64,000 nucleotides of DNA from Oceanospirillaceae bacterium. GTDB lineage: Bacteria > Pseudomonadota > Gammaproteobacteria > Pseudomonadales > Litoribrevibacteraceae. Below the pieces are notes generated by a model. The model searched no databases, was not told the origin of the DNA, and saw only the letters and a list, made by a program, of their open reading frames with translations. Where the stretch lies: contig JADFAD010000001.1 in the NCBI GenBank assembly GCA_015665455.1, positions 310,001-374,000 of the forward strand, given 5' to 3'. The position numbers and the translations under genes are program-made. Below are positions 1 to 64,000 of the stretch, in pieces (position 1 is the first letter of the stretch; every line of letters begins with the position of its first letter).

Positions 1-1
1 T

Positions 2-517
2 TTTACGACAGCAAAGCGTGTGGTTGATCGAGTAAATCAGTTATTGGGTAAGGGAATGGCATCGGCCATTGACAGTACCTCTGTACGAATTACAGCGCCT
101 CGTGATCCTTCTCAACGCGTTTCCTTTATGTCTCTGCTTGAGAATCTAGAGGTGGACCCTGGTGAAGATAAAGCCAAAGTGGTGATTAACAGTCGGACGG
201 GCACTATTGTTGTTGGTCAGCACGTTAAAGTTGATCCGGTGGCGATTACTCATGGCAGTTTGACGGTCAGTATTAATGAGAATCTAGACGTGGATCAACC
301 CAATGCATTTGGTCAAGGTGAAACGATTGTTGCTCCGAGAACAGAGTTGAATGCTCAAGAAGCGATCAATCCAATGTTCATGTTTCAAGGCTCAACATCG
401 CTTCAAGACATTGTGACAGCAGTAAATCAGGTAGGGGCTTCGCCTTCTGATCTGATTGCCATCCTTGAGGCAATGAAAAAAGCCGGTGCGCTCAAAGCTG
501 AACTAATTGTCCTTTAG
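2..517 (+). CDS. flgI: Flagellar P-ring protein FlgI, C-terminal part (cut by window start)
   Basis: FlgI forms the periplasmic P-ring that bushes the flagellar rod in the peptidoglycan layer. The reading frame is open from the first complete codon (base 2) and runs without a start, so this is only the last 171 or so residues. The [12 protein letters not shown] stretch, the VVGQHV segment and the ending ([18 protein letters not shown] followed by AELIVL) are typical of FlgI C-termini. An in-frame GTG at base 20 is not the true start, because conserved family sequence continues upstream of it. flgJ follows after 14 bases in the usual flgI-flgJ order, so the two are very likely co-transcribed from a promoter outside the window. 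Confidence 0.95.
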
Positions 518-531
518 GGGTAGAGAACACA

Positions 532-1668
532 ATGAAATCAAATTTCGATACTTCATCCCTAGGAAATTACCACGATTTAAACAGCTTGCAGAACTTGAAA
601 GGCAAGGCGCGTGAATCGAATGAAGGCAAACTGGAAGCGTTAAATAATATCGCTAAGCAGTTTGAAAGTATGTTCGTTGGCATGATGTTGAAGTCCATGC
701 GCGATGCGAATGCCGCCTTCGAAGAGGATAATCCTCTGAACAGTTCTGAGATGAAGTTTTATCGGGATATGTACGACCAGCAACTTTCGATGCATTTATC
801 GGAAGGCAAAGGAATAGGTTTAGCGGATACCTTGGTTCGTCAAATCAGCCAGCAAATCCCTGGCTTATCGAATCCTAATCCGCAAAACAAAGGACAGGAG
901 CAGTTTGGCATGGGTCTTCCGGGATTGGGGGATCAGGGCAAGGACTTGCCTGGCATGGACGCCATTCTTTCTTCATTGGGTACGAAGACACCCCAAGCTG
1001 CAGGCATCAAATTGGACCCTGTAAGTGGATTACCGATTAAAGATCAGGACATATTATTTGCTCAGCCGGATTCTCCGCAGTCCAAGCGTATTGCGAGTGC
1101 TGTTAAGGATTATATGGATCGCCAGCAAATTTCAATGTTTGCTCAAGATGAGCAGGTAATGAAGGCAGGTGTAGATAAAGCCAGAGCAAAACAAGACGGT
1201 TTTGATTCCCCAGAAGAGTTCGTTGAAGTGTTATGGCCTGTTGCTCAAGTGGCGGCACGTAAACTGAATGCAGACCCGAAGGCATTATTGGCCCAAACTG
1301 CGCTTGAAACCGGTTGGGGTAAGAAGATACCCACTCATCAAGACGGTACGAATTCATTTAATTTGTTTGGTATTAAAGCTGATTCAAGTTGGAAAGGGGA
1401 GTCTGTCGAAACAGCCACGACGGAGTATCGTAATGGTATTGCACGGGCTGAAAATGCCGAATTCCGTTCTTATGGCTCCTATGTTGAGAGTATGCTGGAT
1501 TATTCCAGCTTTCTTCAGAGCCGGAGTCACTATCAAACTGCGTTGAATCAAGCCGATGATGCTGAAAAGTATCTGAACGAACTTCAAAATGCGGGTTACG
1601 CAACTGATCCAAAATACGCAAACAAAATCGTTCGTATTATGAACGGCAGTATGATGAAGTCACTTTAA
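532..1668 (+). CDS. flgJ: Flagellar rod cap / peptidoglycan hydrolase FlgJ
   Basis: FlgJ caps the growing rod in the periplasm and opens the peptidoglycan with a glucosaminidase domain. The 378-residue protein shows both halves of the gammaproteobacterial dual-domain form. Residues about 33-105 are the rod-binding domain (KQFESMFVGMMLKSMR). Residues about 225-375 are a GH73-type hydrolase with the ALETGWGKK motif, in which Glu259 is the expected catalytic acid, followed by NLFGIKAD and YGSYVESMLDYSSFL. The linker at about 110-200 is rich in Gly, Pro and Gln and looks disordered. A purine-rich stretch (GGGGTAGAG) lies before the ATG. It is probably the last gene of the flgI-flgJ transcript, since a terminator-like repeat and a new promoter follow. 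Confidence 0.95.
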   Translation: MKSNFDTSSLGNYHDLNSLQNLKGKARESNEGKLEALNNIAKQFESMFVGMMLKSMRDANAAFEEDNPLNSSEMKFYRDMYDQQLSMHLSEGKGIGLADTLVRQISQQIPGLSNPNPQNKGQEQFGMGLPGLGDQGKDLPGMDAILSSLGTKTPQAAGIKLDPVSGLPIKDQDILFAQPDSPQSKRIASAVKDYMDRQQISMFAQDEQVMKAGVDKARAKQDGFDSPEEFVEVLWPVAQVAARKLNADPKALLAQTALETGWGKKIPTHQDGTNSFNLFGIKADSSWKGESVETATTEYRNGIARAENAEFRSYGSYVESMLDYSSFLQSRSHYQTALNQADDAEKYLNELQNAGYATDPKYANKIVRIMNGSMMKSL

Positions 1669-1690
1669 TATCTTTTCAGCGTTCTAATGG

Positions 1691-1723
1691 GCGCGCTTTT
1701 TGCGCGCTTTTTGCGCGCTTATT
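1691..1723 (+). terminator. Tandem 11-bp repeat forming a terminator-like hairpin after flgJ
   Basis: Three head-to-tail copies of an 11-base unit, GCGCGCTTTTT (the last copy reads GCGCGCTTATT), lie 22 bases after the flgJ stop. GCGCGC is self-complementary, so any two copies can pair across a T-rich loop and leave a T-run behind. This is consistent with an intrinsic terminator with alternative registers. Termination function is inferred. Confidence 0.5.
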
Positions 1724-1785
1724 TTTGTCCTTTCATTACGTTTCTAATGCCTTAACTTCCTGCTTATTTCTGGCTTCTTCTAAGT

Positions 1786-1800
1786 TGGCACAATATTTGT
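1786..1800 (+). promoter_or_regulatory. Candidate sigma-54 promoter of flgK
   Basis: TGGCAC, five bases (AATAT), then TTGT. The -24 half matches the RpoN consensus and the spacing to the -12 half is correct, but the -12 half has GT in place of the near-invariant GC, so the site is imperfect. It lies 64 bases before the flgK ATG. Sigma-54 control of flgKL is known in Vibrio. Confidence 0.45.
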
Positions 1801-1863
1801 TCTTACTCTTGTAGATGATTAATTATAGCTGTTGAGCGGCAATCTTTTTCCAGGGGTAAATAC

Positions 1864-4536
1864 ATGTCTCTTATTAACATTGGACTATCAGGTTTGAAGG
1901 CCAGCCAAGCGGCCTTGGCAACAACCGGCCATAACATTACCAATGCGGATACGCCTGGATATACTCGACAGCGAGTGGAAAGTTCAACGAATCCGGCAAT
2001 TACATCGGGTGGATTAATTCAAGGGCAAGGCGTTCAGATTGACGAAGTTGCCCGTATTTATGATCAGTTTATTAATGATCAATTGATCAGAGATACATCC
2101 GTCTATAAAGAAGCCGAAACGCATCTGTCCGCTATTGAACAAATGGATAAGCTGTTATCCAACCCTGAAGCGGGCGTGGCACTTGAGTTAGCGGGAATGT
2201 TTAATAGCTTTCAAGTGGTTTCGGATGACCCTTCATCAGTCAGTGTTCGTAACACGGTCGTCAACGACATCAATGACGTTGTGGTTCGATTTAATCAGGT
2301 GTATTCGAGCATTTATGACCAACAGCTCATTAATTCTGAGCAGCTTGAATCCTCTGCTATTGAAGTAAATACCATTCTTGAAAATATTGCTGTACTGAAT
2401 AAAGAAATCATGCAGGTTGAGGGCGGAGGGAGCGGAACGGCTAACGACTTATTAGACCAACGAGATGAGTCTGTTCGTCAATTAGCTGAATTCATGGACA
2501 TCAGTACCATTGAAGATTCAAGTGGTGCTTTATCCGTGTATATGTCCAGTGGTCAAAGCTTAGTGGTTGGGGACATCGCTTACGATTTGGTCATCAGCGA
2601 TGATGAATTCGACCTGAATAAAAAAACGGTGTCGGTCAGTGTTCAAGGCAATGTTATTGATGTTACTGATCAGCTTACTGGTGGTAGCGTCTCGGGGCTT
2701 CTCAATTTTCAAAACGACACCATTCCTGAAGCTCTGAATCAGTTAGGTCGGATTGCACTTGTCATGGCCGATCAGATTAATGAGCAGCATCGTTTGGGCA
2801 TTGATTCGAACGGTGATCTGGGTGGCAACGTTTTCACTGACATCAATGATTTGGACATTGCGAGAGATCGCTTTTTCAGTTCAAACCAGAACACTCTACC
2901 CAATGACCGAGTGGGTAACGTTACTATTATTGATTCGAGTACATTGACTGCAGATGATTACATTCTTGAATTCACAGGGCCAAGCGATATTAATTATGAA
3001 GTTCGCCGAGCATCCGATGATTCGGTTGTAACTCGTGGCCTTGTTTCAACGGGATACCCATTCGAAATTGAGTTTGAGGGCATTCAAATTGAATTAGAAA
3101 GTGGAACCTTTGTGGAGGGCGATGAATTTGAGATTCGACCTACACAATCTGCTGCCCGAGATCTTACTATTGAAATCGAACGTGGTGATCAACTGGCTCT
3201 GGCTTCGCCTATCAGAACGGAGGGCGATATAGGTAACTTAGGGACAGGTGCTATAACTCAGGGCACGATCCTAGATGTCTATCAAGAAGCGCCTAATGAT
3301 GATGTCTTGATTTCGACCTTTGCAACCGCAGGCCAATTAGCACCGCCTTTGTTGGTAAGGTTCACAAGCGAAACAACATATGACGTTTTAGATAATACGG
3401 ACCCTTCAAACCCTGTGAGTTTAGTGCCTCCGTATGAAGATCAGGTGTTTGTTCCTGGGGTAAATAACGAGCTGTTTTCAGATGATCCGGGCCTTACTGT
3501 TGTTGAATCGGCAGGGGCGAATGCGGGTGTTGTGGTTGCAGGCGCGACCAATGGATATTTGGCCGAGAATTTAAGCTTCACTTATACCGATCCTGATACT
3601 GGTGTGGTTACTGCTCGTCCGGGGGTGGCCATTGCCGCGAATACTCCGGCGCAACAGATTGTTAGCCAACTTAATCAAGAGCAAGGCATTACTGCTACAG
3701 CTAGAACAGAGCTTACTTTAAGTAACTTTGTTGATAACGGCGCTGGCACTGCGTATGAGATTGTTGTTAATGGCGAGACACTCACCATTACTGCTCCTGA
3801 TGTGGTGGATGCTTCAACCATCGAAGCTGCGATTAATAGCAATGGTAATTTATCATCGCAAAACATTAGAGCTTTCAGTGATGGAACGACAGTGCGTCTT
3901 GAATCATATGTGGGGGTTGATATTACGGTCACTGTGAATGGTGATGCGAACCCTGGTGGTGATACAGTCGATGTAACGGACAGCTTGGGTAATGCCTTAA
4001 CCGTGGATGGGGGGAACTCCGCTACGGTAGGTGGAACCATTGATATTCAGCTTGAAGACGGCTTGGTGATGACATCAGATTCTACTGGCTTTGGTAATAT
4101 ATTCACGCCAGTACCAACCGCGACTGCTTTATATTTTGGCTACCAGGCTGAAGTGAATGGTGAGCCGCAGTATACCGACACATTTACCATTGATTACAAC
4201 ACGGACGGTGTCTCGGATAACCGTAACGCGACCAATTTGGTTGATATTCAGCGTGAAAAAACCATTGGGGTTGACTCTTCTGCTGGCCAGACGCTTGAAG
4301 AGGGGTATAACCAATTGGTGGCAACCATTGGTTCAGAGACGGCCTCTCTACGAGTAAATACTGCCGCTGCTGAAAGTGTATTGGAGTTAACTCGATCACT
4401 TAAAGAGTCCATTTCTGGTGTAAACCTGGACGAAGAGGCTGCCAACTTGATCAAGTTTGAGCAGGCCTACAATGCGTCGGCCAAGGTCATTCAAGTGGCT
4501 CAAGAAATCTTAGATACCTTACTTAATTCTTTTTAA
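1864..4536 (+). CDS. flgK: Flagellar hook-associated protein 1 FlgK, enlarged (890 aa)
   Basis: FlgK (HAP1) is the first junction protein between hook and filament, exported through the flagellar type III apparatus. The N-terminus (LINIGLSGLKASQAALATTG, then ITNADTPGYTRQRV) and the C-terminus (NLIKFEQAYNASAKVIQVAQ) are textbook FlgK rod-like D0/D1 helices. The usual length is about 550-650 residues. This copy has roughly 300 extra residues, mainly between about 300 and 820, rich in Asp, Thr, Val and Gly with no cysteine, as expected of surface-exposed beta domains. AGGGGT lies before the ATG. flgL follows after 27 bases, so a flgKL operon is likely. An imperfect sigma-54 site lies upstream. 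Confidence 0.95.
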   Translation: MSLINIGLSGLKASQAALATTGHNITNADTPGYTRQRVESSTNPAITSGGLIQGQGVQIDEVARIYDQFINDQLIRDTSVYKEAETHLSAIEQMDKLLSNPEAGVALELAGMFNSFQVVSDDPSSVSVRNTVVNDINDVVVRFNQVYSSIYDQQLINSEQLESSAIEVNTILENIAVLNKEIMQVEGGGSGTANDLLDQRDESVRQLAEFMDISTIEDSSGALSVYMSSGQSLVVGDIAYDLVISDDEFDLNKKTVSVSVQGNVIDVTDQLTGGSVSGLLNFQNDTIPEALNQLGRIALVMADQINEQHRLGIDSNGDLGGNVFTDINDLDIARDRFFSSNQNTLPNDRVGNVTIIDSSTLTADDYILEFTGPSDINYEVRRASDDSVVTRGLVSTGYPFEIEFEGIQIELESGTFVEGDEFEIRPTQSAARDLTIEIERGDQLALASPIRTEGDIGNLGTGAITQGTILDVYQEAPNDDVLISTFATAGQLAPPLLVRFTSETTYDVLDNTDPSNPVSLVPPYEDQVFVPGVNNELFSDDPGLTVVESAGANAGVVVAGATNGYLAENLSFTYTDPDTGVVTARPGVAIAANTPAQQIVSQLNQEQGITATARTELTLSNFVDNGAGTAYEIVVNGETLTITAPDVVDASTIEAAINSNGNLSSQNIRAFSDGTTVRLESYVGVDITVTVNGDANPGGDTVDVTDSLGNALTVDGGNSATVGGTIDIQLEDGLVMTSDSTGFGNIFTPVPTATALYFGYQAEVNGEPQYTDTFTIDYNTDGVSDNRNATNLVDIQREKTIGVDSSAGQTLEEGYNQLVATIGSETASLRVNTAAAESVLELTRSLKESISGVNLDEEAANLIKFEQAYNASAKVIQVAQEILDTLLNSF

Positions 4537-4563
4537 TTTTTCAGACTTTATAGGAGTTTGATC

Positions 4564-5805
4564 ATGGCTGTTCGTATTTCGTCTAATCAGGCATTTGAAT
4601 CATCCGTTACTCAGATGATTGACCTGAATGCTCAAGTACTTCGTACGCAAGAGCAAATTTCTACCAGCAAGAAAAACTTAAGTGCAGCGGATGATCCTCT
4701 TAATAGCACTCGAATTTTACAGCTTCAGCAATCCATTACGCTTCGTGATCAGTACAGTACCAACCTGGATACATTGGACGGTGCGTTGCGCTCTGAAGAA
4801 TCCGCTCTGGATTCAATTGCAACAAACATCAATCGAGTTCGATCATTAGCGGTCAGCGCAGGTGATGGTACTTACAGCTTTGATGATCGTAAATCACTTG
4901 CGTTAGAAATAGGACAGCGAGTCGATGAGTTGTTGTCATTAACTAATACGAAAGATCCCAATGGTGAATTTATTTTTGCTGGTTTTCAAGGCTATACGGA
5001 GCCATTTGTTGAGCTGCAGGATGGTCAATTTGTTTATCAGGGGGATGAAGGGCAGCGATTTGTTAAGGCAGATGAAGCGACGAATTTAGCGAGAAATAAT
5101 CCAGGGAAAAGTATCTTTATTGATATTCCTAGTGCGAATAATACGGTAACCACGTCAACCGATCCGACAAACTCTGATTCTGATACGTATATAACTGCAG
5201 GGACGGTTGTTGACCAGACGGCGTATGACGCATTTTATCCTGAAGACATTGTGATTGAGTTCAACGCAGAAACGAACGTGACTCCTAATGGTCCAAACTT
5301 TACTGCATATGAGAAGAGTACAGGTGAACCTATTCTAGTGGACCAATCTTATGTTCCTGGTCAAGAAGTACAGATAGAGGGGGTTGCTTTTAAAATAGTT
5401 GGTAGCCCAAACCCCGGGGATAATTTTTCTATTGATTCAAGCTCTAAACAAGACATTTTTACAACCTATAAGCTGTTAGAAGATGGCCTGAATACGTTAA
5501 CGGATACACCAGCGGATCAAGATTTATTAGAAACGTTATTACATGACACGTTAATAAATTTGGATAATGCGCTTAACTCGGTAATTAATACTCAGAGTGA
5601 TGTGGGTGGCCGGATGAACATTGCCGATACCAGCCGTGAAACTCAAGAAGAGGTAAAGTTGGTAAGCCAAGAGGTGTTGTCTGATCTACAAGATCTGGAT
5701 TATTCGGCAGCGGTTTCCAAATTGAGTTATCAAACCTTTGTTTTGGAGGCGACTCAGTTGAGTTACACGAAAGTGTCTGGTTTAAGCTTGTTTAATACGA
5801 TTTAA
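4564..5805 (+). CDS. flgL: Flagellar hook-associated protein 3 FlgL
   Basis: FlgL (HAP3) is the second hook-filament junction protein. The ATG at 4564 is chosen over an in-frame TTG at 4558, because TAGGAG (4551-4556) sits seven bases before the ATG and the product then begins MAVRISSNQAFESSV, as FlgL proteins do. The 413-residue protein has the flagellin-like N-terminal helix with the AADDPLNSTRILQLQQ segment, a variable centre (about 170-290) and the C-terminal helix SAAVSKLSYQTFVLEATQLSY. It is at the long end for the family (Salmonella FlgL is about 317 aa). It is co-directional with flgK, 27 bases apart. No strong terminator was found directly after it. Confidence 0.95.
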   Translation: MAVRISSNQAFESSVTQMIDLNAQVLRTQEQISTSKKNLSAADDPLNSTRILQLQQSITLRDQYSTNLDTLDGALRSEESALDSIATNINRVRSLAVSAGDGTYSFDDRKSLALEIGQRVDELLSLTNTKDPNGEFIFAGFQGYTEPFVELQDGQFVYQGDEGQRFVKADEATNLARNNPGKSIFIDIPSANNTVTTSTDPTNSDSDTYITAGTVVDQTAYDAFYPEDIVIEFNAETNVTPNGPNFTAYEKSTGEPILVDQSYVPGQEVQIEGVAFKIVGSPNPGDNFSIDSSSKQDIFTTYKLLEDGLNTLTDTPADQDLLETLLHDTLINLDNALNSVINTQSDVGGRMNIADTSRETQEEVKLVSQEVLSDLQDLDYSAAVSKLSYQTFVLEATQLSYTKVSGLSLFNTI

Positions 5806-5870
5806 TTTTTTGTCCCTGTTTCTTCTTTTATCCTCTTTCTTTTAATCTGAACGATTAAAGGAAGGAGGGC

Positions 5871-5945
5871 ATGTTAAGCCCCATCTTATTTTCTATGTTA
5901 TTTTCTCAACAGCGTAGTCTTAGAAGCTCTAAGCAGCCAGCTTAG
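5871..5945 (+). CDS. Possible 24-residue small ORF (speculative)
   Basis: An ATG at 5871 is preceded by AAGGA at 5858-5862 with eight-base spacing. It opens a 24-codon frame beginning MLSPILFSMLF with a basic, polar end. A stem (TTTAATC 5841-5847 with GATTAAA 5853-5859) lies just upstream and would partly cover the ribosome binding site. The hydrophobic start resembles small membrane peptides. However, any AT-rich gap can yield such a frame, no family is recognised, and conservation cannot be judged here. Confidence 0.15.
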   Translation: MLSPILFSMLFSQQRSLRSSKQPA

Positions 5946-6004
5946 GCTGTGTAACTATTTATCTGTTTGCTTACTAAGGGTTGTTGTAGACCTTGGAGAC
6001 AAGG
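5919..6004 (+). other. Cluster of small stem-loops, possible structured RNA
   Basis: CTTAGA/TCTAAG (5919-5924 with 5928-5933) is followed directly by CAGCC/GGCTG (5934-5938 with 5945-5949). A competing stem CTAAGC/GCTTAG (5929-5934 with 5940-5945) excludes both. Further on, CCTTG-GAGA-CAAGG (5991-6004) is a stem closed by a GNRA tetraloop. Mutually exclusive stems are a feature of regulatory leaders or small RNAs, but no known family is recognised and no promoter is obvious. Confidence 0.25.
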
Positions 6005-6350
6005 ATTCACAGTAGCACACTGATAGAAATACTTTTTCCTAAGTTTCTTAGTAATGATTGGTTCGATTCGTTGGCTTGGTAGTATTAAAGCTTTGATCCT
6101 ATGGTGTTTTTGAAATTATTTTAGAGCAGAAGGGCTGAGCGTAGGCTTGAATATTAACATTAGGTAATAGCCAACAACAAGTTGTGTGTAAGTCTATTTA
6201 TACAGTTGATACTCGTTCGAATTAAACTTTACACTCTCAATGTCTAGGGGGGAAAGGAATACTATTACTGATCTATTTTTTTTAGACTGAATGGTAATTC
6301 GGGGTGCTTTCTTGGTATCGCGTATTGAATTGGGTTCTGGTTTTTAATTG

Positions 6351-6394
6351 AAAAAACCTACGTAAATAAGAAACATATTTCTTAATTACGTAGG
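6351..6394 (-). terminator. Strong intrinsic terminator of the TPR-methyltransferase gene
   Basis: A 17-base arm (6357-6373, starting CCTACGTAA) pairs with 6378-6394 with a single mismatch around a four-base loop. Read on the minus strand, the hairpin is followed by six T (the A-run 6351-6356). It sits 40 bases after the stop at 6434. Confidence 0.85.
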
Positions 6395-6433
6395 CGTTAT
6401 AGAGGGTAATGTGTTTGCTATCTGCGATTTAGT

Positions 6434-8512
6434 TTAGTGTTTTGTTTTTTGGCAAATGAACTGATACATACCGGAAAATAGCTCTGGATTGTTTTGTTCA
6501 AATGTTTCCCAGTTATTTAGGTCTGTCATGTCTTGATCTAAAGGAAAAAGGTGCCCGAACTCCATTTTTCTCTGACTTGTTAAGCCTGTAAAACCTTGGA
6601 ATTGAAGATTAGACCCTTGAGTTAATTCCTTTAAACTCTCTATATTGTAGAGATGCTCAAGGGGGTTATAGAGTAGATCTGCACAACCAGCCATGTGGTA
6701 AAAGTCAGGGGAACTTAACAGTTTACTGTATTCTTCTTTTAGGTTGTCATCTGTCATGATTAACCAGCGCAGCTTGCGAATTTGTTCTTCGTCTGCATTG
6801 GTAAAGCTACCTATGATGTCTTGTTTCAGTTGATTGATTTTAAGTCTTGCTGTTTCACTGTATAACCCCAGTTTTATGAAACCGTATGGCTTTAAACAGT
6901 TGGTCAGCGCTTTAAGGCCAACTTCTGGCTTTGGCAAATGATGGAGTACTCCACTGCACTCAATGATGTCGAACTGTTCATCCAATTGTTCAACCTTAGT
7001 GAGGTCAAGAGATATGAAACGAACATTCTTGATTTTCAGCTTCTCTGCTTGTTTCTCTGCAAAAGCCAAACTGGTTGCACTGATATCAATCGCTGTGACA
7101 TTTACGTTTTGGAAATACCTTGCCGCTTTTAATGCTTGCAGTCCAGTTCCACAACCTGCAATGAGCATGTTTAGGGTTTTACCTTTCAGTTCGGTAGGTA
7201 TCTCTATGTGTGGTAATTCATGGCGTAATGCCTGAGTGTAATCGCATAAAGTATGAAAACCTAGGTTGCTCCAATGCGGGTATGGAAATCTTTCATATTG
7301 TTTCTTGATGTTATGGCTTGGTGGAACCGCATTACCTTCTGTTTGAAAACGTTGAGCTCTACGTACAATTTCTTCAGGCTCGGTAAGTGCTTTCTCCAAC
7401 ATAGGTTGAAGTAATTCAGGCCACTCACTGATTGCCGTGTTTTTGATTTTATCGCCTACTGCGGAGCCTGATAGAGGCTTGTACATGGAAAGAAGAATGA
7501 GTGCGCCTGTAATGTCTTGTGGCTGCCAGTCATCCATAGAGGTAAGTTGCTCTATCAAGTTCTCAACACTGGCAATCACTTCTACTTCGTCTTCATACAT
7601 AGACATGACGTAGCCATTTCTTGCTGACTGCATTGCAATGGCCGTTGCAAGCTGAATAAACTCATCAATGATGTGGCCTGCCTCCATACTTTGGCTAAGT
7701 ATAAGAAAGCGCAGCGCTCTGACTGTATTTTCAAGGTCTACGTTTGTACAGTGTACTTTTCTCACTGTTTCTAGGAATAACGTATCTTTAGCTATGGCAA
7801 AGATATCCAGCGGAGATTCTTTGTCTGCACTGATGCTGTACTTATGATCCAATGTGCTTGTTGCTAAATTTGAAAGTAAATCGTAATCAGCGTTTGGATA
7901 TTGCAGATAACGAATTAAGTCATGTTCTAATTCGACTTGGTAGTAATCTGCTTTTAACATTGCTGCAGAACGGAACACTCCTGACTGGATGTTCTCATTG
8001 AAATGGCCTGCACGGATCAAGTTGCGATAAGCTTGAAAAGATTCACCATAGCGGCCCATATTTAAATAGGTAAGTGCTAATCCTGAAAGTGATTGGGTAT
8101 GATTTTTATCAAGGGAAATTGCTTTCTTGAAGTTGGTTATTGCACTTTCAAATTTACGTTGCATGAGTTGCAAATACGCTAAGTTCGTAAAGAACATAGG
8201 TTGCCTGTGATCCAACTCAATAGCACTGTTAAAGTGATTAAGCGCTTTATCGTAGTCGTGTTGATCTAAAGAAATACGACCAATTAAATTTAGAACTTGA
8301 GGTTGTGATGAGTTTTTAAGATAGAGGTGTTCGCAAAGTCTTGCTGCTTTCTCTCGTTCTAACTCGCGCATTTCTTCTGTTAAGTTACCTTGGCATGAAC
8401 GGTTATAATGTTCGTTTGCTTGAATTAGCATACTTGCTACATCAAGCTGCATGGCACCAACAGGAGCTGTTAAGTTTTTATTGAAATCTGAGTTAAATGC
8501 TTGCTGTGCCAT
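6434..8512 (-). CDS. TPR-repeat protein with C-terminal class I SAM methyltransferase domain
   Basis: The 692-residue protein is probably cytoplasmic; no signal peptide or membrane segment is seen. Residues about 30-180 hold tandem tetratricopeptide repeats (for example the stretch from HYDKALNHFNSAIELDHRQ onward). A helical middle region leads to a QYERFPYPHW motif typical of TPR-methyltransferase fusions. Residues about 440-570 form a Rossmann methyltransferase: motif I MLIAGCGTG, acidic VTAIDIS, then CSGVLHHLP and LKPYGFIKLGLYSE. The start is preceded by GGAGG on the minus strand. The gene lies beside the flagellins and carries a sigma-54 site nearly identical to that of the minus-strand flagellin. 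A role in methylating flagellin, or a sugar on flagellin, is inferred. Flagellin lysine methylation by FliB is known in Salmonella, but this is a different family. The substrate is unknown. Confidence 0.85.
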   Translation of the reverse strand: MAQQAFNSDFNKNLTAPVGAMQLDVASMLIQANEHYNRSCQGNLTEEMRELEREKAARLCEHLYLKNSSQPQVLNLIGRISLDQHDYDKALNHFNSAIELDHRQPMFFTNLAYLQLMQRKFESAITNFKKAISLDKNHTQSLSGLALTYLNMGRYGESFQAYRNLIRAGHFNENIQSGVFRSAAMLKADYYQVELEHDLIRYLQYPNADYDLLSNLATSTLDHKYSISADKESPLDIFAIAKDTLFLETVRKVHCTNVDLENTVRALRFLILSQSMEAGHIIDEFIQLATAIAMQSARNGYVMSMYEDEVEVIASVENLIEQLTSMDDWQPQDITGALILLSMYKPLSGSAVGDKIKNTAISEWPELLQPMLEKALTEPEEIVRRAQRFQTEGNAVPPSHNIKKQYERFPYPHWSNLGFHTLCDYTQALRHELPHIEIPTELKGKTLNMLIAGCGTGLQALKAARYFQNVNVTAIDISATSLAFAEKQAEKLKIKNVRFISLDLTKVEQLDEQFDIIECSGVLHHLPKPEVGLKALTNCLKPYGFIKLGLYSETARLKINQLKQDIIGSFTNADEEQIRKLRWLIMTDDNLKEEYSKLLSSPDFYHMAGCADLLYNPLEHLYNIESLKELTQGSNLQFQGFTGLTSQRKMEFGHLFPLDQDMTDLNNWETFEQNNPELFSGMYQFICQKTKH

Positions 8513-8555
8513 AGCGGCAATCCTCCAGCGTAATTTACAACTTTCTTTTTATAAA

Positions 8556-8571
8556 GCTAAAGGCGTGCCAA
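8556..8571 (-). promoter_or_regulatory. Sigma-54 promoter of the TPR-methyltransferase gene
   Basis: On the minus strand the site reads TTGGCAC, GCCTT, TAGC. This gives the GG-N10-GC spacing required by RpoN with a perfect -24 half. It lies 44 bases before the ATG at 8512. The site differs by one base from the minus-strand flagellin site at 11915-11930. Confidence 0.8.
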
Positions 8572-8596
8572 TTATTTTTTGTTATTAAAATCAATT

Positions 8597-8614
8597 GGTT
8601 ATGTGATTGTTTTG
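8597..8614 (+). promoter_or_regulatory. Conserved upstream box, copy 1 (candidate activator site)
   Basis: The plus-strand sequence GGTTATGTGATTGTTTTG matches GGTTACGTGCTTGTTTTG at 11956-11973 in 16 of 18 positions. Both copies begin 25 bases beyond the sigma-54 -24 element of their gene. Fixed spacing suggests a protein binding site, possibly for FleQ or another RpoN activator. The binding protein is inferred. Confidence 0.45.
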
Positions 8615-8696
8615 TGGTTTGGCTAATGTTTGCCGCTGGAAAGGGGGGAATTGTAGGTAATTTTGACGGGGTTGGAGTGTGTTTTTGAGAGGGATA

Positions 8697-8728
8697 TAAA
8701 AAGACCCAACAGGAGAACCTGTTGGGCC
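8697..8728 (-). terminator. Intrinsic terminator of the minus-strand flagellin gene
   Basis: CCCAACAGG (8705-8713) pairs perfectly with CCTGTTGGG (8718-8726) around a four-base loop. On the minus strand this is followed by TCTTTTT. It lies about 30 bases after the flagellin stop. Confidence 0.9.
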
Positions 8729-8755
8729 AATAGCTTCAGATCAAAAGAGAGGTGT

Positions 8756-11700
8756 TTACTGAAGTAAACTAAGTACTTGCTCTGGTTGTGCGTTTGCTTG
8801 CGATAGTACAGAAATACCTGCCTGTTGAAGCACCTGAGTTCTCGACAGTTCAGCGGTTTCTGCCGCAAAGTCTGCATCACGAATACGCGAGTTCGATGCA
8901 CTCAAGTTTTCTGAAGTGATAGACAGGCTCTCAATGGTGGATTCAAAGCGGTTTTGATATGCACCCAGGTTTGCTCGTTCAAAGTTGACTGAGGCTACGG
9001 CGTTATCGATTGCGGCTAAAGCTTCGATGGCACCTTGTATGGTGGATATATCAATATCTTCAATGAAAGTACCTTCAGTTGCACCACCATACTCTCCCGT
9101 GATGAATCCTAATTCTGTGAGCGCATCAGGGCCATTTGAACCTGGTCCAATTTCAATTTGCTCTGCGGATGTTAATGTCAGTGTGGAGTATGTAGATTCA
9201 GCTGTATTGATATAGGTTGCCGTTGCTGCAAAATCACCATAACCAATACCATCTACTGATCCATCCAGACCAATGCCTTGGGTAAATGCTAGCGCTTGAG
9301 CTGCTGAAAATCCGTTGGCAGTATCGTCAGTGTCAATTGCAACAGAAATGTTACGACCGTCTTGAGCGGTTAATGTAATGGATGTCCCGTTATCCTCAGC
9401 AACAACCCCTGTTTGACCCGTAATAGCGTTAATGGCGGTAATCGCTGTTAATCGGTCTGATTCCGCATCTCCGGTACCGGCAATTAGGCTGGTTTGAACA
9501 CCGTTAATGTAGATAGAGCCTGTGCTGCCGATGGTTGCAGTGTTGGTGGACGAACCACCGGCAATTTCAGTCGGGTTGATCGATGCTGTTACACCGGTTT
9601 GTTCTGTTGACCTATTAATTGCTGCCTCTAGAGCGATACCGCTTGAAGCTCGGTCTGAAGTAAAAGCGGTATCATCTGATGCGGTATCGTCCAAAGAGCG
9701 AGATGCACTAATAACCACGCCATTAATAACCAAATCACCTTCATCAAGCGGTTGAGGTAAGTCAGTCCCTTCGGTTGAGTCTACTGTTGCAGTTACAGTA
9801 CTTTCCCCAAACCAAGCTGCCGCAGCTACATCACCGCCTGCACCACCACCGTTTTGGAAGTCAGAAATTTGAATGTTGGTACCATTAGCAACCAGTGACC
9901 CCGTCATTTCATAGGTGATTGTGCCTGTGCCGTCAGTTGATGGAGTTGCAACTATATCTAAGGCTGTTGCTGCTAAGGGAACAGCTAGCATCGCCGTTTG
10001 AACTGCTAACTCAACTTCAGCCGCAATCAGAGCTGCAGCGGCATCCAGAGTTAGACCTGTTAAATCTGAGGTTGCTAGAGCAAGGTTATCCCCATTAAAT
10101 ATGCTGTTTCCTTGGGCGTCTTGAACCACAAAATCAAAGGTTGCGTCATTGGTAGTGAAGTCAAAGACCTCTAATCCTGCAACTCCGCTGTTCGGGTTAA
10201 AGGTTGTAATAACTTCTTGAGGGCCTCGAGTAGCTACTCGTTCATCACTTACAGCAGCAGCAATCCCTGTTTCATAGTCGCCACGAACAAGTCCAACGTT
10301 ACTTAAATCACCGCTGCCAGAGCCGTCTCCACCGTCAATATCAACAGGGCCACCATCGGTTTTATTGTAAAGAGTGAATCCACCTTCGTAGGTCCCGTCT
10401 TCGCCATTGGTTGTTGTGACGGTTGCGTTATTGAACAGTTCCGCAACGTCACCAGCACCAGCACTGGCATCATTACCAGTGATAGTAAAGTTGTATCCGT
10501 TTGCGGCAGCTTCGCCAATTGCTCGATAAATGAAATCACCAGCGCTGTTAGGGTCTTCCACAACCTCGATGTCAATGCCATTATTTGCAAAGATAGATGT
10601 TAAGGAGGCCGCATCCGCAGCAACGGTTGCGTTACCACTTAAGTCGCCTTCAGCACCTAGTGTGATCGTTTGAGAGGCGGTGGTTACTGTATTTCCGTTT
10701 TTATCAATAAAGGTTACAGCAATCGTATCGGCTGTATAGTCACCGTTTGTGCCGGCAGGGGTTAGAGATTCTTCTGCGATTTCACCTCTTGGCAATCCTG
10801 TTGCTTCAGCAATGGCTTCAGTTACTCCAGTAATCGTAACATTACGGCCATCTTCTGCTTCTAAGAAGATGCCATTCACTGAAGAACCTGAGTCAACGGC
10901 TACAATACCCGTTTGGTCTGACTTAGCATTAATGGCTTCTATTACGGATGCTCGATCCGCATCACCGTTTTGGCCACCCCAACTGACAGTAATATCTACA
11001 CCGTTTACTTGAACAGTGGCTGGGCTGGTGGCTGTTGCTGCTAAGGTACTGCCTGTAATTTGAGTAGTGCCTTGAGCAACAGTTTTGTTTGGTTCCGCGA
11101 TTACATTCGTTTCATCTGTATGGGCATTGATGGCAGCAGACTTGGATATAGCTGAGGCTTCTGCGTTCGCAAATGATGCATTATCAGACGATGCAACGGA
11201 AGACTGGATTGTTTCGCCATTAATAACCAAATCACCCTTGGTTATTTTTTCGTCTGTAGCAATTGCACTAATGCCAGCGGTGTCTCCACCACCTAGAGAG
11301 TCAGTGGTTAATCGGCCAATTGTGACATCGATAGTTTCGCCTGCGTTGGCACCCACTTGAAATTGCGTATCAAACGAGCCATCTAGAAGTGTACGACCGT
11401 TGAAATTGGTTGTTTCTGACGTTCGTTGAATCTCATCAATAAGTTGCTGAGCTTCTGCATTCAGTGCTTCACGATCAATGTCATCGTAAGTGCCGTTGGC
11501 AGATTGCAGTGCTAGTTCTCTAATTCTTAATAGAGCATCTGTTACCGTTTTAAGTGCACCTTCTGCGGTTTGTGATAGTGAAATCGCATCAGATGAATTT
11601 CGAATGGCAACGTTCGTGCCTTCAATTTGCGCGTCAAATCGAGTGGAGATCGCTAGGCCGGCAGCATCATCCTTTGCACTGTTAATACGTAAGCCTGAAG

Positions 11701-11797
11701 ACAATCGTTGTAAGGCAGTTTGGTTATCTGCTTGTGACTGGTTCAAGTTTCTCTGAGCGTTCAGAGAAGCAATGTTGGTATTAATGATCTGAGCCAT
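8756..11797 (-). CDS. Giant flagellin, 1013 aa, sigma-54 type promoter
   Basis: Flagellin is the filament subunit. N-terminal D0/D1 (about 1-175) begins MAQIINTNIASLNAQRN and holds LQRLSSGLRINSAKDDAAGLAI. C-terminal D1/D0 (about 910-1013) contains ERANLGAYQNRFE and SRIRDADFAAETAELSRTQV. Between them lie about 730 residues; Salmonella FliC totals about 495. The insert holds two related modules at about 184-330 and 684-860. Each starts GDLVING, has an AIN..T.QTGV element, a second V/YINGV, then AINA.S/TGQTG and DGRN. A unique centre rich in Gly, Asp and Thr separates them. No cysteine is present. Minus-strand promoter and terminator are both visible. A single methyltransferase gene follows downstream under a near-identical promoter. 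It is probably the main or first-expressed filament protein, by analogy with sigma-54-dependent FlaA of Vibrio. Confidence 0.95.
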   Translation of the reverse strand: MAQIINTNIASLNAQRNLNQSQADNQTALQRLSSGLRINSAKDDAAGLAISTRFDAQIEGTNVAIRNSSDAISLSQTAEGALKTVTDALLRIRELALQSANGTYDDIDREALNAEAQQLIDEIQRTSETTNFNGRTLLDGSFDTQFQVGANAGETIDVTIGRLTTDSLGGGDTAGISAIATDEKITKGDLVINGETIQSSVASSDNASFANAEASAISKSAAINAHTDETNVIAEPNKTVAQGTTQITGSTLAATATSPATVQVNGVDITVSWGGQNGDADRASVIEAINAKSDQTGIVAVDSGSSVNGIFLEAEDGRNVTITGVTEAIAEATGLPRGEIAEESLTPAGTNGDYTADTIAVTFIDKNGNTVTTASQTITLGAEGDLSGNATVAADAASLTSIFANNGIDIEVVEDPNSAGDFIYRAIGEAAANGYNFTITGNDASAGAGDVAELFNNATVTTTNGEDGTYEGGFTLYNKTDGGPVDIDGGDGSGSGDLSNVGLVRGDYETGIAAAVSDERVATRGPQEVITTFNPNSGVAGLEVFDFTTNDATFDFVVQDAQGNSIFNGDNLALATSDLTGLTLDAAAALIAAEVELAVQTAMLAVPLAATALDIVATPSTDGTGTITYEMTGSLVANGTNIQISDFQNGGGAGGDVAAAAWFGESTVTATVDSTEGTDLPQPLDEGDLVINGVVISASRSLDDTASDDTAFTSDRASSGIALEAAINRSTEQTGVTASINPTEIAGGSSTNTATIGSTGSIYINGVQTSLIAGTGDAESDRLTAITAINAITGQTGVVAEDNGTSITLTAQDGRNISVAIDTDDTANGFSAAQALAFTQGIGLDGSVDGIGYGDFAATATYINTAESTYSTLTLTSAEQIEIGPGSNGPDALTELGFITGEYGGATEGTFIEDIDISTIQGAIEALAAIDNAVASVNFERANLGAYQNRFESTIESLSITSENLSASNSRIRDADFAAETAELSRTQVLQQAGISVLSQANAQPEQVLSLLQ

Positions 11798-11838
11798 AAC
11801 GCTCTCCTAAATTATTTTTAATTTCTTGCATTTATTTA

Positions 11839-11890
11839 CGTGGTTATTGCACCTAGGTGCAGGGCCCCTTTGCGGAATTAAATAACCACG
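11839..11890 (-). promoter_or_regulatory. Long inverted repeat in the leader of the minus-strand flagellin
   Basis: CGTGGTTATT (11839-11848) is perfectly complementary to AATAACCACG (11881-11890). Inside lie the 12-base palindrome GCACCTAGGTGC (11849-11860) and GGGCCC (11862-11867). The whole lies between the sigma-54 site and the ATG at 11797, so it would be transcribed as 5' leader. It could be an RNA structure controlling translation or stability, or an operator. The function is unknown. Confidence 0.45.
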
Positions 11891-11914
11891 CAATAGAGCT
11901 ATGTAAATAGATAT

Positions 11915-11930
11915 GCTAAAGGTGTGCCAA
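11915..11930 (-). promoter_or_regulatory. Sigma-54 promoter of the minus-strand flagellin
   Basis: On the minus strand the site reads TTGGCAC, ACCTT, TAGC, with GG-N10-GC spacing and a consensus -24 half. It lies 118 bases before the ATG. It is almost the same as the site before the methyltransferase gene. Confidence 0.8.
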
Positions 11931-11955
11931 TTGAGTAATTGTATATTTATCAGGT

Positions 11956-11973
11956 GGTTACGTGCTTGTTTTG
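11956..11973 (+). promoter_or_regulatory. Conserved upstream box, copy 2 (candidate activator site)
   Basis: GGTTACGTGCTTGTTTTG lies 25 bases beyond the sigma-54 site of the minus-strand flagellin. Its partner at 8597-8614 has the same spacing to its own promoter and 16 of 18 identical bases. Confidence 0.45.
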
Positions 11974-12014
11974 GCGGTTGTTATTTGATCTGAATAAAAA
12001 GCGGCCAGTTTTTC

Positions 12015-12042
12015 TAAAGTCACGGCAAGGGTTGGCCGATAG
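12015..12042 (+). promoter_or_regulatory. Weaker sigma-28-like site upstream of the plus-strand flagellin
   Basis: TAAA and GCCGATAG are separated by 16 bases. The -10 half is close to the FliA consensus GCCGATAA but the spacer is one base longer than usual. It lies about 165 bases before the ATG and would be a second promoter behind the better site at 12100. Confidence 0.3.
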
Positions 12043-12099
12043 GATTTCTGGACAGGGAATGGCCGTAAGTAATTTTTTGTAATCGAGTGAAAATTGTTC

Positions 12100-12126
12100 T
12101 AAAGGTTTCAAAAATAGTGCCGTTAA
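12100..12126 (+). promoter_or_regulatory. Sigma-28 (FliA) promoter of the plus-strand flagellin
   Basis: TAAAGGTT, 11 bases, GCCGTTAA: the TAAA-N15-GCCG spacing of the FliA consensus, with seven of eight -10 bases matching. It lies about 80 bases before the ATG at 12207. The fliS promoter at 18286 has the same -10 sequence and spacing. The leader in between holds two small hairpins, GGGC/GCCC (12149-12163) and GCCGC/GCGGC (12173-12184). Confidence 0.75.
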
Positions 12127-12206
12127 CCCTGTTGAAGATTAAAAATTAGGGCCAAAAGAGCCCAATGCCAAAGCCGCTTGCGGCGGTATTGAATGGAGAA
12201 ACAACC

Positions 12207-15116
12207 ATGCCACAGATTATTAACACAAACATCGCATCGCTAAATGCGCAGCGTAACTTAGATAAAGCCCAGTCGGGCAACGATACCGCTTTACAGCGTC
12301 TTTCTTCTGGTCTTCGTATTAACAGTTCGAAAGATGATGCTGCGGGTTTATCAATTTCCACTCGTTTTGAAGCTCAGTTAAGTGGTACTGATGTAGCGAT
12401 TCGAAATGCGGGTGACGGTATTTCATTATCTCAAACGGCTGAAGGTGCATTGGATTCAATCACATCAAACCTTCAGCGTGTTCGTGAGCTAGCGGTGCAG
12501 TCTGCCAACGGCACGAACGCAGACGTTGATCGTGATGCTCTAAATGCTGAAGCTCAACAGCTTCTAGAAGAGATCTCTAACACGGCTGAAAATGCTAACT
12601 ATAACGGCATTAACTTGCTAGATGGTTCGTTCTCAACGTCATTACAGGTTGGTGCGAATGCGGGTGATACATTAGACGTATCTATTGGTGCAGTTACTAC
12701 TGATACTCTAGGTGTTGCGGATTCTGCAGGCTTGAGCGCAATTGGTTCAGACAATGCAATCGGTAACGGTGATTTGACTATTAACGGTATTGAGATTGCG
12801 TCTTCTACTTCGGATGATGATACTTTCTCTACGGATAACGCGTCTGCTTCTGCAATCTCCAAGGCTGCAGCCATTAACAAGAGTACTGAAGATACTGGTG
12901 TATCCGCTTTTGCAAATGAGAATACTGTTTCTGGTAGTGAGATGACGGCGGCTGCTGGTAACGGTAGTGTAGACATCAACGGTGTCACAATCAGTCTTTC
13001 TACTTCTGCAGATGCAGCGGCATCACGAGCTTCAGTCGTTCAAGCGATTAATGCCGTAAGTGATCAAACGGGTGTAGTAGCTACAGACAGTGGAAGCGAT
13101 GTTAATGGAATTAGTCTAGCTGCTTCTGATGGTCGAAATGTTGAAGTTGCTAACTTTACTACGGTGACTGCGGAGAGTACTGGTTTAGCTGCTGCAGATA
13201 CATACGAGGGCGGTTACACCTTAGTCTCTTCAGACGGTTCTGATATTGAAGTTTCAGGTGGTGACGGAACGGGTACCGGTAATTTGGCGAATGCTGGATT
13301 AACAGCGGGTACGTTCTCTGGTAATGCTGCTGCGTTGTCTGCTGAGTCTACGGCTGTTCGTTCAGGTGAACAGGCTACAACAGGCGGAACGGCTTCGAAT
13401 ACCTTAGCTGCTGCGGGTGCTAATCAGCTTACTGCCGATGAAACAACGGCTGTGTTTAGTGATGGAACAACTGTTCTAGAGGACGGTAATACGGTTATAG
13501 ATTTGGCGTCGTCTATCAATGCTTCTGCAGTAGGTGGCAGTATTGTTGCCTATGAAAAAGCAGATCTTGTTATTGATTTTGGAAATGCTGCATCAACCTT
13601 TGTTGCAGGGGATGACTTTATCATTGGTGCAGGTACGTTAGCTGCTGCTACTACGGTTACTTGGACTGCTGGTACAAGTAAAGAAAACTTTGCCAATGAA
13701 ATCAATAATGCAGACTACTCTGGCTCTAATATAGATGTTAAAGCATCTTATGATGCGGATACTGATTTTCTGTCGCTAGAGATTAAAGCTTATGGTACTG
13801 ATGGTACCGATGATGAAGAAATTGATTTCTCATTTAGTGCAGGAGATCTTCAATTAGTATCTGTTAATGGCAATGCCGCAGCCGGAACTATCGGTGGTAA
13901 TGTCGTATCGGGTGTATTAGCTTTTGAGAGCTTGGATGATACGATTACTTCAGTATCAGTTACAGATGCGGGTGCCCCACCTCCTGCAAACTTGTTTGAA
14001 AATAATGGTGAGGCAATTGATCTGGGTCGTGTAAATACACTTGATAGTGGTGATCTTGTTCTTAATGGCGTTGCGATTGGGGCTGCACAAGCTTCCGACG
14101 ATAAGTCGACAGCAACATTATCTAGTAACGGTGACATAATTACTTCGGTTGATAAAAGTGCAAACGGCATTTCAATTGCTGAAGCAATTAACCGTAACTC
14201 AGCAGAAACGGGTGTTACTGCTACGGTAAACGAAACTAAGGTAATCGGTGGTGATGGTAGCAATGTGGCCGAGGCGGCAGCAGTCTCAACGGCTGGTGAT
14301 GCTGCTAACCTTTACATTAATGGTGTAGGCATTGGTGCGGTTACACTTGCTGATGTTACTGGAAGCCCTGGTACCATTGATACTGATAAGGCAAAAGCGG
14401 ATGCTTTGGCTGCTATTAATGCGGTGTCTGGCCAAACGGGTGTAACAGCTGAGGATAACGGTGTTTCTCTAACGTTGACTGCAGCAGATGGTCGAGCAAT
14501 TTCTGTTGCGATTGATACTGATGCAGCAGCAAATACCGGTACAGCAGGCGATGCAATCAGTTCTATTTTAGGTCTAGACTCTCAAGTAGACGGGATCGGT
14601 GCTACTGACTTTGCTGAATTGGCCGGTTCAGGTGCGGGTTTGACTGCTGCACAGGTTGAAGCAGTTGCTTATGAGACTACAAACTCTTCAGTTAGTTTAT
14701 CCGCTGGTGGTCAGTTCACTATTGAAGCTGGAGCGAATGGTGCTGACGAATTGGCAAGTCTTGGTTTATCTGCTGGTACATTTGGTGCTGCTGAAGATGG
14801 TCAGTTCCTTAAGGATGTGGATATTTCAACGGTAGATGGTGCTAATGCTGCGCTGTCTGCAATCGATAATGCCTTGAGTCAGGTGGCTTCTGAACGTGCA
14901 AACTTAGGTGCGACTCAGAATCGTTTGGATTCAACGGTAAGTAACCTAGCGATCAACAAGGAAAACTTGGCTGCTGCTAACTCTCGAATTAAGGATGCGG
15001 ATTTCGCAGCCGAAACGGCAGAGTTGTCACGTACTCAGGTATTGATTCAGGCTGGTATCTCTGTATTGGCTCAGGCAAATGCCCGTCCACAGCAGGTATT
15101 GTCATTATTGGGTTAA
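12207..15116 (+). CDS. Giant flagellin, 969 aa, sigma-28 type promoter
   Basis: This is a second filament subunit, divergent from the first. The ATG at 12207 is chosen over an in-frame ATG at 12165 because GGAG (12195-12198) lies eight bases before it and the protein then begins MPQIINTNIASLNAQRN, aligning with the neighbour flagellin. N-terminal D0/D1 covers about 1-175 and C-terminal D1/D0 about 870-969 (ERANLGATQNRLD, SRIKDADFAAETAELSRTQV). The central insert carries two modules like those of the other flagellin (about 185-325 and 611-770), separated by a unique stretch. A TYEGGYTL element is also shared. No cysteine is present. Ends are nearly identical between the two proteins while the centres diverge, as expected of duplicated flagellins under surface variation. 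A terminator follows directly. Confidence 0.95.
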   Translation: MPQIINTNIASLNAQRNLDKAQSGNDTALQRLSSGLRINSSKDDAAGLSISTRFEAQLSGTDVAIRNAGDGISLSQTAEGALDSITSNLQRVRELAVQSANGTNADVDRDALNAEAQQLLEEISNTAENANYNGINLLDGSFSTSLQVGANAGDTLDVSIGAVTTDTLGVADSAGLSAIGSDNAIGNGDLTINGIEIASSTSDDDTFSTDNASASAISKAAAINKSTEDTGVSAFANENTVSGSEMTAAAGNGSVDINGVTISLSTSADAAASRASVVQAINAVSDQTGVVATDSGSDVNGISLAASDGRNVEVANFTTVTAESTGLAAADTYEGGYTLVSSDGSDIEVSGGDGTGTGNLANAGLTAGTFSGNAAALSAESTAVRSGEQATTGGTASNTLAAAGANQLTADETTAVFSDGTTVLEDGNTVIDLASSINASAVGGSIVAYEKADLVIDFGNAASTFVAGDDFIIGAGTLAAATTVTWTAGTSKENFANEINNADYSGSNIDVKASYDADTDFLSLEIKAYGTDGTDDEEIDFSFSAGDLQLVSVNGNAAAGTIGGNVVSGVLAFESLDDTITSVSVTDAGAPPPANLFENNGEAIDLGRVNTLDSGDLVLNGVAIGAAQASDDKSTATLSSNGDIITSVDKSANGISIAEAINRNSAETGVTATVNETKVIGGDGSNVAEAAAVSTAGDAANLYINGVGIGAVTLADVTGSPGTIDTDKAKADALAAINAVSGQTGVTAEDNGVSLTLTAADGRAISVAIDTDAAANTGTAGDAISSILGLDSQVDGIGATDFAELAGSGAGLTAAQVEAVAYETTNSSVSLSAGGQFTIEAGANGADELASLGLSAGTFGAAEDGQFLKDVDISTVDGANAALSAIDNALSQVASERANLGATQNRLDSTVSNLAINKENLAAANSRIKDADFAAETAELSRTQVLIQAGISVLAQANARPQQVLSLLG

Positions 15117-15130
15117 TCCTAATCTTGATA

Positions 15131-15163
15131 AAAAGAGTGGGGGGATAAACCCCACTCGTTTTT
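15131..15163 (+). terminator. Intrinsic terminator of the plus-strand flagellin
   Basis: GAGTGGGG (15135-15142) pairs with CCCCACTC (15150-15157), followed by GTTTTT. It begins about 18 bases after the flagellin stop. Confidence 0.9.
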
Positions 15164-15190
15164 GGTTTTACAAATTATAAGGAGGGGGTC

Positions 15191-15598
15191 ATGGCTGATT
15201 TAAGTCCGTTGGTCGGAATGACTACTTCAAATAGCTCAAGTAATAAAACAGATGCTAAAGCTCAACAGGCGGTTGCCGCTAACTCAGTTAAGTCTGAAGA
15301 AGTGCAAAAGCTTGCCGATGACGAGGTGACTCTAGGCGGCAAGGATGTGCCTGCAGTATCTGCAAAAAAAGAGCCTGAACAGTTAAGCAGTGCGATTGAG
15401 CAGCTGAATGATTACATTCAAACAGTAGATCGTAAGCTTCAGTTCAAGGTGGATGAAGACTCCGGTCAAGCCATTGTTACGGTTCTGGATGCCAGCTCTG
15501 ATACGGTTATCAGACAAATTCCAGATGATGTAGTGATTAAGCTTGCTCGAAGTATTGAACAGGATGAACCGGTGCGGTTGTTTCAGATTTCAGTATAA
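15191..15598 (+). CDS. flaG: FlaG family flagellar protein
   Basis: FlaG proteins are small cytoplasmic or exported factors linked to filament length and assembly in Pseudomonas, Vibrio and Campylobacter; the exact mechanism is not settled. The 135-residue protein has a polar, low-complexity N-terminal half. The conserved C-terminal domain spans about 65-135, from IEQLNDYIQTVDRKLQF through DTVIRQIPDDVVIKLA. The ATG is preceded by a strong AAGGAGG ribosome binding site. It lies between the flagellin terminator and fliD, the usual fliC-flaG-fliD order. An intrinsic terminator follows it before fliD. Confidence 0.92.
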   Translation: MADLSPLVGMTTSNSSSNKTDAKAQQAVAANSVKSEEVQKLADDEVTLGGKDVPAVSAKKEPEQLSSAIEQLNDYIQTVDRKLQFKVDEDSGQAIVTVLDASSDTVIRQIPDDVVIKLARSIEQDEPVRLFQISV

Positions 15599-15644
15599 CC
15601 ACTTGATAGACTCGGTTGGTTGTACTGGCCCGGTAATTGCAGAA

Positions 15645-15690
15645 CGGCAGGCAGGTCATGGAAGATTAATGACTTGACTGGCGTTTTTTT
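15645..15690 (+). terminator. Probable terminator between flaG and fliD
   Basis: An imperfect stem of about 14 pairs (arms near 15645-15659 and 15669-15683, with AGGTCAT facing ATGACTT at the tip) is followed by seven T (15684-15690). Only 23 bases remain before the fliD ATG, so fliD probably depends on read-through or on a promoter inside or before the hairpin. Confidence 0.6.
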
Positions 15691-15713
15691 GCTTTAAGAA
15701 AGGTGGAAATAAT

Positions 15714-18197
15714 ATGGCTGTATCATCAATAGGTATCGGTTCTGGTGTTCTAACAAGTGAATTGATTGATTCATTGGTAGAGGCAGAGCGTGCCCCAACT
15801 GAATTGCGTCTTGATCGAGAACAAGAGGATTTAGATGCGCAGCTCTCCGCCTATGGACAAATCCAAAGCTCATTGCAAGATTTTCGTCTTCCTGCCCGAG
15901 TATTGAGCAATCCGAATGCGCTATTGGGGACTGAAGTTACGTCTACCGATTCAGAGATTAGCGTAACAGCTTCATCCAGTGCTCCTTTGGCAGAGTATTC
16001 TGTCGAGGTGACCCAAGTTGCCCAGGCCCACTCCGTTGTATCTGGTGTATTTACTACGGAAGATGATGTGATTGGCACGGGAACCCTAAAATTTGAGCTT
16101 GGTACTTATACTTATGTTGATGATGGGGTAGATCCTGTAGACCCATCTGATGACACGTATACGTTTGCGAACAATGGAGGCGGAAGTTTTACCGTCGATA
16201 TTACATCTGATAACAATACGCTAGCCGGTGTAGCAGCCGCGATTAATGATGAGGATATTGGTGTTCGGGCTGATGTTGTAGATACAGGCTCAGGGTTTGT
16301 GTTGGTGTTTACCTCTGAAGAGAGTGGTGAGTCTAATGCATTAAAAATTACCGCTCAGACCGACTCAACCGATGGTGATACCACAGACAATGCGGGACTC
16401 TCGCAGCTAACTTATACTGAAGACCCCACTCAACGCTTTATGTCTGAGACCCAAGCGGCACAAGATGCGAACTTGACAGTGAATGGTCTTGCTATTACCA
16501 GTTCAACCAACAAAATTAATGATGTTGTTTCTGGTGTAACACTTGATCTTAATGACGTCACTGACGGCACAGCAAAGATCAAAGTCACCCGAGATGCTTC
16601 TGTTGTTGGTGAGCGAATTCAAGACTTGGTGGATGCCTACAATTCGTTTAAAGAGTTAATGGACAGTTTTTCAACGTACGATCCTGATAATGCGGAAACG
16701 TCTCTTTTGCTTGGTGATAGTACACTGCGAAACCTTGAACATCAGGTTGACTCTGTGTTTGGTCAAATAGTTACAGGAATGGAGGATGCAAACGTTCGTT
16801 CTCTGGCTGAGTTGGGGTTGACTCTGTCAAAAACAGAAAACCAATACGAGTTTGATCAAGATAAATTCAACGAGGTATTTGATGAGTACCCTGAAGATGT
16901 TGCTGCAATTTTCTCGCAAAAGCTGGACAGTACGTCATCTCGAGTTGATTTAAAAAGTGTTGTCAGCGGTACTACGGTTCCTGGTTCCTACGATTATTCT
17001 ATTACTCAGCTTGCGACTCAAGGTTCGTATACGGGTACTGCAACTGCAGGCGGTGGGTTTACTGTAGATTCAAACAATGATGAATTTAAAGTCAATGTGA
17101 ATGGTGTAGCTTCTGGCACTATTACATTAACATCAGGGGCTTATGCTGATGGTGATGCGCTTGCTCTAGAGATTCAGTCTCAAATAAATAACGACAGTAC
17201 TTTAAAAAATAATTCAGCGACAGTTGTGGTTGCTTATGACAGTGGTACTGATAGTTTTTCTATAACGTCAGATTTATATAAAAGTTCTTCAGTCGTTACT
17301 TTTACAGAAGTTGAATTGAATACAGAAGCTGATTTTGGTCTTTCGTTAACTAATGGTACAGCAGTTACTGGTCAAGATGCGGCAGGAACTATCAATGGCG
17401 TTGGAATGAAAGGAACTGAATCGAGCGGTTCTTTTACTGCTTTATCTGTTTTGACTTCATTCCCGTTCACTGTAGATGCTAATAATGATGAGTTTTCTAT
17501 ATCTGTTGACGGTATAACATCGAGTATATTGTCTCTAACTCAACAAGCCTATGCTTCCGGGACTGATTTAGCGACTGAAGTTCAAACGCAAATAAATGCT
17601 GACGCAACGCTTACATCTGCAGGTAAGTCAGTTACGGTAAGTTTCGATACGGATAAATTAATAATAACGTCTGATTCAACTGGGACATCTTCTACTGTTT
17701 CTATTGCATCACTTGATACTAATTCAAGTGCAGATTTAGGTTTCAGTCTGAACAGTTCATTAAGTAAAGCGGGTGAAGACTTTACAGAAACGGGCGTTAC
17801 GGCAAGTGGTAATAGATTAGAGCTTGATGATCCTGATGATGATGCCGATGGTGTAGTTCTGGATGTGTTGGTTAATAATTTCCAATCGGGTGAGACAGAG
17901 ATTACTGGTACAGCTAATTATGTTTCAGGTGTTGCTGATGAATTAGTCTCTTTGTTTAATGGGTTCTTAGCGTTTGATGGTTTAATTAACAATAAAACGG
18001 ACAGTATAAAAACTGAACTGTTGTCCGTTGATGAGTCTCGGGCTAGCATGGAAGATCGTTTGTCTGCTCTGGAGGATAAACTGACGATTCAGTTCATATC
18101 TGCGGATTTACAAGTTTCTAAGCTGAAAAACACCGAGCAGTTTGTAACCACTCAGTTGGCGGCCATAGTTGGTTCGTTTACTAATTCAGATGATTAA
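15714..18197 (+). CDS. fliD: Flagellar filament cap FliD, enlarged (827 aa)
   Basis: FliD (HAP2) caps the filament tip and folds incoming flagellin. The N-terminus (SSIGIGSGVLTSELIDSLVEAE) and the end (RLSALEDKLTIQFISADLQV) with its coiled-coil helix are family signatures. The usual length is about 450-680 residues. Here an inserted region at about 437-695 contains two tandem related modules. Each begins FTVD.NNDEF, continues through a V(N/D)G..S motif, a QIN.D.TL segment and an ITSD strand, about 125-135 residues apart. The DNA of this insert looks more AT-rich than its flanks. AAGGTGG precedes the ATG. A terminator lies only 23 bases upstream, so its own promoter is not evident. Confidence 0.95.
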   Translation: MAVSSIGIGSGVLTSELIDSLVEAERAPTELRLDREQEDLDAQLSAYGQIQSSLQDFRLPARVLSNPNALLGTEVTSTDSEISVTASSSAPLAEYSVEVTQVAQAHSVVSGVFTTEDDVIGTGTLKFELGTYTYVDDGVDPVDPSDDTYTFANNGGGSFTVDITSDNNTLAGVAAAINDEDIGVRADVVDTGSGFVLVFTSEESGESNALKITAQTDSTDGDTTDNAGLSQLTYTEDPTQRFMSETQAAQDANLTVNGLAITSSTNKINDVVSGVTLDLNDVTDGTAKIKVTRDASVVGERIQDLVDAYNSFKELMDSFSTYDPDNAETSLLLGDSTLRNLEHQVDSVFGQIVTGMEDANVRSLAELGLTLSKTENQYEFDQDKFNEVFDEYPEDVAAIFSQKLDSTSSRVDLKSVVSGTTVPGSYDYSITQLATQGSYTGTATAGGGFTVDSNNDEFKVNVNGVASGTITLTSGAYADGDALALEIQSQINNDSTLKNNSATVVVAYDSGTDSFSITSDLYKSSSVVTFTEVELNTEADFGLSLTNGTAVTGQDAAGTINGVGMKGTESSGSFTALSVLTSFPFTVDANNDEFSISVDGITSSILSLTQQAYASGTDLATEVQTQINADATLTSAGKSVTVSFDTDKLIITSDSTGTSSTVSIASLDTNSSADLGFSLNSSLSKAGEDFTETGVTASGNRLELDDPDDDADGVVLDVLVNNFQSGETEITGTANYVSGVADELVSLFNGFLAFDGLINNKTDSIKTELLSVDESRASMEDRLSALEDKLTIQFISADLQVSKLKNTEQFVTTQLAAIVGSFTNSDD

Positions 18198-18271
18198 AAA
18201 AATAGCCTGATTTAACTAAATATTAACTGATTAAGTACCCAGAGAAATGGTTACATGGTGTTTCAATAAAC

Positions 18272-18303
18272 AAGGGGATTTTAGCTAAAGTATCCCCTTT
18301 ATT
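18272..18303 (+). terminator. Terminator-like hairpin after fliD
   Basis: AAGGGGAT (18272-18279) pairs with ATCCCCTT (18292-18299) around a 12-base loop, followed by TATT. The T-run is short. The -35 element of the fliS promoter lies inside the loop. Confidence 0.5.
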
Positions 18304-18312
18304 CGCCGTTAA
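18286..18312 (+). promoter_or_regulatory. Sigma-28 (FliA) promoter of fliS
   Basis: TAAAGTAT, 11 bases, GCCGTTAA: consensus FliA spacing, and the same -10 octamer as the flagellin promoter at 12119-12126. The expected transcript start near 18319 leaves too little leader for an ATG at 18329 and supports the fliS start at 18365. Confidence 0.75.
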
Positions 18313-18364
18313 ACTATATTAGATAGATATGTCTTTGGCTTTAAAAAATAAGAGTGCTGCGATT

Positions 18365-18835
18365 ATGAATACATATGCAAATCGTCTAAATCAATATAAT
18401 AAAGTGAACCAGCAAACGGGTATTGTAGATGCTGACCCGCATCGTTTAATTCAGTTATTGTATAACGCATTAAAATCGAATTTATCGAAGGCTCGTGGCT
18501 ATATTGAGCGCAGAGATTTTGAAGCCAAGGGTAAGCATTTAACTAAGTCGGTTGAAATCTTGAAAGCGTTAAGTGATTGCTTAGACGCAAAACATAATCC
18601 TGAATTGGTTGAGAACCTTGCTGGTCTGTATGACTACTGTGCAAGACAGCTTTTACAAGCAAATCTTCAGAATGAAGTAAAGTTTGTGGATGAAGTTGTC
18701 GAGTTAATCACTCCTGTGCAACAAGCTTGGGACGATATTCGTGATCAAGTGGTTCAACCCAAGCAAGAACCAACTTATAACGGTGCTGATTACAGTGGAA
18801 GTGCCGATTATAAAGGCACGACAGCAACAGCATAG
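18365..18835 (+). CDS. fliS: Flagellin export chaperone FliS
   Basis: FliS binds the disordered C-terminus of newly made flagellin in the cytoplasm and prevents premature polymerisation. The start at 18365 gives the family-typical beginning MNTYANRLNQYNKV and is preceded by AAGAG ten bases away. An in-frame ATG at 18329 has no ribosome binding site and lies almost at the predicted transcript start. The 156-residue product has the FliS four-helix core: DPHRLIQLLYNALKSNLSKA, then LTKSVEILKALSDCLD, and a third part with LYDYCARQLLQANLQN. The tail of about 25 residues is polar with Tyr-Ser-Gly-Asp repeats and probably disordered. It is under a sigma-28 promoter. Confidence 0.93.
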   Translation: MNTYANRLNQYNKVNQQTGIVDADPHRLIQLLYNALKSNLSKARGYIERRDFEAKGKHLTKSVEILKALSDCLDAKHNPELVENLAGLYDYCARQLLQANLQNEVKFVDEVVELITPVQQAWDDIRDQVVQPKQEPTYNGADYSGSADYKGTTATA

Positions 18836-18917
18836 GCCGGAATGTTTGAACTTATTACTTGGTATTAGGGTCTTAAGTTTAACGCGTTATTTGATAGATT
18901 AAATGGGAGGGTCAGCG

Positions 18918-19217
18918 ATGACTGAAGTTACAAAGAAAATTGCCGAAGTTCAACAAGCTATGCGTTTGGCTCTCTCAAATGATGATTGGGAAGAACTGAA
19001 TATTTTGGATACTAAGTGTCGTAACTTGGTTGAAGAAGCGGTTGCTGAAGCGCCTAATAATCAATTAATTGTTCGTGATGCGATACTGCCTTTGCTTGAG
19101 TTGTATAAGCACGCTGTTGCTGCTTGTGAAGCACATAGAGATTCCATAGCGGCAGAACTGAAAGGGTTTAATCGTCAAAAATCAAGTGCTCAGGCCTACC
19201 AAAGCTGTCAGTTTTAG
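18918..19217 (+). CDS. fliT: Small FliT-like flagellar protein
   Basis: FliT-type proteins are small helical export chaperones for FliD. The ATG at 18918 is preceded by GGGAGG (18905-18910) with seven-base spacing and is preferred over an in-frame ATG at 18903. The 99-residue product is all-helical in appearance, with long amphipathic stretches (KKIAEVQQAMRLALSNDDWE and LPLLELYKHAVAACEAHRDS). Its position directly after fliS matches the fliD-fliS-fliT order. Sequence similarity to enteric FliT is low, so the assignment rests mostly on size, helix pattern and position. Confidence 0.65.
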   Translation: MTEVTKKIAEVQQAMRLALSNDDWEELNILDTKCRNLVEEAVAEAPNNQLIVRDAILPLLELYKHAVAACEAHRDSIAAELKGFNRQKSSAQAYQSCQF

Positions 19218-19270
19218 TAGGTTTAATGGCATTTCATAATAAGATATTTCCTCTGTTTTATGTCAGTAAA

Positions 19271-19291
19271 AACAAAAAGTTACTTTTTGTT
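19271..19291. repeat. Perfect 10-base inverted repeat upstream of fleQ
   Basis: AACAAAAAGT and ACTTTTTGTT flank a single T. Such a tight palindrome is more like a protein binding site, or an AT-rich weak terminator for fliT, than a stable RNA hairpin. Confidence 0.3.
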
Positions 19292-19304
19292 GACGTTTAG
19301 TAGT

Positions 19305-19342
19305 GTCATTTAGTTGACTCTGCTGGCATCCTCGGCTTTACT
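19305..19342 (+). promoter_or_regulatory. Candidate FleQ box overlapping a possible fleQ promoter
   Basis: GTCATTTAGTTGAC (19305-19318) matches 11 of the 13 fixed positions of the FleQ box reported for P. aeruginosa (GTCaNTAAAtTGAC, from memory). A possible sigma-70 promoter, TTGACT-N17-TTTACT (19314-19342), overlaps it, so bound FleQ could block its own promoter. Both assignments are by eye. Confidence 0.35.
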
Positions 19343-19465
19343 TCACCGGTAATAATAAGAATTACGATTGGCGTACTGATTCCAAAAGAGATATCAGACG
19401 GTATAACACTGTTTTCTGTGCTGTAGTTTGTGGCACTGAAATGAGAAGGGATGGGTACAAAAACT

Positions 19466-20938
19466 ATGTGGCGCGAAGTAAAAGTTCTGATCATCGATAA
19501 CAATGAAGAACGCCGCACTCAAATAGGCATCGTACTAGATTTCCTAGGCGAAGAGTATTTGCTGACTGATGAAGCCGGTTGGAAGCAGACTTGCGATGAG
19601 ATTCAAAGCCCAGACGCAGATCTACGTTCACCTGAAATTCTAACGGTCGTTGGTGAGTGTTCTGATATTGAAGGGCTTCTTTCAAGCTTGAAAGAATGGG
19701 ATCAAGCGGTTCCAGCGATGTTGATTCGCGGTGTAGACGATGAGTTGCATGAAGTAAATGATGAACCTCTTCAGCACATGTGTATTGGTCGTTTAACCTG
19801 GCCTGCAACGTACAATAAGCTGATGGATCACATCCATAGAGCTCAGATATATCGTGAGCAATTTGATTTAAGTCGTGGTCAACAGCAACGACGTGAAGTT
19901 CAGTTATTTCGAAGTCTTGTTGGTACCAGCAGAACCATTCAGCATGTTCGTGAAATGATGGCTCAAGTAGCTGATAAAGATGCCAGCGTACTTATCACAG
20001 GCCCTAGTGGCACGGGTAAAGAAGTTGTTGCTCGTAACCTTCATCATAACTCCCCTCGAAAAGATAAACCTTTTGTTCCTGTTAACTGTGGCGCTATACC
20101 TGCCGAGCTTCTTGAAAGTGAGCTTTTTGGTCATGAGAAGGGCGCGTTTACTGGGGCTATTTCCAGTCGATCTGGTCGATTTGAAATGGCTGAAGGTGGA
20201 ACCCTGTTTCTAGATGAAATTGGTGATATGCCTTTGACTATGCAGGTTAAGTTACTGCGTGTTCTCCAAGAAAGGACGTATGAGAAAGTCGGTGGTACTA
20301 AGACGTTAAAAACGGATGTTCGTATTATTGCGGCAACGCATAAAGATCTCGAGAATATGATTGAAGACGGTTCATTCCGTGAAGATTTATATTACCGTTT
20401 GAATGTATTTCCGATTGAAATGCCTCCGTTAAAAGAACGAATTGAAGATGTCCCCCTTCTTCTGAATGAGCTTATCTCTCGTTTAGAAAATGAAAAGCGT
20501 GGGTCCATACGGTTCAATTCAGCAGCCATTATGTCGTTATGCCGTCATGAATGGCCGGGCAATGTTCGCGAGTTGGCTAACTTGGTTGAGCGTATGGCGA
20601 TTATGCACCCGTACGGTGTTGTTGGCGTTCAGGAGTTACCGAACAAGTTTCGTCATATCGAGGGCTTTGAAGAAGACCCCGAGATGAATGTTCCGGTTGA
20701 AATTCCGAATACTGTAAGCACTGGTGTGGTTGACCCTGATGCCACTGCCTTGTTACCTGTGAATGGTATAGATCTAAAAGATTACTTAAGTCGACTTGAG
20801 AAGTCTTTAATCTCTCAAGCGCTTGATGATGCCAATGGTGTTGTGGCTCGAGCGGCTGAAAAGTTAAGCTTGAGGCGAACAACGCTGGTTGAGAAGATGA
20901 GAAAGCTTGGGTTAAATAAAGAAAAAGACGCTATTTAG
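19466..20938 (+). CDS. fleQ: Flagellar master regulator FleQ/FlrA
   Basis: FleQ is the AAA+ enhancer-binding protein that activates RpoN-dependent flagellar promoters and in Pseudomonas senses c-di-GMP. The ATG at 19466 gives MWREVKVLIIDNN, as in known FleQ starts; an in-frame ATG at 19451 directly abuts the purine-rich site. The 490 residues comprise a receiver-like domain (1-120), an AAA+ core with Walker A GPSGTGKE (about 178-186) and sigma-54 contact loop GAFTGA (226-231), and a Fis-type helix-turn-helix at the end (VARAAEKLSLRRTTLVEKM). The LFRS motif (147-150) and KExxxRN (185-191), implicated in c-di-GMP binding in P. aeruginosa, are intact. The fleSR two-component genes usually next to it are absent here; fabI follows convergently. 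Confidence 0.95.
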   Translation: MWREVKVLIIDNNEERRTQIGIVLDFLGEEYLLTDEAGWKQTCDEIQSPDADLRSPEILTVVGECSDIEGLLSSLKEWDQAVPAMLIRGVDDELHEVNDEPLQHMCIGRLTWPATYNKLMDHIHRAQIYREQFDLSRGQQQRREVQLFRSLVGTSRTIQHVREMMAQVADKDASVLITGPSGTGKEVVARNLHHNSPRKDKPFVPVNCGAIPAELLESELFGHEKGAFTGAISSRSGRFEMAEGGTLFLDEIGDMPLTMQVKLLRVLQERTYEKVGGTKTLKTDVRIIAATHKDLENMIEDGSFREDLYYRLNVFPIEMPPLKERIEDVPLLLNELISRLENEKRGSIRFNSAAIMSLCRHEWPGNVRELANLVERMAIMHPYGVVGVQELPNKFRHIEGFEEDPEMNVPVEIPNTVSTGVVDPDATALLPVNGIDLKDYLSRLEKSLISQALDDANGVVARAAEKLSLRRTTLVEKMRKLGLNKEKDAI

Positions 20939-20950
20939 GCGTCTTTTTTT
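20922..20950. terminator. Bidirectional terminator between fleQ and fabI
   Basis: AAAAAGACGC (20922-20931) pairs with GCGTCTTTTT (20939-20948), with T-runs on both strands. It overlaps the fleQ stop codon and also serves the fabI operon, whose stop is at 21026. Confidence 0.85.
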
Positions 20951-21025
20951 ATATTCATTTTTTGTTATTGAAATAGTTCGTCCATTTCGTGGGCTCATTT
21001 ACTGACTTCGGCTGATTTGAAAGAA

Positions 21026-21826
21026 CTATCCTAGCGGTGCCATTCCGGCTTTACTCAATCCCCCATCGACGTAAACAATCTCACCTGTAATACCGCTGGC
21101 CATGTCTGAACATAGAAAAGTGGCTGTATTACCGACCTCTTCAATGGTGACACCTCGTCGAAGCGGTGCAACTTCTGCACTGTCTGCTAGCATTCTTCTG
21201 AAGTTTTTGATACCGGCCGCCGCAAGCGTCTTTATGGGGCCAGCAGAGATGGAATTAACTCGAATGTTGTTAGGGCCTAGATCGCTTGCTAAATAGCGCA
21301 CACTGGCCTCTAAGCTGGCTTTAGCCAGCCCCATAACATTGTAGTTAGGAATAATTTGTTGAGAGCCATGATAACTCATGGTTAATAAACTTCCACCAGG
21401 CCTCATCATAGGGGCTAATGCACTGGCCAGTGCCGTAAAGCTGTAGCTGCTGATGTCATGAGCTATTTTGAATGCTTCTCGAGTTGTATTCTCAAGGAAG
21501 CTGCCGTCGAGCGCTTCCATTGGGGCGTAACCAACGGAATGAATCAGAATATCGAATTCACCCCAGTGCTGTTTGATGGCTTGAGAGACCCCTTCGATTT
21601 GTTCATCGTCTGAAACATCGCATGGAATAACAAGGTTGCAGTTCCAATCTTCAGCAAATTTCTCGACACGGGATTTTAGCTTTTCCCCTTGATAAGTAAG
21701 TACTAACTCTGCACCGTGTTGGTGGAAGGCGTCGGCGATGCCTTTGGCAATGGAGTGTTTGCTGGCAAGGCCAACGATTAACGCTCTTTTACCTTCTAGA
21801 AGTCTTGGTGTGTTAATTGTACTCAT
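21026..21826 (-). CDS. fabI: Enoyl-[acyl-carrier-protein] reductase FabI
   Basis: FabI reduces trans-2-enoyl-ACP with NADH in the last step of each fatty acid elongation cycle. The 266-residue protein has the short-chain-dehydrogenase layout of FabI: an N-terminal [16 protein letters not shown] nucleotide site, IHSVGYAP, and the catalytic pair Tyr162 and Lys169 in [13 protein letters not shown], corresponding to Tyr156 and Lys163 of E. coli. Length and motifs are normal. Its ATG overlaps the stop of the upstream ATPase gene (ATGA overlap), so it is translated from the peptide transporter operon, an arrangement I recall for the P. aeruginosa npp operon. Confidence 0.96.
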
Positions 21827-23448
21827 GCTGGGGTCTCGTAGAAAGCAGCTTCCATTAGGGTCTTGGTGTATTCATGGCTTGGCGCATTAAATACGTCTTT
21901 GGCGATGCCTTGCTCTACGATGTCGCCTTGTTTAAGAACGATGAGTTGATGGCTAATGGCTTTTACAACGGCAAGGTCATGGCTGATGAATAAGTAAGTG
22001 AGTTTGTACTTACTTTGTAAATCTTTGAGTAGATCCAGTACTTGTGATTGAACGGTTCTATCTAATGCGGAGGTAGGTTCGTCTAATACGATCAGTTCAG
22101 GTTTTAGAATGACGGCTCGAGCAATGGCAATTCGTTGTCGCTGCCCGCCGGAAAATTCATGAGGGTAGCGATTTCGAACATTCGGGTTTAGCCCAACTTC
22201 TTCTAAAATATCTATGACTGCTTTTTCTCTTGCTTGTGCGTCCAGTTGAGGTTCATGAATTTCTAAACCTTCTTCAATGATTTCTTGAATGGACATTCTT
22301 GGACTAAGGCTGCCGTAGGGGTCTTGAAAAACTATCTGCATTTTTTTTCGAAATGGAAGAAGCTGCTTTTGGTTCATTTGATCCAGCCGCTCTTGACCCA
22401 GTTTGATTGAACCTTCGCTGCCCAGTAGGCGAATAATGGCGTGACACAGGGTTGTCTTTCCTGAACCGCTTTCACCAACAATTCCTAATGTCTCACCTTG
22501 TTTGACTGACACTGAGACGTTACTCACGGCCGTAAAGTAATCTTGAACCCGATTGAATATCCCGCCTTTAATAGGAAAGCGAACCGCGAGATCATCTGTG
22601 CATAAAATTTCGGGCGCCGATGGTTCTACTGTAACAGGGGCGCCTTTCGGGTTGGCATTCAATAATGTTTGAGTATATTCGTGTTGCGGGTTGTCAAAGA
22701 CTTGTTCTGTAGTCCCCGATTCAAGAAGATCGCCATGGCGCATAACACAGACGCTGTCCGCATATCGATGAACGATATTTAGATCATGAGTAATCAAAAG
22801 AATCGACATACCAACTTTTTGTTGGAGTTCTCTGAGCAGCTCTAGAATTTGCTTCTGAATGGTGACATCCAAGGCGGTAGTCGGTTCATCTGCGAGTAAA
22901 ATATCAGGTTCATTAGCCAATGCCATGGCAATCATGACACGTTGTTTTTGGCCACCAGACATTTGATGCGGATACTTCTTTAGACTCTGAACGGGGTCAG
23001 GAATTCCAACCAGCTCTAATAGTTCTATGACTCGCGGACGAGCTTGCGCTTTTTTAAGTCCATCGTGCAGATACAAAACTTCGGCGATTTGTTTCTCAAC
23101 CGTGTGCAAAGGGTTGAGGGACGTCATAGGTTCCTGAAAGATCATACTGATGCGGTTTCCTCGAATAGCACGCATTTCAAGTTCGTTCAGTTTCAGGATG
23201 TTCTGACCTTCAAATAGGATTTCGCCTTGATAATTTACGCTACTTTTAGGGTGCAATTGCAAGGAGGATAAAGCCGAGACGGATTTTCCTGATCCACTTT
23301 CACCTACCAAAGCCAGCGTCTTACCAGGATAAAGATTAAAAGACGAGTCTTTGACTGCTTGAGTGGTTTCTACTCCGTTATTGAAGGCAACGGAAAGGTT
23401 TTTAACCTGAAGGATTGGCTGCAGGTTTTGTTTTATTTCTTGAGTCAT
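21823..23448 (-). CDS. yejF: Peptide ABC transporter ATPase with two ABC domains (YejF/NppD-like)
   Basis: This is the cytoplasmic energy subunit of a peptide importer. Two complete nucleotide-binding domains are fused in 541 residues. The first has Walker A GESGSGKS, signature MSGGQKQR and Walker [13 protein letters not shown]. The second has [16 protein letters not shown] and [12 protein letters not shown]. Both carry the C-terminal extensions of oligopeptide importers. This fused form is typical of YejF (microcin C and peptide uptake) and of the Npp system of Pseudomonas. It starts 17 bases after the yejE-like gene and overlaps fabI by four bases. Confidence 0.93.
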
Positions 23449-23465
23449 ATTAGCTGCCTGCTGCC

Positions 23466-24497
23466 TTACTTTTGTTTGCGCGGATCAAATGCATCACGTG
23501 TGGCTTCGCCGATGAAAACGAGCAACGTCAGCATGGTGGATAAGGTAACGAAAGCGGTGATACCTAACCATGGTGCTTGAAGGTTTTCTTTTCCTTGTTT
23601 TACTAACTCTCCGAGAGAAGGAGAACCCGTTGGCATCCCGAACCCTAAGAAATCAAGAGAGGTTAGGGTGGTGACAGCACCCGTTAAAATAAAGGGTAAG
23701 AAGGTTAGGGTCGCTACCATGGCATTCGGAAGCATATGTTTGAACATAATGGCGTAGTTGCCTAAACCAAGTGCGCGCGCGGCTTTTACGTATTCTAGGT
23801 TTCTTGCTTTTAGGAATTCGGCTCGTACAAGATCCACAAGCTGCATCCAGCTAAACATCAGCATAATACCCAATAACCACCAGAAATTTGGTGTTACAAA
23901 GCTGGATAAGATGATGAGTAAGTAAAGAATCGGTAAACCGGACCAGACCTCAATTAAGCGTTGACCTACTAGGTCTACTTTGCCGCCGTAGAATCCTTGA
24001 ATAGCGCCGACCATAATCCCGATGATGGTACTTACAATGGTAAGTGTCAGTGCAAATAAGACCGAAATTCTAAAGCCATATATAACACGAGCCATCACGT
24101 CTCGAGCTTGATCATCACTTCCCAACCAATTTTGACTTGAAGGTGGTGCTGGGGCTGGCACAGGTAGGTCATAAATATGAGTGTCGTAGCTGTAACGAAT
24201 GACAGGCCACAGCATCCAGCCATCTTTTTCTTCGATGAGTTCGGAAAGGTAAGGATCACCGTAGTCGGTCAATATTTCAAGGTCGCCACCAAATGTGGTT
24301 TCTGGGTAATCCTTGAAAACAGGTACGTATAATTCGCCATCGTAGCTGACTAATATGGGTTTGTCGTTTGCGATGAACTCAGCAAACAGAGACAGCACGA
24401 ATAACAGTAAGAATAACCACAGGGACCAAAATCCTCGGCGATTTGCTTTGAATTGAGCTAAGCGACGTTGGTTGATTGGGCTGATATTTTTAAACAT
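23466..24497 (-). CDS. yejE: Peptide ABC transporter permease (YejE/NppC-like)
   Basis: This is an inner membrane subunit of the importer. The 343 residues begin with a cytoplasmic stretch and one membrane helix (WSLWLFLLLFVLSLFAEFIA). A periplasmic region of about 100 residues specific to YejE follows (LVSYDGELYVPVFKDYPETT, ending in NWLGSDDQARDVMARV). Then come five helices with the EAA-type loop (EYVKAARALGLGNYAIMFKHMLPNA) that docks to the ATPase. It starts two bases after the stop of the yejB-like gene, so translation is probably coupled. Confidence 0.93.
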   Translation of the reverse strand: MFKNISPINQRRLAQFKANRRGFWSLWLFLLLFVLSLFAEFIANDKPILVSYDGELYVPVFKDYPETTFGGDLEILTDYGDPYLSELIEEKDGWMLWPVIRYSYDTHIYDLPVPAPAPPSSQNWLGSDDQARDVMARVIYGFRISVLFALTLTIVSTIIGIMVGAIQGFYGGKVDLVGQRLIEVWSGLPILYLLIILSSFVTPNFWWLLGIMLMFSWMQLVDLVRAEFLKARNLEYVKAARALGLGNYAIMFKHMLPNAMVATLTFLPFILTGAVTTLTSLDFLGFGMPTGSPSLGELVKQGKENLQAPWLGITAFVTLSTMLTLLVFIGEATRDAFDPRKQK

Positions 24498-24499
24498 GA

Positions 24500-25594
24500 T
24501 TAGCCCTCCCTGCTTTCAAAGTCGATACGTGGATCCACCAGAACGTAGGTTAGGTCACTGATCAGTTTCAGTATTAACCCCAAAAGGGTAAACATGAACA
24601 ATGTGCCAAATACTACTGGGTAGTCTCGATTTAAGGCTGATTCGAAGCTGAGCAGACCTAAGCCATCCAGTGAGAAAATAACTTCAATGAGAAGGGAGCC
24701 AGTTAAGAAAATACCAATCAAGGTTGCGGGTAAGCCGGCAATAATGATCAACATCGCATTACGAAACACGTGGCCATAAAGGACTTGATTTGGTGCAAGC
24801 CCCTTTGCTCGTGCAGTTAGAACGTATTGTTTACCAATCTCGTCCAGAAAAGAGTTCTTGGTTAACATGGTCAGCGTTGCAAAACCACCAATGGAGAGTG
24901 CTAGAACCGGCAAGGATATGTGCCAGAAGTAGTCTTTTACTTTTCCCCAATTAGAGAGCTCTTCAAAATTAGGAGAGGTGAGTCCTCTGAGAGGAAACCA
25001 ATCTAAGTAAGTTCCGCCTGCAAAAAATACAATCAACATGATGGCAAATAAGAATCCGGGGATTGCATAACCGACGATGATGACAGAGCTGGTCCATACA
25101 TCGAAAGTAGACCCATGACGTATGGCTTTCTTTATGCCCAAAGGAATTGAAATTAAGTACATTAACAGTGTTGACCATAGACCGAGAGAGATGGATACGG
25201 GGAGCTTATCCACGATGAGTTCGGTAACGGATTTATCTTTGAAAAAGCTATCGCCAAAGTCAAAGGTCGCATAGTTAATGAGCATTTCACCAAATCGTTC
25301 ATAGGCAGGTTTATCAAAGCCGTACATTTTTTCGATGCGTTCAATCAATTCTGGGTCTAAACCTTGAGCCCCCCGATATTGGCTGCTTCCACCACCGGAT
25401 GAAGCACTTGATATCTCACCGCTGGCAGAGCTGCCTGTACGAGTACCAACGCCCGTATCAAGGCCTTGCAGTTGAGCGATCATTTGCTCCACAGGGCCAC
25501 CAGGGGCGGCTTGAATGATGATGAAGTTGATCAACATGATCCCAAACAGGGTTGGGATCATCAGTAATAATCGTCGAATTATATAGGCGGCCAT
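24500..25594 (-). CDS. yejB: Peptide ABC transporter permease (YejB/NppB-like)
   Basis: This is the partner permease. The 364 residues start with a helix ([21 protein letters not shown]), then the [17 protein letters not shown] segment typical of YejB. The loop that follows (about 45-75) holds a Ser/Gly-rich insertion, then [17 protein letters not shown] and the transmembrane core. The EAA-like loop is [24 protein letters not shown]. The gene lies between the binding protein genes and the yejE-like gene, in the usual A-B-E-F order. Confidence 0.93.
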
Positions 25595-25668
25595 TATTTC
25601 TACTTTTTAATTATTGTTTGATATTTATTTGTGCCATTGGTCACGCTGAGCGTGAGCTACTTAGTGTT

Positions 25669-27558
25669 CTATTCCTTGGATGCTGACCACCAAGTGTTGG
25701 TTGTGAAGTAATGCGTTTTTTTATCTTTTGGGTAGCCAAATTTATTCCAGAATACAACTCGGTAGGCAGGTAAGTGCCATTGGGGAATCACATAATGATT
25801 CCATAATAAAACACGGTCTAGAGCTCTTGTCCGAGCGACTAGAGATTCTCGTGTTGGTGCCTGAATAATGAGTTCTATCAGTTGGTCTATGACAGGGTTT
25901 TTAATTCCAATGACATTACGTGAACCTTGATTGTCTGCTTCAGAGCTGTGCCAGAAGTCTCGCTGCTCATTCCCTGGAGAACTAGATTGTCCAAACGTGC
26001 TGACGATCATATCAAAATCAAATGCTTGGTAGCGTTTTACATATTGTTGGACATCAATCGTACGTATATCGACTTGAATTCCAACACGCTTTAAGCTTTT
26101 CTGGAAAGGAAGTACAACGCGTTCGAATGTGGGTGAGGCAAGTGTTATTTCAAACGACATCTGTTGGCCATTTTTATCGACCATCTTTCCGTCTTTTAAT
26201 TGCCAGCCTGCGCTTTTGAATAAGCGGATGGCCTTACGCATGTTGTTACGAATATTACCGGAACCATCAGTGGTAGGAACTTGGAACGCTTTGGTAAATA
26301 CCTCCTGGGGAAGCTGATCTTTGAACCCTTCGAGTATTTCTAGTTCTTCGCCCGTTGGTAAGCCACTTGAAGCAAGCTCTGAATTTTCAAAGAAACTGTT
26401 TGTACGGGTGTATGCCCCATAAAACAAAGATTTATTTGTCCACTCAAAATCGAATAAGTAACCCAGTGCTTCACGGACTTTTTTGTCGTTAAATGGAGCT
26501 CTTCGGATGTTGAAGGCAAACCCTTGCATGCCGGAAGGATTATCATGCTCAATCAGTTGTTTGACCATCTTTCCTTCGGTGAACAATGGGCCGTTGTATG
26601 AGGTCGCCCATTCCTTGGAGGAGTTCTCAACTCTTAAATCAAATTGTCCTGCCTTGAGTGCTTCAATAGCGACGGTATCATCTCGATAGTAGTCGTACCG
26701 CACTTCATTAAAGTTATGTGAACCTTTATTGATTCCTTTGTCTTTTCCCCACCAGTCTTTAACACGCTCATAGACAATTGAACGGCCTGGATCTACGGAT
26801 TTAATTTTATACGGCCCAGAGCCTAGAGGTGGGGTCAGGCTTGTTTTGTTGAATTCTTTATTTTCCCAATAGTGTTTGGGAAGGATTGGAAGTTGGCCAA
26901 TGATGAGTGCCAGCTCTTTGTTGGTGGTATTTTCAAAGTAAAACGTCACGGTTAGATTATCCGGTGTTTCTACTTTCGATACATTGCCGTAATACGATGA
27001 ATAAAGTGGATGACCTTTTTGGGTCAACATTTCAAACGTGAATTTTACGTCGTCTGATTGAATTGCTTCACCGTCATGGAATTTTGCGGCTGGTTCTAAC
27101 TTGTAGGTGACGTAAGACCTATCTTCTGGCCAAATAATAGTTTTTGCGATGGCACCGTACTGCGAAAAGGGTTCATCGTTGGATTGCGTTGTAAGGGAAT
27201 CATACAGCATACCTTGGCCTAATCGGTTTAAGCCGGCGGCGGGTGTTCCTTTAATAATGAAGGGGTTGAGGCTGTCGAAGCCTCCTCGTGATGCTAACTG
27301 AATGCTTCCACCTTGCGGTGCATCGGGTTCGGCGTAGTCGAAGTGCTTAAAGCCTTCTGCGTATTTAAGGTCGCCATGCATCGCAATGCCGTGGGACTGA
27401 TGAATGATTTGTTGTGAGGCTTCTACTTTTGGCGCGCTGTTTGAAATCTCAGTACTTTCTGCATTGCTGTGTATGGCAAAAGAAATTAATGACAGAAAAG
27501 AAAGGTATTTCATTTTGCTTGTTAGAGTGCTGCTAGAGTTTTCAAATTTCGAGCGCAT
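25669..27558 (-). CDS. Peptide-binding protein of the Yej/Npp type, second copy
   Basis: This is a periplasmic solute-binding protein (SBP family 5) that delivers peptides to the YejBE permease. The start at 27558 has AAAGGGA just upstream; the signal peptide is preceded by about 15 polar residues (cleavage expected near SFAIHSNA, about 33). An internal Met at 16 would give a more standard signal peptide but lacks a ribosome binding site. Family features include HGDLKYAEGFKHFDYAEPDAP, GGFDSLNPF, LGSGPYKI and the end WHLPAYRVVFWNKFGYP. The 629 residues match the YejA class. It lies 12 bases after a homologous gene, so the two are tandem paralogues like nppA1 and nppA2 of P. aeruginosa. Confidence 0.9.
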   Translation of the reverse strand: MRSKFENSSSTLTSKMKYLSFLSLISFAIHSNAESTEISNSAPKVEASQQIIHQSHGIAMHGDLKYAEGFKHFDYAEPDAPQGGSIQLASRGGFDSLNPFIIKGTPAAGLNRLGQGMLYDSLTTQSNDEPFSQYGAIAKTIIWPEDRSYVTYKLEPAAKFHDGEAIQSDDVKFTFEMLTQKGHPLYSSYYGNVSKVETPDNLTVTFYFENTTNKELALIIGQLPILPKHYWENKEFNKTSLTPPLGSGPYKIKSVDPGRSIVYERVKDWWGKDKGINKGSHNFNEVRYDYYRDDTVAIEALKAGQFDLRVENSSKEWATSYNGPLFTEGKMVKQLIEHDNPSGMQGFAFNIRRAPFNDKKVREALGYLFDFEWTNKSLFYGAYTRTNSFFENSELASSGLPTGEELEILEGFKDQLPQEVFTKAFQVPTTDGSGNIRNNMRKAIRLFKSAGWQLKDGKMVDKNGQQMSFEITLASPTFERVVLPFQKSLKRVGIQVDIRTIDVQQYVKRYQAFDFDMIVSTFGQSSSPGNEQRDFWHSSEADNQGSRNVIGIKNPVIDQLIELIIQAPTRESLVARTRALDRVLLWNHYVIPQWHLPAYRVVFWNKFGYPKDKKTHYFTTNTWWSASKE

Positions 27559-27570
27559 AGGGTCCCTTTA

Positions 27571-29415
27571 TTATTGTTTGGTCTTTTCTACCCACCAAGT
27601 ATCGAATGCTAAATCGTATTTGGCTTGAAGGCTTGGCCTGCCAAAAAATGATTTGTAGGCAATCCTGTGGTGGGATATATGCCAGTTTGGAATCATATAA
27701 TGCTGCCATAACAGTGAACGATCAAGTGCTTTACTGGCTGCAACTAGATCTTCTCGGGTTTGGGCTTCAATTACTTTGTTTATTAAATGATCGATGGCTG
27801 GGTTTTTAACGCCAGCTAAATTTAGACTGCCTTCGTTATTCGCGTTTTCTGAATGAAAATACAGTCTTTGTTCATGACCGGGCGATAAGGTCTGGCCTAG
27901 CACGTAAGTCGCCATCTCAAAGTCAAATTCATCCATTCTTTGTTTGTATTGGCTAGGGTCAATGACGCGAGCCGTTGCCTTAATTCCAACTTTGGACAAA
28001 TTTTTGATGTAAGGGTTCAATACTCGAGTGATGCTTGGCTGACGTATAAGGATTTCAAACTCAAAAGGTTGATTCGTTTCTACGTTGGTCAACACATTAT
28101 CTTTCAGTTGCCAGCCTGCTTCTTTAAATAAGGAAAGTGCTTTTCGAATCTGGCCGCGAATATTGCCATTGCCTTTGGTTTTAGGAAGGTTGAATTCTTT
28201 ATTAAATAGTTCTTTAGGTAAGTGCTCCTGGACTTCTTTTAGGTATTCTAACTCCTTACCTTCGGGTAACCCTGTTTGGGCAAGTTCAGTATTTGCAAAA
28301 TAGCTGTTTGATCGTTGGTATGCGCCATAAAAAAGCTTTTTGTTTGTCCATTCAAAGTCAAATAATAAGCCCATTGCTTCACGAACACGTACGTCTTTGA
28401 ATAGGTCGTTTCTGGTGTTCATGAAGAACCCTTGGCTTCCTGCTAGGGACTCATGCGGTATTTCTTCTTTTATTACGTCCCCTTGTTTAAGTGCAGGGAA
28501 GTCATAACCGGTTGCCCAATTTTTAGATATGTATTCCACGTAAGTATCAAAGTTGCCTGCTTTGAAGGCTTCAAATGCAACTGTTAGATCACGATAGAAA
28601 TCGATTCTGATGGTATTGAAATTAAATCGTCCTCGGTTAATCGGGAGGTCTTTCCCCCAGTAGCTGCCAACTCGTTCGAACTCTATGAACTTTCCCCAAT
28701 CGAATGTTTTAATTTTATAGGGGCCGCTTAACAAAGGCGGTTCATGTAGGCTTTTTTCAAAGTCTTTATCTGACCAAAACGCTTTGGATAAAATGGGCAT
28801 TTCACCAATGCGGAGCGGCAGTGCACGGCGATCGTTCCCGTTAAGAGGGAATGTGATGGTGAGCTTATTAATGACGTTTGGTTGGCCAACTTCTTTTAAT
28901 TGATTCTGAAAACGAGGGTGGCCTTTTTCTATCAACGTTGAGAATGAAAATGCTACGTCTTCAGCTGTTATTGGCTGTCCGTTATGAAACGTTGCATTAG
29001 GTCTTAAATTAAACGTTACCCACTCAAGGGATTTGGGGTATTCAATGGTCTCAGCCAGTAAACCATAGCCTGTTTGGGGTTCATCACCAGATAAACCTGG
29101 ATGTTGGGTGCCTGTTAATAAGGTTTCGTTTAATTCGCCTACGCTGTACTTAAATGTCCCCGGGGTGTTAAAAGGGCTGTTACCTTTGAGCGTATATGGA
29201 TTTAGAGTGTCGAAATTGCCAGTGGCCATTACTCGGATATTACCTTGCTTGGGGGCATCCGGTTTTACATAATCGAGGTGCTTGAAGTTTATAGGGTATT
29301 TAGGCTCGCCGTGGAGTGTATAAGCGTGCGTTTTTACGGTGTTATCAGAGGCGAGTGCAAAAAATGGGAGGATTAGCGAAATTGTATATAAGCAAAGCTT
29401 TATTGAACGTTTCAT
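27571..29415 (-). CDS. Peptide-binding protein of the Yej/Npp type, first gene of the operon
   Basis: This is a periplasmic solute-binding protein with a clear signal peptide (KLCLYTISLILPFFALASD, cleavage near residue 22). The 614-residue body has LHGEPKYPINFKHLDYVKPDAP, GNFDTLNPYTLKGN, LLSGPYKIKTFDWGKFIEFE and ends with NWHISHHRIAYKSFFGRP. It is clearly related to the following gene, with the same landmarks in the same order, but diverged, which suggests two binding proteins with different peptide ranges sharing one permease. No clear promoter was identified between it and the inverted repeat at 29493. Confidence 0.9.
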   Translation of the reverse strand: MKRSIKLCLYTISLILPFFALASDNTVKTHAYTLHGEPKYPINFKHLDYVKPDAPKQGNIRVMATGNFDTLNPYTLKGNSPFNTPGTFKYSVGELNETLLTGTQHPGLSGDEPQTGYGLLAETIEYPKSLEWVTFNLRPNATFHNGQPITAEDVAFSFSTLIEKGHPRFQNQLKEVGQPNVINKLTITFPLNGNDRRALPLRIGEMPILSKAFWSDKDFEKSLHEPPLLSGPYKIKTFDWGKFIEFERVGSYWGKDLPINRGRFNFNTIRIDFYRDLTVAFEAFKAGNFDTYVEYISKNWATGYDFPALKQGDVIKEEIPHESLAGSQGFFMNTRNDLFKDVRVREAMGLLFDFEWTNKKLFYGAYQRSNSYFANTELAQTGLPEGKELEYLKEVQEHLPKELFNKEFNLPKTKGNGNIRGQIRKALSLFKEAGWQLKDNVLTNVETNQPFEFEILIRQPSITRVLNPYIKNLSKVGIKATARVIDPSQYKQRMDEFDFEMATYVLGQTLSPGHEQRLYFHSENANNEGSLNLAGVKNPAIDHLINKVIEAQTREDLVAASKALDRSLLWQHYMIPNWHISHHRIAYKSFFGRPSLQAKYDLAFDTWWVEKTKQ

Positions 29416-29492
29416 CCTTGGCTTCCTTCTATCATTCAGTGCTAACTTAAACGGTTTTTAATTATTATTTTATATGAAGTGCGAAAGGTCTT

Positions 29493-29526
29493 TTGCAGCG
29501 ACCAACATTAACGTTGGTCGCTGCAA
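29493..29526. repeat. Perfect 14-base inverted repeat between mltD and the peptide operon
   Basis: TTGCAGCGACCAAC (29493-29506) is perfectly complementary to GTTGGTCGCTGCAA (29513-29526) around six bases. It lies 12 bases after the mltD stop. Neither side carries a T-run, so it is not a canonical intrinsic terminator. It may stabilise the mltD mRNA end or stop transcription in another way. Confidence 0.5.
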
Positions 29527-29537
29527 GGGGCGTTTAA

Positions 29538-31208
29538 CTAATTCAGTTTGGTTACATCCACATATAGGGTAATTGATTGACCTGGGTGTATGTATTTTGA
29601 ACCTGCGTTTGGATTCCAGCGCTTGATATCACCAATGGATACGCTGAACTTATCTGCAATGCGAGCAAGTGAATCACCTTTACGCACTTTATAACCTACT
29701 TTTCGAATGACGGTTTGACCATTCTTTCGTGATTTAGGGCTTTTAGTCCAGATTACCAATTTTTGATTAATGTTTAAGGTGTCGGTCGGAGCCATTTGGT
29801 TCCACTTCGCCAGTTCTCGTACGCCGACGCCAAACTTACGTGAAATCGTCCAGAAGCTGTCGCCAGATTGAACGGAGTAGTTGGATTTGTGACGACCATT
29901 ACCTGGAGAGCGGCTTTGACGTTTATTTAAACGCTGAATCGCACTCATGGTGTATTCATCCATGTCCCTGCTAGAGGTTGGAATGAGTAAGGTCTTACCC
30001 GCTCGAATCATGTTCTTTCGGATGTTATTCACTTCACGAATAACTTCAGGGGTTGTTCTAAACTTTTTGGCAATAGTAATTAGACTGTCACCTGAACGGA
30101 TTTTATAGCGTTCCCAATGAACACGTTGCTTGTCATCTAAGGCCGCTAAGTTTTCTCTGAATGCTTGTTCTTTTTCTGTTGGTACGAGAATTCGATGAGG
30201 CCCGTCAGGGTGCGTTGCCCATTGATTAAATGCGGGATTTAATTTGTAGAGTTCATCAATTTCAATTTCAGCTAACTCAGCGGCTTGGGCTAAATCAATT
30301 TGACTATCAATTTCAATGGTTTCAAAAAATGGTTGGTTAGGTATGTGTGGCCACTCAAGACCGTGCTTCTCTGGGTTAGCTAATAGCTCTGCTAACGCAA
30401 TCATTTTTGGCGAATAAGCCGAAGTTTCACGAGGAAGGGATAATGACCAAAAATCCGTTGGACGGCCTTTCTTTTTATTCTTTCTAATGGCTTTAGATAC
30501 ATTGCCTCCACCTGCATTATAGGCAGAAAGCGCAAGTAGCCAGTCGCCATCGAAACGTCTATTCAGGTTTTCTAAATACGTAAGTGCAGCATCAGTAGAG
30601 GATAAAATATCTCTGCGACCGTCGTACCACCAATCTTGTTTTAAGTTGAAATATTTCCCGGTGCTTGGAATAAATTGCCACAGTCCAGAAGCTCGGCCAT
30701 GGGAATAAGCAAATGGGTCGTACGCGCTTTCAACGATAGGAAGTAAAGCAAGCTCTGCTGGAAGGTTTCTCTTTTCGATTTCTTGAACGATGTGGTACAT
30801 GTACTTGTTTGCACGGTTGCTTATGCGTACAAAATATTTTGGGTGACGCTTATACCAGTTGATTTGAGCAATGACACGAGGTTGTTCAATATCTCGTTCC
30901 ATATGTAAATTGTTTCGGACTCGATCCCAGAGGTTGTCGTAATATACAGGCCCGACAAAGGTGGTGTTGGTGTTTTTATATATTGTGTCCGGTGATTTAT
31001 CTATCTCTGCGGCAATAGAAGGCGTTTTATTCGTTTGTGTTTCCGGAGTCCCTTCAGCGTTATTCGCTTTACCTTCACTCGCTTCCGTTTCATTTTGACT
31101 GAATAGGTTTTTGTAGTCGGAAGGCAATTGAGATAATTGCGTACAGCCACTTAGGAGTAGAGTATTGAGTAACAGGGTCAATAATATTAATTTAGATCTT
31201 TGGGGCAT
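29538..31208 (-). CDS. mltD: Membrane-bound lytic transglycosylase D with three LysM domains
   Basis: MltD is an outer-membrane lipoprotein that cleaves peptidoglycan glycan strands. From the ATG at 31208 the protein has a lipobox LLSGC (Cys22) after a hydrophobic helix. An in-frame GTG at 31223 would add five residues but lacks a ribosome binding site. The SLT catalytic domain spans about 120-260 with ELALLPIVESAYDP (Glu160 expected catalytic) and GRASGLWQFIP. Three LysM repeats follow at about 385-430 (YKIRSGDSLITIAKKF), 450-495 (YSVQSGDSFWTISRKF) and 510-553 (YKVRKGDSLARIADKF). Length and layout are normal for three-LysM MltD. It neighbours gloB, as in E. coli and Pseudomonas. Confidence 0.93.
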   Translation of the reverse strand: MPQRSKLILLTLLLNTLLLSGCTQLSQLPSDYKNLFSQNETEASEGKANNAEGTPETQTNKTPSIAAEIDKSPDTIYKNTNTTFVGPVYYDNLWDRVRNNLHMERDIEQPRVIAQINWYKRHPKYFVRISNRANKYMYHIVQEIEKRNLPAELALLPIVESAYDPFAYSHGRASGLWQFIPSTGKYFNLKQDWWYDGRRDILSSTDAALTYLENLNRRFDGDWLLALSAYNAGGGNVSKAIRKNKKKGRPTDFWSLSLPRETSAYSPKMIALAELLANPEKHGLEWPHIPNQPFFETIEIDSQIDLAQAAELAEIEIDELYKLNPAFNQWATHPDGPHRILVPTEKEQAFRENLAALDDKQRVHWERYKIRSGDSLITIAKKFRTTPEVIREVNNIRKNMIRAGKTLLIPTSSRDMDEYTMSAIQRLNKRQSRSPGNGRHKSNYSVQSGDSFWTISRKFGVGVRELAKWNQMAPTDTLNINQKLVIWTKSPKSRKNGQTVIRKVGYKVRKGDSLARIADKFSVSIGDIKRWNPNAGSKYIHPGQSITLYVDVTKLN

Positions 31209-31269
31209 AAAAATACGCTTCACATAAAAAGATGAATAGGTGCTGGCAAAAAGCGCTCAGTATAGCGTT

Positions 31270-32115
31270 CTAGAATGTGTCTTTCCATTGCCTTAATGCG
31301 ATGAAGTACTCTTCCTCAGTGATATTATCGGCAGTCAGTTGTTTGGCGCGAGTGACTGTTTGTTGAACACTGAGTTGATCGCAACGTAAGAAAGGATTAA
31401 TTGCTTTTTCTTTCTCTATTGTGGTTGGAATACTTGGTGTCGTGTTTAAATCCAGAGCGTTTACTCGGATCATTTCTTGTTTGATTGCATCGTTGTTAGG
31501 GTCCGCTGCTTGGGCGAATTCTAAATTGGCGAGGGTATATTCGTGGGTGCAATATACTTTTGTATCGTTATTAAGCGTTGAAAGTGTGTTTAATGACGCA
31601 TAAAGCTGGTGTATTGTCCCATCGAACAATCGACCACAACCGGCACTGAATAAAGTATCTCCACAGAAAAGTGCATTTGGAGCGTTCTCATCAGACAATA
31701 AATAAGCGATATGATCTTTTGTGTGGCCGGGTACTTCAATCACTGAAATTTTCCGGTTGAATACCGAGAGGGTGTTACCTTCATAAAGAGGGTGTGTTAT
31801 TTCTTGAATTTTTTCACTGTCTGGGCCGTAAACGGGGATATCCCTATGTTTGGTTAATTCAGAAATACCCGTGATGTGATCCCAGTGATGATGGGTGATC
31901 AAAATGCCTTCTAAAGATAGGTTGTTGTTTTTTAAGTGTGTTTCAACGACGCCCGCGTGACCAGGGTCAACAACCCAAGCTTGTTGTTTGTCATTGGATA
32001 TACACCAAATGTAATTATCCGAATACGCGTAGATTGGTGATATAAGCAGAGAGTTTTCAGGCATAGGTTTGTATTTCTGTTTAGAAGGTAAAGAATCTGA
32101 AGAGGTTTTCTTCAT
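31270..32115 (-). CDS. gloB: Hydroxyacylglutathione hydrolase (glyoxalase II) GloB
   Basis: GloB hydrolyses S-lactoylglutathione to lactate and glutathione, finishing methylglyoxal detoxification. The metallo-beta-lactamase fold is shown by LITHHHWDHITG, then PGHTKDHIAYL, ALFCGDTLFSAGCGRLFDG and THEYTLANLEFA. The end (NPFLRCDQLSVQ) is the GloB C-terminal domain. From the ATG at 32115 there are 281 residues, with about 17 extra polar residues before the usual start. An in-frame ATG at 32064 would fit the family better, but neither has a clear ribosome binding site. It is divergent from the yafS-like gene. Confidence 0.92.
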   Translation of the reverse strand: MKKTSSDSLPSKQKYKPMPENSLLISPIYAYSDNYIWCISNDKQQAWVVDPGHAGVVETHLKNNNLSLEGILITHHHWDHITGISELTKHRDIPVYGPDSEKIQEITHPLYEGNTLSVFNRKISVIEVPGHTKDHIAYLLSDENAPNALFCGDTLFSAGCGRLFDGTIHQLYASLNTLSTLNNDTKVYCTHEYTLANLEFAQAADPNNDAIKQEMIRVNALDLNTTPSIPTTIEKEKAINPFLRCDQLSVQQTVTRAKQLTADNITEEEYFIALRQWKDTF

Positions 32116-32235
32116 CTTTCAGTGGTTTGATTATACTCGATGGTTATAATTTAGAATGAGTTAATTAATTATTCCAGTGGATAAAACTAACAAACTTGTA
32201 CTTATCATCTGATTACAGGTTAAAAGAACTTTTAT

Positions 32236-33054
32236 ATGCAAACAGATAAGCATCATGCTCACCGCTATACGGATTCTTCTGCAATAAATGTGGCTTGGCA
32301 AGAATGGCTAGCAAGCGCCTCTGGAATTCAGATTCAGAATCAGCAAATTAATATTTTAAATGATCTGTTACCTGGCTTACGAGGGTATGCGCTTGCTGTT
32401 TCATCATTAAATAAACCGGATGAAATGGTCGCATCTTCTAAGAACTCCCATCAGTGGTGGCTTAGAAACGATGGCTTGTTAAAAAACGGGGGTGGAAGCA
32501 GTGAATTGCCCGTTGTTCAACACGATCCTGTTCAATGGCCTTTTGAGGATGACTCTCTCGATGTAGTGATTCTTCACCATACGCTCGATTTCTCTCAATG
32601 GCCTCATCAAACATTACGTGAGGCCGTACGATGTTTGAATTCTTCTGGTCATTTGGTTGTGATTGGTTTTAACCCGTTTTCGCTCTTTGGTATCGGTAGA
32701 GCATTATTCGGGCGGTGGAGTAATCGGGTTCCGTGGTTATCTAGATTCATCAGCCCTTGGCGTGTAGCCGACTGGCTAACCATGCTCGACTGTAAAGTGA
32801 CCAGAGCGTATTATACTCGCGCAATTTTTCCTCGTATGGATATGCTTAATCGTTGGGGGTTAGGTGTCAAGCTAGGCACTAAAGGGTATTCTTCAGGGTT
32901 CTGGCCGGGAGCCAGTTACTTTTTGGTGTGTAAGCCTGAGATACCATGTTTGACTCCTATTCAAAAAAGTTGGCGCCGTAGAGAGTTCACAGGTTTGCCT
33001 CTTACAAGTAGAACAATTAAAGGGGCGTCGAGTGTCCGACATGATCGTGACTGA
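32236..33054 (+). CDS. YafS-like SAM-dependent methyltransferase domain protein
   Basis: This 272-residue soluble protein resembles the YafS family, which sits between gloB and rnhA in E. coli. The methyltransferase-like part spans about 70-210: [20 protein letters not shown], then [21 protein letters not shown]. The glycine-rich SAM motif expected near residues 45-60 is not evident, so cofactor binding may be altered. The C-terminal region has [11 protein letters not shown]. The end overlaps the rnhA start by 23 bases, so they are co-transcribed and possibly translationally coupled. The substrate is unknown. Confidence 0.8.
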
Positions 33055-33475
33055 AATTTTTACAGATGGGGCATGCCGAGGCAACCCTGGTCCTGGAGGA
33101 TGGGGCGCGTTATTACGTTACGGAAAAATAGAAAAGAAGATACACGGTGGCGAAGCTGATACCACAAATAACCGGATGGAGCTCCAAGCCGCTATTGAAG
33201 GTTTAGCCATTCTCAAACGAGCGTCTGTTGTTCGTCTAACTACGGATTCGCAGTATGTTAGGCAGGGCATAACGCAATGGATTCATGGGTGGAAGCGAAA
33301 TGGCTGGAAAACCTCGTCAAAACAACCGGTAAAGAATGCTGATTTATGGCAGCGATTAGATGATTTGGTGAATGAGCATAAAGTGGATTGGCGGTGGGTC
33401 AAAGGGCACAGCGGCCATAGAGAAAATGAAATAGCAGACCAGCTTGCTAACTTAGGGGTTGATGAACTTGGATAA
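33032..33475 (+). CDS. rnhA: Ribonuclease HI
   Basis: This enzyme degrades the RNA strand of RNA-DNA hybrids. All four catalytic acids are present: Asp12 ([15 protein letters not shown]), Glu50 ([13 protein letters not shown]), Asp72 ([10 protein letters not shown]) and Asp136 ([10 protein letters not shown]). The basic handle [13 protein letters not shown] is normal, as is the 147-residue length. The start is taken as GTG at 33032 because AGGGG (33021-33025) is six bases away; an ATG three codons later would be 15 bases away. It overlaps the upstream gene and is followed by dnaQ after 42 bases, the usual order. Confidence 0.95.
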
Positions 33476-33517
33476 ATTAAGATTAGCGAAGCAATGCGTG
33501 AATAAGGTGAAAAGGTA

Positions 33518-34228
33518 ATGGCAAATCGTCAGATTGTATTGGATACCGAAACAACGGGTTTAAATGCTAGAACAGGTGACAGGGTCATTGAGATTGGTTG
33601 TGTAGAGCTGATTGATCGAAAGCTGACAGGTAACCATTATCACGTATACATTAACCCTCAGCGTACAGTACCTGAAGAAGCAATTGCCGTTCACGGTATT
33701 ACCAATGAATATTTAGCGGATAAGCCACTTTTTAAAGACGTCGCTGAAGAATTTTTAGAGTACGTTCGGGGCTCTGAACTGGTTATTCATAATGCGCCGT
33801 TTGATGTTGGGTTCTTGGAGAATGAATACCTTCTTTTAACCGGTAAACCATTCAATCTTCGCGATCATTGTGGTGTGCTTGATACCTTAGCAATGGCCCG
33901 TCAGAAGTATCCAGGCCAGAGAGCAACGCTTGATGCGTTGTGTAAGCGCTTGGGTGTTGATAACTCTGCTCGTGAGCTCCACGGCGCGCTACTGGATTCT
34001 GAGATTCTGGCCGATGTTTATTTGGCCATGACTGGCGGCCAAACGTCTTTGATTCTTGATGCCGACGGTGAGGAGGGGTCTGTAGGGGGAATCAGATCTT
34101 TTAAACGTGTGGATGGCTTTACGAACTTACCTATATTACTTGCATCAGAGGAAGAGTTGAAAAACCACGAGTATTGCCTCGATCTAGTCGATAAGAAAAG
34201 TGGTGGTGCACACTGGAGAAAGAGTTAA
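33518..34228 (+). CDS. dnaQ: DNA polymerase III epsilon subunit (proofreading exonuclease)
   Basis: This is the 3'-5' exonuclease of the replicative polymerase. DEDDh residues are visible: Asp9 and Glu11 (VLDTETTGL), Asp96 (HNAPFDVGFL), His155 and Asp160 (ELHGALLDSEILADVYLAM). The C-terminal 60 residues, after QTSLILD, are the segment that contacts the alpha subunit. The length of 236 residues is normal for the family. It is transcribed with rnhA and ends at the terminator at 34277. Confidence 0.95.
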   Translation: MANRQIVLDTETTGLNARTGDRVIEIGCVELIDRKLTGNHYHVYINPQRTVPEEAIAVHGITNEYLADKPLFKDVAEEFLEYVRGSELVIHNAPFDVGFLENEYLLLTGKPFNLRDHCGVLDTLAMARQKYPGQRATLDALCKRLGVDNSARELHGALLDSEILADVYLAMTGGQTSLILDADGEEGSVGGIRSFKRVDGFTNLPILLASEEELKNHEYCLDLVDKKSGGAHWRKS

Positions 34229-34276
34229 TTACCAACGAATTTCTGTGCTAGGTTGCCCAACATCTGAAAATTAAAG

Positions 34277-34311
34277 AAGGCTCGCTAATGAATAATCAGC
34301 GGGCCTTTTTG
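34277..34311 (+). terminator. Intrinsic terminator of dnaQ
   Basis: AAGGCTCGCT (34277-34286) pairs with AGCGGGCCTT (34298-34307, one G-T pair), followed by TTT. It begins 48 bases after the dnaQ stop. Confidence 0.8.
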
Positions 34312-34671
34312 TTGTTTACTGGTTCTACACTGAAGATTCGGTAATGACGCAAACCCGCGATAGAAGGATCGAGGGCAAAAAGAAGATGTGGATTGATAAT
34401 TAAGAAAGCGATAATCGCTTTTTTGTACCACACTGGAAAATGGTCTAAAAGTTTTTGTAGATACAGTGCTTAATGTGTGCGATGGACGTTTATCCAACTC
34501 GATTGCCTTGAAAATAGGAAAGCTCTAGAGATGTTTTCACCTCTATGTATAGTTTTTTTGAACTAAAAAGCATTATTTTTTAACAGGATAGATTATATTT
34601 TCTTTCAAGTAAGTGGTTCGTGTGCATAATTGTCCGAATCGTTTTAGTAAAAAATTCAAGTAAAGGATTCC
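34312..34671. other. Intergenic stretch between dnaQ terminator and fimL-like gene
   Basis: No gene is supported. A 15-base near-palindrome, AAGCGATAATCGCTT (34406-34420), followed by a T-run, may be a second weak terminator or a binding site. The remainder is AT-rich and presumably contains the promoter of the following gene, which I could not pin down. A 70-residue open frame on the minus strand here has no protein-like features. Confidence 0.4.
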
Positions 34672-36378
34672 ATGATGTCGTTGACCGGTCACTCCCCCGT
34701 TAATCAGGCGATTTCTTTTAACATCGTTCGAGACGAAGTCTTAGATTCATTAGGACAGGCAGAGGCAGCATTAGAAAGGTTTCTTGAAAATCGTGAAAGT
34801 GCTGCTGATATGCAGCTTTGTATTGATCAGTTTTCAGCGCTACAAGGCGTTTTCGAAATCATTGAACTGGAAGGGGCTAAAATTCTTTGCAGTGAAATTC
34901 TCGAAGTTGCAAATGAAGTACCTGTAGGCGCAGGAGAAGAGAAGGATTCAGTGCTTACTGCGATGGGCAAAGGCATATTCTCATTGTCTCGCTACCTTGA
35001 ATTTATCAATACTAGACAAAAAGACCTTCCCGAATTGCTCATTCCTATCGTTAATGAGTTGCGACAAGAGCGAGATCAAACTCTCATCCCTGATAGTCAC
35101 TATTTTGCCGTTAATTTAAATGTGGAGCGTCCAGGAATAGATGCCGAAAACGTTTCTTTAGAGCAAGTATCAGAGATCAGTAAGCGTTATCGACACATGT
35201 ATATGGTCGGTCTTTTAGGCATTATGAAGGGAGAGCATATACCTCTGTGTATGCAGCTCATGCTACGAAGCATGGAGGGGCTGGAAAAATTATGCGGTAA
35301 CAGCTCTGTAAGTAAGCTTTGGTGGCTTGCTGCCTCTGCATTGGATGGCTTATCCGTTATGCCAACCACTGAAATTGCAGACGGCAGAAAACGCCTTTAT
35401 ATGCAGATTGAGCGTTACATTCGTAAATTAAGCGTTAATCCTGAGCAGTGTTTAGACACTGAGCCGCCACGAGGCATAATTAAAGATGTTCTTTATATTA
35501 ATGCGTTGGTGAAGGGGGAGAGTAAGCGCTGCCAAGAAGTATTGAGTGCTTATGACTTAGCATCGTATGCAGACAGCGAAGTTGATCGTCAGCATCAAAT
35601 TGCATTGCTTATGGGGCCTGGAAGTTCTGTATTAGCCTCGGTTTCTTCTGCGTTGTGTGATGAGCTTTCTAAGCTTAAAGATCAAATTGATCTGTCCGCT
35701 CGAGTGCTTACTCAGGAACCGGAAGATCTAGTGGACATCATTTCAGCGCTTCGTAAAATTTTAAGTACGTTGGTTCTAATTAATTTGGATGACGAAGCTA
35801 AGCAGGTTCATCGTCAAGTCGAGCGGTTTGAAGGGTGGTTAGCTGAAGGTCAGAAGACTGAACATGAAGATTTGATGCAAACAGCGGATGCCTTACTGGC
35901 AGTTGAGGATTCGGTGAGAAATCTCGAAGGAACACTGGTTAATCAAGCTGAGAATACTGTTGGGTCGCATAACATTTTGACTCATGAACTGGATCAGGCT
36001 CAAGTTAATGTGTTGAAAGAAGCAGACGCAGGGCTATCAATTACGAAACGTGCATTGAATGATTTTGTTGAATCCGAATGGGATAAAATGCACTTAGCGA
36101 ATGTTACTGCAACGTTGGCTACCGTACGTGGCGGGTTTCAGTTCTTAGGTAAAGATCGAGCAGCGAACATTCTTGATGTGTGTTCTCGTTATATTGATAA
36201 CTCAATCATTCGAATGTCTCAGCCGCCCCGAGAGTCTGAATTGAACGCGATCGCGGATGTGCTTTCAAGCTTAGAGTATTATTTAGAAGGCATGTTAACG
36301 TCCAGCGGCGGGTTTGGGGAACAGGTTCTTGATCTAGCTGAAGATGCGCTGAAGCAACTTGGTTGCAGCGTGGGTTAA
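34672..36378 (+). CDS. fimL: FimL-like protein (ChpA N-terminal-like domains)
   Basis: The 568-residue protein is all-helical and soluble. Its start region (FNIVRDEVLDSLGQAEAALE, then a RESAADMQLCIDQFSALQG segment) resembles the N-terminal domain of the type IV pilus chemotaxis kinase ChpA. This is the relationship known for FimL of P. aeruginosa, a scaffold of similar length that links the pilus chemosensory system to cAMP synthesis. No kinase, receiver or clear phosphotransfer His motif is seen. Its place after rnhA-dnaQ also agrees with my memory of the P. aeruginosa map. The start could be either of two consecutive ATG codons. AAAGGA precedes it. No pil or chp genes are in the window. Confidence 0.7.
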   Translation: MMSLTGHSPVNQAISFNIVRDEVLDSLGQAEAALERFLENRESAADMQLCIDQFSALQGVFEIIELEGAKILCSEILEVANEVPVGAGEEKDSVLTAMGKGIFSLSRYLEFINTRQKDLPELLIPIVNELRQERDQTLIPDSHYFAVNLNVERPGIDAENVSLEQVSEISKRYRHMYMVGLLGIMKGEHIPLCMQLMLRSMEGLEKLCGNSSVSKLWWLAASALDGLSVMPTTEIADGRKRLYMQIERYIRKLSVNPEQCLDTEPPRGIIKDVLYINALVKGESKRCQEVLSAYDLASYADSEVDRQHQIALLMGPGSSVLASVSSALCDELSKLKDQIDLSARVLTQEPEDLVDIISALRKILSTLVLINLDDEAKQVHRQVERFEGWLAEGQKTEHEDLMQTADALLAVEDSVRNLEGTLVNQAENTVGSHNILTHELDQAQVNVLKEADAGLSITKRALNDFVESEWDKMHLANVTATLATVRGGFQFLGKDRAANILDVCSRYIDNSIIRMSQPPRESELNAIADVLSSLEYYLEGMLTSSGGFGEQVLDLAEDALKQLGCSVG

Positions 36379-36437
36379 CTCACATAGAGTATTGGATGGA
36401 TGATTCATATTAATTCTTATAAAGCGGGGGCGTAGCC

Positions 36438-37055
36438 ATGGAATTGGCGCTCTTAAAGTATTCATTGATTGGTTCTGGAGTGGTGGTGTTTATCATCGCC
36501 TCCTTTATCTTTTTTAGGCTTACGAACTGGCTTGTATGGATAAAAGGTAATATCCCCGCATTAGTATGTGTTCTGGGTGGGTATTTTGTCCTGTTGGGTA
36601 TTAGCTTGATGCCCTACGTTGCTGTTGATAAAACTCATAGCATTATGAATGCATCAATTCATAAGCTGGGGGATGGTCAATTTAAGTTGATGATTGATGA
36701 CGGTTTTCAAACTGAAGAACTTATTGGCCTCGGAGATCAATGGCAGGCGAAGGTTAGCTTAGTTAAGCCTGGTTTCTTTATGTCATTTATGGGGTTAACT
36801 GATCTGGCAGTGCTGGATTCCATGATGATCGAAGATAAAAGCTTTGAAAAGTCGATGCTTTCAGAAGATAAAGACATCTGGCAGCGAGAATATGGCGTTG
36901 CAGGAGAGTTTGAGCTTTGGGGGGTGGACAATCAATTGTATTTAACGCGTCAGTTACCGCTCATTGATGGTGCTATTTTTGGCTTGGGTTATCAATACGG
37001 CCGACTAAGTTGGAGTGCAGTTAATGATGCGGCAAAGCAAGCTTTAAAAGAATAG
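36438..37055 (+). CDS. Unrecognised membrane-anchored protein, 205 aa
   Basis: I do not recognise this family. Two membrane segments open the protein, at about 8-30 (SLIGSGVVVFIIASFIFF) and 38-62 (NIPALVCVLGGYFVLLGISL). About 140 soluble residues follow, rich in Leu, Asp and Gly, with no cysteine beyond the membrane part. The repeated LGDGQF and LGDQW elements and a mixed beta pattern suggest a small folded domain, probably periplasmic if the two helices form a hairpin from the cytoplasm, or else cytoplasmic. AAAGCGGGGGCG precedes the ATG. It follows the fimL-like gene by 59 bases and may share its transcript; a shared terminator lies after it. Confidence 0.7.
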   Translation: MELALLKYSLIGSGVVVFIIASFIFFRLTNWLVWIKGNIPALVCVLGGYFVLLGISLMPYVAVDKTHSIMNASIHKLGDGQFKLMIDDGFQTEELIGLGDQWQAKVSLVKPGFFMSFMGLTDLAVLDSMMIEDKSFEKSMLSEDKDIWQREYGVAGEFELWGVDNQLYLTRQLPLIDGAIFGLGYQYGRLSWSAVNDAAKQALKE

Positions 37056-37073
37056 AGTCATAAATTTTAGACC

Positions 37074-37103
37074 AAAAAAAACCAGCCTAAAGCTGGTTTT
37101 TTT
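37074..37103. terminator. Bidirectional terminator between the 205-aa gene and the SCP2 gene
   Basis: ACCAGC (37081-37086) pairs with GCTGGT (37092-37097), flanked by seven A on one side and six T on the other, extending the stem and giving T-runs on both strands. It serves two convergent genes. Confidence 0.9.
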
Positions 37104-37121
37104 ATGTCCAGATAAGAAATC

Positions 37122-37436
37122 TTATACTGGGAACAACTCAGATAGCTTAGTAGCTAGCATGATGTCGCCTTCAGCTTTAAGCTGACCCATCATGAACGCT
37201 TGCATGCCATCAACTTCACCGCTCATCAAGCCACCAAGAGTTTCAGTAGTCATGATTAGGGTAACAGAAGGGTCTTCAGACTCACCTTCAGCAATTTCAA
37301 AGCTACCGTCATTGATAGTTAAGAAGAAGTCGCCGCCATCTTCAATGCTGAATTGGAAAACATTTTCCATACCTGATGCTGCATCAGCGTTAAACTTGCT
37401 CTTCATAGTTTCAATGATTTCTGCAACTGTAGCCAT
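37122..37436 (-). CDS. SCP2 sterol-binding domain protein
   Basis: The 104-residue protein is a single SCP2-like lipid-binding domain. It shows VFQFSIEDGGDFFLTINDGSF, then PSVTLIMTTETLGGLMSGEVDGMQAFMMGQLKAEGDIMLATKLSELFP, the typical C-terminal half with the hydrophobic GQLKAEGD motif. Such small proteins bind acyl chains or sterol-like lipids in the cytoplasm; the physiological ligand is not known. AGAAGGGATAG precedes the ATG on the minus strand. It is a single-gene unit with a bidirectional terminator. Confidence 0.88.
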   Translation of the reverse strand: MATVAEIIETMKSKFNADAASGMENVFQFSIEDGGDFFLTINDGSFEIAEGESEDPSVTLIMTTETLGGLMSGEVDGMQAFMMGQLKAEGDIMLATKLSELFPV

Positions 37437-37754
37437 CGATTCTATCCCTTCTATGTTAGGGCTTATGCCCTTTATTGGTGTTTGACCTTATTGGTCGTTT
37501 AATGTTTCGCTGCTGGATTACACTAGCTAAGCGAAAACCGAGGTTATGATGTCTGCCCTTAAGAGTCAAGGATTTATCAAACAAGCGTTTGAATTGATAG
37601 AGTGAATGGCGAAAAGTTGCCTTTATCGTCTTATTTGAACATATTTTATTGAAGTAACCGTGTTTATTTTCTATCTGACAATTGTTCTCAACAGCTCAGC
37701 GCATTATTATCTCTAAAGTCGAAATTTGAATACATTTAGCTAGGGAGAATCAGC
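37437..37754. other. Divergent intergenic region between SCP2 gene and sohB-like gene
   Basis: Two small hairpins lie in the SCP2 leader: GGGC/GCCC near 37460-37471 and GACC/GGTC near 37486-37498. At 37648-37661 the sequence ATTGAAGTAACCGT is identical to one in the nfuA promoter region. It may supply a -35 element (TTGAAG) for the sohB-like gene, with TATCTG 17 bases on. Nothing else was recognised. Confidence 0.35.
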
Positions 37755-38819
37755 TTGGGCTTTTGGAGTGAATACAGTGTTTTTCTTGCACAGACAGTTA
37801 CCGTTGTTATTGCTGTTATTGTGATCGTTGGTTTTATCGCCGCATCTGGACAGAGAACTAGAAAAGATGGGCACATAGAGATTAATAAAATAAATGATAA
37901 ATTTGATGATTTACAAGATCAATTTGAAGAAGTCGTGCTTTCAAAGGAAGAATACAAAGCAAAGGCGAAAGCACTAAAGAAAGAAGAAAAAGAAAAGCAA
38001 AAAGCCGCTAAGAAAGAAGCAAAGAAGTCAAAAGATGACGAAAAGAAAGAATCTCGCGGTAAGCGAGTTTTTGTTCTTGATTTTGATGGCGACATAAACG
38101 CTTCAGAAACAGAAACCATGCGTGAAGAAATCAGTGCTGTATTGATGACAGCAGAACCGTGTGATGAAATTGTTGTGCGCCTAGAGAGTCCTGGTGGCGT
38201 AGTGCATGGTTATGGTTTGGCTGCGTCTCAACTGGATCGAATCAAAAAGAAAGACATTCCGTTGACTGTCTGTGTGGATAAGGTTGCTGCCAGCGGTGGT
38301 TATATGATGGCTTGTTTGGCTGATAAAATTGTATCGGCTCCCTTTGCGATCATTGGTTCAATTGGCGTTGTAGCTCAAATTCCAAACATTCATCGTTTGT
38401 TAAAGAAGAACGACATCGATGTTGAACTTCATACCGCTGGTGAATATAAGCGTACTTTAACCATGATTGGTGAAAATACGGATGAAGGTCGTGATAAGTT
38501 TAAACAGGACCTTCTAGACACTCATAATCTGTTTAAGAGCCATGTATCTCAGCATCGTCCTGAGTTAGCCATCGATAAAGTTGCAAATGGTGATATTTGG
38601 TACGGAACGGAAGCGCTCAATAATGGTTTGGTCGATCAAGTCATGACCAGCGACGAATACTTGATGCAGCTGGCTGATGAAGCGGATGTGTATGAAGTCA
38701 GTTATGAAATGAAGAAAAGCCTCCAAGAGAAGCTTGGTATTGCGGCTTCGATGGGTATCAGCCGTAGCGTTGATCGTTTCATGACTAAGTTTGTTGATAG
38801 TCGTACTCAAATTCGTTAG
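37755..38819 (+). CDS. sohB: Inner-membrane peptidase SohB (SppA-related, S49 family)
   Basis: SohB is a membrane-anchored serine protease with a Ser-Lys dyad. The start is a TTG at 37755 with GGGAGA seven bases before it, and the protein then begins like E. coli SohB (SEYSVFLAQTVTVVIAV). One membrane helix spans about 8-30. A highly charged Lys/Glu linker covers about 60-100. The S49 domain follows with VRLESPGGVVHGYG, the nucleophile Ser180 in VAASGGYMMACLAD, and Lys232 in AGEYKRTLT. Length (354) and layout match the family. A YhdH-like gene follows after 32 bases, so the two may be an operon. Confidence 0.93.
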   Translation: MGFWSEYSVFLAQTVTVVIAVIVIVGFIAASGQRTRKDGHIEINKINDKFDDLQDQFEEVVLSKEEYKAKAKALKKEEKEKQKAAKKEAKKSKDDEKKESRGKRVFVLDFDGDINASETETMREEISAVLMTAEPCDEIVVRLESPGGVVHGYGLAASQLDRIKKKDIPLTVCVDKVAASGGYMMACLADKIVSAPFAIIGSIGVVAQIPNIHRLLKKNDIDVELHTAGEYKRTLTMIGENTDEGRDKFKQDLLDTHNLFKSHVSQHRPELAIDKVANGDIWYGTEALNNGLVDQVMTSDEYLMQLADEADVYEVSYEMKKSLQEKLGIAASMGISRSVDRFMTKFVDSRTQIR

Positions 38820-38851
38820 TTGCAGATAAGTGGCTGTGGAGACAAAGAAAT

Positions 38852-39847
38852 ATGGAAAGTTATCAAGCGTTTGAAGTAACTGAGCAAGAAGATGGTTCGT
38901 TTAGTCAACAGGTAGTGTCTCGTTCGACTCCTGTGTTAGAAAGCGGAAATGTGCTCATTAAAGTTCAGTATTCAGCAATTAACTTTAAAGATGCTTTGTC
39001 TTCAACAGGCAATAAAGGTGTGACGCGTAAGTACCCTCATATACCGGGTATTGATGCGGCAGGTGTCGTACTTGAAAGCTCTGACACCCATTTAAAGGTT
39101 GGTCAGCCGGTTGTGGTTACAGGTCATGATCTGGGTATGAATACCGATGGTGGTTTTGGCCAAGTGATTTCTGTTCCTGTGGATTGGGTACACACATTGC
39201 CTGATTCTCTATCGGTAGAAGATGCTGCTGTTCTAGGTACAGCAGGTATCACTGCTTCTTTGTGTATTGATAAGCTTCTAATGACCGGACTTAAACCATC
39301 AGATGGCCCTGTTTTGGTGACAGGTTCGACAGGTGGCGTTGGAAGTATTTCAATTGCTTTACTGTCTGATTTGGGCTTCGAGGTTCATGCGATTACAGGC
39401 AAAGCGGATCAACACAATGCTTTGAAGGCGCTTGGTGTTTCAGAAATATATGGCCGTGAGGAATTATCAGAAGCGTCTAAGCGACCAATAATGAAACCCC
39501 GTTGGGCTGCAGCAATTGATACCGTAGGCGGTGTACCGCTCGAAAACGTATTAAAGTCACTGAAACCTCAAGGCTCCGTAGCCATTTGTGGACTAGTGGC
39601 TTCTCCGGTATTAAACATGACTGTGTTTCCATTTATATTGAATGGGATTAATTTAATGGGCGTGGATTCTGCGGAAGTAACTTCTGCTAAGAAAGCTGAA
39701 ATGTGGTCGTTTATGATTGAGCATCGGGCGGTTCTTGCAAAGTACCAATCTTGGGTAACAGAGATAGGCTTAAATCAATTGCCTGAGTATGTAGATACTA
39801 TCCTGAAAGGGAATGTTGCGGGTCGTACGCTTGTTAATCTGAGTTGA
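38852..39847 (+). CDS. YhdH/AcuI-family zinc-free medium-chain reductase (acrylyl-CoA reductase-like)
   Basis: The 331-residue protein is an NADPH-dependent medium-chain dehydrogenase/reductase. Family landmarks are SAINFKDALSSTGNKGV, PHIPGIDAAGVV, GTAGITASLCID, VLVTGSTGGVGSISIALL (Rossmann glycine motif) and the end GNVAGRTLVNL. Zinc-binding cysteines are absent, as expected for the quinone-oxidoreductase-like branch. Characterised YhdH/AcuI members reduce acryloyl-CoA to propionyl-CoA, which in marine bacteria links to dimethylsulfoniopropionate use; that substrate is inferred here. It follows the sohB-like gene on the same strand. Confidence 0.85.
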   Translation: MESYQAFEVTEQEDGSFSQQVVSRSTPVLESGNVLIKVQYSAINFKDALSSTGNKGVTRKYPHIPGIDAAGVVLESSDTHLKVGQPVVVTGHDLGMNTDGGFGQVISVPVDWVHTLPDSLSVEDAAVLGTAGITASLCIDKLLMTGLKPSDGPVLVTGSTGGVGSISIALLSDLGFEVHAITGKADQHNALKALGVSEIYGREELSEASKRPIMKPRWAAAIDTVGGVPLENVLKSLKPQGSVAICGLVASPVLNMTVFPFILNGINLMGVDSAEVTSAKKAEMWSFMIEHRAVLAKYQSWVTEIGLNQLPEYVDTILKGNVAGRTLVNLS

Positions 39848-39879
39848 TGCTTTTTAGTTAAAGTACTTATTTCATTCCG

Positions 39880-39914
39880 AAAGGCGCATTCTGTTAAACA
39901 GTTTGCGCCTTTTT
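39880..39914 (+). terminator. Intrinsic terminator after the YhdH-like gene
   Basis: AAGGCGCA (39881-39888) pairs with TGCGCCTT (39904-39911), with an inner CTGTT/AACAG stem, and is followed by TTT. It also lies just beyond the stop of the convergent exchanger gene. Confidence 0.8.
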
Positions 39915-39932
39915 AGTCTAAGTCTCTAAGTT

Positions 39933-41114
39933 TTAGTCTCTTCGAAGTTTATCTGTCATAGCGATAGGAGAGGGATAGCGCGTTATAACTAAGTAGGTTG
40001 AAATTAGGAATGTCATGATGGCCGTTGCTTGAATGACATGGGCTGCTTCATTGCCTATCATTCCGGTTCCAAGTGCTAAGAAAGCAACCAATAGAGCAAA
40101 CTCACTGTTTTGGCCCAATCTGAATCCGACTTCCCAGCCCATGTTTTGGCTTTCTTCTAATTTGAAAAGGAGGAACCGGAAGACCAAAGGTTTTAATATT
40201 AGGAAAATGGCCGCGAGGATAACGGATGGAAGCCAGACTTGAGGCAGTAACCCTAAATTAAAGCTGGCGCCGAGAGAGAAGAAGAAAAGCACCAAGAAGA
40301 AATCCCTTAGGGGTTTGAGGGTCAAGGCTACAAATGGCGCGATTGGGGTAAGAGCCATAGTTACACCCGCAACAAAGGCTCCGATTTCTTGTGAGAGCCC
40401 CATCTGCTTTGCTAATTCCGCCAAGCCTAAACACCAGCCTATGGTAATCAGAAACATAAACTCCTGAATCCGATCAAATCTGGTGAGTAGGGGAATGATC
40501 ACCCATTTAATGGCAGCCCAAGCTCCGATGATTAATAGAGGGAGCATCAGTAAAGGTTTGATCATGTTAAGCCAGTCAATGTTGTTGGTTCCTGCTTGGC
40601 TGCTTAAGGATTGAATGGCAATGAGTACTAATATCGCGATTAAATCTTGAAGCAAGAGTAAGCCCGTGACTAACTCACCAACATGCTTGTGATGAAGTGC
40701 CGTTGTTGGCAGTAATTTAATTCCAATGATTGTGCTTGAGAACATCATGGCCAAGCCGATGACAAGCGATTCTATGTCGCTGTAACCAAATAGGCTTGCA
40801 AAGGTAAAGCCTGCAAAAGCAAAAATAGCGGAAGAGACTAAGGCAACTAAGGTTGCTTTCTTTAGCATGTTGATTAACTTATTCGGCTGCATGTCGAGCC
40901 CAAGTAAGTACAGAAGAAACACAATGCCGATGTGAGCCAGATCACTGATTAGAGTAGGATCATCAATGATTTCAAACCCGTAAGGACCAAGAAGAGCACC
41001 AAGAACAATGTAAGCGATGAGTAATGGTTGGCGGCCAAACATGGCCAGTGTAGCCAAGATTGCTGAACCGGTGAAGATAACAAAAAAGTAGAAGGTAATA
41101 TCGCTGTGGTTCAT
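39933..41114 (-). CDS. CPA2-family cation/proton antiporter without RCK domain
   Basis: The 393-residue membrane protein has about 12 transmembrane helices in the Kef/CPA2 pattern: GRQPLLIAYIVLGALLGPYG, DLAHIGIVFLLYLLGLDMQ, MMFSSTIIGIKLLP, LVTGLLLLQDLIAILVL, then QEIGAFVAGVTMALTP and LRDFFLVLFFFSLGASF. The QD pair in the fifth-helix region is the expected ion-binding motif. It ends without the cytoplasmic NAD-binding RCK domain found in KefB/KefC, so its control is different. The exported ion (K+ or Na+) cannot be told from sequence. It is a single gene on the minus strand. Confidence 0.88.
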   Translation of the reverse strand: MNHSDITFYFFVIFTGSAILATLAMFGRQPLLIAYIVLGALLGPYGFEIIDDPTLISDLAHIGIVFLLYLLGLDMQPNKLINMLKKATLVALVSSAIFAFAGFTFASLFGYSDIESLVIGLAMMFSSTIIGIKLLPTTALHHKHVGELVTGLLLLQDLIAILVLIAIQSLSSQAGTNNIDWLNMIKPLLMLPLLIIGAWAAIKWVIIPLLTRFDRIQEFMFLITIGWCLGLAELAKQMGLSQEIGAFVAGVTMALTPIAPFVALTLKPLRDFFLVLFFFSLGASFNLGLLPQVWLPSVILAAIFLILKPLVFRFLLFKLEESQNMGWEVGFRLGQNSEFALLVAFLALGTGMIGNEAAHVIQATAIMTFLISTYLVITRYPSPIAMTDKLRRD

Positions 41115-41258
41115 TATTGGCGTTATATCCCCGAAATAAGAGTCTATTGACTATAGCGGGTTTACAGAGTCTTTAACACCTGCTTATGGAACTTAAGCGC
41201 TTTGATGTAGGGTTTGGGTGTCGTGCTAATCGAAGCGATAGAGTATTTCGATAAGGCA

Positions 41259-41293
41259 AAAAAATGGGCAACTTAATCAGTTGCCCATTTTTT
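41259..41293. terminator. Terminator of the cysI-DUF934 operon
   Basis: AAAAAATGGGCAACT (41259-41273) pairs with AGTTGCCCATTTTTT (41279-41293) perfectly around a five-base loop, leaving T-runs on both strands. It lies 14 bases after the stop at 41307. Confidence 0.9.
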
Positions 41294-41306
41294 GTAAGTG
41301 CGTTGA

Positions 41307-41801
41307 TTAACCTAAGCGCTTTCTGAAAAGCGGTGAAGGATTATCGTTTGCACCTTGGTACGAGTATCGGAATGTTTCGAAGGCTTGTAATGCTTCTTCT
41401 GCATCACGATCTTCTCTAACTGCAAAGCTGTCAAAACCACAGCGAGCCATGAAGTGCAGTTGATCCAGTAGCACATCCCCAATGGCGCGTAGCTCGCCCG
41501 TGTAGTTGAAACGTTCACGAATTAAGCGTGCGTATGAGTAGCCTCGACCGTCTGCAAATTTCGGAAAATTAACCGCTAGGAAAGCCACTTCATCAGCAAC
41601 GTCTTTCAGCATCTCAGCCGGTTGATCGGATTCAAGCCATACAGCAATATCATTACGGCTAGAAAGCGATTCTCTTTGGTCAAGGTAGACCTGGATAGGA
41701 AGAATGATCTTGCCTGCTGGTGCGCTTTCACCTTCATTCAGTGCTTGAATCAATTCAAAGTCGTCTTCAACGACAGCACGGTTTTTAATTAGCTTTGGCA
41801 T
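41307..41801 (-). CDS. DUF934 family protein linked to sulfite reductase
   Basis: This 164-residue soluble protein is of the DUF934 family, found next to cysI in many proteobacteria and annotated as a putative oxidoreductase of sulfite reduction. Visible landmarks are VYLDQRESLSSRNDIAVWLE, FLAVNFPKFADGRGYSYARL and GDVLLDQLHFMARCGFDSF. It overlaps the cysI end by 17 bases, so translation is probably coupled. No cofactor motif is evident. A role as partner or maturation factor for the reductase is inferred from constant linkage. Confidence 0.9.
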   Translation of the reverse strand: MPKLIKNRAVVEDDFELIQALNEGESAPAGKIILPIQVYLDQRESLSSRNDIAVWLESDQPAEMLKDVADEVAFLAVNFPKFADGRGYSYARLIRERFNYTGELRAIGDVLLDQLHFMARCGFDSFAVREDRDAEEALQAFETFRYSYQGANDNPSPLFRKRLG

Positions 41802-43452
41802 ATACGCGCTCCTTGAAAGTACTCATTCCAACACGCTTGAAGGTGTCGATAAATAACTCATCTTGCTGACGTTGTTCTACATAGATATTTAGAATTTTAT
41901 CTAATACGTCCACAACTTCATCACGGTTGAATGATGGGCCTAAGATTTTACCTATCGCAGTATCAGTGATTTTACCTGAGTCTCCACCGAGTGAAATTTG
42001 GTAAAACTCTTCACCTTTTTTATCCACACCAAGGATACCGATGTTACCTACGTGGTGATGACCACAAGCATTCATACAGCCTGAGATGTTTAGGTCAATT
42101 TCACCTAAATCGTGAAGGTAGTCTAGATCATCAAAGCGGCGCATGATTTCATCTGCAACCGGAATTGACTTTGCGTTAGCCAGAGCACAGTAGTCACCAC
42201 CAGGGCAGCAAATCATGTCGGTTAAAAGACCAAGGTTAGGCGTTGCAAAACCTGCTTCTTTGGCTGCTTCCCAGATTGCAAACAGATCAGACTTTTTAAC
42301 ATCTGCTAATACAATATTCTGTTCGTGAGTTGTACGTGTCTCACCAAAGCTGTATTTGTCTGCAAGATCTGCAATTTTGTCTAACTGAACGTCGGTAACA
42401 TCACCTGGTGCATGACCTGCACGTTTGATCGCCAGTGTAGCAATTGCGTAGCCTGGCTTCTTGTGTTGTTCGACATTACGGCTTACCCAGCTTGAGAATC
42501 CTTTTGATTCGGCAAGCTTGGCTTCATATGACGCACAGTTATCTTCAAGTGTTTCATAAGCAGGTTCTGTGAAGTAAGACTTCATCTTCTCAATAAGTTC
42601 AGGCGTTAGCTTACTTTCGCTGTCCTTAATGTGAGACCACTCTTCTTCAACCAGTTCAGCAAACACTTCTGGAGTAAGGGCTTTAACTAAGATCTTAATA
42701 CGAGCTTTGTACTTATTTAGACGGTTACCTTTTTGATTATAAACGCGGATGATTGCGTCTAAGTAGGTAAGCATGTCTTCGGCTGGCAGATACTCACGAA
42801 TGGTGCTGCCAATAATAGGTGTACGACCAAGGCCGCCACCGGCAACAACACGGAAACCCGTCTCGCCTGCGTCGTTCTTAACAAGATGCAGAGAAATATC
42901 ATGAACATCTGTCGCTGAGCGGTCAGCTAATGTATTGGCATTGACTGCGATCTTGAATTTTCTTGGTAAGAAAGCAAATTCAGGGTGGAATGTAGACCAC
43001 TGACGAATGATTTCACAGTATGGACGAGGATCTTCAACTTCCCCATGGCAAACACCTGCAAACTGATCTGTCGTTGTATTACGGATACAGTTACCAGATG
43101 TTTGAACTGCGTGCATTTCTACTTTAGACAGTTCTTCTAAAATATCAGGCACGTCAGCCAGTTCAGGCCAGTTAAACTGTACGTTTTGACGAGTACTGAA
43201 ATGGGCATAACCTTTATCAAATTTGCGGGCAATTTCTGCCAACTTGCGAATTTGATTTGAAGCTAGCATGCCGTATGGCACTGCAACTCGTAGCATTGGG
43301 GCCATACGCTGAACGTATAGGCCGTTTTGCAAACGAAGTGGAAGGTATTCATCTTCGCTCAGTTTGCCATCAAAGTAGCGATTCGTTTGATCGCGGAACT
43401 GCTTCACGCGATCTTCGATAATCGCATGATCGTAGTTATCGTAAACGTACAT
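41785..43452 (-). CDS. cysI: Sulfite reductase hemoprotein subunit CysI (nitrite/sulfite reductase family)
   Basis: The enzyme reduces sulfite to sulfide for cysteine synthesis using siroheme and a coupled [4Fe-4S] cluster. The four cluster ligands are visible: Cys416-x5-Cys422 in CCPGGDYC and Cys459-x3-Cys463 in GCMNACGHHH. Siroheme-contact segments HFSTRQNVQFNW and SGNCIRNTTTD lie in the first repeat. The 555 residues match the CysI form of Pseudomonas, which is paired with DUF934 and not with a flavoprotein CysJ. No flavoprotein gene is nearby, so the electron donor may be ferredoxin or encoded elsewhere. It starts MYVYDNYDHAIIEDRVKQF as in that group. Confidence 0.92.
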   Translation of the reverse strand: MYVYDNYDHAIIEDRVKQFRDQTNRYFDGKLSEDEYLPLRLQNGLYVQRMAPMLRVAVPYGMLASNQIRKLAEIARKFDKGYAHFSTRQNVQFNWPELADVPDILEELSKVEMHAVQTSGNCIRNTTTDQFAGVCHGEVEDPRPYCEIIRQWSTFHPEFAFLPRKFKIAVNANTLADRSATDVHDISLHLVKNDAGETGFRVVAGGGLGRTPIIGSTIREYLPAEDMLTYLDAIIRVYNQKGNRLNKYKARIKILVKALTPEVFAELVEEEWSHIKDSESKLTPELIEKMKSYFTEPAYETLEDNCASYEAKLAESKGFSSWVSRNVEQHKKPGYAIATLAIKRAGHAPGDVTDVQLDKIADLADKYSFGETRTTHEQNIVLADVKKSDLFAIWEAAKEAGFATPNLGLLTDMICCPGGDYCALANAKSIPVADEIMRRFDDLDYLHDLGEIDLNISGCMNACGHHHVGNIGILGVDKKGEEFYQISLGGDSGKITDTAIGKILGPSFNRDEVVDVLDKILNIYVEQRQQDELFIDTFKRVGMSTFKERVYAKAN

Positions 43453-43660
43453 GGGTTTGGTCTACTCCAGTTTCTCTTGTGTCCAGAGAAATCTTAATCA
43501 CAGTATTTATTGGTAAAAAATTTTCGCTAATGTACAGCAATCTCACCCTAGGCAAAACTACTGTTTTCTTATAATGCGCGCATTCTAAGTTATAAAGATT
43601 CCAGTGCAAAACTTATTATTGATATAAACATTATCGGGTTTGCCGATTATATTGTTTGTA

Positions 43661-45055
43661 TTAATTGGTTTTGTGTATATCGCTAAGGGATGGATCAAAG
43701 TTGGGCAGCTGACGCTTATGCTCTCGCTTCCAGGTACGGTATAGCCATATGCTATTAATTGCGCGCTGAGCGGCATGCATGACAATGTAAATTTCTAATG
43801 AACCGTGACCCGAAAGGTGGATGAGTAACATAGAGGGTAAAAGCAAGCCCCATTGAGTTATCACCAGTACCTTCATTACGGCTTTATTTTGTCGTATGGC
43901 GTAGAGCGATTGCTTTGTTGTAATTGCAAATGCTTCAAAGAGTAAGGAGGGGGCGAGAATCAGAAGAGACCAGTAAGCGGCTTCTACGACATCAACTTCA
44001 TCCGTTAGAATAAATAAAATCTTTTCTGGCAAAAGCAGCATTGATATACCGATGATAAAAACAATGCTGCAGGCAAGTGTTATGGCAAGTTTGTACCACT
44101 GTTGAGATATTCCTGCTTCAGACTTGGATTCTTGAAATCGGCTGAATGATTGGCTAATGAAGGTAGTTGCAGCCATGCCTATTCCTATAACTGGCAGAAT
44201 TAAAACCAAGGACAGCGTGATAAGAAGATGGGCGGCAGCCAGCTCCGTGATGCCTAATCGACCTATGATGGCCATGTATGCAGCCGTGCCAACAGCAAAT
44301 GTTGCTTGTTGCAATGATGTTGGCCAAGCCAATTGCCAGCCCAGTTTAAAATCGGACGAATTAAGTGTTTGCGAGTCGGAGGCTTTTTTAAATACATGTC
44401 GACTAAGAAGAATTAAGACACAGGTTCCTACGCTTATTGATATTAGATTGGCAATGGCTGCGCCGTTTAGGCCTAATTCGGGGAATCCTGCTTTACCGTT
44501 GACTAATAAGTAACAGAATACAGCTGAACTTATGTGGCTGCTCAACAAGCAAAGTAGGAATGTTTTTGGTTTATTTGCACCGTGCCAATACCCTCGTAAT
44601 GCCATGAGAAAGGCAATTGGAAGCACACTCCAGCTTTTGATTTGTAAGTAATCGGCCCCTGCTTTTATGAGGGTTGGGTCATTCACTTGGATTGAGATTA
44701 TTTGAGTTTTAAAAAAATGAACCGTTGTGATTAGGAACAGTGCACAGCTGACGATCTGAATCGTACTTATCTGCACGAAACGGTGAGCCAGTCGTTTGTT
44801 TGTTTCTATGTGCCTTGCGACTTGGGTTTGTGCTGCAATTGCGAATCCGGCAAACGCGGACAGAAAAATAAAAAACACGTAGTTCGCGGCAGCACTAGCT
44901 GCGAGTGCGACTTGGTCGTAGTGTCCTAGTATTATTGTTTCGATCAGGCTTAAAAGGCTTAGAGAAAGCATGCCTGCCGCAATGGGCAGTGCAAGTTTTA
45001 ATAAGCCTCTGGCCGAGGGCGTTTGCACGCCCTGGATAGAGGTATTAGAGGTCAT
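43661..45055 (-). CDS. MATE family efflux transporter (DinF/NorM type)
   Basis: The 464-residue inner-membrane protein has the 12-helix MATE pattern: LLKLALPIAAGMLSLSLLSLIET, FFIFLSAFAGFAIAAQTQVAR, then second-half equivalents QLAWPTSLQQATFAVGTAAYM and VIGIGMAATTFISQSF. MATE proteins export cationic drugs or metabolites in exchange for Na+ or H+. It starts 17 bases after metH on the same strand and may be co-transcribed. The substrate is unknown and the link to methionine synthase is probably positional. Confidence 0.9.
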   Translation of the reverse strand: MTSNTSIQGVQTPSARGLLKLALPIAAGMLSLSLLSLIETIILGHYDQVALAASAAANYVFFIFLSAFAGFAIAAQTQVARHIETNKRLAHRFVQISTIQIVSCALFLITTVHFFKTQIISIQVNDPTLIKAGADYLQIKSWSVLPIAFLMALRGYWHGANKPKTFLLCLLSSHISSAVFCYLLVNGKAGFPELGLNGAAIANLISISVGTCVLILLSRHVFKKASDSQTLNSSDFKLGWQLAWPTSLQQATFAVGTAAYMAIIGRLGITELAAAHLLITLSLVLILPVIGIGMAATTFISQSFSRFQESKSEAGISQQWYKLAITLACSIVFIIGISMLLLPEKILFILTDEVDVVEAAYWSLLILAPSLLFEAFAITTKQSLYAIRQNKAVMKVLVITQWGLLLPSMLLIHLSGHGSLEIYIVMHAAQRAINSIWLYRTWKREHKRQLPNFDPSLSDIHKTN

Positions 45056-45072
45056 TCGTAGAAAAAGTCTTC

Positions 45073-48000
45073 TTAGTTGTCATAGGAAAGAACAGGTGAT
45101 AACCAACGTTCTAATTGATCAATTGGCATGTTCTTTCTTTTCGCTAAGCTTTCTACTTGGTCTTTCGCTATTTTACCTGTACCGAAATAACGGGATTCAG
45201 GGTGAGAGAAATACCAGCCACTCACGGATGCTGCAGGGTACATGGCGTAATGCTCCGTGAGCTTAACGCCTGTATTTTTCTCAGCGTCCAATAGCTTAAA
45301 TAACGTTCCTTTCTCTGTATGATCCGGACAGGCAGGATAGCCAGGAGCAGGGCGAATACCTTGATAACGTTCTTTGATCAAATCTTCGTTATCCAGTTCT
45401 TCGTCAGGGATGTAGCTCCATAGCTCTGTACGTACTATTTTGTGCATATGTTCAGCAAAGGATTCAGCTAATCTATCTGCCAGAGCTTTAATAAGGATGG
45501 AATTGTAATCGTCGTTGTTATCCTCGTACGACTTCGCAAGTTCTTCCGCGCCAATACCAGCGGTAGTCACGAAGCCACCGATGTAATCATTTTTACCTGA
45601 TGACTTCGGTGCTACAAAGTCTGCAAGACTTTGGTTGTATTTGCCTTCGGGCCTTTTGTTTTGCTGGCGAATATGATGAAGCAGAGCCTGTGTTTCTTTG
45701 TCTTCGCCATACACTTCGATGTCATCGTTGTTGACCTGATTGGCAGGCCAGAAACCAACGACTGCTCGGGCTGTGATGAGTTTGTTCTCAATGATGTGTT
45801 TCAGCATTTTTTGAGCGTCATTGAATAAGTTCGTAGCGGCTTCGCCTACTACTTCATCGTTTAATATTTTCGGATACTTGCCAGCAAGATCCCATGAAAT
45901 AAAGAACGGGGTCCAATCTATTGTGTCGATTAGGTTTTCAAGAGGGTAGTCTTCAAAAACTTTGATACCCGTGAAGCTTGGTGCTGGCGGCGTGTAGTTT
46001 TCCCAGTCGGTTGGCGTCGCGTTAGCAATGGCTTCTTGATAGGTTAGAGCGGCTTGCTTTGGCTTACGCTTAGCATTTCGTTCTCGAACGGTCACGTACT
46101 CGTCGCGGGTTTTATTAACAAAGTCGTCTCTTAAATCATCGCTTAGCAGTGATGTGGCAACACCCACACTTCGAGATGCATCAGCAACGTAACATGCTAG
46201 ATTTTGTTTGTAGTTTTGTTCGATTTTTACCGCTGTGTGCGCTTTAGAGGTAGTTGCGCCACCAATCAATAGAGGGATGTTGAAGCCTTGGCGTTCCATT
46301 TCTTTCGCAACGTGAACCATCTCATCCAACGAAGGAGTAATTAATCCACTTAGGCCAATAATATCTACGTTATGCTCTTTGGCTGCTTTTAATATCGTCT
46401 CACAAGGTACCATGACCCCTAAATCTACAACTTCGTAGTTATTACATTGAAGAACAACACCTACAATGTTTTTACCGATGTCATGAACGTCACCTTTTAC
46501 CGTGGCCATGAGGATCTTACCGTTAGACTTTATTTCACCGCCTTTCTCTTCTTCAATGAAAGGTATTAGGTGCGCTACGGCTTGTTTCATTACTCGAGCG
46601 CTTTTAACCACCTGAGGTAAGAACATTTTACCTTCACCAAAGAGATCTCCAACCACGTTCATGCCGTCCATGAGTGGGCCTTCAATCACCTCAATTGGGC
46701 GAGTCGCTTGTAGGCGAGCTTCTTCCGTGTCCTCGATGATGAATGTTGTGAGGCCTTTAACAAGGGCATGTTCGATACGTTTATTTACTGGCTGTTCGCG
46801 CCAGCTTAAGTCTTCAACTTGTTGTTTAACGCCATCACCTCGGTAGTCATCTGCAATTTCAAGCAGTCTGTCCGTACTGTCTTCTCTTCGGTTTAGAATA
46901 ACGTCTTCAACTCGTTCACGAAGTTCTTCTGGGACTTCCTGATAAATTTCGAGTTGACCAGCATTCACGATGCCCATGCTTAACCCTTTCTGGATTGCAT
47001 GGTACAAGAACACGGCGTGAATGGCTTCACGGACAGGGTTGTTCCCTCTAAAAGAGAAAGAGACGTTACTTACTCCGCCGGAAATTTTTGCGTGCGGTAA
47101 ATTCTTGGTGATGTACTCACAGGAATTAATGAAGTCGACTGCGTAGTTGTTGTGCTCTTCAATGCCTGTTGCAACTGCAAAGATGTTTGGATCGAAGATG
47201 ATGTCTTCTGGATTAAAGCCAACTTCATTCACCAAAATATCGTAAGATTTTTGGCAGATCTCGTTTTTACGCGCTTCCGTATCGGCCTGACCCACTTCGT
47301 CAAATGCCATGACAATAACTGCAGCACCATAACGCATACAGAGTTTTGCATGGTGAACGAAGGCTTCTTTACCTTCTTTCATGCTGATTGAGTTAACGAT
47401 GCTCTTGCCTTGAACGCACTTCAAGCCAGCTTCGATGATGTCCCATTTCGAAGAATCGATCATAATAGGAACACGAGAAATATCAGGTTCAGAAGCAATT
47501 AGGTTCAAGAAATGAACCATCGCTTCTTTCGATTCCAACATGCCTTCATCCATGTTGATATCGATCACTTGAGCGCCGGCTTCAACCTGTTGACGTGCAA
47601 CTTCCAATGCTTCGTCGTATTTTTCTTCGACAATCAGACGTTTAAATCGTGCGGAACCAGTGACGTTGGTTCGTTCACCAACGTTTACGAAGAGTGAGTC
47701 CGCAGTGATGTTGAATGGTTCAAGGCCACTTAAACGGCACGCTTTAGGAATGTCGGGAATAACACGGGGCTTAATCGTTGAAACTTTATCTGCAATGGAT
47801 TTAATGTGCTCAGGACTTGTACCACAGCAACCTCCAACAATATTTACAAAGCCGCTTTTTGCGAACTCGGCAACAATATTGCCTGTTTCTTCTGGCGTTT
47901 CATCGTATTCACCAAACTCATTTGGTAGGCCTGCGTTAGGGTGGGCACTGACTAAGCAGTTTGCTTTTGTTGCCAACTCTTCTACATAAGGACGCAGCTC

Positions 48001-48765
48001 TTCACCACCGAGTGCACAGTTGAAACCGATGCTGAGCGGTTTGGCATGGGCAAGTGAATTGTAAAATGCTTCTGCTGTTTGGCCTGACAGTGTACGGCCA
48101 CTGGCATCCGTGATGGTGCCAGAAATCATAATTGGTAGTTCGTAACCTATTTCTTCGAACACATCTTGAACGGCAAAGATTGCAGCTTTTGAGTTTAAGG
48201 TATCAAAGATGGTCTCAATTAGGATGATATCCGCGCCGCCTTCAATCAGGCCGTGGGTGGATTCACGATAATTCTCAGCCAATTCATCAAAGGTTACGTT
48301 ACGTTTTGATGGGTCATTTACGTCAGGTGAAATTGACGCAGTGCGGCTGGTTGGGCCTAAAACACCAGCAACGAAACGTGGTTTGTCTGGGTTTTTAGCG
48401 GTATATGCGTCTGCAGCGGCTCTGGCTACGCGAGCTGATTCACGATTAATCTCTTTCGCAAGTTCTTGCATGTCATAATCGGATTGAGATACTTGCGTCG
48501 CATTAAATGTGTTTGTTTCAAGAATGTCCGTACCTGATTCAAGGTAGGCTTCATGGATTTTTTGAATAATGTCTGGCTGGGTAATAGACAATAGGTCATT
48601 GTTGCCTTTAATTTCCATGTGGAAATTAGCAAAACGATCACCTCGATAATCTTTTTCTTCAAGTTTGTAACTTTGAATCATGGTGCCCATTGCACCATCC
48701 AGGACTAAGATGCGCTTTTCTAATTCTTGTTTTAATCGCTCTGTTCTTTGTTGTCTGGTGTCCAT
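45073..48765 (-). CDS. metH: Cobalamin-dependent methionine synthase MetH
   Basis: MetH transfers a methyl group from methyltetrahydrofolate through cobalamin to homocysteine. The start at 48765 ([20 protein letters not shown]) gives 1230 residues, like E. coli; a frame open to 48822 adds residues without a ribosome binding site. Domains in order: homocysteine/zinc domain (about 1-330, [10 protein letters not shown] and [11 protein letters not shown]), pterin domain (about 355-620, [14 protein letters not shown]), B12 cap and B12 domain (about 650-890, with cobalt-ligand His761 in [12 protein letters not shown]), and SAM-dependent reactivation domain (about 905-1230, [10 protein letters not shown] and [12 protein letters not shown]). 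All modules are intact. No B12 riboswitch was recognised upstream. It lies divergent from nfuA. Confidence 0.97.
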
Positions 48766-48957
48766 TACATTACCGCCATAAATTCGCTGCTTGATCCAGC
48801 ATGAATTATTGAATGAGTTCATGCTGATACATAATCCGAACTAAATTCGATATTAAACTACAGATTATGTATGTCTAAAAATATCTAAAAGGGCGGCTAT
48901 TCTACCAGATTTACAGCAAGTTGAAATGGCTGGTACTTGAGCAAAATACTATACTAA

Positions 48958-48985
48958 TTGAAGTAACCGTAAGTTAGAGTACAAT
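48958..48985 (+). promoter_or_regulatory. Candidate sigma-70 promoter of nfuA
   Basis: TTGAAG, a 16-base spacer, TACAAT: five of six -10 bases match. It lies 42 bases before the ATG at 49028. The sequence around the -35 (48957-48970) is identical over 14 bases to one before the sohB-like gene. Confidence 0.45.
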
Positions 48986-49027
48986 GCGTGGCTTAAAGAT
49001 AAGCTGATGGCATTAATAAGGCAGGTT

Positions 49028-49636
49028 ATGAGCGAATACGAAGAAATAGATCACAACATTACAGTTACTGATGGCGCACGAGAGTATCTTGGCGAATTGA
49101 TAGCCAAGCAAGACGCTACTGGGATGGGTGTGCGTATGTATGTTACTCAACCGGGTACAAAAGACGCTGAGACATGCTTGGCCTACTGTAAGCCAGAAGA
49201 AATTATCGAATCTGATCTGGTCTCGGATTACATCGACTTTCGTTTGTATGTTGAGCGCCAGAGCGTTCCTTATCTGGATGAAGCAGTTGTTGACTTTGCA
49301 AAAGATAAACTTGGTGGCCAACTTACCATTAAGGCGCCTAATGCAAAAATGCCGAAAGTAAATGAAGATAGCCCTCTTCAGGATCGAATCAATTATTTAC
49401 TCATGACAGAAGTAAATCCTGGTCTGGCATCGCACGGCGGTGAAGTTAGCTTGGTTGAAATTACCGAAGAAATGGTTGCGGTTTTACGATTCGGTGGCGG
49501 CTGTCAAGGTTGCAGTGCGGTTGATATCACACTAAAAAATGGCGTTGAGAAACGATTGCTTGAAGCGTTACCTGAGTTGTCGGGAGTGGCAGATGTGACG
49601 GATCATACCGTGACGGACAATGCTTATTATCAGTAA
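49028..49636 (+). CDS. nfuA: Fe-S biogenesis protein NfuA
   Basis: NfuA carries and delivers [4Fe-4S] clusters to client enzymes. The ATG at 49028 ([10 protein letters not shown]) is preceded by AAGGCAGG; an open frame from 49007 adds seven residues. The N-terminal half (about 1-105) is a degenerate A-type scaffold domain. The C-terminal half is the NifU domain with [13 protein letters not shown] and the cluster ligands Cys159 and Cys162 in GGGCQGCSA. The length of 202 is normal. It is a single-gene unit with its own promoter and terminator, near metH as I recall in Pseudomonas. Confidence 0.95.
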
Positions 49637-49654
49637 TTACTGAGATAAATAAAG

Positions 49655-49690
49655 AAGCCCAATCGAATGCATTTTGATTGGGCTTTTTTT
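49655..49690 (+). terminator. Intrinsic terminator of nfuA
   Basis: AAGCCCAATC (49655-49664) pairs with GATTGGGCTT (49676-49685), followed by TTTTT. It lies 18 bases after the nfuA stop. Confidence 0.9.
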
Positions 49691-49725
49691 ATGTGGGTTT
49701 TGGGTCAGTAATGGTTTCTTGATTC

Positions 49726-50055
49726 TTAGCGCAAATGTCTCATGGTGCTACGTATATCATCTGTTTCACCGTAGGCTTCCAGTATAGATATTTCTCTTAA
49801 TAACTGATTCGGATCTATGCAGGTCAGGCGCTCTTCTAAATGACTGAACCCTATACTTTCACCTGAAAAATCCCACTCGATAAGAAACCCTAGGTTTGAA
49901 GGGCTTTCTAGAAATCGACGCATTTTTGCGCTGTACCGATTCTCAAGAATTTCGAGTGTTCGTTCTTTCAGAGGCGTAAGGCTTTCGAAAATGACACTCC
50001 ATTTGGCAATCTCTTGTTGCTGCTTGTCATTTCTTCCAGCAAGAGCATCTAACAT
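49726..50055 (-). CDS. Small soluble protein of unknown function, 109 aa
   Basis: I do not recognise a family. The ATG at 50055 is chosen because AGGAGG lies five bases upstream on the minus strand; an open frame from 50079 adds eight residues that would cover this site. The protein is charged and mostly helical: DKQQQEIAKWSVIFESLTPL and KERTLEILENRYSAKMRRFLE look like an amphipathic helix pair, followed by a short beta-like part (GFLIEWDFSGESIGFSHLEE). One cysteine is present. It is convergent with nfuA and has no partner gene. Confidence 0.65.
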   Translation of the reverse strand: MLDALAGRNDKQQQEIAKWSVIFESLTPLKERTLEILENRYSAKMRRFLESPSNLGFLIEWDFSGESIGFSHLEERLTCIDPNQLLREISILEAYGETDDIRSTMRHLR

Positions 50056-50291
50056 TGTTGCCTCCTGTTTCGTGTACAAATTAATCTCAGTAATCCCTTA
50101 ATTCTAGTTTGAAGTTAAAATTTAGCTCGCTATTGATATGTGAGTTAATAGCCATTTCAGATAGGCGGCTTAAATTGAACGTTTTCTTACTTGATTAATA
50201 TCAGTGAGAGAAACAAGCCAAGTTGTTACACTATTAAGTAGTGAGCTTTATTAAGAACTGAACTTTTAAAACTTTGAATGCGTTTAAGGAT

Positions 50292-51806
50292 ATGTCGTTG
50301 GAAAATCGTCCAGTCGTACCGAACTCTTCACTTGATAACAACAACCCATTATCTGAGTTTGTACAAAGATATGAATTGATACTCAGTTCAATGAGTGAAG
50401 GCGTTTATGGTTTAGATACTGAAGGGCGCGCTACCTTTGTGAATCCTGCTGCTGAAAAATTAACCGGTTGGGCTGCCAATGACACCATTGGTAAGCAAGT
50501 TCATGGCATGCATCATCACACCAAACCGGATGGGTCTCCTTATCCTCAATGTGAGTGCCCAATCTTTAATACTGCTCAAACGGGCGTTGTGCATTCAATT
50601 GAGTACGAACTTTTTTGGAAGAAGGACGGCACGAGTTTTCCTGTGGAGTATTCAAGTACTCCAATCTACCAAGATCAACAAATTGTTGGTGCTGTTGTCG
50701 TGTTTAAAGATACTTCTGATCGAAAGCAGGCTGAAGAGAAACTGCAAAGTGCATTTCAACAAGTTAAGGTTTTGACAGAGAAACTTGAAGCTGAAAATCG
50801 CTACCTGAAAGATGAAATGGAAGACGAATTAGAACTTTCAAATTTGATTGGGAACAGCCGCGCATTAGAATCAGTGTTAACTCACATCGAGCAAGTGGCT
50901 CCGACCGATGCAACGGTTTTAATTCAAGGCGAAAGTGGTACAGGAAAAGAGCTCATTGCTCATGCTGTGTATCAATCGAGCCTGCGGAAAAAGCAGGCAA
51001 TTGTTAAAGTTAATTGTGGTGCTATCCCATCCGAGCTGGTTGAGAGTGAACTGTTTGGCCATGAAAAAGGTGCTTTTACCGGTGCGACTGCTCGTCATAT
51101 TGGCCGGTTTGAATTGGCGAATGAAGGGACGTTATTTCTAGATGAAGTGGGAGAGCTGCCTTTAAATGTTCAAGTGAAGTTGCTACGAGTGCTTCAAGAG
51201 GGCGAGGTAGAACGCGTGGGCGGCTCGGGAACCATTCCTGTTGATGTTCGAGTCATTGCCGCAACAAACCGAGATCTGAGGGTCATGGTTGATGAAGGAA
51301 GCTTTCGTTCAGATCTGTATTATCGATTGAATGTTTTTCCTGTGATCTCTCCACCCTTAAGAGATCGAAAAGAAGATCTTAACGCGTTGATCGAGTTTCG
51401 ATTAAGGAAGCTTGAAAAGCAATTAGGAAAGGTTCTGTTGGGTGTAACGAACGATACAATGAATAAGTTCATGGAGTATCAGTGGCCGGGAAACATTCGC
51501 GAATTAAATAATTTACTGGAACGTGCTGCAATCATTACATCTTCTCCGTGGCTTGAGGTTTCGGGTCTTGAACCTTCGTATCAAAGTCGGGCTGATTCGC
51601 CTTCTTCGTTACACGGAAGTTATAATTCGGTGGGGCATGCGAACCCTACTATGACGATGTTTGAAGCGGAACGCGCTCATATCCTTCATGTCCTTCACTC
51701 AGTGGATTGGATGATTGCAGGAAAAGGCGGCGCCGCAGAAGCGCTGGACCTTCCTCCAAGTACTTTGCGTTCAAAAATGAAAAAGTTAGATATTAAACGA
51801 CCATAG
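50292..51806 (+). CDS. Sigma-54-dependent transcriptional activator with PAS sensor domain
   Basis: This is an enhancer-binding protein for RpoN promoters. A PAS domain at about 25-150 ([20 protein letters not shown]) contains an unusual insert with [19 protein letters not shown], whose histidines and cysteines might hold a metal or sense redox state. A short coiled coil leads to the AAA+ domain with Walker A GESGTGKE, sigma-54 loop GAFTGA and the arginine-finger region. A Fis-type helix-turn-helix ends the protein ([19 protein letters not shown]). There is no receiver domain. The start is uncertain: ATG 50292 has AAGGA too close, TTG 50298 has it at seven bases, and the frame is open to TTG 50274. 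No sigma-54 promoter was found nearby, so its target is unknown. Confidence 0.88.
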
Positions 51807-51819
51807 GTTCAATGCTGTA

Positions 51820-52617
51820 ATGAAGTTAGAAGTTCTGTTTCAAGATGAAAACCTTGTGGCAATAAATAAGCCTGCAGGTTTGCTTGTACATCGGGGGGAG
51901 CGTGATCAACCCGGCACTTTGATGGCGCTTCAATTGTTAAGAGATCAACTTGGGCAGCATGTTTATCCGGTACACCGTTTGGATAAGATGACTTCAGGTG
52001 TGATGTTATTTGCTTTGAACTCCGAAACTGCCAGCGTGATGGTGGATCAGTGGCGTGAAAGAGACGTTGAAAAACGTTACCTCGCAATCACTCGTGGCTA
52101 TATGTCGGATGAGGTGCATCTGGATTACGCAATGTCTCCTCCTATAGATAAGTTTGCCCGCAGACCGAAAGTTAAACCCCCTCAAGAAGCTATTACGGAT
52201 TTTGTATGCTTGGATAGGGTGGAGATCCCTGTGGCTGTGGATAAATACCCGCAATCACGATATTCCCTTGTAGAAGCAAAGCCAAAAACGGGGAGGAAGC
52301 ATCAAATTCGCAGACATCTAAAGCATTTGAATCATCCTATTATTGGTGATACTCGGTACGGTAAAGGGCGTCACACTCAGTATTTTCGTGATCATTTAGC
52401 GGCCCCTAGGATGTTGTTGCATTCATGGCAGCTGTCTTTTGTTCATCCTTACAGTAAACAGAAGATGACTTTGGTTGCTGCTGTAGACGAAATCTGGATG
52501 TCGCTATTAAGTCGTTTTGAATGGCAAAGGTCCATCCCTTCTGATTTATTAGATGTCAGTAAAACCGATGCTTTATTTGATGCTGTTCGGTATATCCCTC
52601 CAGTAATAGAAGATTGA
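51820..52617 (+). CDS. truC: tRNA pseudouridine(65) synthase TruC-like
   Basis: This is an RluA-family pseudouridine synthase. The catalytic Asp55 lies in VHRLDKMTSGVMLFAL. Supporting motifs are INKPAGLLVHRGERD, EKRYLAITRG, KTGRKHQIRRHLKHLNHPIIGDTRYGKG and RMLLHSWQLSF. The HLKHLNHPIIGDTRYGKGRHN-type motif and the absence of an S4 domain point to TruC, which modifies U65 in some tRNAs, more than to RluA. The length of 265 is normal. It lies 13 bases after the sigma-54 activator gene, so the two may share a transcript. Confidence 0.88.
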   Translation: MKLEVLFQDENLVAINKPAGLLVHRGERDQPGTLMALQLLRDQLGQHVYPVHRLDKMTSGVMLFALNSETASVMVDQWRERDVEKRYLAITRGYMSDEVHLDYAMSPPIDKFARRPKVKPPQEAITDFVCLDRVEIPVAVDKYPQSRYSLVEAKPKTGRKHQIRRHLKHLNHPIIGDTRYGKGRHTQYFRDHLAAPRMLLHSWQLSFVHPYSKQKMTLVAAVDEIWMSLLSRFEWQRSIPSDLLDVSKTDALFDAVRYIPPVIED

Positions 52618-52634
52618 AAGCAGTCTTCTTTTTA
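52608..52634 (+). terminator. Intrinsic terminator overlapping the truC stop
   Basis: AGAAGATTG (52608-52616) pairs with CAGTCTTCT (52621-52629, one T-G pair) around a four-base loop, followed by TTTT. The stop codon is part of the stem. Confidence 0.75.
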
Positions 52635-52676
52635 TTACTTTCTTTATGCTTTCTCCTTTTTAAATAAGGTGGCGTT

Positions 52677-52703
52677 ATATATCGTGTTGCGCGATATATC
52701 GTG
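52677..52703. repeat. Direct and inverted repeat upstream of ccoG
   Basis: ATATATCGTG occurs at 52677-52686 and again at 52694-52703. ATATATCG (52677-52684) and CGATATAT (52692-52699) also form an inverted repeat. The combination suggests an operator for a dimeric regulator. The regulator is unknown. Confidence 0.35.
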
Positions 52704-52866
52704 GCTTTATTTCGACCTTTGATATTTTAATAATCAATTAAAAGTTATATATTCTAATTAAATCAATTGTTTATGGTTCTTTAGTTCTTTAGTGAATACT
52801 GCTTGGGAATGGTACATCAATTGCTATTTATGTCTTTGAGATATTTCTTGATGAGACAGATAATAA

Positions 52867-54303
52867 ATGAATAGCAAAATTGATATAAAACAGTTGGAAT
52901 CTGAGCCTGCAACTCACGTACAAAGCAGTCTTAATAATGTTCAAGCGGGGGTAAAAATACAGGTCAAATCTACTACCGGGTTCCATAGTAACTTACGGCG
53001 TTTAGTTGCTGGGCTTGGTTTTTTAGCTTTTTTCGGGTGTGTATGGCTTCAGTGGGGCGGTCATCAAGCTGTTTTATGGGATTTGGAAAATCGTCAGTTT
53101 TTAATTCTTGGGCTAACCATATGGCCACAAGATCTTTATTTATTATCTTTTACTTTAATGATTGCTGCGTTTGGCTTGTTTGCAATTACTTCTGCCATTG
53201 GGCGCGTATGGTGTGGTTATGCATGCCCTCAAAGCACATGGTCTTGGGTTTTTATTTGGATCGAAAACTTTATTGAAGGTGATAGAAATAAACGGAAGAA
53301 ATTGGATTTAGAGCCTTGGTCGATTCGTAAGCTCTTTAAGAAAGTCACAAAACACTTAGCTTGGTTCAGTGTGGCATTTATTACGGGTCTGACGTTCATT
53401 GGTTATTTTACACCGATTCGTCAATTGTCCGTGGACTTGATGACCTTAAATGCTTCTTGGGTAACTGTGAGCTGGCTTTTTTTATTCGTTATTTTAACGT
53501 ATTTAAATGCGGGTTGGTTGCGTGAGCAGGTTTGCCTTCATATGTGCCCGTACGCCCGATTTCAAGCCGTTATGTTTGACCGTGATACATTGGTTATTGC
53601 CTATGATGAAGAACGAGGTGAGCCAAGAAGCCCATCAAAAAGAAAAACTCAGCCTGATTGGGTTGACGGAGGAGCTCAACAACCCGGTGATTGTGTTGAT
53701 TGCACGCTTTGTGTTCAGGTTTGTCCAACAGATATAGATATTCGTGATGGTCTTCAATACGAATGCATCAGTTGTGGAAAATGCATTGACGCTTGTAATG
53801 GCGTCATGGATAAGTTGAATCTACCTCGCGGTTTAATTTCTTATACGAGTGAAAATAAGTTACAGCATAATAAGGGCGCGTTCCTATCAAAACGATTCAT
53901 GGGGTATTCGCTTGTGTTGGCTTTAATGACCGGCAGTTTGGTTTACGGTGTATACAATTTACCGAGTGTGGATTTGGAGGTAGATAGAGGGCGAGGAGCA
54001 AGTTTGTATCGTGAAAATTATTTAGGGGAAATAGTAAATAGTTATAACCTTCGTGTTATGAATAAAAGTCAGGGGGTTCAAACGTTTGATATTGACGTGT
54101 TAGGGCTAGAAAATGCTAAGGTCGATGGTCTGAATACTTTCAGCTTAAAGGCAGGGGAAGTTAGCCAACTGGCCGTGTCCGTTACTACTCAGTTAACCGA
54201 TCTTCAGCAGCGAGTGACCCCCATTCAATTTAAAGTGTGGAATTCTTCTGACACCTCTGAAAATGACACTGTAGAGAGTCGATTTGTAGCGCCTGTCCGA
54301 TAG
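52867..54303 (+). CDS. ccoG: Cytochrome c oxidase accessory protein CcoG (FixG/RdxA family)
   Basis: CcoG is an inner-membrane Fe-S protein that handles copper for assembly of cbb3 oxidase. The 478-residue protein has about five membrane helices. The family motif VWCGYACPQSTWSWVF lies after the second helix. A ferredoxin-like domain carries CVDCTLCVQVCP and CISCGKCIDACNGVMDKL, two four-cysteine cluster sites. A C-terminal Ig-like domain of about 110 residues follows the last helix (LVYGVYNLPSVDLEVDRG). The usual cbb3 neighbours (ccoNOPQ, ccoI, ccoS) are not in the window, so the gene stands alone. A repeat that could be an operator lies upstream. Confidence 0.93.
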   Translation: MNSKIDIKQLESEPATHVQSSLNNVQAGVKIQVKSTTGFHSNLRRLVAGLGFLAFFGCVWLQWGGHQAVLWDLENRQFLILGLTIWPQDLYLLSFTLMIAAFGLFAITSAIGRVWCGYACPQSTWSWVFIWIENFIEGDRNKRKKLDLEPWSIRKLFKKVTKHLAWFSVAFITGLTFIGYFTPIRQLSVDLMTLNASWVTVSWLFLFVILTYLNAGWLREQVCLHMCPYARFQAVMFDRDTLVIAYDEERGEPRSPSKRKTQPDWVDGGAQQPGDCVDCTLCVQVCPTDIDIRDGLQYECISCGKCIDACNGVMDKLNLPRGLISYTSENKLQHNKGAFLSKRFMGYSLVLALMTGSLVYGVYNLPSVDLEVDRGRGASLYRENYLGEIVNSYNLRVMNKSQGVQTFDIDVLGLENAKVDGLNTFSLKAGEVSQLAVSVTTQLTDLQQRVTPIQFKVWNSSDTSENDTVESRFVAPVR

Positions 54304-54319
54304 TTCTTTTTTTTCCAGT

Positions 54320-54356
54320 CCATGTGCAGTCGTCGTGCTGTATGATTGGCACATGG
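54320..54356. repeat. Inverted repeat after ccoG
   Basis: CCATGTGC (54320-54327) is complementary to GCACATGG (54349-54356) around 21 bases. It lies just after ccoG and may act as a weak terminator, although a clear T-run is missing on both strands. Confidence 0.3.
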
Positions 54357-54521
54357 GCGTATTTCTATTTCAATCAATATCCCCTTTGTATTTCTTTTAC
54401 GTTTTTTCCTTTTAGTTACCTTATGATCATATTGAAATAGATGATATGTTAATTAAAAGCTTCTATTCTGTCTCCGTATATATTTTTAGGTTTCATTTTT
54501 ATTGCTATTAAGGGATTTTCA

Positions 54522-55151
54522 ATGCTTAAGGTTTATGGTTATCCGAAAACACGTGCAACTCGTATTACTTGGCTTCTAGAAGAAATGGGCGTTGAATATG
54601 AGTATTGTTTGGTTGATTTTGCTAAGGGAGAATCTCAATCTCCTGAGTATCTAAAAATAAACCCCGCTGGAAAAGTCCCTGCCATTGAAACTGATGGTAT
54701 TGTCATGTTTGAATCTGGCGCCATCGTAAACTTCCTTGCCGATAAGCATTCACCTGGGGATCTAATACCTGCCTTGGGAACCGTTCAAAGAGCCTTGTTT
54801 GAGCAATGGAGCTACTTTACTTTAACAGAGCTGGAACAGCCTTTGTGGACGCTAGGTAAACATAAGTTTGCTTTGCCTAAAAAGTATCGTGTAGAAGATA
54901 TTTTACCTACTGCCGCTTGGGAATTTCAAAAAGCACTCAAGCTTTTGAGTGAGTTCTTGCAGGATTCTGAGTTTGTTCTTGGCGATAAGTTTAGTGCTGT
55001 GGATATCTTAGTCGCTCAAACTCTAAGGTGGGGGATGAGTTTCAAGCAACCTGTAGAGCAATCTAATTTGATCGCGTATCTTGAGCGTGTAGAAGCAAGA
55101 CCTGCGCGTAATATTGCGATATCGAAAGAAGAGGCTTTGTTGGCGGGTTAA
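54522..55151 (+). CDS. Glutathione S-transferase family protein
   Basis: The 209-residue protein has the two GST domains. The N-terminal thioredoxin-like fold covers about 1-80 (KVYGYPKTRATRITWLLEEMGVEYEY, then NPAGKVPAIETDG and the glutathione-binding ESGAIVNFLADKH). The C-terminal helical domain ends with DKFSAVDILVAQTLRWG and ARPARNIAI. No Ser or Cys is clearly placed at the activating position, although Tyr6 is a candidate. Substrate and physiological role are unknown. It is a single gene with no obvious operon partner. Confidence 0.9.
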   Translation: MLKVYGYPKTRATRITWLLEEMGVEYEYCLVDFAKGESQSPEYLKINPAGKVPAIETDGIVMFESGAIVNFLADKHSPGDLIPALGTVQRALFEQWSYFTLTELEQPLWTLGKHKFALPKKYRVEDILPTAAWEFQKALKLLSEFLQDSEFVLGDKFSAVDILVAQTLRWGMSFKQPVEQSNLIAYLERVEARPARNIAISKEEALLAG

Positions 55152-55379
55152 TCTTGTTTCGTATTAACCTGATGAATGGCTTTTTCTTTGGTGTTTAACC
55201 GAATTACTTTTCGCTGTATATTTATTGATCATTCTGTTTGGTTGTTCCAAACTATCAACACTCTATTTTACAAATGTTAACTGAACTCTTATAGAACAGA
55301 ACAAGTAAGTTCGAGTAGTTTTATTGTTAGTGAAAACTATTAGGCTATTTATACCCAAAAAATAACAAATATAAGGTTA

Positions 55380-56441
55380 ATGACCATAAATAATCTTTTG
55401 TCAGGGAATGGACTGGAGAACGCACGTAGAAGTGATCAGTTGAGTTCTGCGTTGTGTTTATTAGGGACTTTTTTTCTTTCTGTTTTTGGAGTGAAGTCTT
55501 ACCTTTCAGGCTTGCCGTCATACGGTATCGGTCTTTTGATTTTTGCGTTCTGCACATTCCTTATTTGGCTTCAGTTTAAACTGACAAAAAACTGGTTGGT
55601 TTTTCAAGGCATGATTTGTCTTGGTTTTTCTGTTCTTTATTTATTCCTTTTGGCTTCCGGCGGGCAAGAAAATACGGGGCTTCTATGGTGTTATGCCTAT
55701 CCGTTGATTGTTTTTTCGTTGTTTGGTTATCGTTTTGGTTCTCTGTTGGTGGGCTTGGTTTTATTGTTGTCCGTTGTGATTTTATACGTACCTGATTTGT
55801 GGTTTGTGAGTCATGGATACACGGATAACATTAAGTATCGGTTTACTGGTTCAATTTTGTTTGTCACTGCGATGGGGTTCTTGATGGAGCGCTCGAGGAT
55901 GCAGGCCCAACAAAAAAGCGACCAAGCCAATTCGGTTTTAAAAATGATGGCTCATCGAGATGAGTTAACAGGTCTGTACAACAGAAGGGGCATCAAGGAA
56001 TGCCACGAGTTAGAGAATTATTTGGATTGTTCTATGCAACCAGAGATGGCTCTGGCGGTATGCGATTTGGATCACTTTAAGCGTATTAATGATCAATATG
56101 GGCATGATATTGGTGATGAAGTTTTAAAGCTGGTGGCAGGAAAGTTAAAGAGTGCGTTGCGTGATTCGGATTTAATTGGTCGCTGGGGGGGAGAAGAGTT
56201 TTTGATTTTGCTACCCAATACTTCGCTTAAAGAAGGGTATCAATTGCTAGAACGTGTGAGGCAGGTTGTCTCCGAGTGCAGTTATAATGTGGGTAATGAA
56301 CGAATTCATTTATCTATCAGTTCAGGGCTAAGTTCCACTCGATATTACGATACTTGGGATAACCTGATAAAAGCAGCTGATAAGCATCTATATCGAGCAA
56401 AAGAGCAAGGCAGGAATTGTACCTGTACTACAGAACATTAA
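55380..56441 (+). CDS. Membrane-anchored diguanylate cyclase (GGDEF)
   Basis: This enzyme makes c-di-GMP from GTP. About six transmembrane helices fill residues 20-175 (for example LLIFAFCTFLIWLQFKL and LLVGLVLLLSVVILYV). The GGDEF domain spans about 190-350: MAHRDELTGLYNRRG, FKRINDQYGHDIGDEVL, and the active-site GRWGGEEFLILLPN. The GGEEF variant is catalytically competent in known enzymes. An RxxD inhibitory site (RDSD) lies five residues before it, so product inhibition is likely. The membrane part resembles 6-TM sensor modules with unknown signal. An AraC gene follows on the same strand. The c-di-GMP-responsive FleQ in this window is a plausible downstream effector. Confidence 0.92.
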   Translation: MTINNLLSGNGLENARRSDQLSSALCLLGTFFLSVFGVKSYLSGLPSYGIGLLIFAFCTFLIWLQFKLTKNWLVFQGMICLGFSVLYLFLLASGGQENTGLLWCYAYPLIVFSLFGYRFGSLLVGLVLLLSVVILYVPDLWFVSHGYTDNIKYRFTGSILFVTAMGFLMERSRMQAQQKSDQANSVLKMMAHRDELTGLYNRRGIKECHELENYLDCSMQPEMALAVCDLDHFKRINDQYGHDIGDEVLKLVAGKLKSALRDSDLIGRWGGEEFLILLPNTSLKEGYQLLERVRQVVSECSYNVGNERIHLSISSGLSSTRYYDTWDNLIKAADKHLYRAKEQGRNCTCTTEH

Positions 56442-56557
56442 GTCCGTCTATTTCTGATGGATTAGGGCATTAAGTACCTATCTTCTGTTTGTCATCTCTG
56501 GTTAGTATTAACCCTCGTTTCTATTTTTGTATTTACAATGTCCTACTAGGGGGATTA

Positions 56558-57628
56558 GTGGAGTTTCTTACTGGCTTTGCGCTTGCTTGCTTGTTGTTGA
56601 TTTTTGTTTTGATTGGTCGGGATTTTGGTCGTTTAGCCGTGACTAAAATCTTTTTGGCTTTATTAGTTGCGGCAGGAGGTTTTCTTCTTCACCCATTAGT
56701 GCCTCGAAATTATCAATGGATTACCATTGATTTGCAGGTATTAGTACCTGCTCTCTTTTGGCTACTCTGCCAGTTTGCGTTTACGGATCGACCTAAATTG
56801 AAATCGGTTTGGGCTGTTTGTGCCTTGTACAGTGCAACCGCACCCAGTATCGCTCGGGCAATCTGGCACCGAGATTCCGTTGGTGGTGTTATTCAGTTCT
56901 TTGGGTGGACATTGGGTGAGAGCTTTGAGTACCTCATTCTACTCAATGCGCTCTGGGTGATCGTTTCTAATTGGTCGGGAGACTTGGTTGAATCTCGAAG
57001 AAAACTTAGAGTAGCCATGCTGGTTATCGTGGGTTTTGCTGTCAGTAGTGCTGTGATTTCTTTGAATTTTAGGTTGGCGGGTGAATATACTCGGGCCATT
57101 ATTGTTTCTATTACAGGGTTTGTTGTTGCTTTCTTTCTTTTGAGGGGGCGGGTTGGTGTTCTTTATGGTGATTTAACGAATGGAAGGGTAGCGCTTCCTA
57201 ATCAAGTCAGTGAAACTGAACAGAAAGAACCTGCTGTACCAATGCGTTCAGACGCTCTCATCAAGCTGGATGAAATTGTTGTGCTTAAAGAAGAAGAGAT
57301 TCGTTTGAAGGCCGCTATGGAAGAAGGCTTTTACAAAACGGAGAATCTTACTTTAAAGTTACTCGCTAAAAAAATTGATCTGCCTGAATATCGGGCCAGA
57401 AACTTAATTAATCAAACGTTGGGTTATCGTAATTTTAATGATTACATCAATCAATTACGTATAGGTGATGCCGCCCAATGCCTTTTAGATGACCACAGTG
57501 TTCCTATTTTAAATATTTCTCTGGATGTTGGTTATCGATCTATCAGTTCATTTAATCGTGCCTTTAAAGACATTAAAGGCGTGTCTCCAACGCTTTATCG
57601 TCAGCAAGCGACAGAGAAAGTGACATAA
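56558..57628 (+). CDS. Membrane-bound AraC-family transcriptional regulator
   Basis: About seven transmembrane helices (residues about 5-210, for example FALACLLLIFVLIG and IIVSITGFVVAFFLL) are fused to a C-terminal AraC DNA-binding domain (about 255-350: LTLKLLAKKIDLPEYRARNLINQ, then ILNISLDVGYRSISSFNRAFKDIKGVSPTLYR). Such regulators sense a membrane or periplasmic signal and act on DNA near the membrane. The start is taken as GTG at 56558, preceded by AGGGGGA; the frame is open to a TTG at 56489 without a ribosome binding site. Its position just before the beta-helix and cytochrome pair suggests it may control them, which is inference. Confidence 0.85.
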   Translation: MEFLTGFALACLLLIFVLIGRDFGRLAVTKIFLALLVAAGGFLLHPLVPRNYQWITIDLQVLVPALFWLLCQFAFTDRPKLKSVWAVCALYSATAPSIARAIWHRDSVGGVIQFFGWTLGESFEYLILLNALWVIVSNWSGDLVESRRKLRVAMLVIVGFAVSSAVISLNFRLAGEYTRAIIVSITGFVVAFFLLRGRVGVLYGDLTNGRVALPNQVSETEQKEPAVPMRSDALIKLDEIVVLKEEEIRLKAAMEEGFYKTENLTLKLLAKKIDLPEYRARNLINQTLGYRNFNDYINQLRIGDAAQCLLDDHSVPILNISLDVGYRSISSFNRAFKDIKGVSPTLYRQQATEKVT

Positions 57629-57871
57629 TTTATCTTCTTTCATTTGGCTTATATTGATTGCGATTTAATGCTCAAAACGTTGAATTTTAAGATTTGAACA
57701 GTCATAAAAGAATGCTCTGATTATCACTTGAATCCCTTGTGTTTACAGGGGATTTTAACATTTGACTATTGTTTTTTTAGAATTGGAAATAGCTTCTGCT
57801 CGAACCCTAGTATCAAACTCTTTAGTTTCCTTTCACTGATAACAAAAAAAATAAGTGTTTGGAGATTAGGA

Positions 57872-59518
57872 ATGAATAAACATAATGCAAAACCTTCGTG
57901 GTTAAAAAAAAGCCTATGTCTGTGCTTAGCTGCAGCCCTATTATCAGGATGTGGTGGCGACGACGGCGATGACGGTATGAACGGAGTTGATGGTCAAGAC
58001 GGTGCAGCAGGCGCTGCTGGTTCAGACGGTTCAGGTAATGCTAATCCAGAATTTGTAACTACCTCAGGTTTTTCTTTCCCTTCTGATTCAATCTTTGTTG
58101 CGCCTGAGGCTGTCGATGGCGATAACATAACCAATGACCTCTTGCTTGCTTTATTTGATGCGCCAGCGGGCAGTACTGTGGTTATGCCTAAAGGTTCCTT
58201 TGTTATTGATGAAACTATTACCGTGGCGAATGCGAATGAGCTGACGTTAACGGGTTATGGTATTACAGACACCAAACTGGATTTTACGGGGGCGACAGGT
58301 GATGACGCCATTCGATTCGAAGGTGGTTTAGATATTACGGTTCGTGACTTTGGTGTGTATGAGGCCAATAAGAACGGAATTAAAGTGGTTGGCGCTAATG
58401 GCGTGCATTTAACATACACCGCGACAGTCTGGGAAGGCGATTTGACGGCAGATAACGGCGCATATGGCTTATATCCTTTACAGAGTCAGAACATTCTTAT
58501 GGAGCATAATTATGCTCGTGGATCGGCGGATGCAGGAATATATGTTGGTCAGTCCAATAATATTATCGTCCGTAATAACATCGCTAAAGAAAACGTGGCG
58601 GGCATTGAGATTGAGAACTCAAATAATGCGGATGTTTATAATAACTTGGCTGTAGGGAATACTGGTGGAATTCTTGTTTTTGATTTACCGGGATTGGATC
58701 AAGCGTATGGCGGTAATGTTCGAGTTTTTAATAACGAATCCTATGCTAATAACGCAGAAAACTTTGCGGGTGGTGGTGCCGTAAGTATTGTACCGCCAGG
58801 AACAGGTATTCTGATATTTGCTACCAGTGGTGTTGAGATTTATAACAATGAACTCACGGACAACGAAACATCAGCCATCGAAATTGCCAGTTATTTCTTA
58901 TCGGATCCTGATGTAGCTAATTACGCTACGAACTACGGTGGAACCATAGCCAATGGCTGGAGCCCTCAAATTAAAAATGTGTATCTGCACGATAATGTTA
59001 TTAAGCGCTCGGGTGCGAACCCAAGAGGCAGCTTGGTAACGGATATTGTGAATGGCTATACCGCTCCAGTGGGTGTAGGAGGAAAGGGAGAAACTATGCC
59101 TGCGATTCTATACGGTGGAATCGGGGAATTACTTTCAAATGCGGGTGAGCTAGCCGCGTTTAATGGATTGGTTGGTGCTGAAGCTCAAGCCGATGGTGTG
59201 AATTACAACCCGTATACAGCCGATGATTTAATTTGTGCTAATAACAATATTAATGACAATGAGCCTGCTGCGGAAACGCAATTTCCTCATGTGAATATTG
59301 GTTTGGTATACGGTACAGATCCAACAGATCTAACCAACTTTGACTTCAGCTCCGGTTCTCCTGTTCCAACACCAACCTTACGAAGTGAGCCTGTTCAAGG
59401 TAATTCGACGTTATTAAATTGTACTCAAGACCGCTTGGCGGCGACGGAAGTGAATTTCAGAGGGAAAACTTATGGGTGTGCCGGTGATGATTTGGCAGAG
59501 CCTGCGTGTTCACTTTAA
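57872..59518 (+). CDS. Parallel beta-helix lipoprotein (partner of diheme cytochrome)
   Basis: The ATG at 57872 follows GGAG by seven bases; an open frame from 57728 is not used. A lipobox ALLSGC (Cys27) predicts a lipoprotein. A collagen-like Gly-X-Y stretch (about 28-52, DGDDGMNGVDGQDGAAG) comes next. The body (about 70-500) is a right-handed beta-helix with repeated GI.V...N and NN.A.EN elements, such as DAGIYVGQSNNIIVRNNIA and GVEIYNNELTDN. The 548-residue protein fits the TIGR03805 family as I remember it, which occurs in two-gene pairs with TIGR03806. The next gene matches the latter. Polysaccharide or surface binding is suggested by the fold; no catalytic residues can be named. Confidence 0.85.
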   Translation: MNKHNAKPSWLKKSLCLCLAAALLSGCGGDDGDDGMNGVDGQDGAAGAAGSDGSGNANPEFVTTSGFSFPSDSIFVAPEAVDGDNITNDLLLALFDAPAGSTVVMPKGSFVIDETITVANANELTLTGYGITDTKLDFTGATGDDAIRFEGGLDITVRDFGVYEANKNGIKVVGANGVHLTYTATVWEGDLTADNGAYGLYPLQSQNILMEHNYARGSADAGIYVGQSNNIIVRNNIAKENVAGIEIENSNNADVYNNLAVGNTGGILVFDLPGLDQAYGGNVRVFNNESYANNAENFAGGGAVSIVPPGTGILIFATSGVEIYNNELTDNETSAIEIASYFLSDPDVANYATNYGGTIANGWSPQIKNVYLHDNVIKRSGANPRGSLVTDIVNGYTAPVGVGGKGETMPAILYGGIGELLSNAGELAAFNGLVGAEAQADGVNYNPYTADDLICANNNINDNEPAAETQFPHVNIGLVYGTDPTDLTNFDFSSGSPVPTPTLRSEPVQGNSTLLNCTQDRLAATEVNFRGKTYGCAGDDLAEPACSL

Positions 59519-59547
59519 GTTTGTTGTCTGTATGGAAGGTCTTGATT

Positions 59548-60834
59548 ATGAAATTTAATGAATTACAAAAATACGTTTGCGGAAGTGTTCTGGTGTTTGC
59601 TGTAAGTATTGGTTTGAGTGCATGTAGTGACAGCAGCTCTTCCAGCTCTGAGGGAACAGGGTCTGCATCTGCCGCTGGTTCGATCAATGACGGAGCGGGT
59701 GCGCCTGATGGTTCCGAAGGCTCTTGTGATGCTCAAGTTGAAGGGGTGAATTGGAACGCGTTAATGACGGAAACGTGTCCGAATCTCTCCGATTATAACC
59801 TCTTTACTGATAGTTTTGATCCTACGGACAATCCGAGTGCAGGTGGTGTCCCTTATGACTTATCCACTGCATTGTTTACGGATTATGCATCGAAATATCG
59901 GTTTGTGTTTGTGCCTGAAGGTGAAACCGTGAGTTATACCGAAGATGAAGTGTTGGATTTTCCTGTTGGTACGGTACTGGTTAAAACCTTTGCCATGCCA
60001 GAGAACACCTCATTCAGGGATGGTGCTGAGACAGTGATTGAAACTCGCTTGTTAATTCATCGTGATACAGGTTGGAAGGCTCTGCCTTATTATTGGGAGA
60101 GTGAAACAGCAGCGACGCTTGCAATTACTGGCGCTGATATTCCAAATATGACGACCAATCATAATGGGGTTGATTTAGATTTTACCTATCAAGTGCCAAA
60201 AGCAACGTCATGTACGTCTTGTCACTCAGTAGTGCCGATCCTGCAGGACTCAGATGATCGTCGACAGGCTATTTTTATGCCTATTGGTCCTAAAGCTCGG
60301 TTCCTGAATAAGACGTTTGATTATGCTGATACGAGCATGAATCAATTAGTTTATTGGCAAGAGCAAGGGTTGTTGACTGGGCTTCCTGCTGATTTATCTA
60401 CCGTTGCACAGGCTCCGGTTTTTTCTGATACAACGGATGTGAGTGCTTTGACGTCGAGTGAGTTGGAGGACGCTGCAAAAGCATATTTAGATATCAATTG
60501 TGCTCATTGTCACCGTTCAGAGCTGTCGCTGCCTGAACCAAACTACGCAGGTCCTGCCGGTAGTAGTGGTTTGAATGTTGAATATAACCGAGCCTATGCG
60601 GACAACCCAACGAAGTTTGGTACATGTAAAGTTCCTGTTGCAGGGGGGCATGCTGATTACTCGGCTGATGTGGTACCTCAGGACTCTGGAGATTCGTATT
60701 TGTTATTTAGGATGAATACAAACGACCAGCGGCATCGAATGCCTGAATTAGGGCGTGCGACAGTTCATCAAGAAGGCGTGAACTTGATCGTTGCTTGGAT
60801 TGACGGCCTACCTGCAGCGAGTTGCACTCCTTAG
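59548..60834 (+). CDS. Diheme c-type cytochrome lipoprotein (SO2930/HNE_0200-like family)
   Basis: The ATG at 59548 follows GGAAGGT and gives 428 residues with a lipobox LSAC (Cys26) and a Ser/Gly-rich linker. Two heme c motifs are present: Cys222-x2-Cys225-His226 (CTSCH) and Cys318-x2-Cys321-His322 (CAHCH), with Met residues in the last part (MNTNDQRHRMPELG) as possible axial ligands. Conserved segments between are FVPEGETVSYTEDEVLDFPVGTV-like and WKALPYYWESE. It begins 29 bases after the beta-helix gene and ends at a terminator, so they form a transcription unit. An electron-transfer or oxidase role at the cell surface or in the periplasm is inferred; the function of this family is not known to me. 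Confidence 0.85.
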   Translation: MKFNELQKYVCGSVLVFAVSIGLSACSDSSSSSSEGTGSASAAGSINDGAGAPDGSEGSCDAQVEGVNWNALMTETCPNLSDYNLFTDSFDPTDNPSAGGVPYDLSTALFTDYASKYRFVFVPEGETVSYTEDEVLDFPVGTVLVKTFAMPENTSFRDGAETVIETRLLIHRDTGWKALPYYWESETAATLAITGADIPNMTTNHNGVDLDFTYQVPKATSCTSCHSVVPILQDSDDRRQAIFMPIGPKARFLNKTFDYADTSMNQLVYWQEQGLLTGLPADLSTVAQAPVFSDTTDVSALTSSELEDAAKAYLDINCAHCHRSELSLPEPNYAGPAGSSGLNVEYNRAYADNPTKFGTCKVPVAGGHADYSADVVPQDSGDSYLLFRMNTNDQRHRMPELGRATVHQEGVNLIVAWIDGLPAASCTP

Positions 60835-60850
60835 AGTCGACTCAGCTGAT

Positions 60851-60870
60851 TTGTTATCTCTTGTTATCTC
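60851..60870. repeat. Tandem 10-base repeat after the diheme cytochrome gene
   Basis: TTGTTATCTC occurs twice head to tail in the trailer of the cytochrome gene. It may be a small replication-slippage duplication. No function is evident. Confidence 0.6.
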
Positions 60871-60886
60871 AGGGTGGAAGCCTATT

Positions 60887-60915
60887 GGCAGCTAATTTAT
60901 TAGCTGCCCTTTTTC
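60887..60915 (+). terminator. Intrinsic terminator of the beta-helix/cytochrome operon
   Basis: GGCAGCTAA (60887-60895) pairs with TTAGCTGCC (60900-60908) around a four-base loop, followed by CTTTTTC. Confidence 0.85.
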
Positions 60916-60920
60916 TTTTC

Positions 60921-61874
60921 TTAGAGTTGATTGCTCTGAACTCTTAAATCTTCGCAATAATCTCGGTTTGTCCACCTAGGGGTGAACCAGATGTAGTCGG
61001 CTTGATCAAAGATGGATTGTTCATATTCTTCTAATTGTTGTTTGCTTTGATCTACTTCTAATATTTGAATGACGATACTTTCATTGTTTTTATCGAGCTT
61101 AGATAAGTGAGTAGGGACACCTAATGTTTTATTTGCATGAAAGTTTCCTGTGATTAACATTCTCTTTGGTGCAGTGGCGCTCGTCATTGAGTAAGCAAGA
61201 CTGGCGTCTTTTGCTATTTGAATTTTACTCATTGGTCCTACTTGGGATCGGGGCATAAGTTCACAGTGCTGCTCATAGATATAATCGTTAAGGGACAGCA
61301 TTTGAGTCTCGTTCAAAACGTTCATGGTGGAAAACCGCTTGGCGGGTTCAAGTATTGCTGGGTTTGAGGAGTAAAGCGCCATTATTTGTTGCTTAGGGAT
61401 GTTCCCACCTGAAACATGTGCACCTTTCTTTAAGGCGGTTTGTAGCAAAGGTAGATAAAGTTCTTGATCCCAGCCTGAGTTTTTAAAGTCAGCGGTGGAT
61501 ACAATTTCACTCGTGGACGAGCTTGAGGATAATTTATCTAGTTGAGTTTGCTGCTCGTAGGACATCATTTCAAACGTGACTTGATACTTATTCTTTGGCA
61601 GTAATTGGTGCATTAACCAGTTTTGCAAATGATGATGATCGGGATTGTCATGTTTCTCACCAATTAACAGGTATTTGGTTTTACTCAGATTATTGACTAA
61701 TTCGGTATCTGAAATACTGTCCATGTTTTGTGTATCAATTATGTGACCCACGAGAGGGTGTTCTTTTTCCAGATTGGATTGCCACGTGAAATCAGTTTTA
61801 GGGTAGTGAGCACAGCCTGAGGTCAAGAAAATTAGTAAACTGATAAAGAAGGTAGAAATAATTTTTAATGGCAT
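60921..61874 (-). CDS. ChaN-like (DUF399) lipoprotein
   Basis: The ATG at 61874 gives 317 residues with a signal helix and lipobox TSGC (Cys21); the frame is open to 61958, but that would overlap the divergent methyltransferase gene and place a long tail before the signal peptide. Family landmarks are KYLLIGEKHDNPDHHHLQNWL, VTFEMMSYEQQ, GGNIPK and MLITGNFHANKTLGVPTHLSK. ChaN of Campylobacter is a heme-binding, iron-regulated outer-membrane lipoprotein. The His-rich DNPDHHHL motif agrees with the family. A role in heme or iron handling is inferred. No iron-regulator box was recognised in the short divergent promoter region. Confidence 0.85.
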   Translation of the reverse strand: MPLKIISTFFISLLIFLTSGCAHYPKTDFTWQSNLEKEHPLVGHIIDTQNMDSISDTELVNNLSKTKYLLIGEKHDNPDHHHLQNWLMHQLLPKNKYQVTFEMMSYEQQTQLDKLSSSSSTSEIVSTADFKNSGWDQELYLPLLQTALKKGAHVSGGNIPKQQIMALYSSNPAILEPAKRFSTMNVLNETQMLSLNDYIYEQHCELMPRSQVGPMSKIQIAKDASLAYSMTSATAPKRMLITGNFHANKTLGVPTHLSKLDKNNESIVIQILEVDQSKQQLEEYEQSIFDQADYIWFTPRWTNRDYCEDLRVQSNQL

Positions 61875-61932
61875 AATGTGACCGAAAATTAGCTTTAAAT
61901 AAATCTCTTTGAGAGGACGGTTAGATAATTTC

Positions 61933-62583
61933 ATGGAACATAACTTCTGGCACAACAAATGGCAAATTAATCAGATCGGTTTTCATCAGAAAGATGAACA
62001 TTCGGGTTTAATAAATCACTTTCCCAAGTTGGCTTCTGGGGCAAAAGTACTTGTCCCTTTGTGTGGCAAGACTGTCGATATGATTTGGCTTGCGCAACAA
62101 GGGTATCATGTTGTTGGTGTTGAGTTGTCAGAATTAGCAGCGCATGCATTCTTAGAAGAAAACCAGCTGACAGCCACAAGAAAGGATATTCAGTTAGAGG
62201 GGCATTCTTTTGTCGTTTTTACCTGTGAAGCGTTGAGAATTGAGCTATACATTGGTGATTTCTTTAAATTCAATATTTCGGACTTTGATGGTATTTATGA
62301 TCGAGCTGCATTAATTGCTTTGCCTGAAAATATGCGTTCAGAATATGTTCAGCGTTGCCGCAGCTTGTTGGCGGCCAAGTCTAAGGTTTTTGTGGTGAGT
62401 ATTGAATATGACAAAACCATTGCTTCAGGCCCTCCGTTTTCCGTTGAGGAGCAAGAGATTGTTTCTCTTTGGGAAAGAGAGGCGCATTTATTGTCTGCTG
62501 ACGATTTGATTGAACAGGAAAGTCGTTGGCGCGAGAAAGGCTTGACGAGTTTCATAGAAAAAGTTTGGTTATTGGAGTGTTAG
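61933..62583 (+). CDS. tpm: Thiopurine S-methyltransferase
   Basis: TPMT-family enzymes methylate thiopurines and, in bacteria, selenium or tellurium compounds. From the ATG at 61933 the 216-residue protein begins MEHNFWHNKWQINQIGFHQ as the family does. SAM-binding features are KVLVPLCGKTVDMIWLAQQG, then VVGVELSELAAHAF and FDGIYDRAALIALP. The frame is open to a TTG at 61909. No strong ribosome binding site was seen at the usual distance. It is divergent from the ChaN-like gene. The natural substrate is not known. Confidence 0.92.
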   Translation: MEHNFWHNKWQINQIGFHQKDEHSGLINHFPKLASGAKVLVPLCGKTVDMIWLAQQGYHVVGVELSELAAHAFLEENQLTATRKDIQLEGHSFVVFTCEALRIELYIGDFFKFNISDFDGIYDRAALIALPENMRSEYVQRCRSLLAAKSKVFVVSIEYDKTIASGPPFSVEEQEIVSLWEREAHLLSADDLIEQESRWREKGLTSFIEKVWLLEC

Positions 62584-62622
62584 TGCCTCTTTGCTGTTTC
62601 GAGGGTATTTGCTTTGAATCAG

Positions 62623-62650
62623 TTGTGAGCGCGTTTAACTTGGTTATAAT
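62623..62650 (+). promoter_or_regulatory. Sigma-70 promoter of miaE
   Basis: TTGTGA, a 16-base spacer, and a perfect TATAAT. It lies 39 bases before the miaE ATG. Confidence 0.65.
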
Positions 62651-62689
62651 GCCAGCCTAAATTGACGTGATATTAGAAGTAGATTTTAG

Positions 62690-63352
62690 ATGCAGCAAGT
62701 AGACCCTATCGCTCTTGAAGAACTTAAAGCTTTTTTACCTTGTGAGACACCTGATAGCTGGGTTAAAGAAGCCCTAAAGAACCAGGAAATGTTGTTGGTG
62801 AATCATGCGTATTTAGAAAAGTGCGCAGCAAGGACAGCGTTGAATTTAATGTTCAGGCATCCGGATAAACCAGATTTGCTTCATAAAATGTCAAAATTGG
62901 CGCGTGAAGAGCTTGTGCACTTCGAACAGGTGATGAAAATCATTAAAAAACGAGGCATAAAGTATAAGTCTCATAAACCTTCACGGTATGCCGTTTTGTT
63001 GGGTTCAGAGATTCGTAAGCAAGATCCAGAAAAGGTCATCGATACTTTGATTGTTGGTGCTTTAATCGAAGCTAGATCTTGTGAGCGATTCGATAAGTTG
63101 GCGCCTTTTTTAGATGAGGAGCTCCAAAAGTTTTACACGTCATTACTGAAGTCAGAAGCTCGTCATTATAAAGACTACATTACGCTTGCTGAAAAATACG
63201 CAAAGGAACCCATTGAAGAGCGCATTCGGTTTTTTACTGAGCTTGAAAAAGAAGCGATTGAAACACCAGACCCTTTATTCCGTTTTCATAGTGGTGTCCC
63301 AGTGAATGCTGTCCCAGTGAATACTGTCCCAACGAAGGAACCTGCTCAGTAG
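62690..63352 (+). CDS. miaE: tRNA-(ms2i6A37) hydroxylase MiaE
   Basis: MiaE is a diiron monooxygenase that hydroxylates the isopentenyl group of ms2i6A at position 37 of tRNA. The ferritin-like four-helix bundle and its carboxylate and histidine ligands are visible: NHAYLEKCAARTALNLM, LAREELVHFEQVMKII, LIVGALIEARSCERFDKL and SEARHYKDYITLAEKYA. The core length is normal. The last 20 or so residues form a repeat (VPVNAVPVNTVP) encoded by a short tandem DNA repeat, which is outside the conserved fold. Confidence 0.93.
   Translation: MQQVDPIALEELKAFLPCETPDSWVKEALKNQEMLLVNHAYLEKCAARTALNLMFRHPDKPDLLHKMSKLAREELVHFEQVMKIIKKRGIKYKSHKPSRYAVLLGSEIRKQDPEKVIDTLIVGALIEARSCERFDKLAPFLDEELQKFYTSLLKSEARHYKDYITLAEKYAKEPIEERIRFFTELEKEAIETPDPLFRFHSGVPVNAVPVNTVPTKEPAQ
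63296..63337. repeat. 15-base tandem repeat in the 3' end of miaE
   Basis: GTCCCAGTGAATGCT (63296-63310) is followed by GTCCCAGTGAATACT (63311-63325) and a partial third copy GTCCCAACGAAG. The unit is in frame (five codons), so copy-number change would alter only the tail length. Confidence 0.8.
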
Positions 63353-63407
63353 TACTTCTGAGTACTTCTAGAGCAGAGTAAAGGTCGATACCATTCTTTA
63401 CGTCATT

Positions 63408-63428
63408 AAAGCCTCTTATCGAGGCTTT
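63408..63428 (-). terminator. Hairpin at the end of the KefC-like gene
   Basis: AAAGCCTC (63408-63415) pairs with GAGGCTTT (63421-63428) around five bases. The stop codon (63416-63418) lies in the loop. The following T-run on the minus strand is only three bases, so termination is uncertain. Confidence 0.4.
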
Positions 63429-64000
63429 GATATTATTTTTAAACTTTCTTCCGCGAAACCGGTACCTGCTTCTGCAAAGAAGTTGAATACGTGATTGATG
63501 CCGTAACTTTCCAGTTGTTCTTGTTCATCTGCGTATCTAGCAATACCCGCGATTGCGCCTGAATATTCGTTTAAGCGTAATTGTTCGGCGATATTTTGCA
63601 TGTCGTCAATGGAGGGGAGGGCAAGCATGACGAGTTTGACTTTGTCTAAGTTAATGTTGTCCCAGAAATCTGCATCTTCCGCATCGCCGAGTACGGCGGG
63701 AAGCCCTTTATTGGTTAGGTGTTTTACTGTCACGTTATCCGCGTCAATGCCACAAACCTTTTCTCCAATCTCAGCGTGAAGTGCTTTGTAAGCCCCTTGA
63801 CCTACACGACCTAACCCAATCACGAACACTTCTGCGTTCGGTGGCTGACAAAAAATATCTCGATTTAGTCGTTGGTTTTTCTCGAACAGTCTTATGTAAT
63901 GCTTATTTTTAGCATAAAACGTATGAGCGCCTTTGTAGGAAATACTGGTGATTACAAAGGAAATGGAGACAGCGAGGGCGATGATCACTAACCAGTTATT
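63416..64000 (-). CDS. KefC-like CPA2 antiporter, C-terminal part with RCK (TrkA-N) domain (cut by window end)
   Basis: The frame is open through the last base of the window, so the start lies outside. The visible 194 residues begin with the last membrane helix (WLVIIALAVSISFVITSI), then a cytoplasmic linker. A Rossmann RCK domain follows with the nucleotide motif VFVIGLGRVGQGAYKAL, an acidic end of the second strand (VCGIDAD) and VKLVMLALPSIDDMQ. The ending NHVFNFFAEAGTGFAEESL is typical of NAD-binding K+/H+ antiporter family proteins. It differs from the other CPA2 gene in this window, which lacks the RCK domain. Confidence 0.85.
   Translation of the reverse strand, partial: NNWLVIIALAVSISFVITSISYKGAHTFYAKNKHYIRLFEKNQRLNRDIFCQPPNAEVFVIGLGRVGQGAYKALHAEIGEKVCGIDADNVTVKHLTNKGLPAVLGDAEDADFWDNINLDKVKLVMLALPSIDDMQNIAEQLRLNEYSGAIAGIARYADEQEQLESYGINHVFNFFAEAGTGFAEESLKIISKPR

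Follow-up and report, generated by a model that had tools for sequence, protein, structure and literature searches.

A stretch of 64,000 nucleotides from a gammaproteobacterium, hereafter the window, carries next to a flagellin gene a reading frame for a 692-residue protein whose N-terminal half is made of TPR repeats and whose C-terminal half is a class I methyltransferase, and comparison among relatives places this putative methyltransferase with the flagellum. The explanation that we rank first, and still hold tentatively, is that it is a cytoplasmic enzyme of the flagellar regulon which would dock on flagellin through its TPR half and methylate a few flagellin side chains, most likely lysines, before export.

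The gene lies at 6434..8512 on the minus strand and starts with ATG, and its two-part architecture is seen both in Pfam matches and in an AlphaFold model of the whole protein (mean pLDDT 91.8, pTM 0.89, 39 aligned homologues). Pfam places TPR repeats at residues about 72-165 (8018..8299, minus strand), and in the model the helices run on past these repeats to about residue 386. A SAM-binding class I core follows at residues about 447-552 (6857..7174, minus strand; Pfam), with the motifs AGCGTG and ECSGVLHH, and a conserved C-terminal stretch covers residues 602-692 (6434..6709, minus strand), with the family motifs DFYS.SGCRDLLFH.QEH and W..FE..P..F.GMYQFY.Q. Among the 25 of 59 NCBIfam models listed for the protein, none passes its own cut-off. 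The gene itself is the one long match in the window genome, and three other matches there cover the methyltransferase core only. As the sequence-only reading had it, the gene adjoins a flagellin: it stands between a convergent flgL and fliC1, the latter on the same strand, with fliC2, flaG, fliD, fliS and fleQ farther along (flagellins were named by Pfam, the remaining flagellar genes from their sequence).

Among solved structures, those closest to the methyltransferase half belong to protein lysine methyltransferases. Rv2067c of Mycobacterium tuberculosis (PDB 8hkr), described as a secreted class I histone H3K79 lysine methyltransferase acting on host histone (PMC10739865), superimposes with Z 24.8 over 263 residues (rmsd 3.1, 24% identity), and the window protein also matches it in sequence (E = 2e-17). 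The likeness extends over the catalytic domain with its inserted helices and over the dimerization subdomains as delimited in Rv2067c (residues 16-303, with domain limits taken from PMC10739865), and both proteins have QY....YP, LY....R and the C-terminal stretch in the sequence alignment. Two differences stand out: the roughly 100-residue C-terminal alpha+beta domain of Rv2067c has no counterpart in the window protein, since residue 692, the last, aligns to residue 303 of 407, and the window protein carries the N-terminal TPR half instead. The rickettsial PKMT1 and PKMT2 share the class I fold (Z 18.4-20.2 over 256-261 residues), and the C-terminal stretch falls within the match to them as it does within that to Rv2067c. 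These two and KmtA are outer-membrane-protein lysine methyltransferases, with surface proteins as substrates. The associated domains PF10119 (MethyTransf_Reg) and PF21782 (PKMT_2nd) are absent from the best 25 of the 28 Pfam families that match the window protein at E <= 0.01 (the last of the 25 has E = 0.0016, and the other three rank lower). The tRNA enzyme CmoM reaches Z 17.7 against the same half, so that Rv2067c stands out clearly and the PKMT enzymes modestly; the VIA-align lists of PDB chains re-examine matches that Foldseek itself had returned. Kinship of fold with lysine methyltransferases does not prove lysine specificity.

Structure comparison likens the N-terminal half to TPR proteins such as O-GlcNAc transferase. 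The same layout, an N-terminal TPR half joined to a C-terminal modifying enzyme, is found in FlmG, the Caulobacter glycosyltransferase for flagellins, whose TPR half binds flagellins and is required for efficient modification (PMC7591256), although the catalytic half of FlmG is a GT-B glycosyltransferase and that of the window protein a class I methyltransferase. FliB, a flagellin lysine methyltransferase with a [4Fe-4S] cluster on CX4CX3CC (PMC8598068), resembles the window enzyme in its product, which is proposed to be methylated flagellin here too. The FliB motif is absent from all 692 residues, and this absence together with the class I fold upholds the earlier view that the enzyme belongs to a family distinct from FliB. 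The FliB model NF038110 of NCBIfam has no match in the window genome, and likewise none in 14 control genomes. In Shewanella oneidensis the sfm flagellin-modification cluster includes SfmD (SO_3264), which is predicted to be a SAM-dependent methyltransferase (PMC3765264); it has 395 residues against the 692 of the window protein, a comparison made with SfmD by description only.

A sigma-54-type -24/-12 element, TTGGCACGCCTTTAGC (8556..8571, minus strand), lies 43 bases before the ATG of the gene, with a Shine-Dalgarno-like GGAGGA at 8521..8526 on the same strand. Upstream of fliC1 we find TTGGCACACCTTTAGC (11915..11930, minus strand), which differs from it by one base, just as had been read from the sequence. 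The pattern covering both, TTGGCACNNNNNTWGC (TTGGCAC-N5-TWGC), which was picked once the sites were known, matches the window at exactly these two places, where 0.09 would be expected by chance, and none of 100 shuffles reaches two; its one-mismatch form is unremarkable in the window (16 found, 11.5 expected). A terminator-like hairpin 3' of fliC1 and ahead of the gene (8703..8728, minus strand; hairpin scan) separates the two, so that the promoter is probably the gene's own and the gene probably does not form a simple operon with fliC1, although such hairpins are equally common in shuffled sequence (6 found, 5.6 expected). The pattern scan gave no good sigma-54-type site upstream of fliC2. 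Before fliC2 we noted by eye TAAAGTCA-N12-GCCGATAG (12015..12042, plus strand), which resembles the sigma-28 consensus; a strict sigma-28 pattern brought up nothing. The two divergent giant flagellin genes thus seem, by eye, to differ in promoter type, fliC1 being sigma-54-like and fliC2 sigma-28-like. A further sigma-54-like sequence, TTGGCAC-N5-TTGT, one base off, precedes flgK at window positions 1785-1800, and no RNA family reaches its gathering score in the window between 5800 and 12200.

The sigma-54-type site recurs among relatives. Upstream regions were scored with GG and GC mandatory and at least 7 of 8 further positions matching, a score devised for this analysis from the -24/-12 consensus; each homologue sequence was counted once, and six rows without flagellar linkage were dropped for too little upstream sequence. 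At this threshold a site precedes 46 of 66 flagellum-linked homologues and none of 37 unlinked ones. The 20 linked homologues without a site include L052, L054, L055 and L091, in which a near-perfect site 34 bases before the start fails the GC rule only; one unlinked row, L071, falls just below the threshold. Other genes of the same loci seldom have such a site: FleQ 1/42, FliS 0/11, FliC 6/39, FliD 2/32, FlaG 0/33 and unassigned reading frames of at least 250 residues 39/523. By motif, therefore, and by its recurrence in relatives, the gene appears to be a member of the flagellar sigma-54 regulon.

A long homologue (E <= 6.4e-38) is present in 44 of 293 genomes of the order, in the family codes f1, f6, f9, f17, f19, f21, f34, f38, f39, f44, f45 and f47. 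All 44 encode a Flagellin_N protein, which is present in 218 of the whole set of 293 (hypergeometric p = 6e-7, kinship ignored). Of the 43 genomes besides the window genome that have the gene, 38 supplied the 40 homologue loci that we fetched, and in 34 of these loci, spanning nine family codes (f1, f6, f9, f17, f19, f21, f34, f38 and f39), a core flagellar gene lies within 5 kb. The six loci without one are L063, L066 and L067 (all f47), L065 (f39), L068 (f44) and L071 (f19); the genome of L071 (G269) has fliC about 10 kb from the homologue, which makes a 35th locus if this greater distance is allowed. Four of the 44 genomes have no flagellar neighbour (G151, G160, G173 and G045, the last with its locus outside the fetched set), and G219 carries an additional, unlinked copy. 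Together, the co-occurrence, the neighbourhood and the promoter counts support the flagellar role that the sequence-only reading had called likely, and on comparative grounds we regard this predicted role as well supported.

The lysine content of the flagellins bears on the possible target. FliC1 (8756..11797, minus strand; ORF and Pfam) has 9 lysines in 1013 residues, against 234 in 3,630 residues of the KmtA substrate (PMC11784438), and FliC2 (12207..15116, plus strand; ORF and Pfam) has 16 in 969; another contig of the window genome carries one more long-scoring Flagellin_N gene, the third, for about 273 residues (G000:C11:73975-74364, L250). In the central region lysine averages 1.71% across 39 flagellins from genomes with the gene and 2.06% across 20 from genomes without it (p = 0.42), and some partner flagellins (L069, L075, L185 and L186) have zero or one central lysine. 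Lysines so few and not enriched do not support massive methylation of flagellin lysines, and that reading was rejected. Nor was the suggestion borne out that the gene goes with giant flagellins, the median lengths being 732 residues with the gene (n = 39) and 589 without (n = 20; p = 0.10), and in f19 genomes with the gene the flagellins have only about 380-510 residues.

K42 (INSAKDDA), the single lysine that the flagellins widely share, was considered as a target. It is a lysine in 35 of 37 flagellins from genomes with the gene and in 37 of 59 from genomes without it (p = 0.0005, kinship ignored), where the 60 no-gene flagellins were hand-picked among the matches listed and the count left out truncated flagellins, FlgL rows and the one no-gene row of 60 without the motif. 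In the Aeromonas caviae flagellin K42 is reported to be di- or trimethylated (PMC9290775). Other flagellins of the f34 genomes have R, A or Q at this position, and the three long flagellins of the sister genus G001 have R, A and A; because the G001 flagellins have no lysine there, K42 was rejected as a universal target and dropped as a general one. Separately, three f34 genomes (L059:3457-9622, L060 and L061) carry a methyltransferase gene of the OM-PKMT kind between fliC and the homologue; in L059, where this was tested, its product contains PF10119 and PF21782, and it is possibly a flagellin lysine methyltransferase of the PKMT kind.

The main rival, which we consider less likely, is that the enzyme methylates a flagellin glycan, as a nucleotide sugar or as a protein-bound sugar, and not the polypeptide. 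The Shewanella flagellin glycan does carry O-methyl groups (PMC3765264), and the glycosyltransferase Maf is enriched alongside the gene: 16 of the 44 genomes that have the gene encode Maf, against 24 of 174 that encode flagellin and lack the gene (p = 0.002, kinship ignored). Since 28 of the 44, the window genome among them, have no Maf in a systematic search that covered Maf only, the gene is independent of this one known flagellin glycosyltransferase. NeuB and a fused PseF-PseG-like protein, below the NCBIfam cut-offs, do occur elsewhere in the window genome, in a polysaccharide-type cluster on another contig (L191:7868-10620, G000:C9). Sugar genes and a second methyltransferase in G001 also speak for a glycan: the fliD-fliS interval of this genus (L197:8057-17799) encodes TPR proteins of 1119 and 555 residues, a GDP-mannose dehydratase, ManC and that methyltransferase, and is likely a flagellin glycosylation island, which is absent between fliD and fliS of the window. 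So does a possible TPR glycosyltransferase (P0002) that lies on the other side of fliC in the same three f34 loci. A sequence pattern in its second half suggested an FlmG-like glycosyltransferase. Neither Pfam nor a PDB sequence search supported a glycosyltransferase in this half; SPY and OGT top the Foldseek list for the model of the protein (pLDDT 78.8, moderate), and because these matches rest largely on the TPR part, the FlmG-like assignment is kept as tentative. This second half has homologues in six of the 44 gene-bearing genomes and none in the window genome. As an observation of its own, a protein with an HMW1C N-terminal domain is encoded beside fliC in the f19 genome G269 (L198:8691-10565), which suggests N-glycosylation of flagellin there. 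Against a glycan substrate, finally, stands the fold, which is nearest to protein and not to sugar methyltransferases.

That the enzyme belongs to the flagellar regulon and acts on another flagellar protein (the FliD cap, FlgL or FlgK, the FliS chaperone) or on a regulator seems to us rather improbable. The commonest neighbours within 5 kb would fit such a role, fliS being found beside 47 of 108 homologue rows, fleQ beside 42 and fliD beside 27; these genes, however, belong to the same cluster anyway. Moreover, fliC directly or closely precedes the homologue on the same strand in the window, in f34 and in five of six f19 loci, and the promoter type of the window gene is common to fliC1 and not to fliC2. 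In f6 and f38 loci the homologue is mostly divergent from fliS, with fliD farther along. FliD itself has about 1265-1350 residues in the f6 and f38 loci L037, L039-L041, L047-L050 and L054-L056, and 827 in the window.

A scan of species genomes, from which the best 80 of 563 relatives were taken, returned as the closest Saccharospirillum, Reinekea, Oleispira, Thalassolituus, Bermanella, Bacterioplanes, Natronospirillum, Pseudoteredinibacter and others. A flagellar gene lies within the fetched stretch in 45 of these 80, including all of the first 40 listed; the other 35, from SAR116, Rhodospirillales, Prochlorococcus, Geobacter, Desulfogranum and others, have none there. Homologues consistently away from flagella had been named as a refutation of the flagellar role: many remote ones among the best 80 do lie apart, the near ones do not, and therefore the flagellar members make up one part of the family. 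In a quick tree with 109 rows (66 flagellum-linked, 43 without a flagellar gene in the fetched stretch) the linkage label changes six times against a shuffled mean of 33.7, and none of 500 shuffles was as low. One large group holds 59 linked and two unlinked rows, with weak support at its base (37); seven linked rows, three of them from f34, lie elsewhere on the tree. The family thus appears wide and its flagellar members cluster on the tree, which is not proof of a single origin. A broad housekeeping or envelope enzyme standing beside flagellar genes by chance, as the 43 rows just mentioned, Prochlorococcus among them, might suggest, is very improbable given that linkage, co-occurrence and promoter coincide in nine family codes and the genera named.

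We therefore return to modification of flagellin itself. The fold favours protein lysine as the substrate, and the lysine content of the flagellins disfavours massive lysine methylation. Set against that low content, the fold and the occurrence of the gene with or without Maf tentatively favour the view that a small number of side chains on flagellin, probably lysines, are methylated. The gene would be expressed, like fliC1, from its own sigma-54-type promoter, as the conserved sites suggest, presumably under activation by FleQ. The TPR half may dock on flagellin in the cytoplasm, which is plausible because FlmG works in this way, and the C-terminal half would then use SAM to methylate flagellin that has yet to be exported, with a small number of lysine side chains, not many, as the most likely targets; flagellin as substrate and lysine as residue are thus both predictions of this scheme. 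More doubtfully than the scheme as such, we suggest that it may amount to a second way of methylating flagellin lysines, one that uses no iron-sulfur cluster but a TPR-docked, PKMT-like class I enzyme with its own recurring sigma-54 promoter. With equal reserve, the design could be described as a FlmG docking half joined to a methyltransferase, found in the flagellar cluster across nine or more family codes within a single gammaproteobacterial order.

Lysine methylation has been mapped in the flagellins of Shewanella and Aeromonas (PMC3765264, PMC9290775). PMC3765264 leaves the enzyme behind it open, and PMC9290775 names none for Aeromonas and cites Sun et al. 2013 for a mutant in a putative Shewanella methyltransferase without motility defect. 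FliB is the only enzyme that we saw named in the titles and abstract openings of the papers listed on flagellin methylation, and a literature search, in which titles under subscription were partly covered, brought up no work that we recognised as dealing with a TPR-methyltransferase of this kind. The enzyme probably adds a variant to the known flagellin-modifying proteins, one that recurs in the flagellar clusters of many marine bacteria, and as a recurring, promoter-linked candidate it makes the question of the flagellin-methylating enzyme testable. If the proposal is true, the design of a TPR dock plus a modifying enzyme would reach from glycosylation to methylation.
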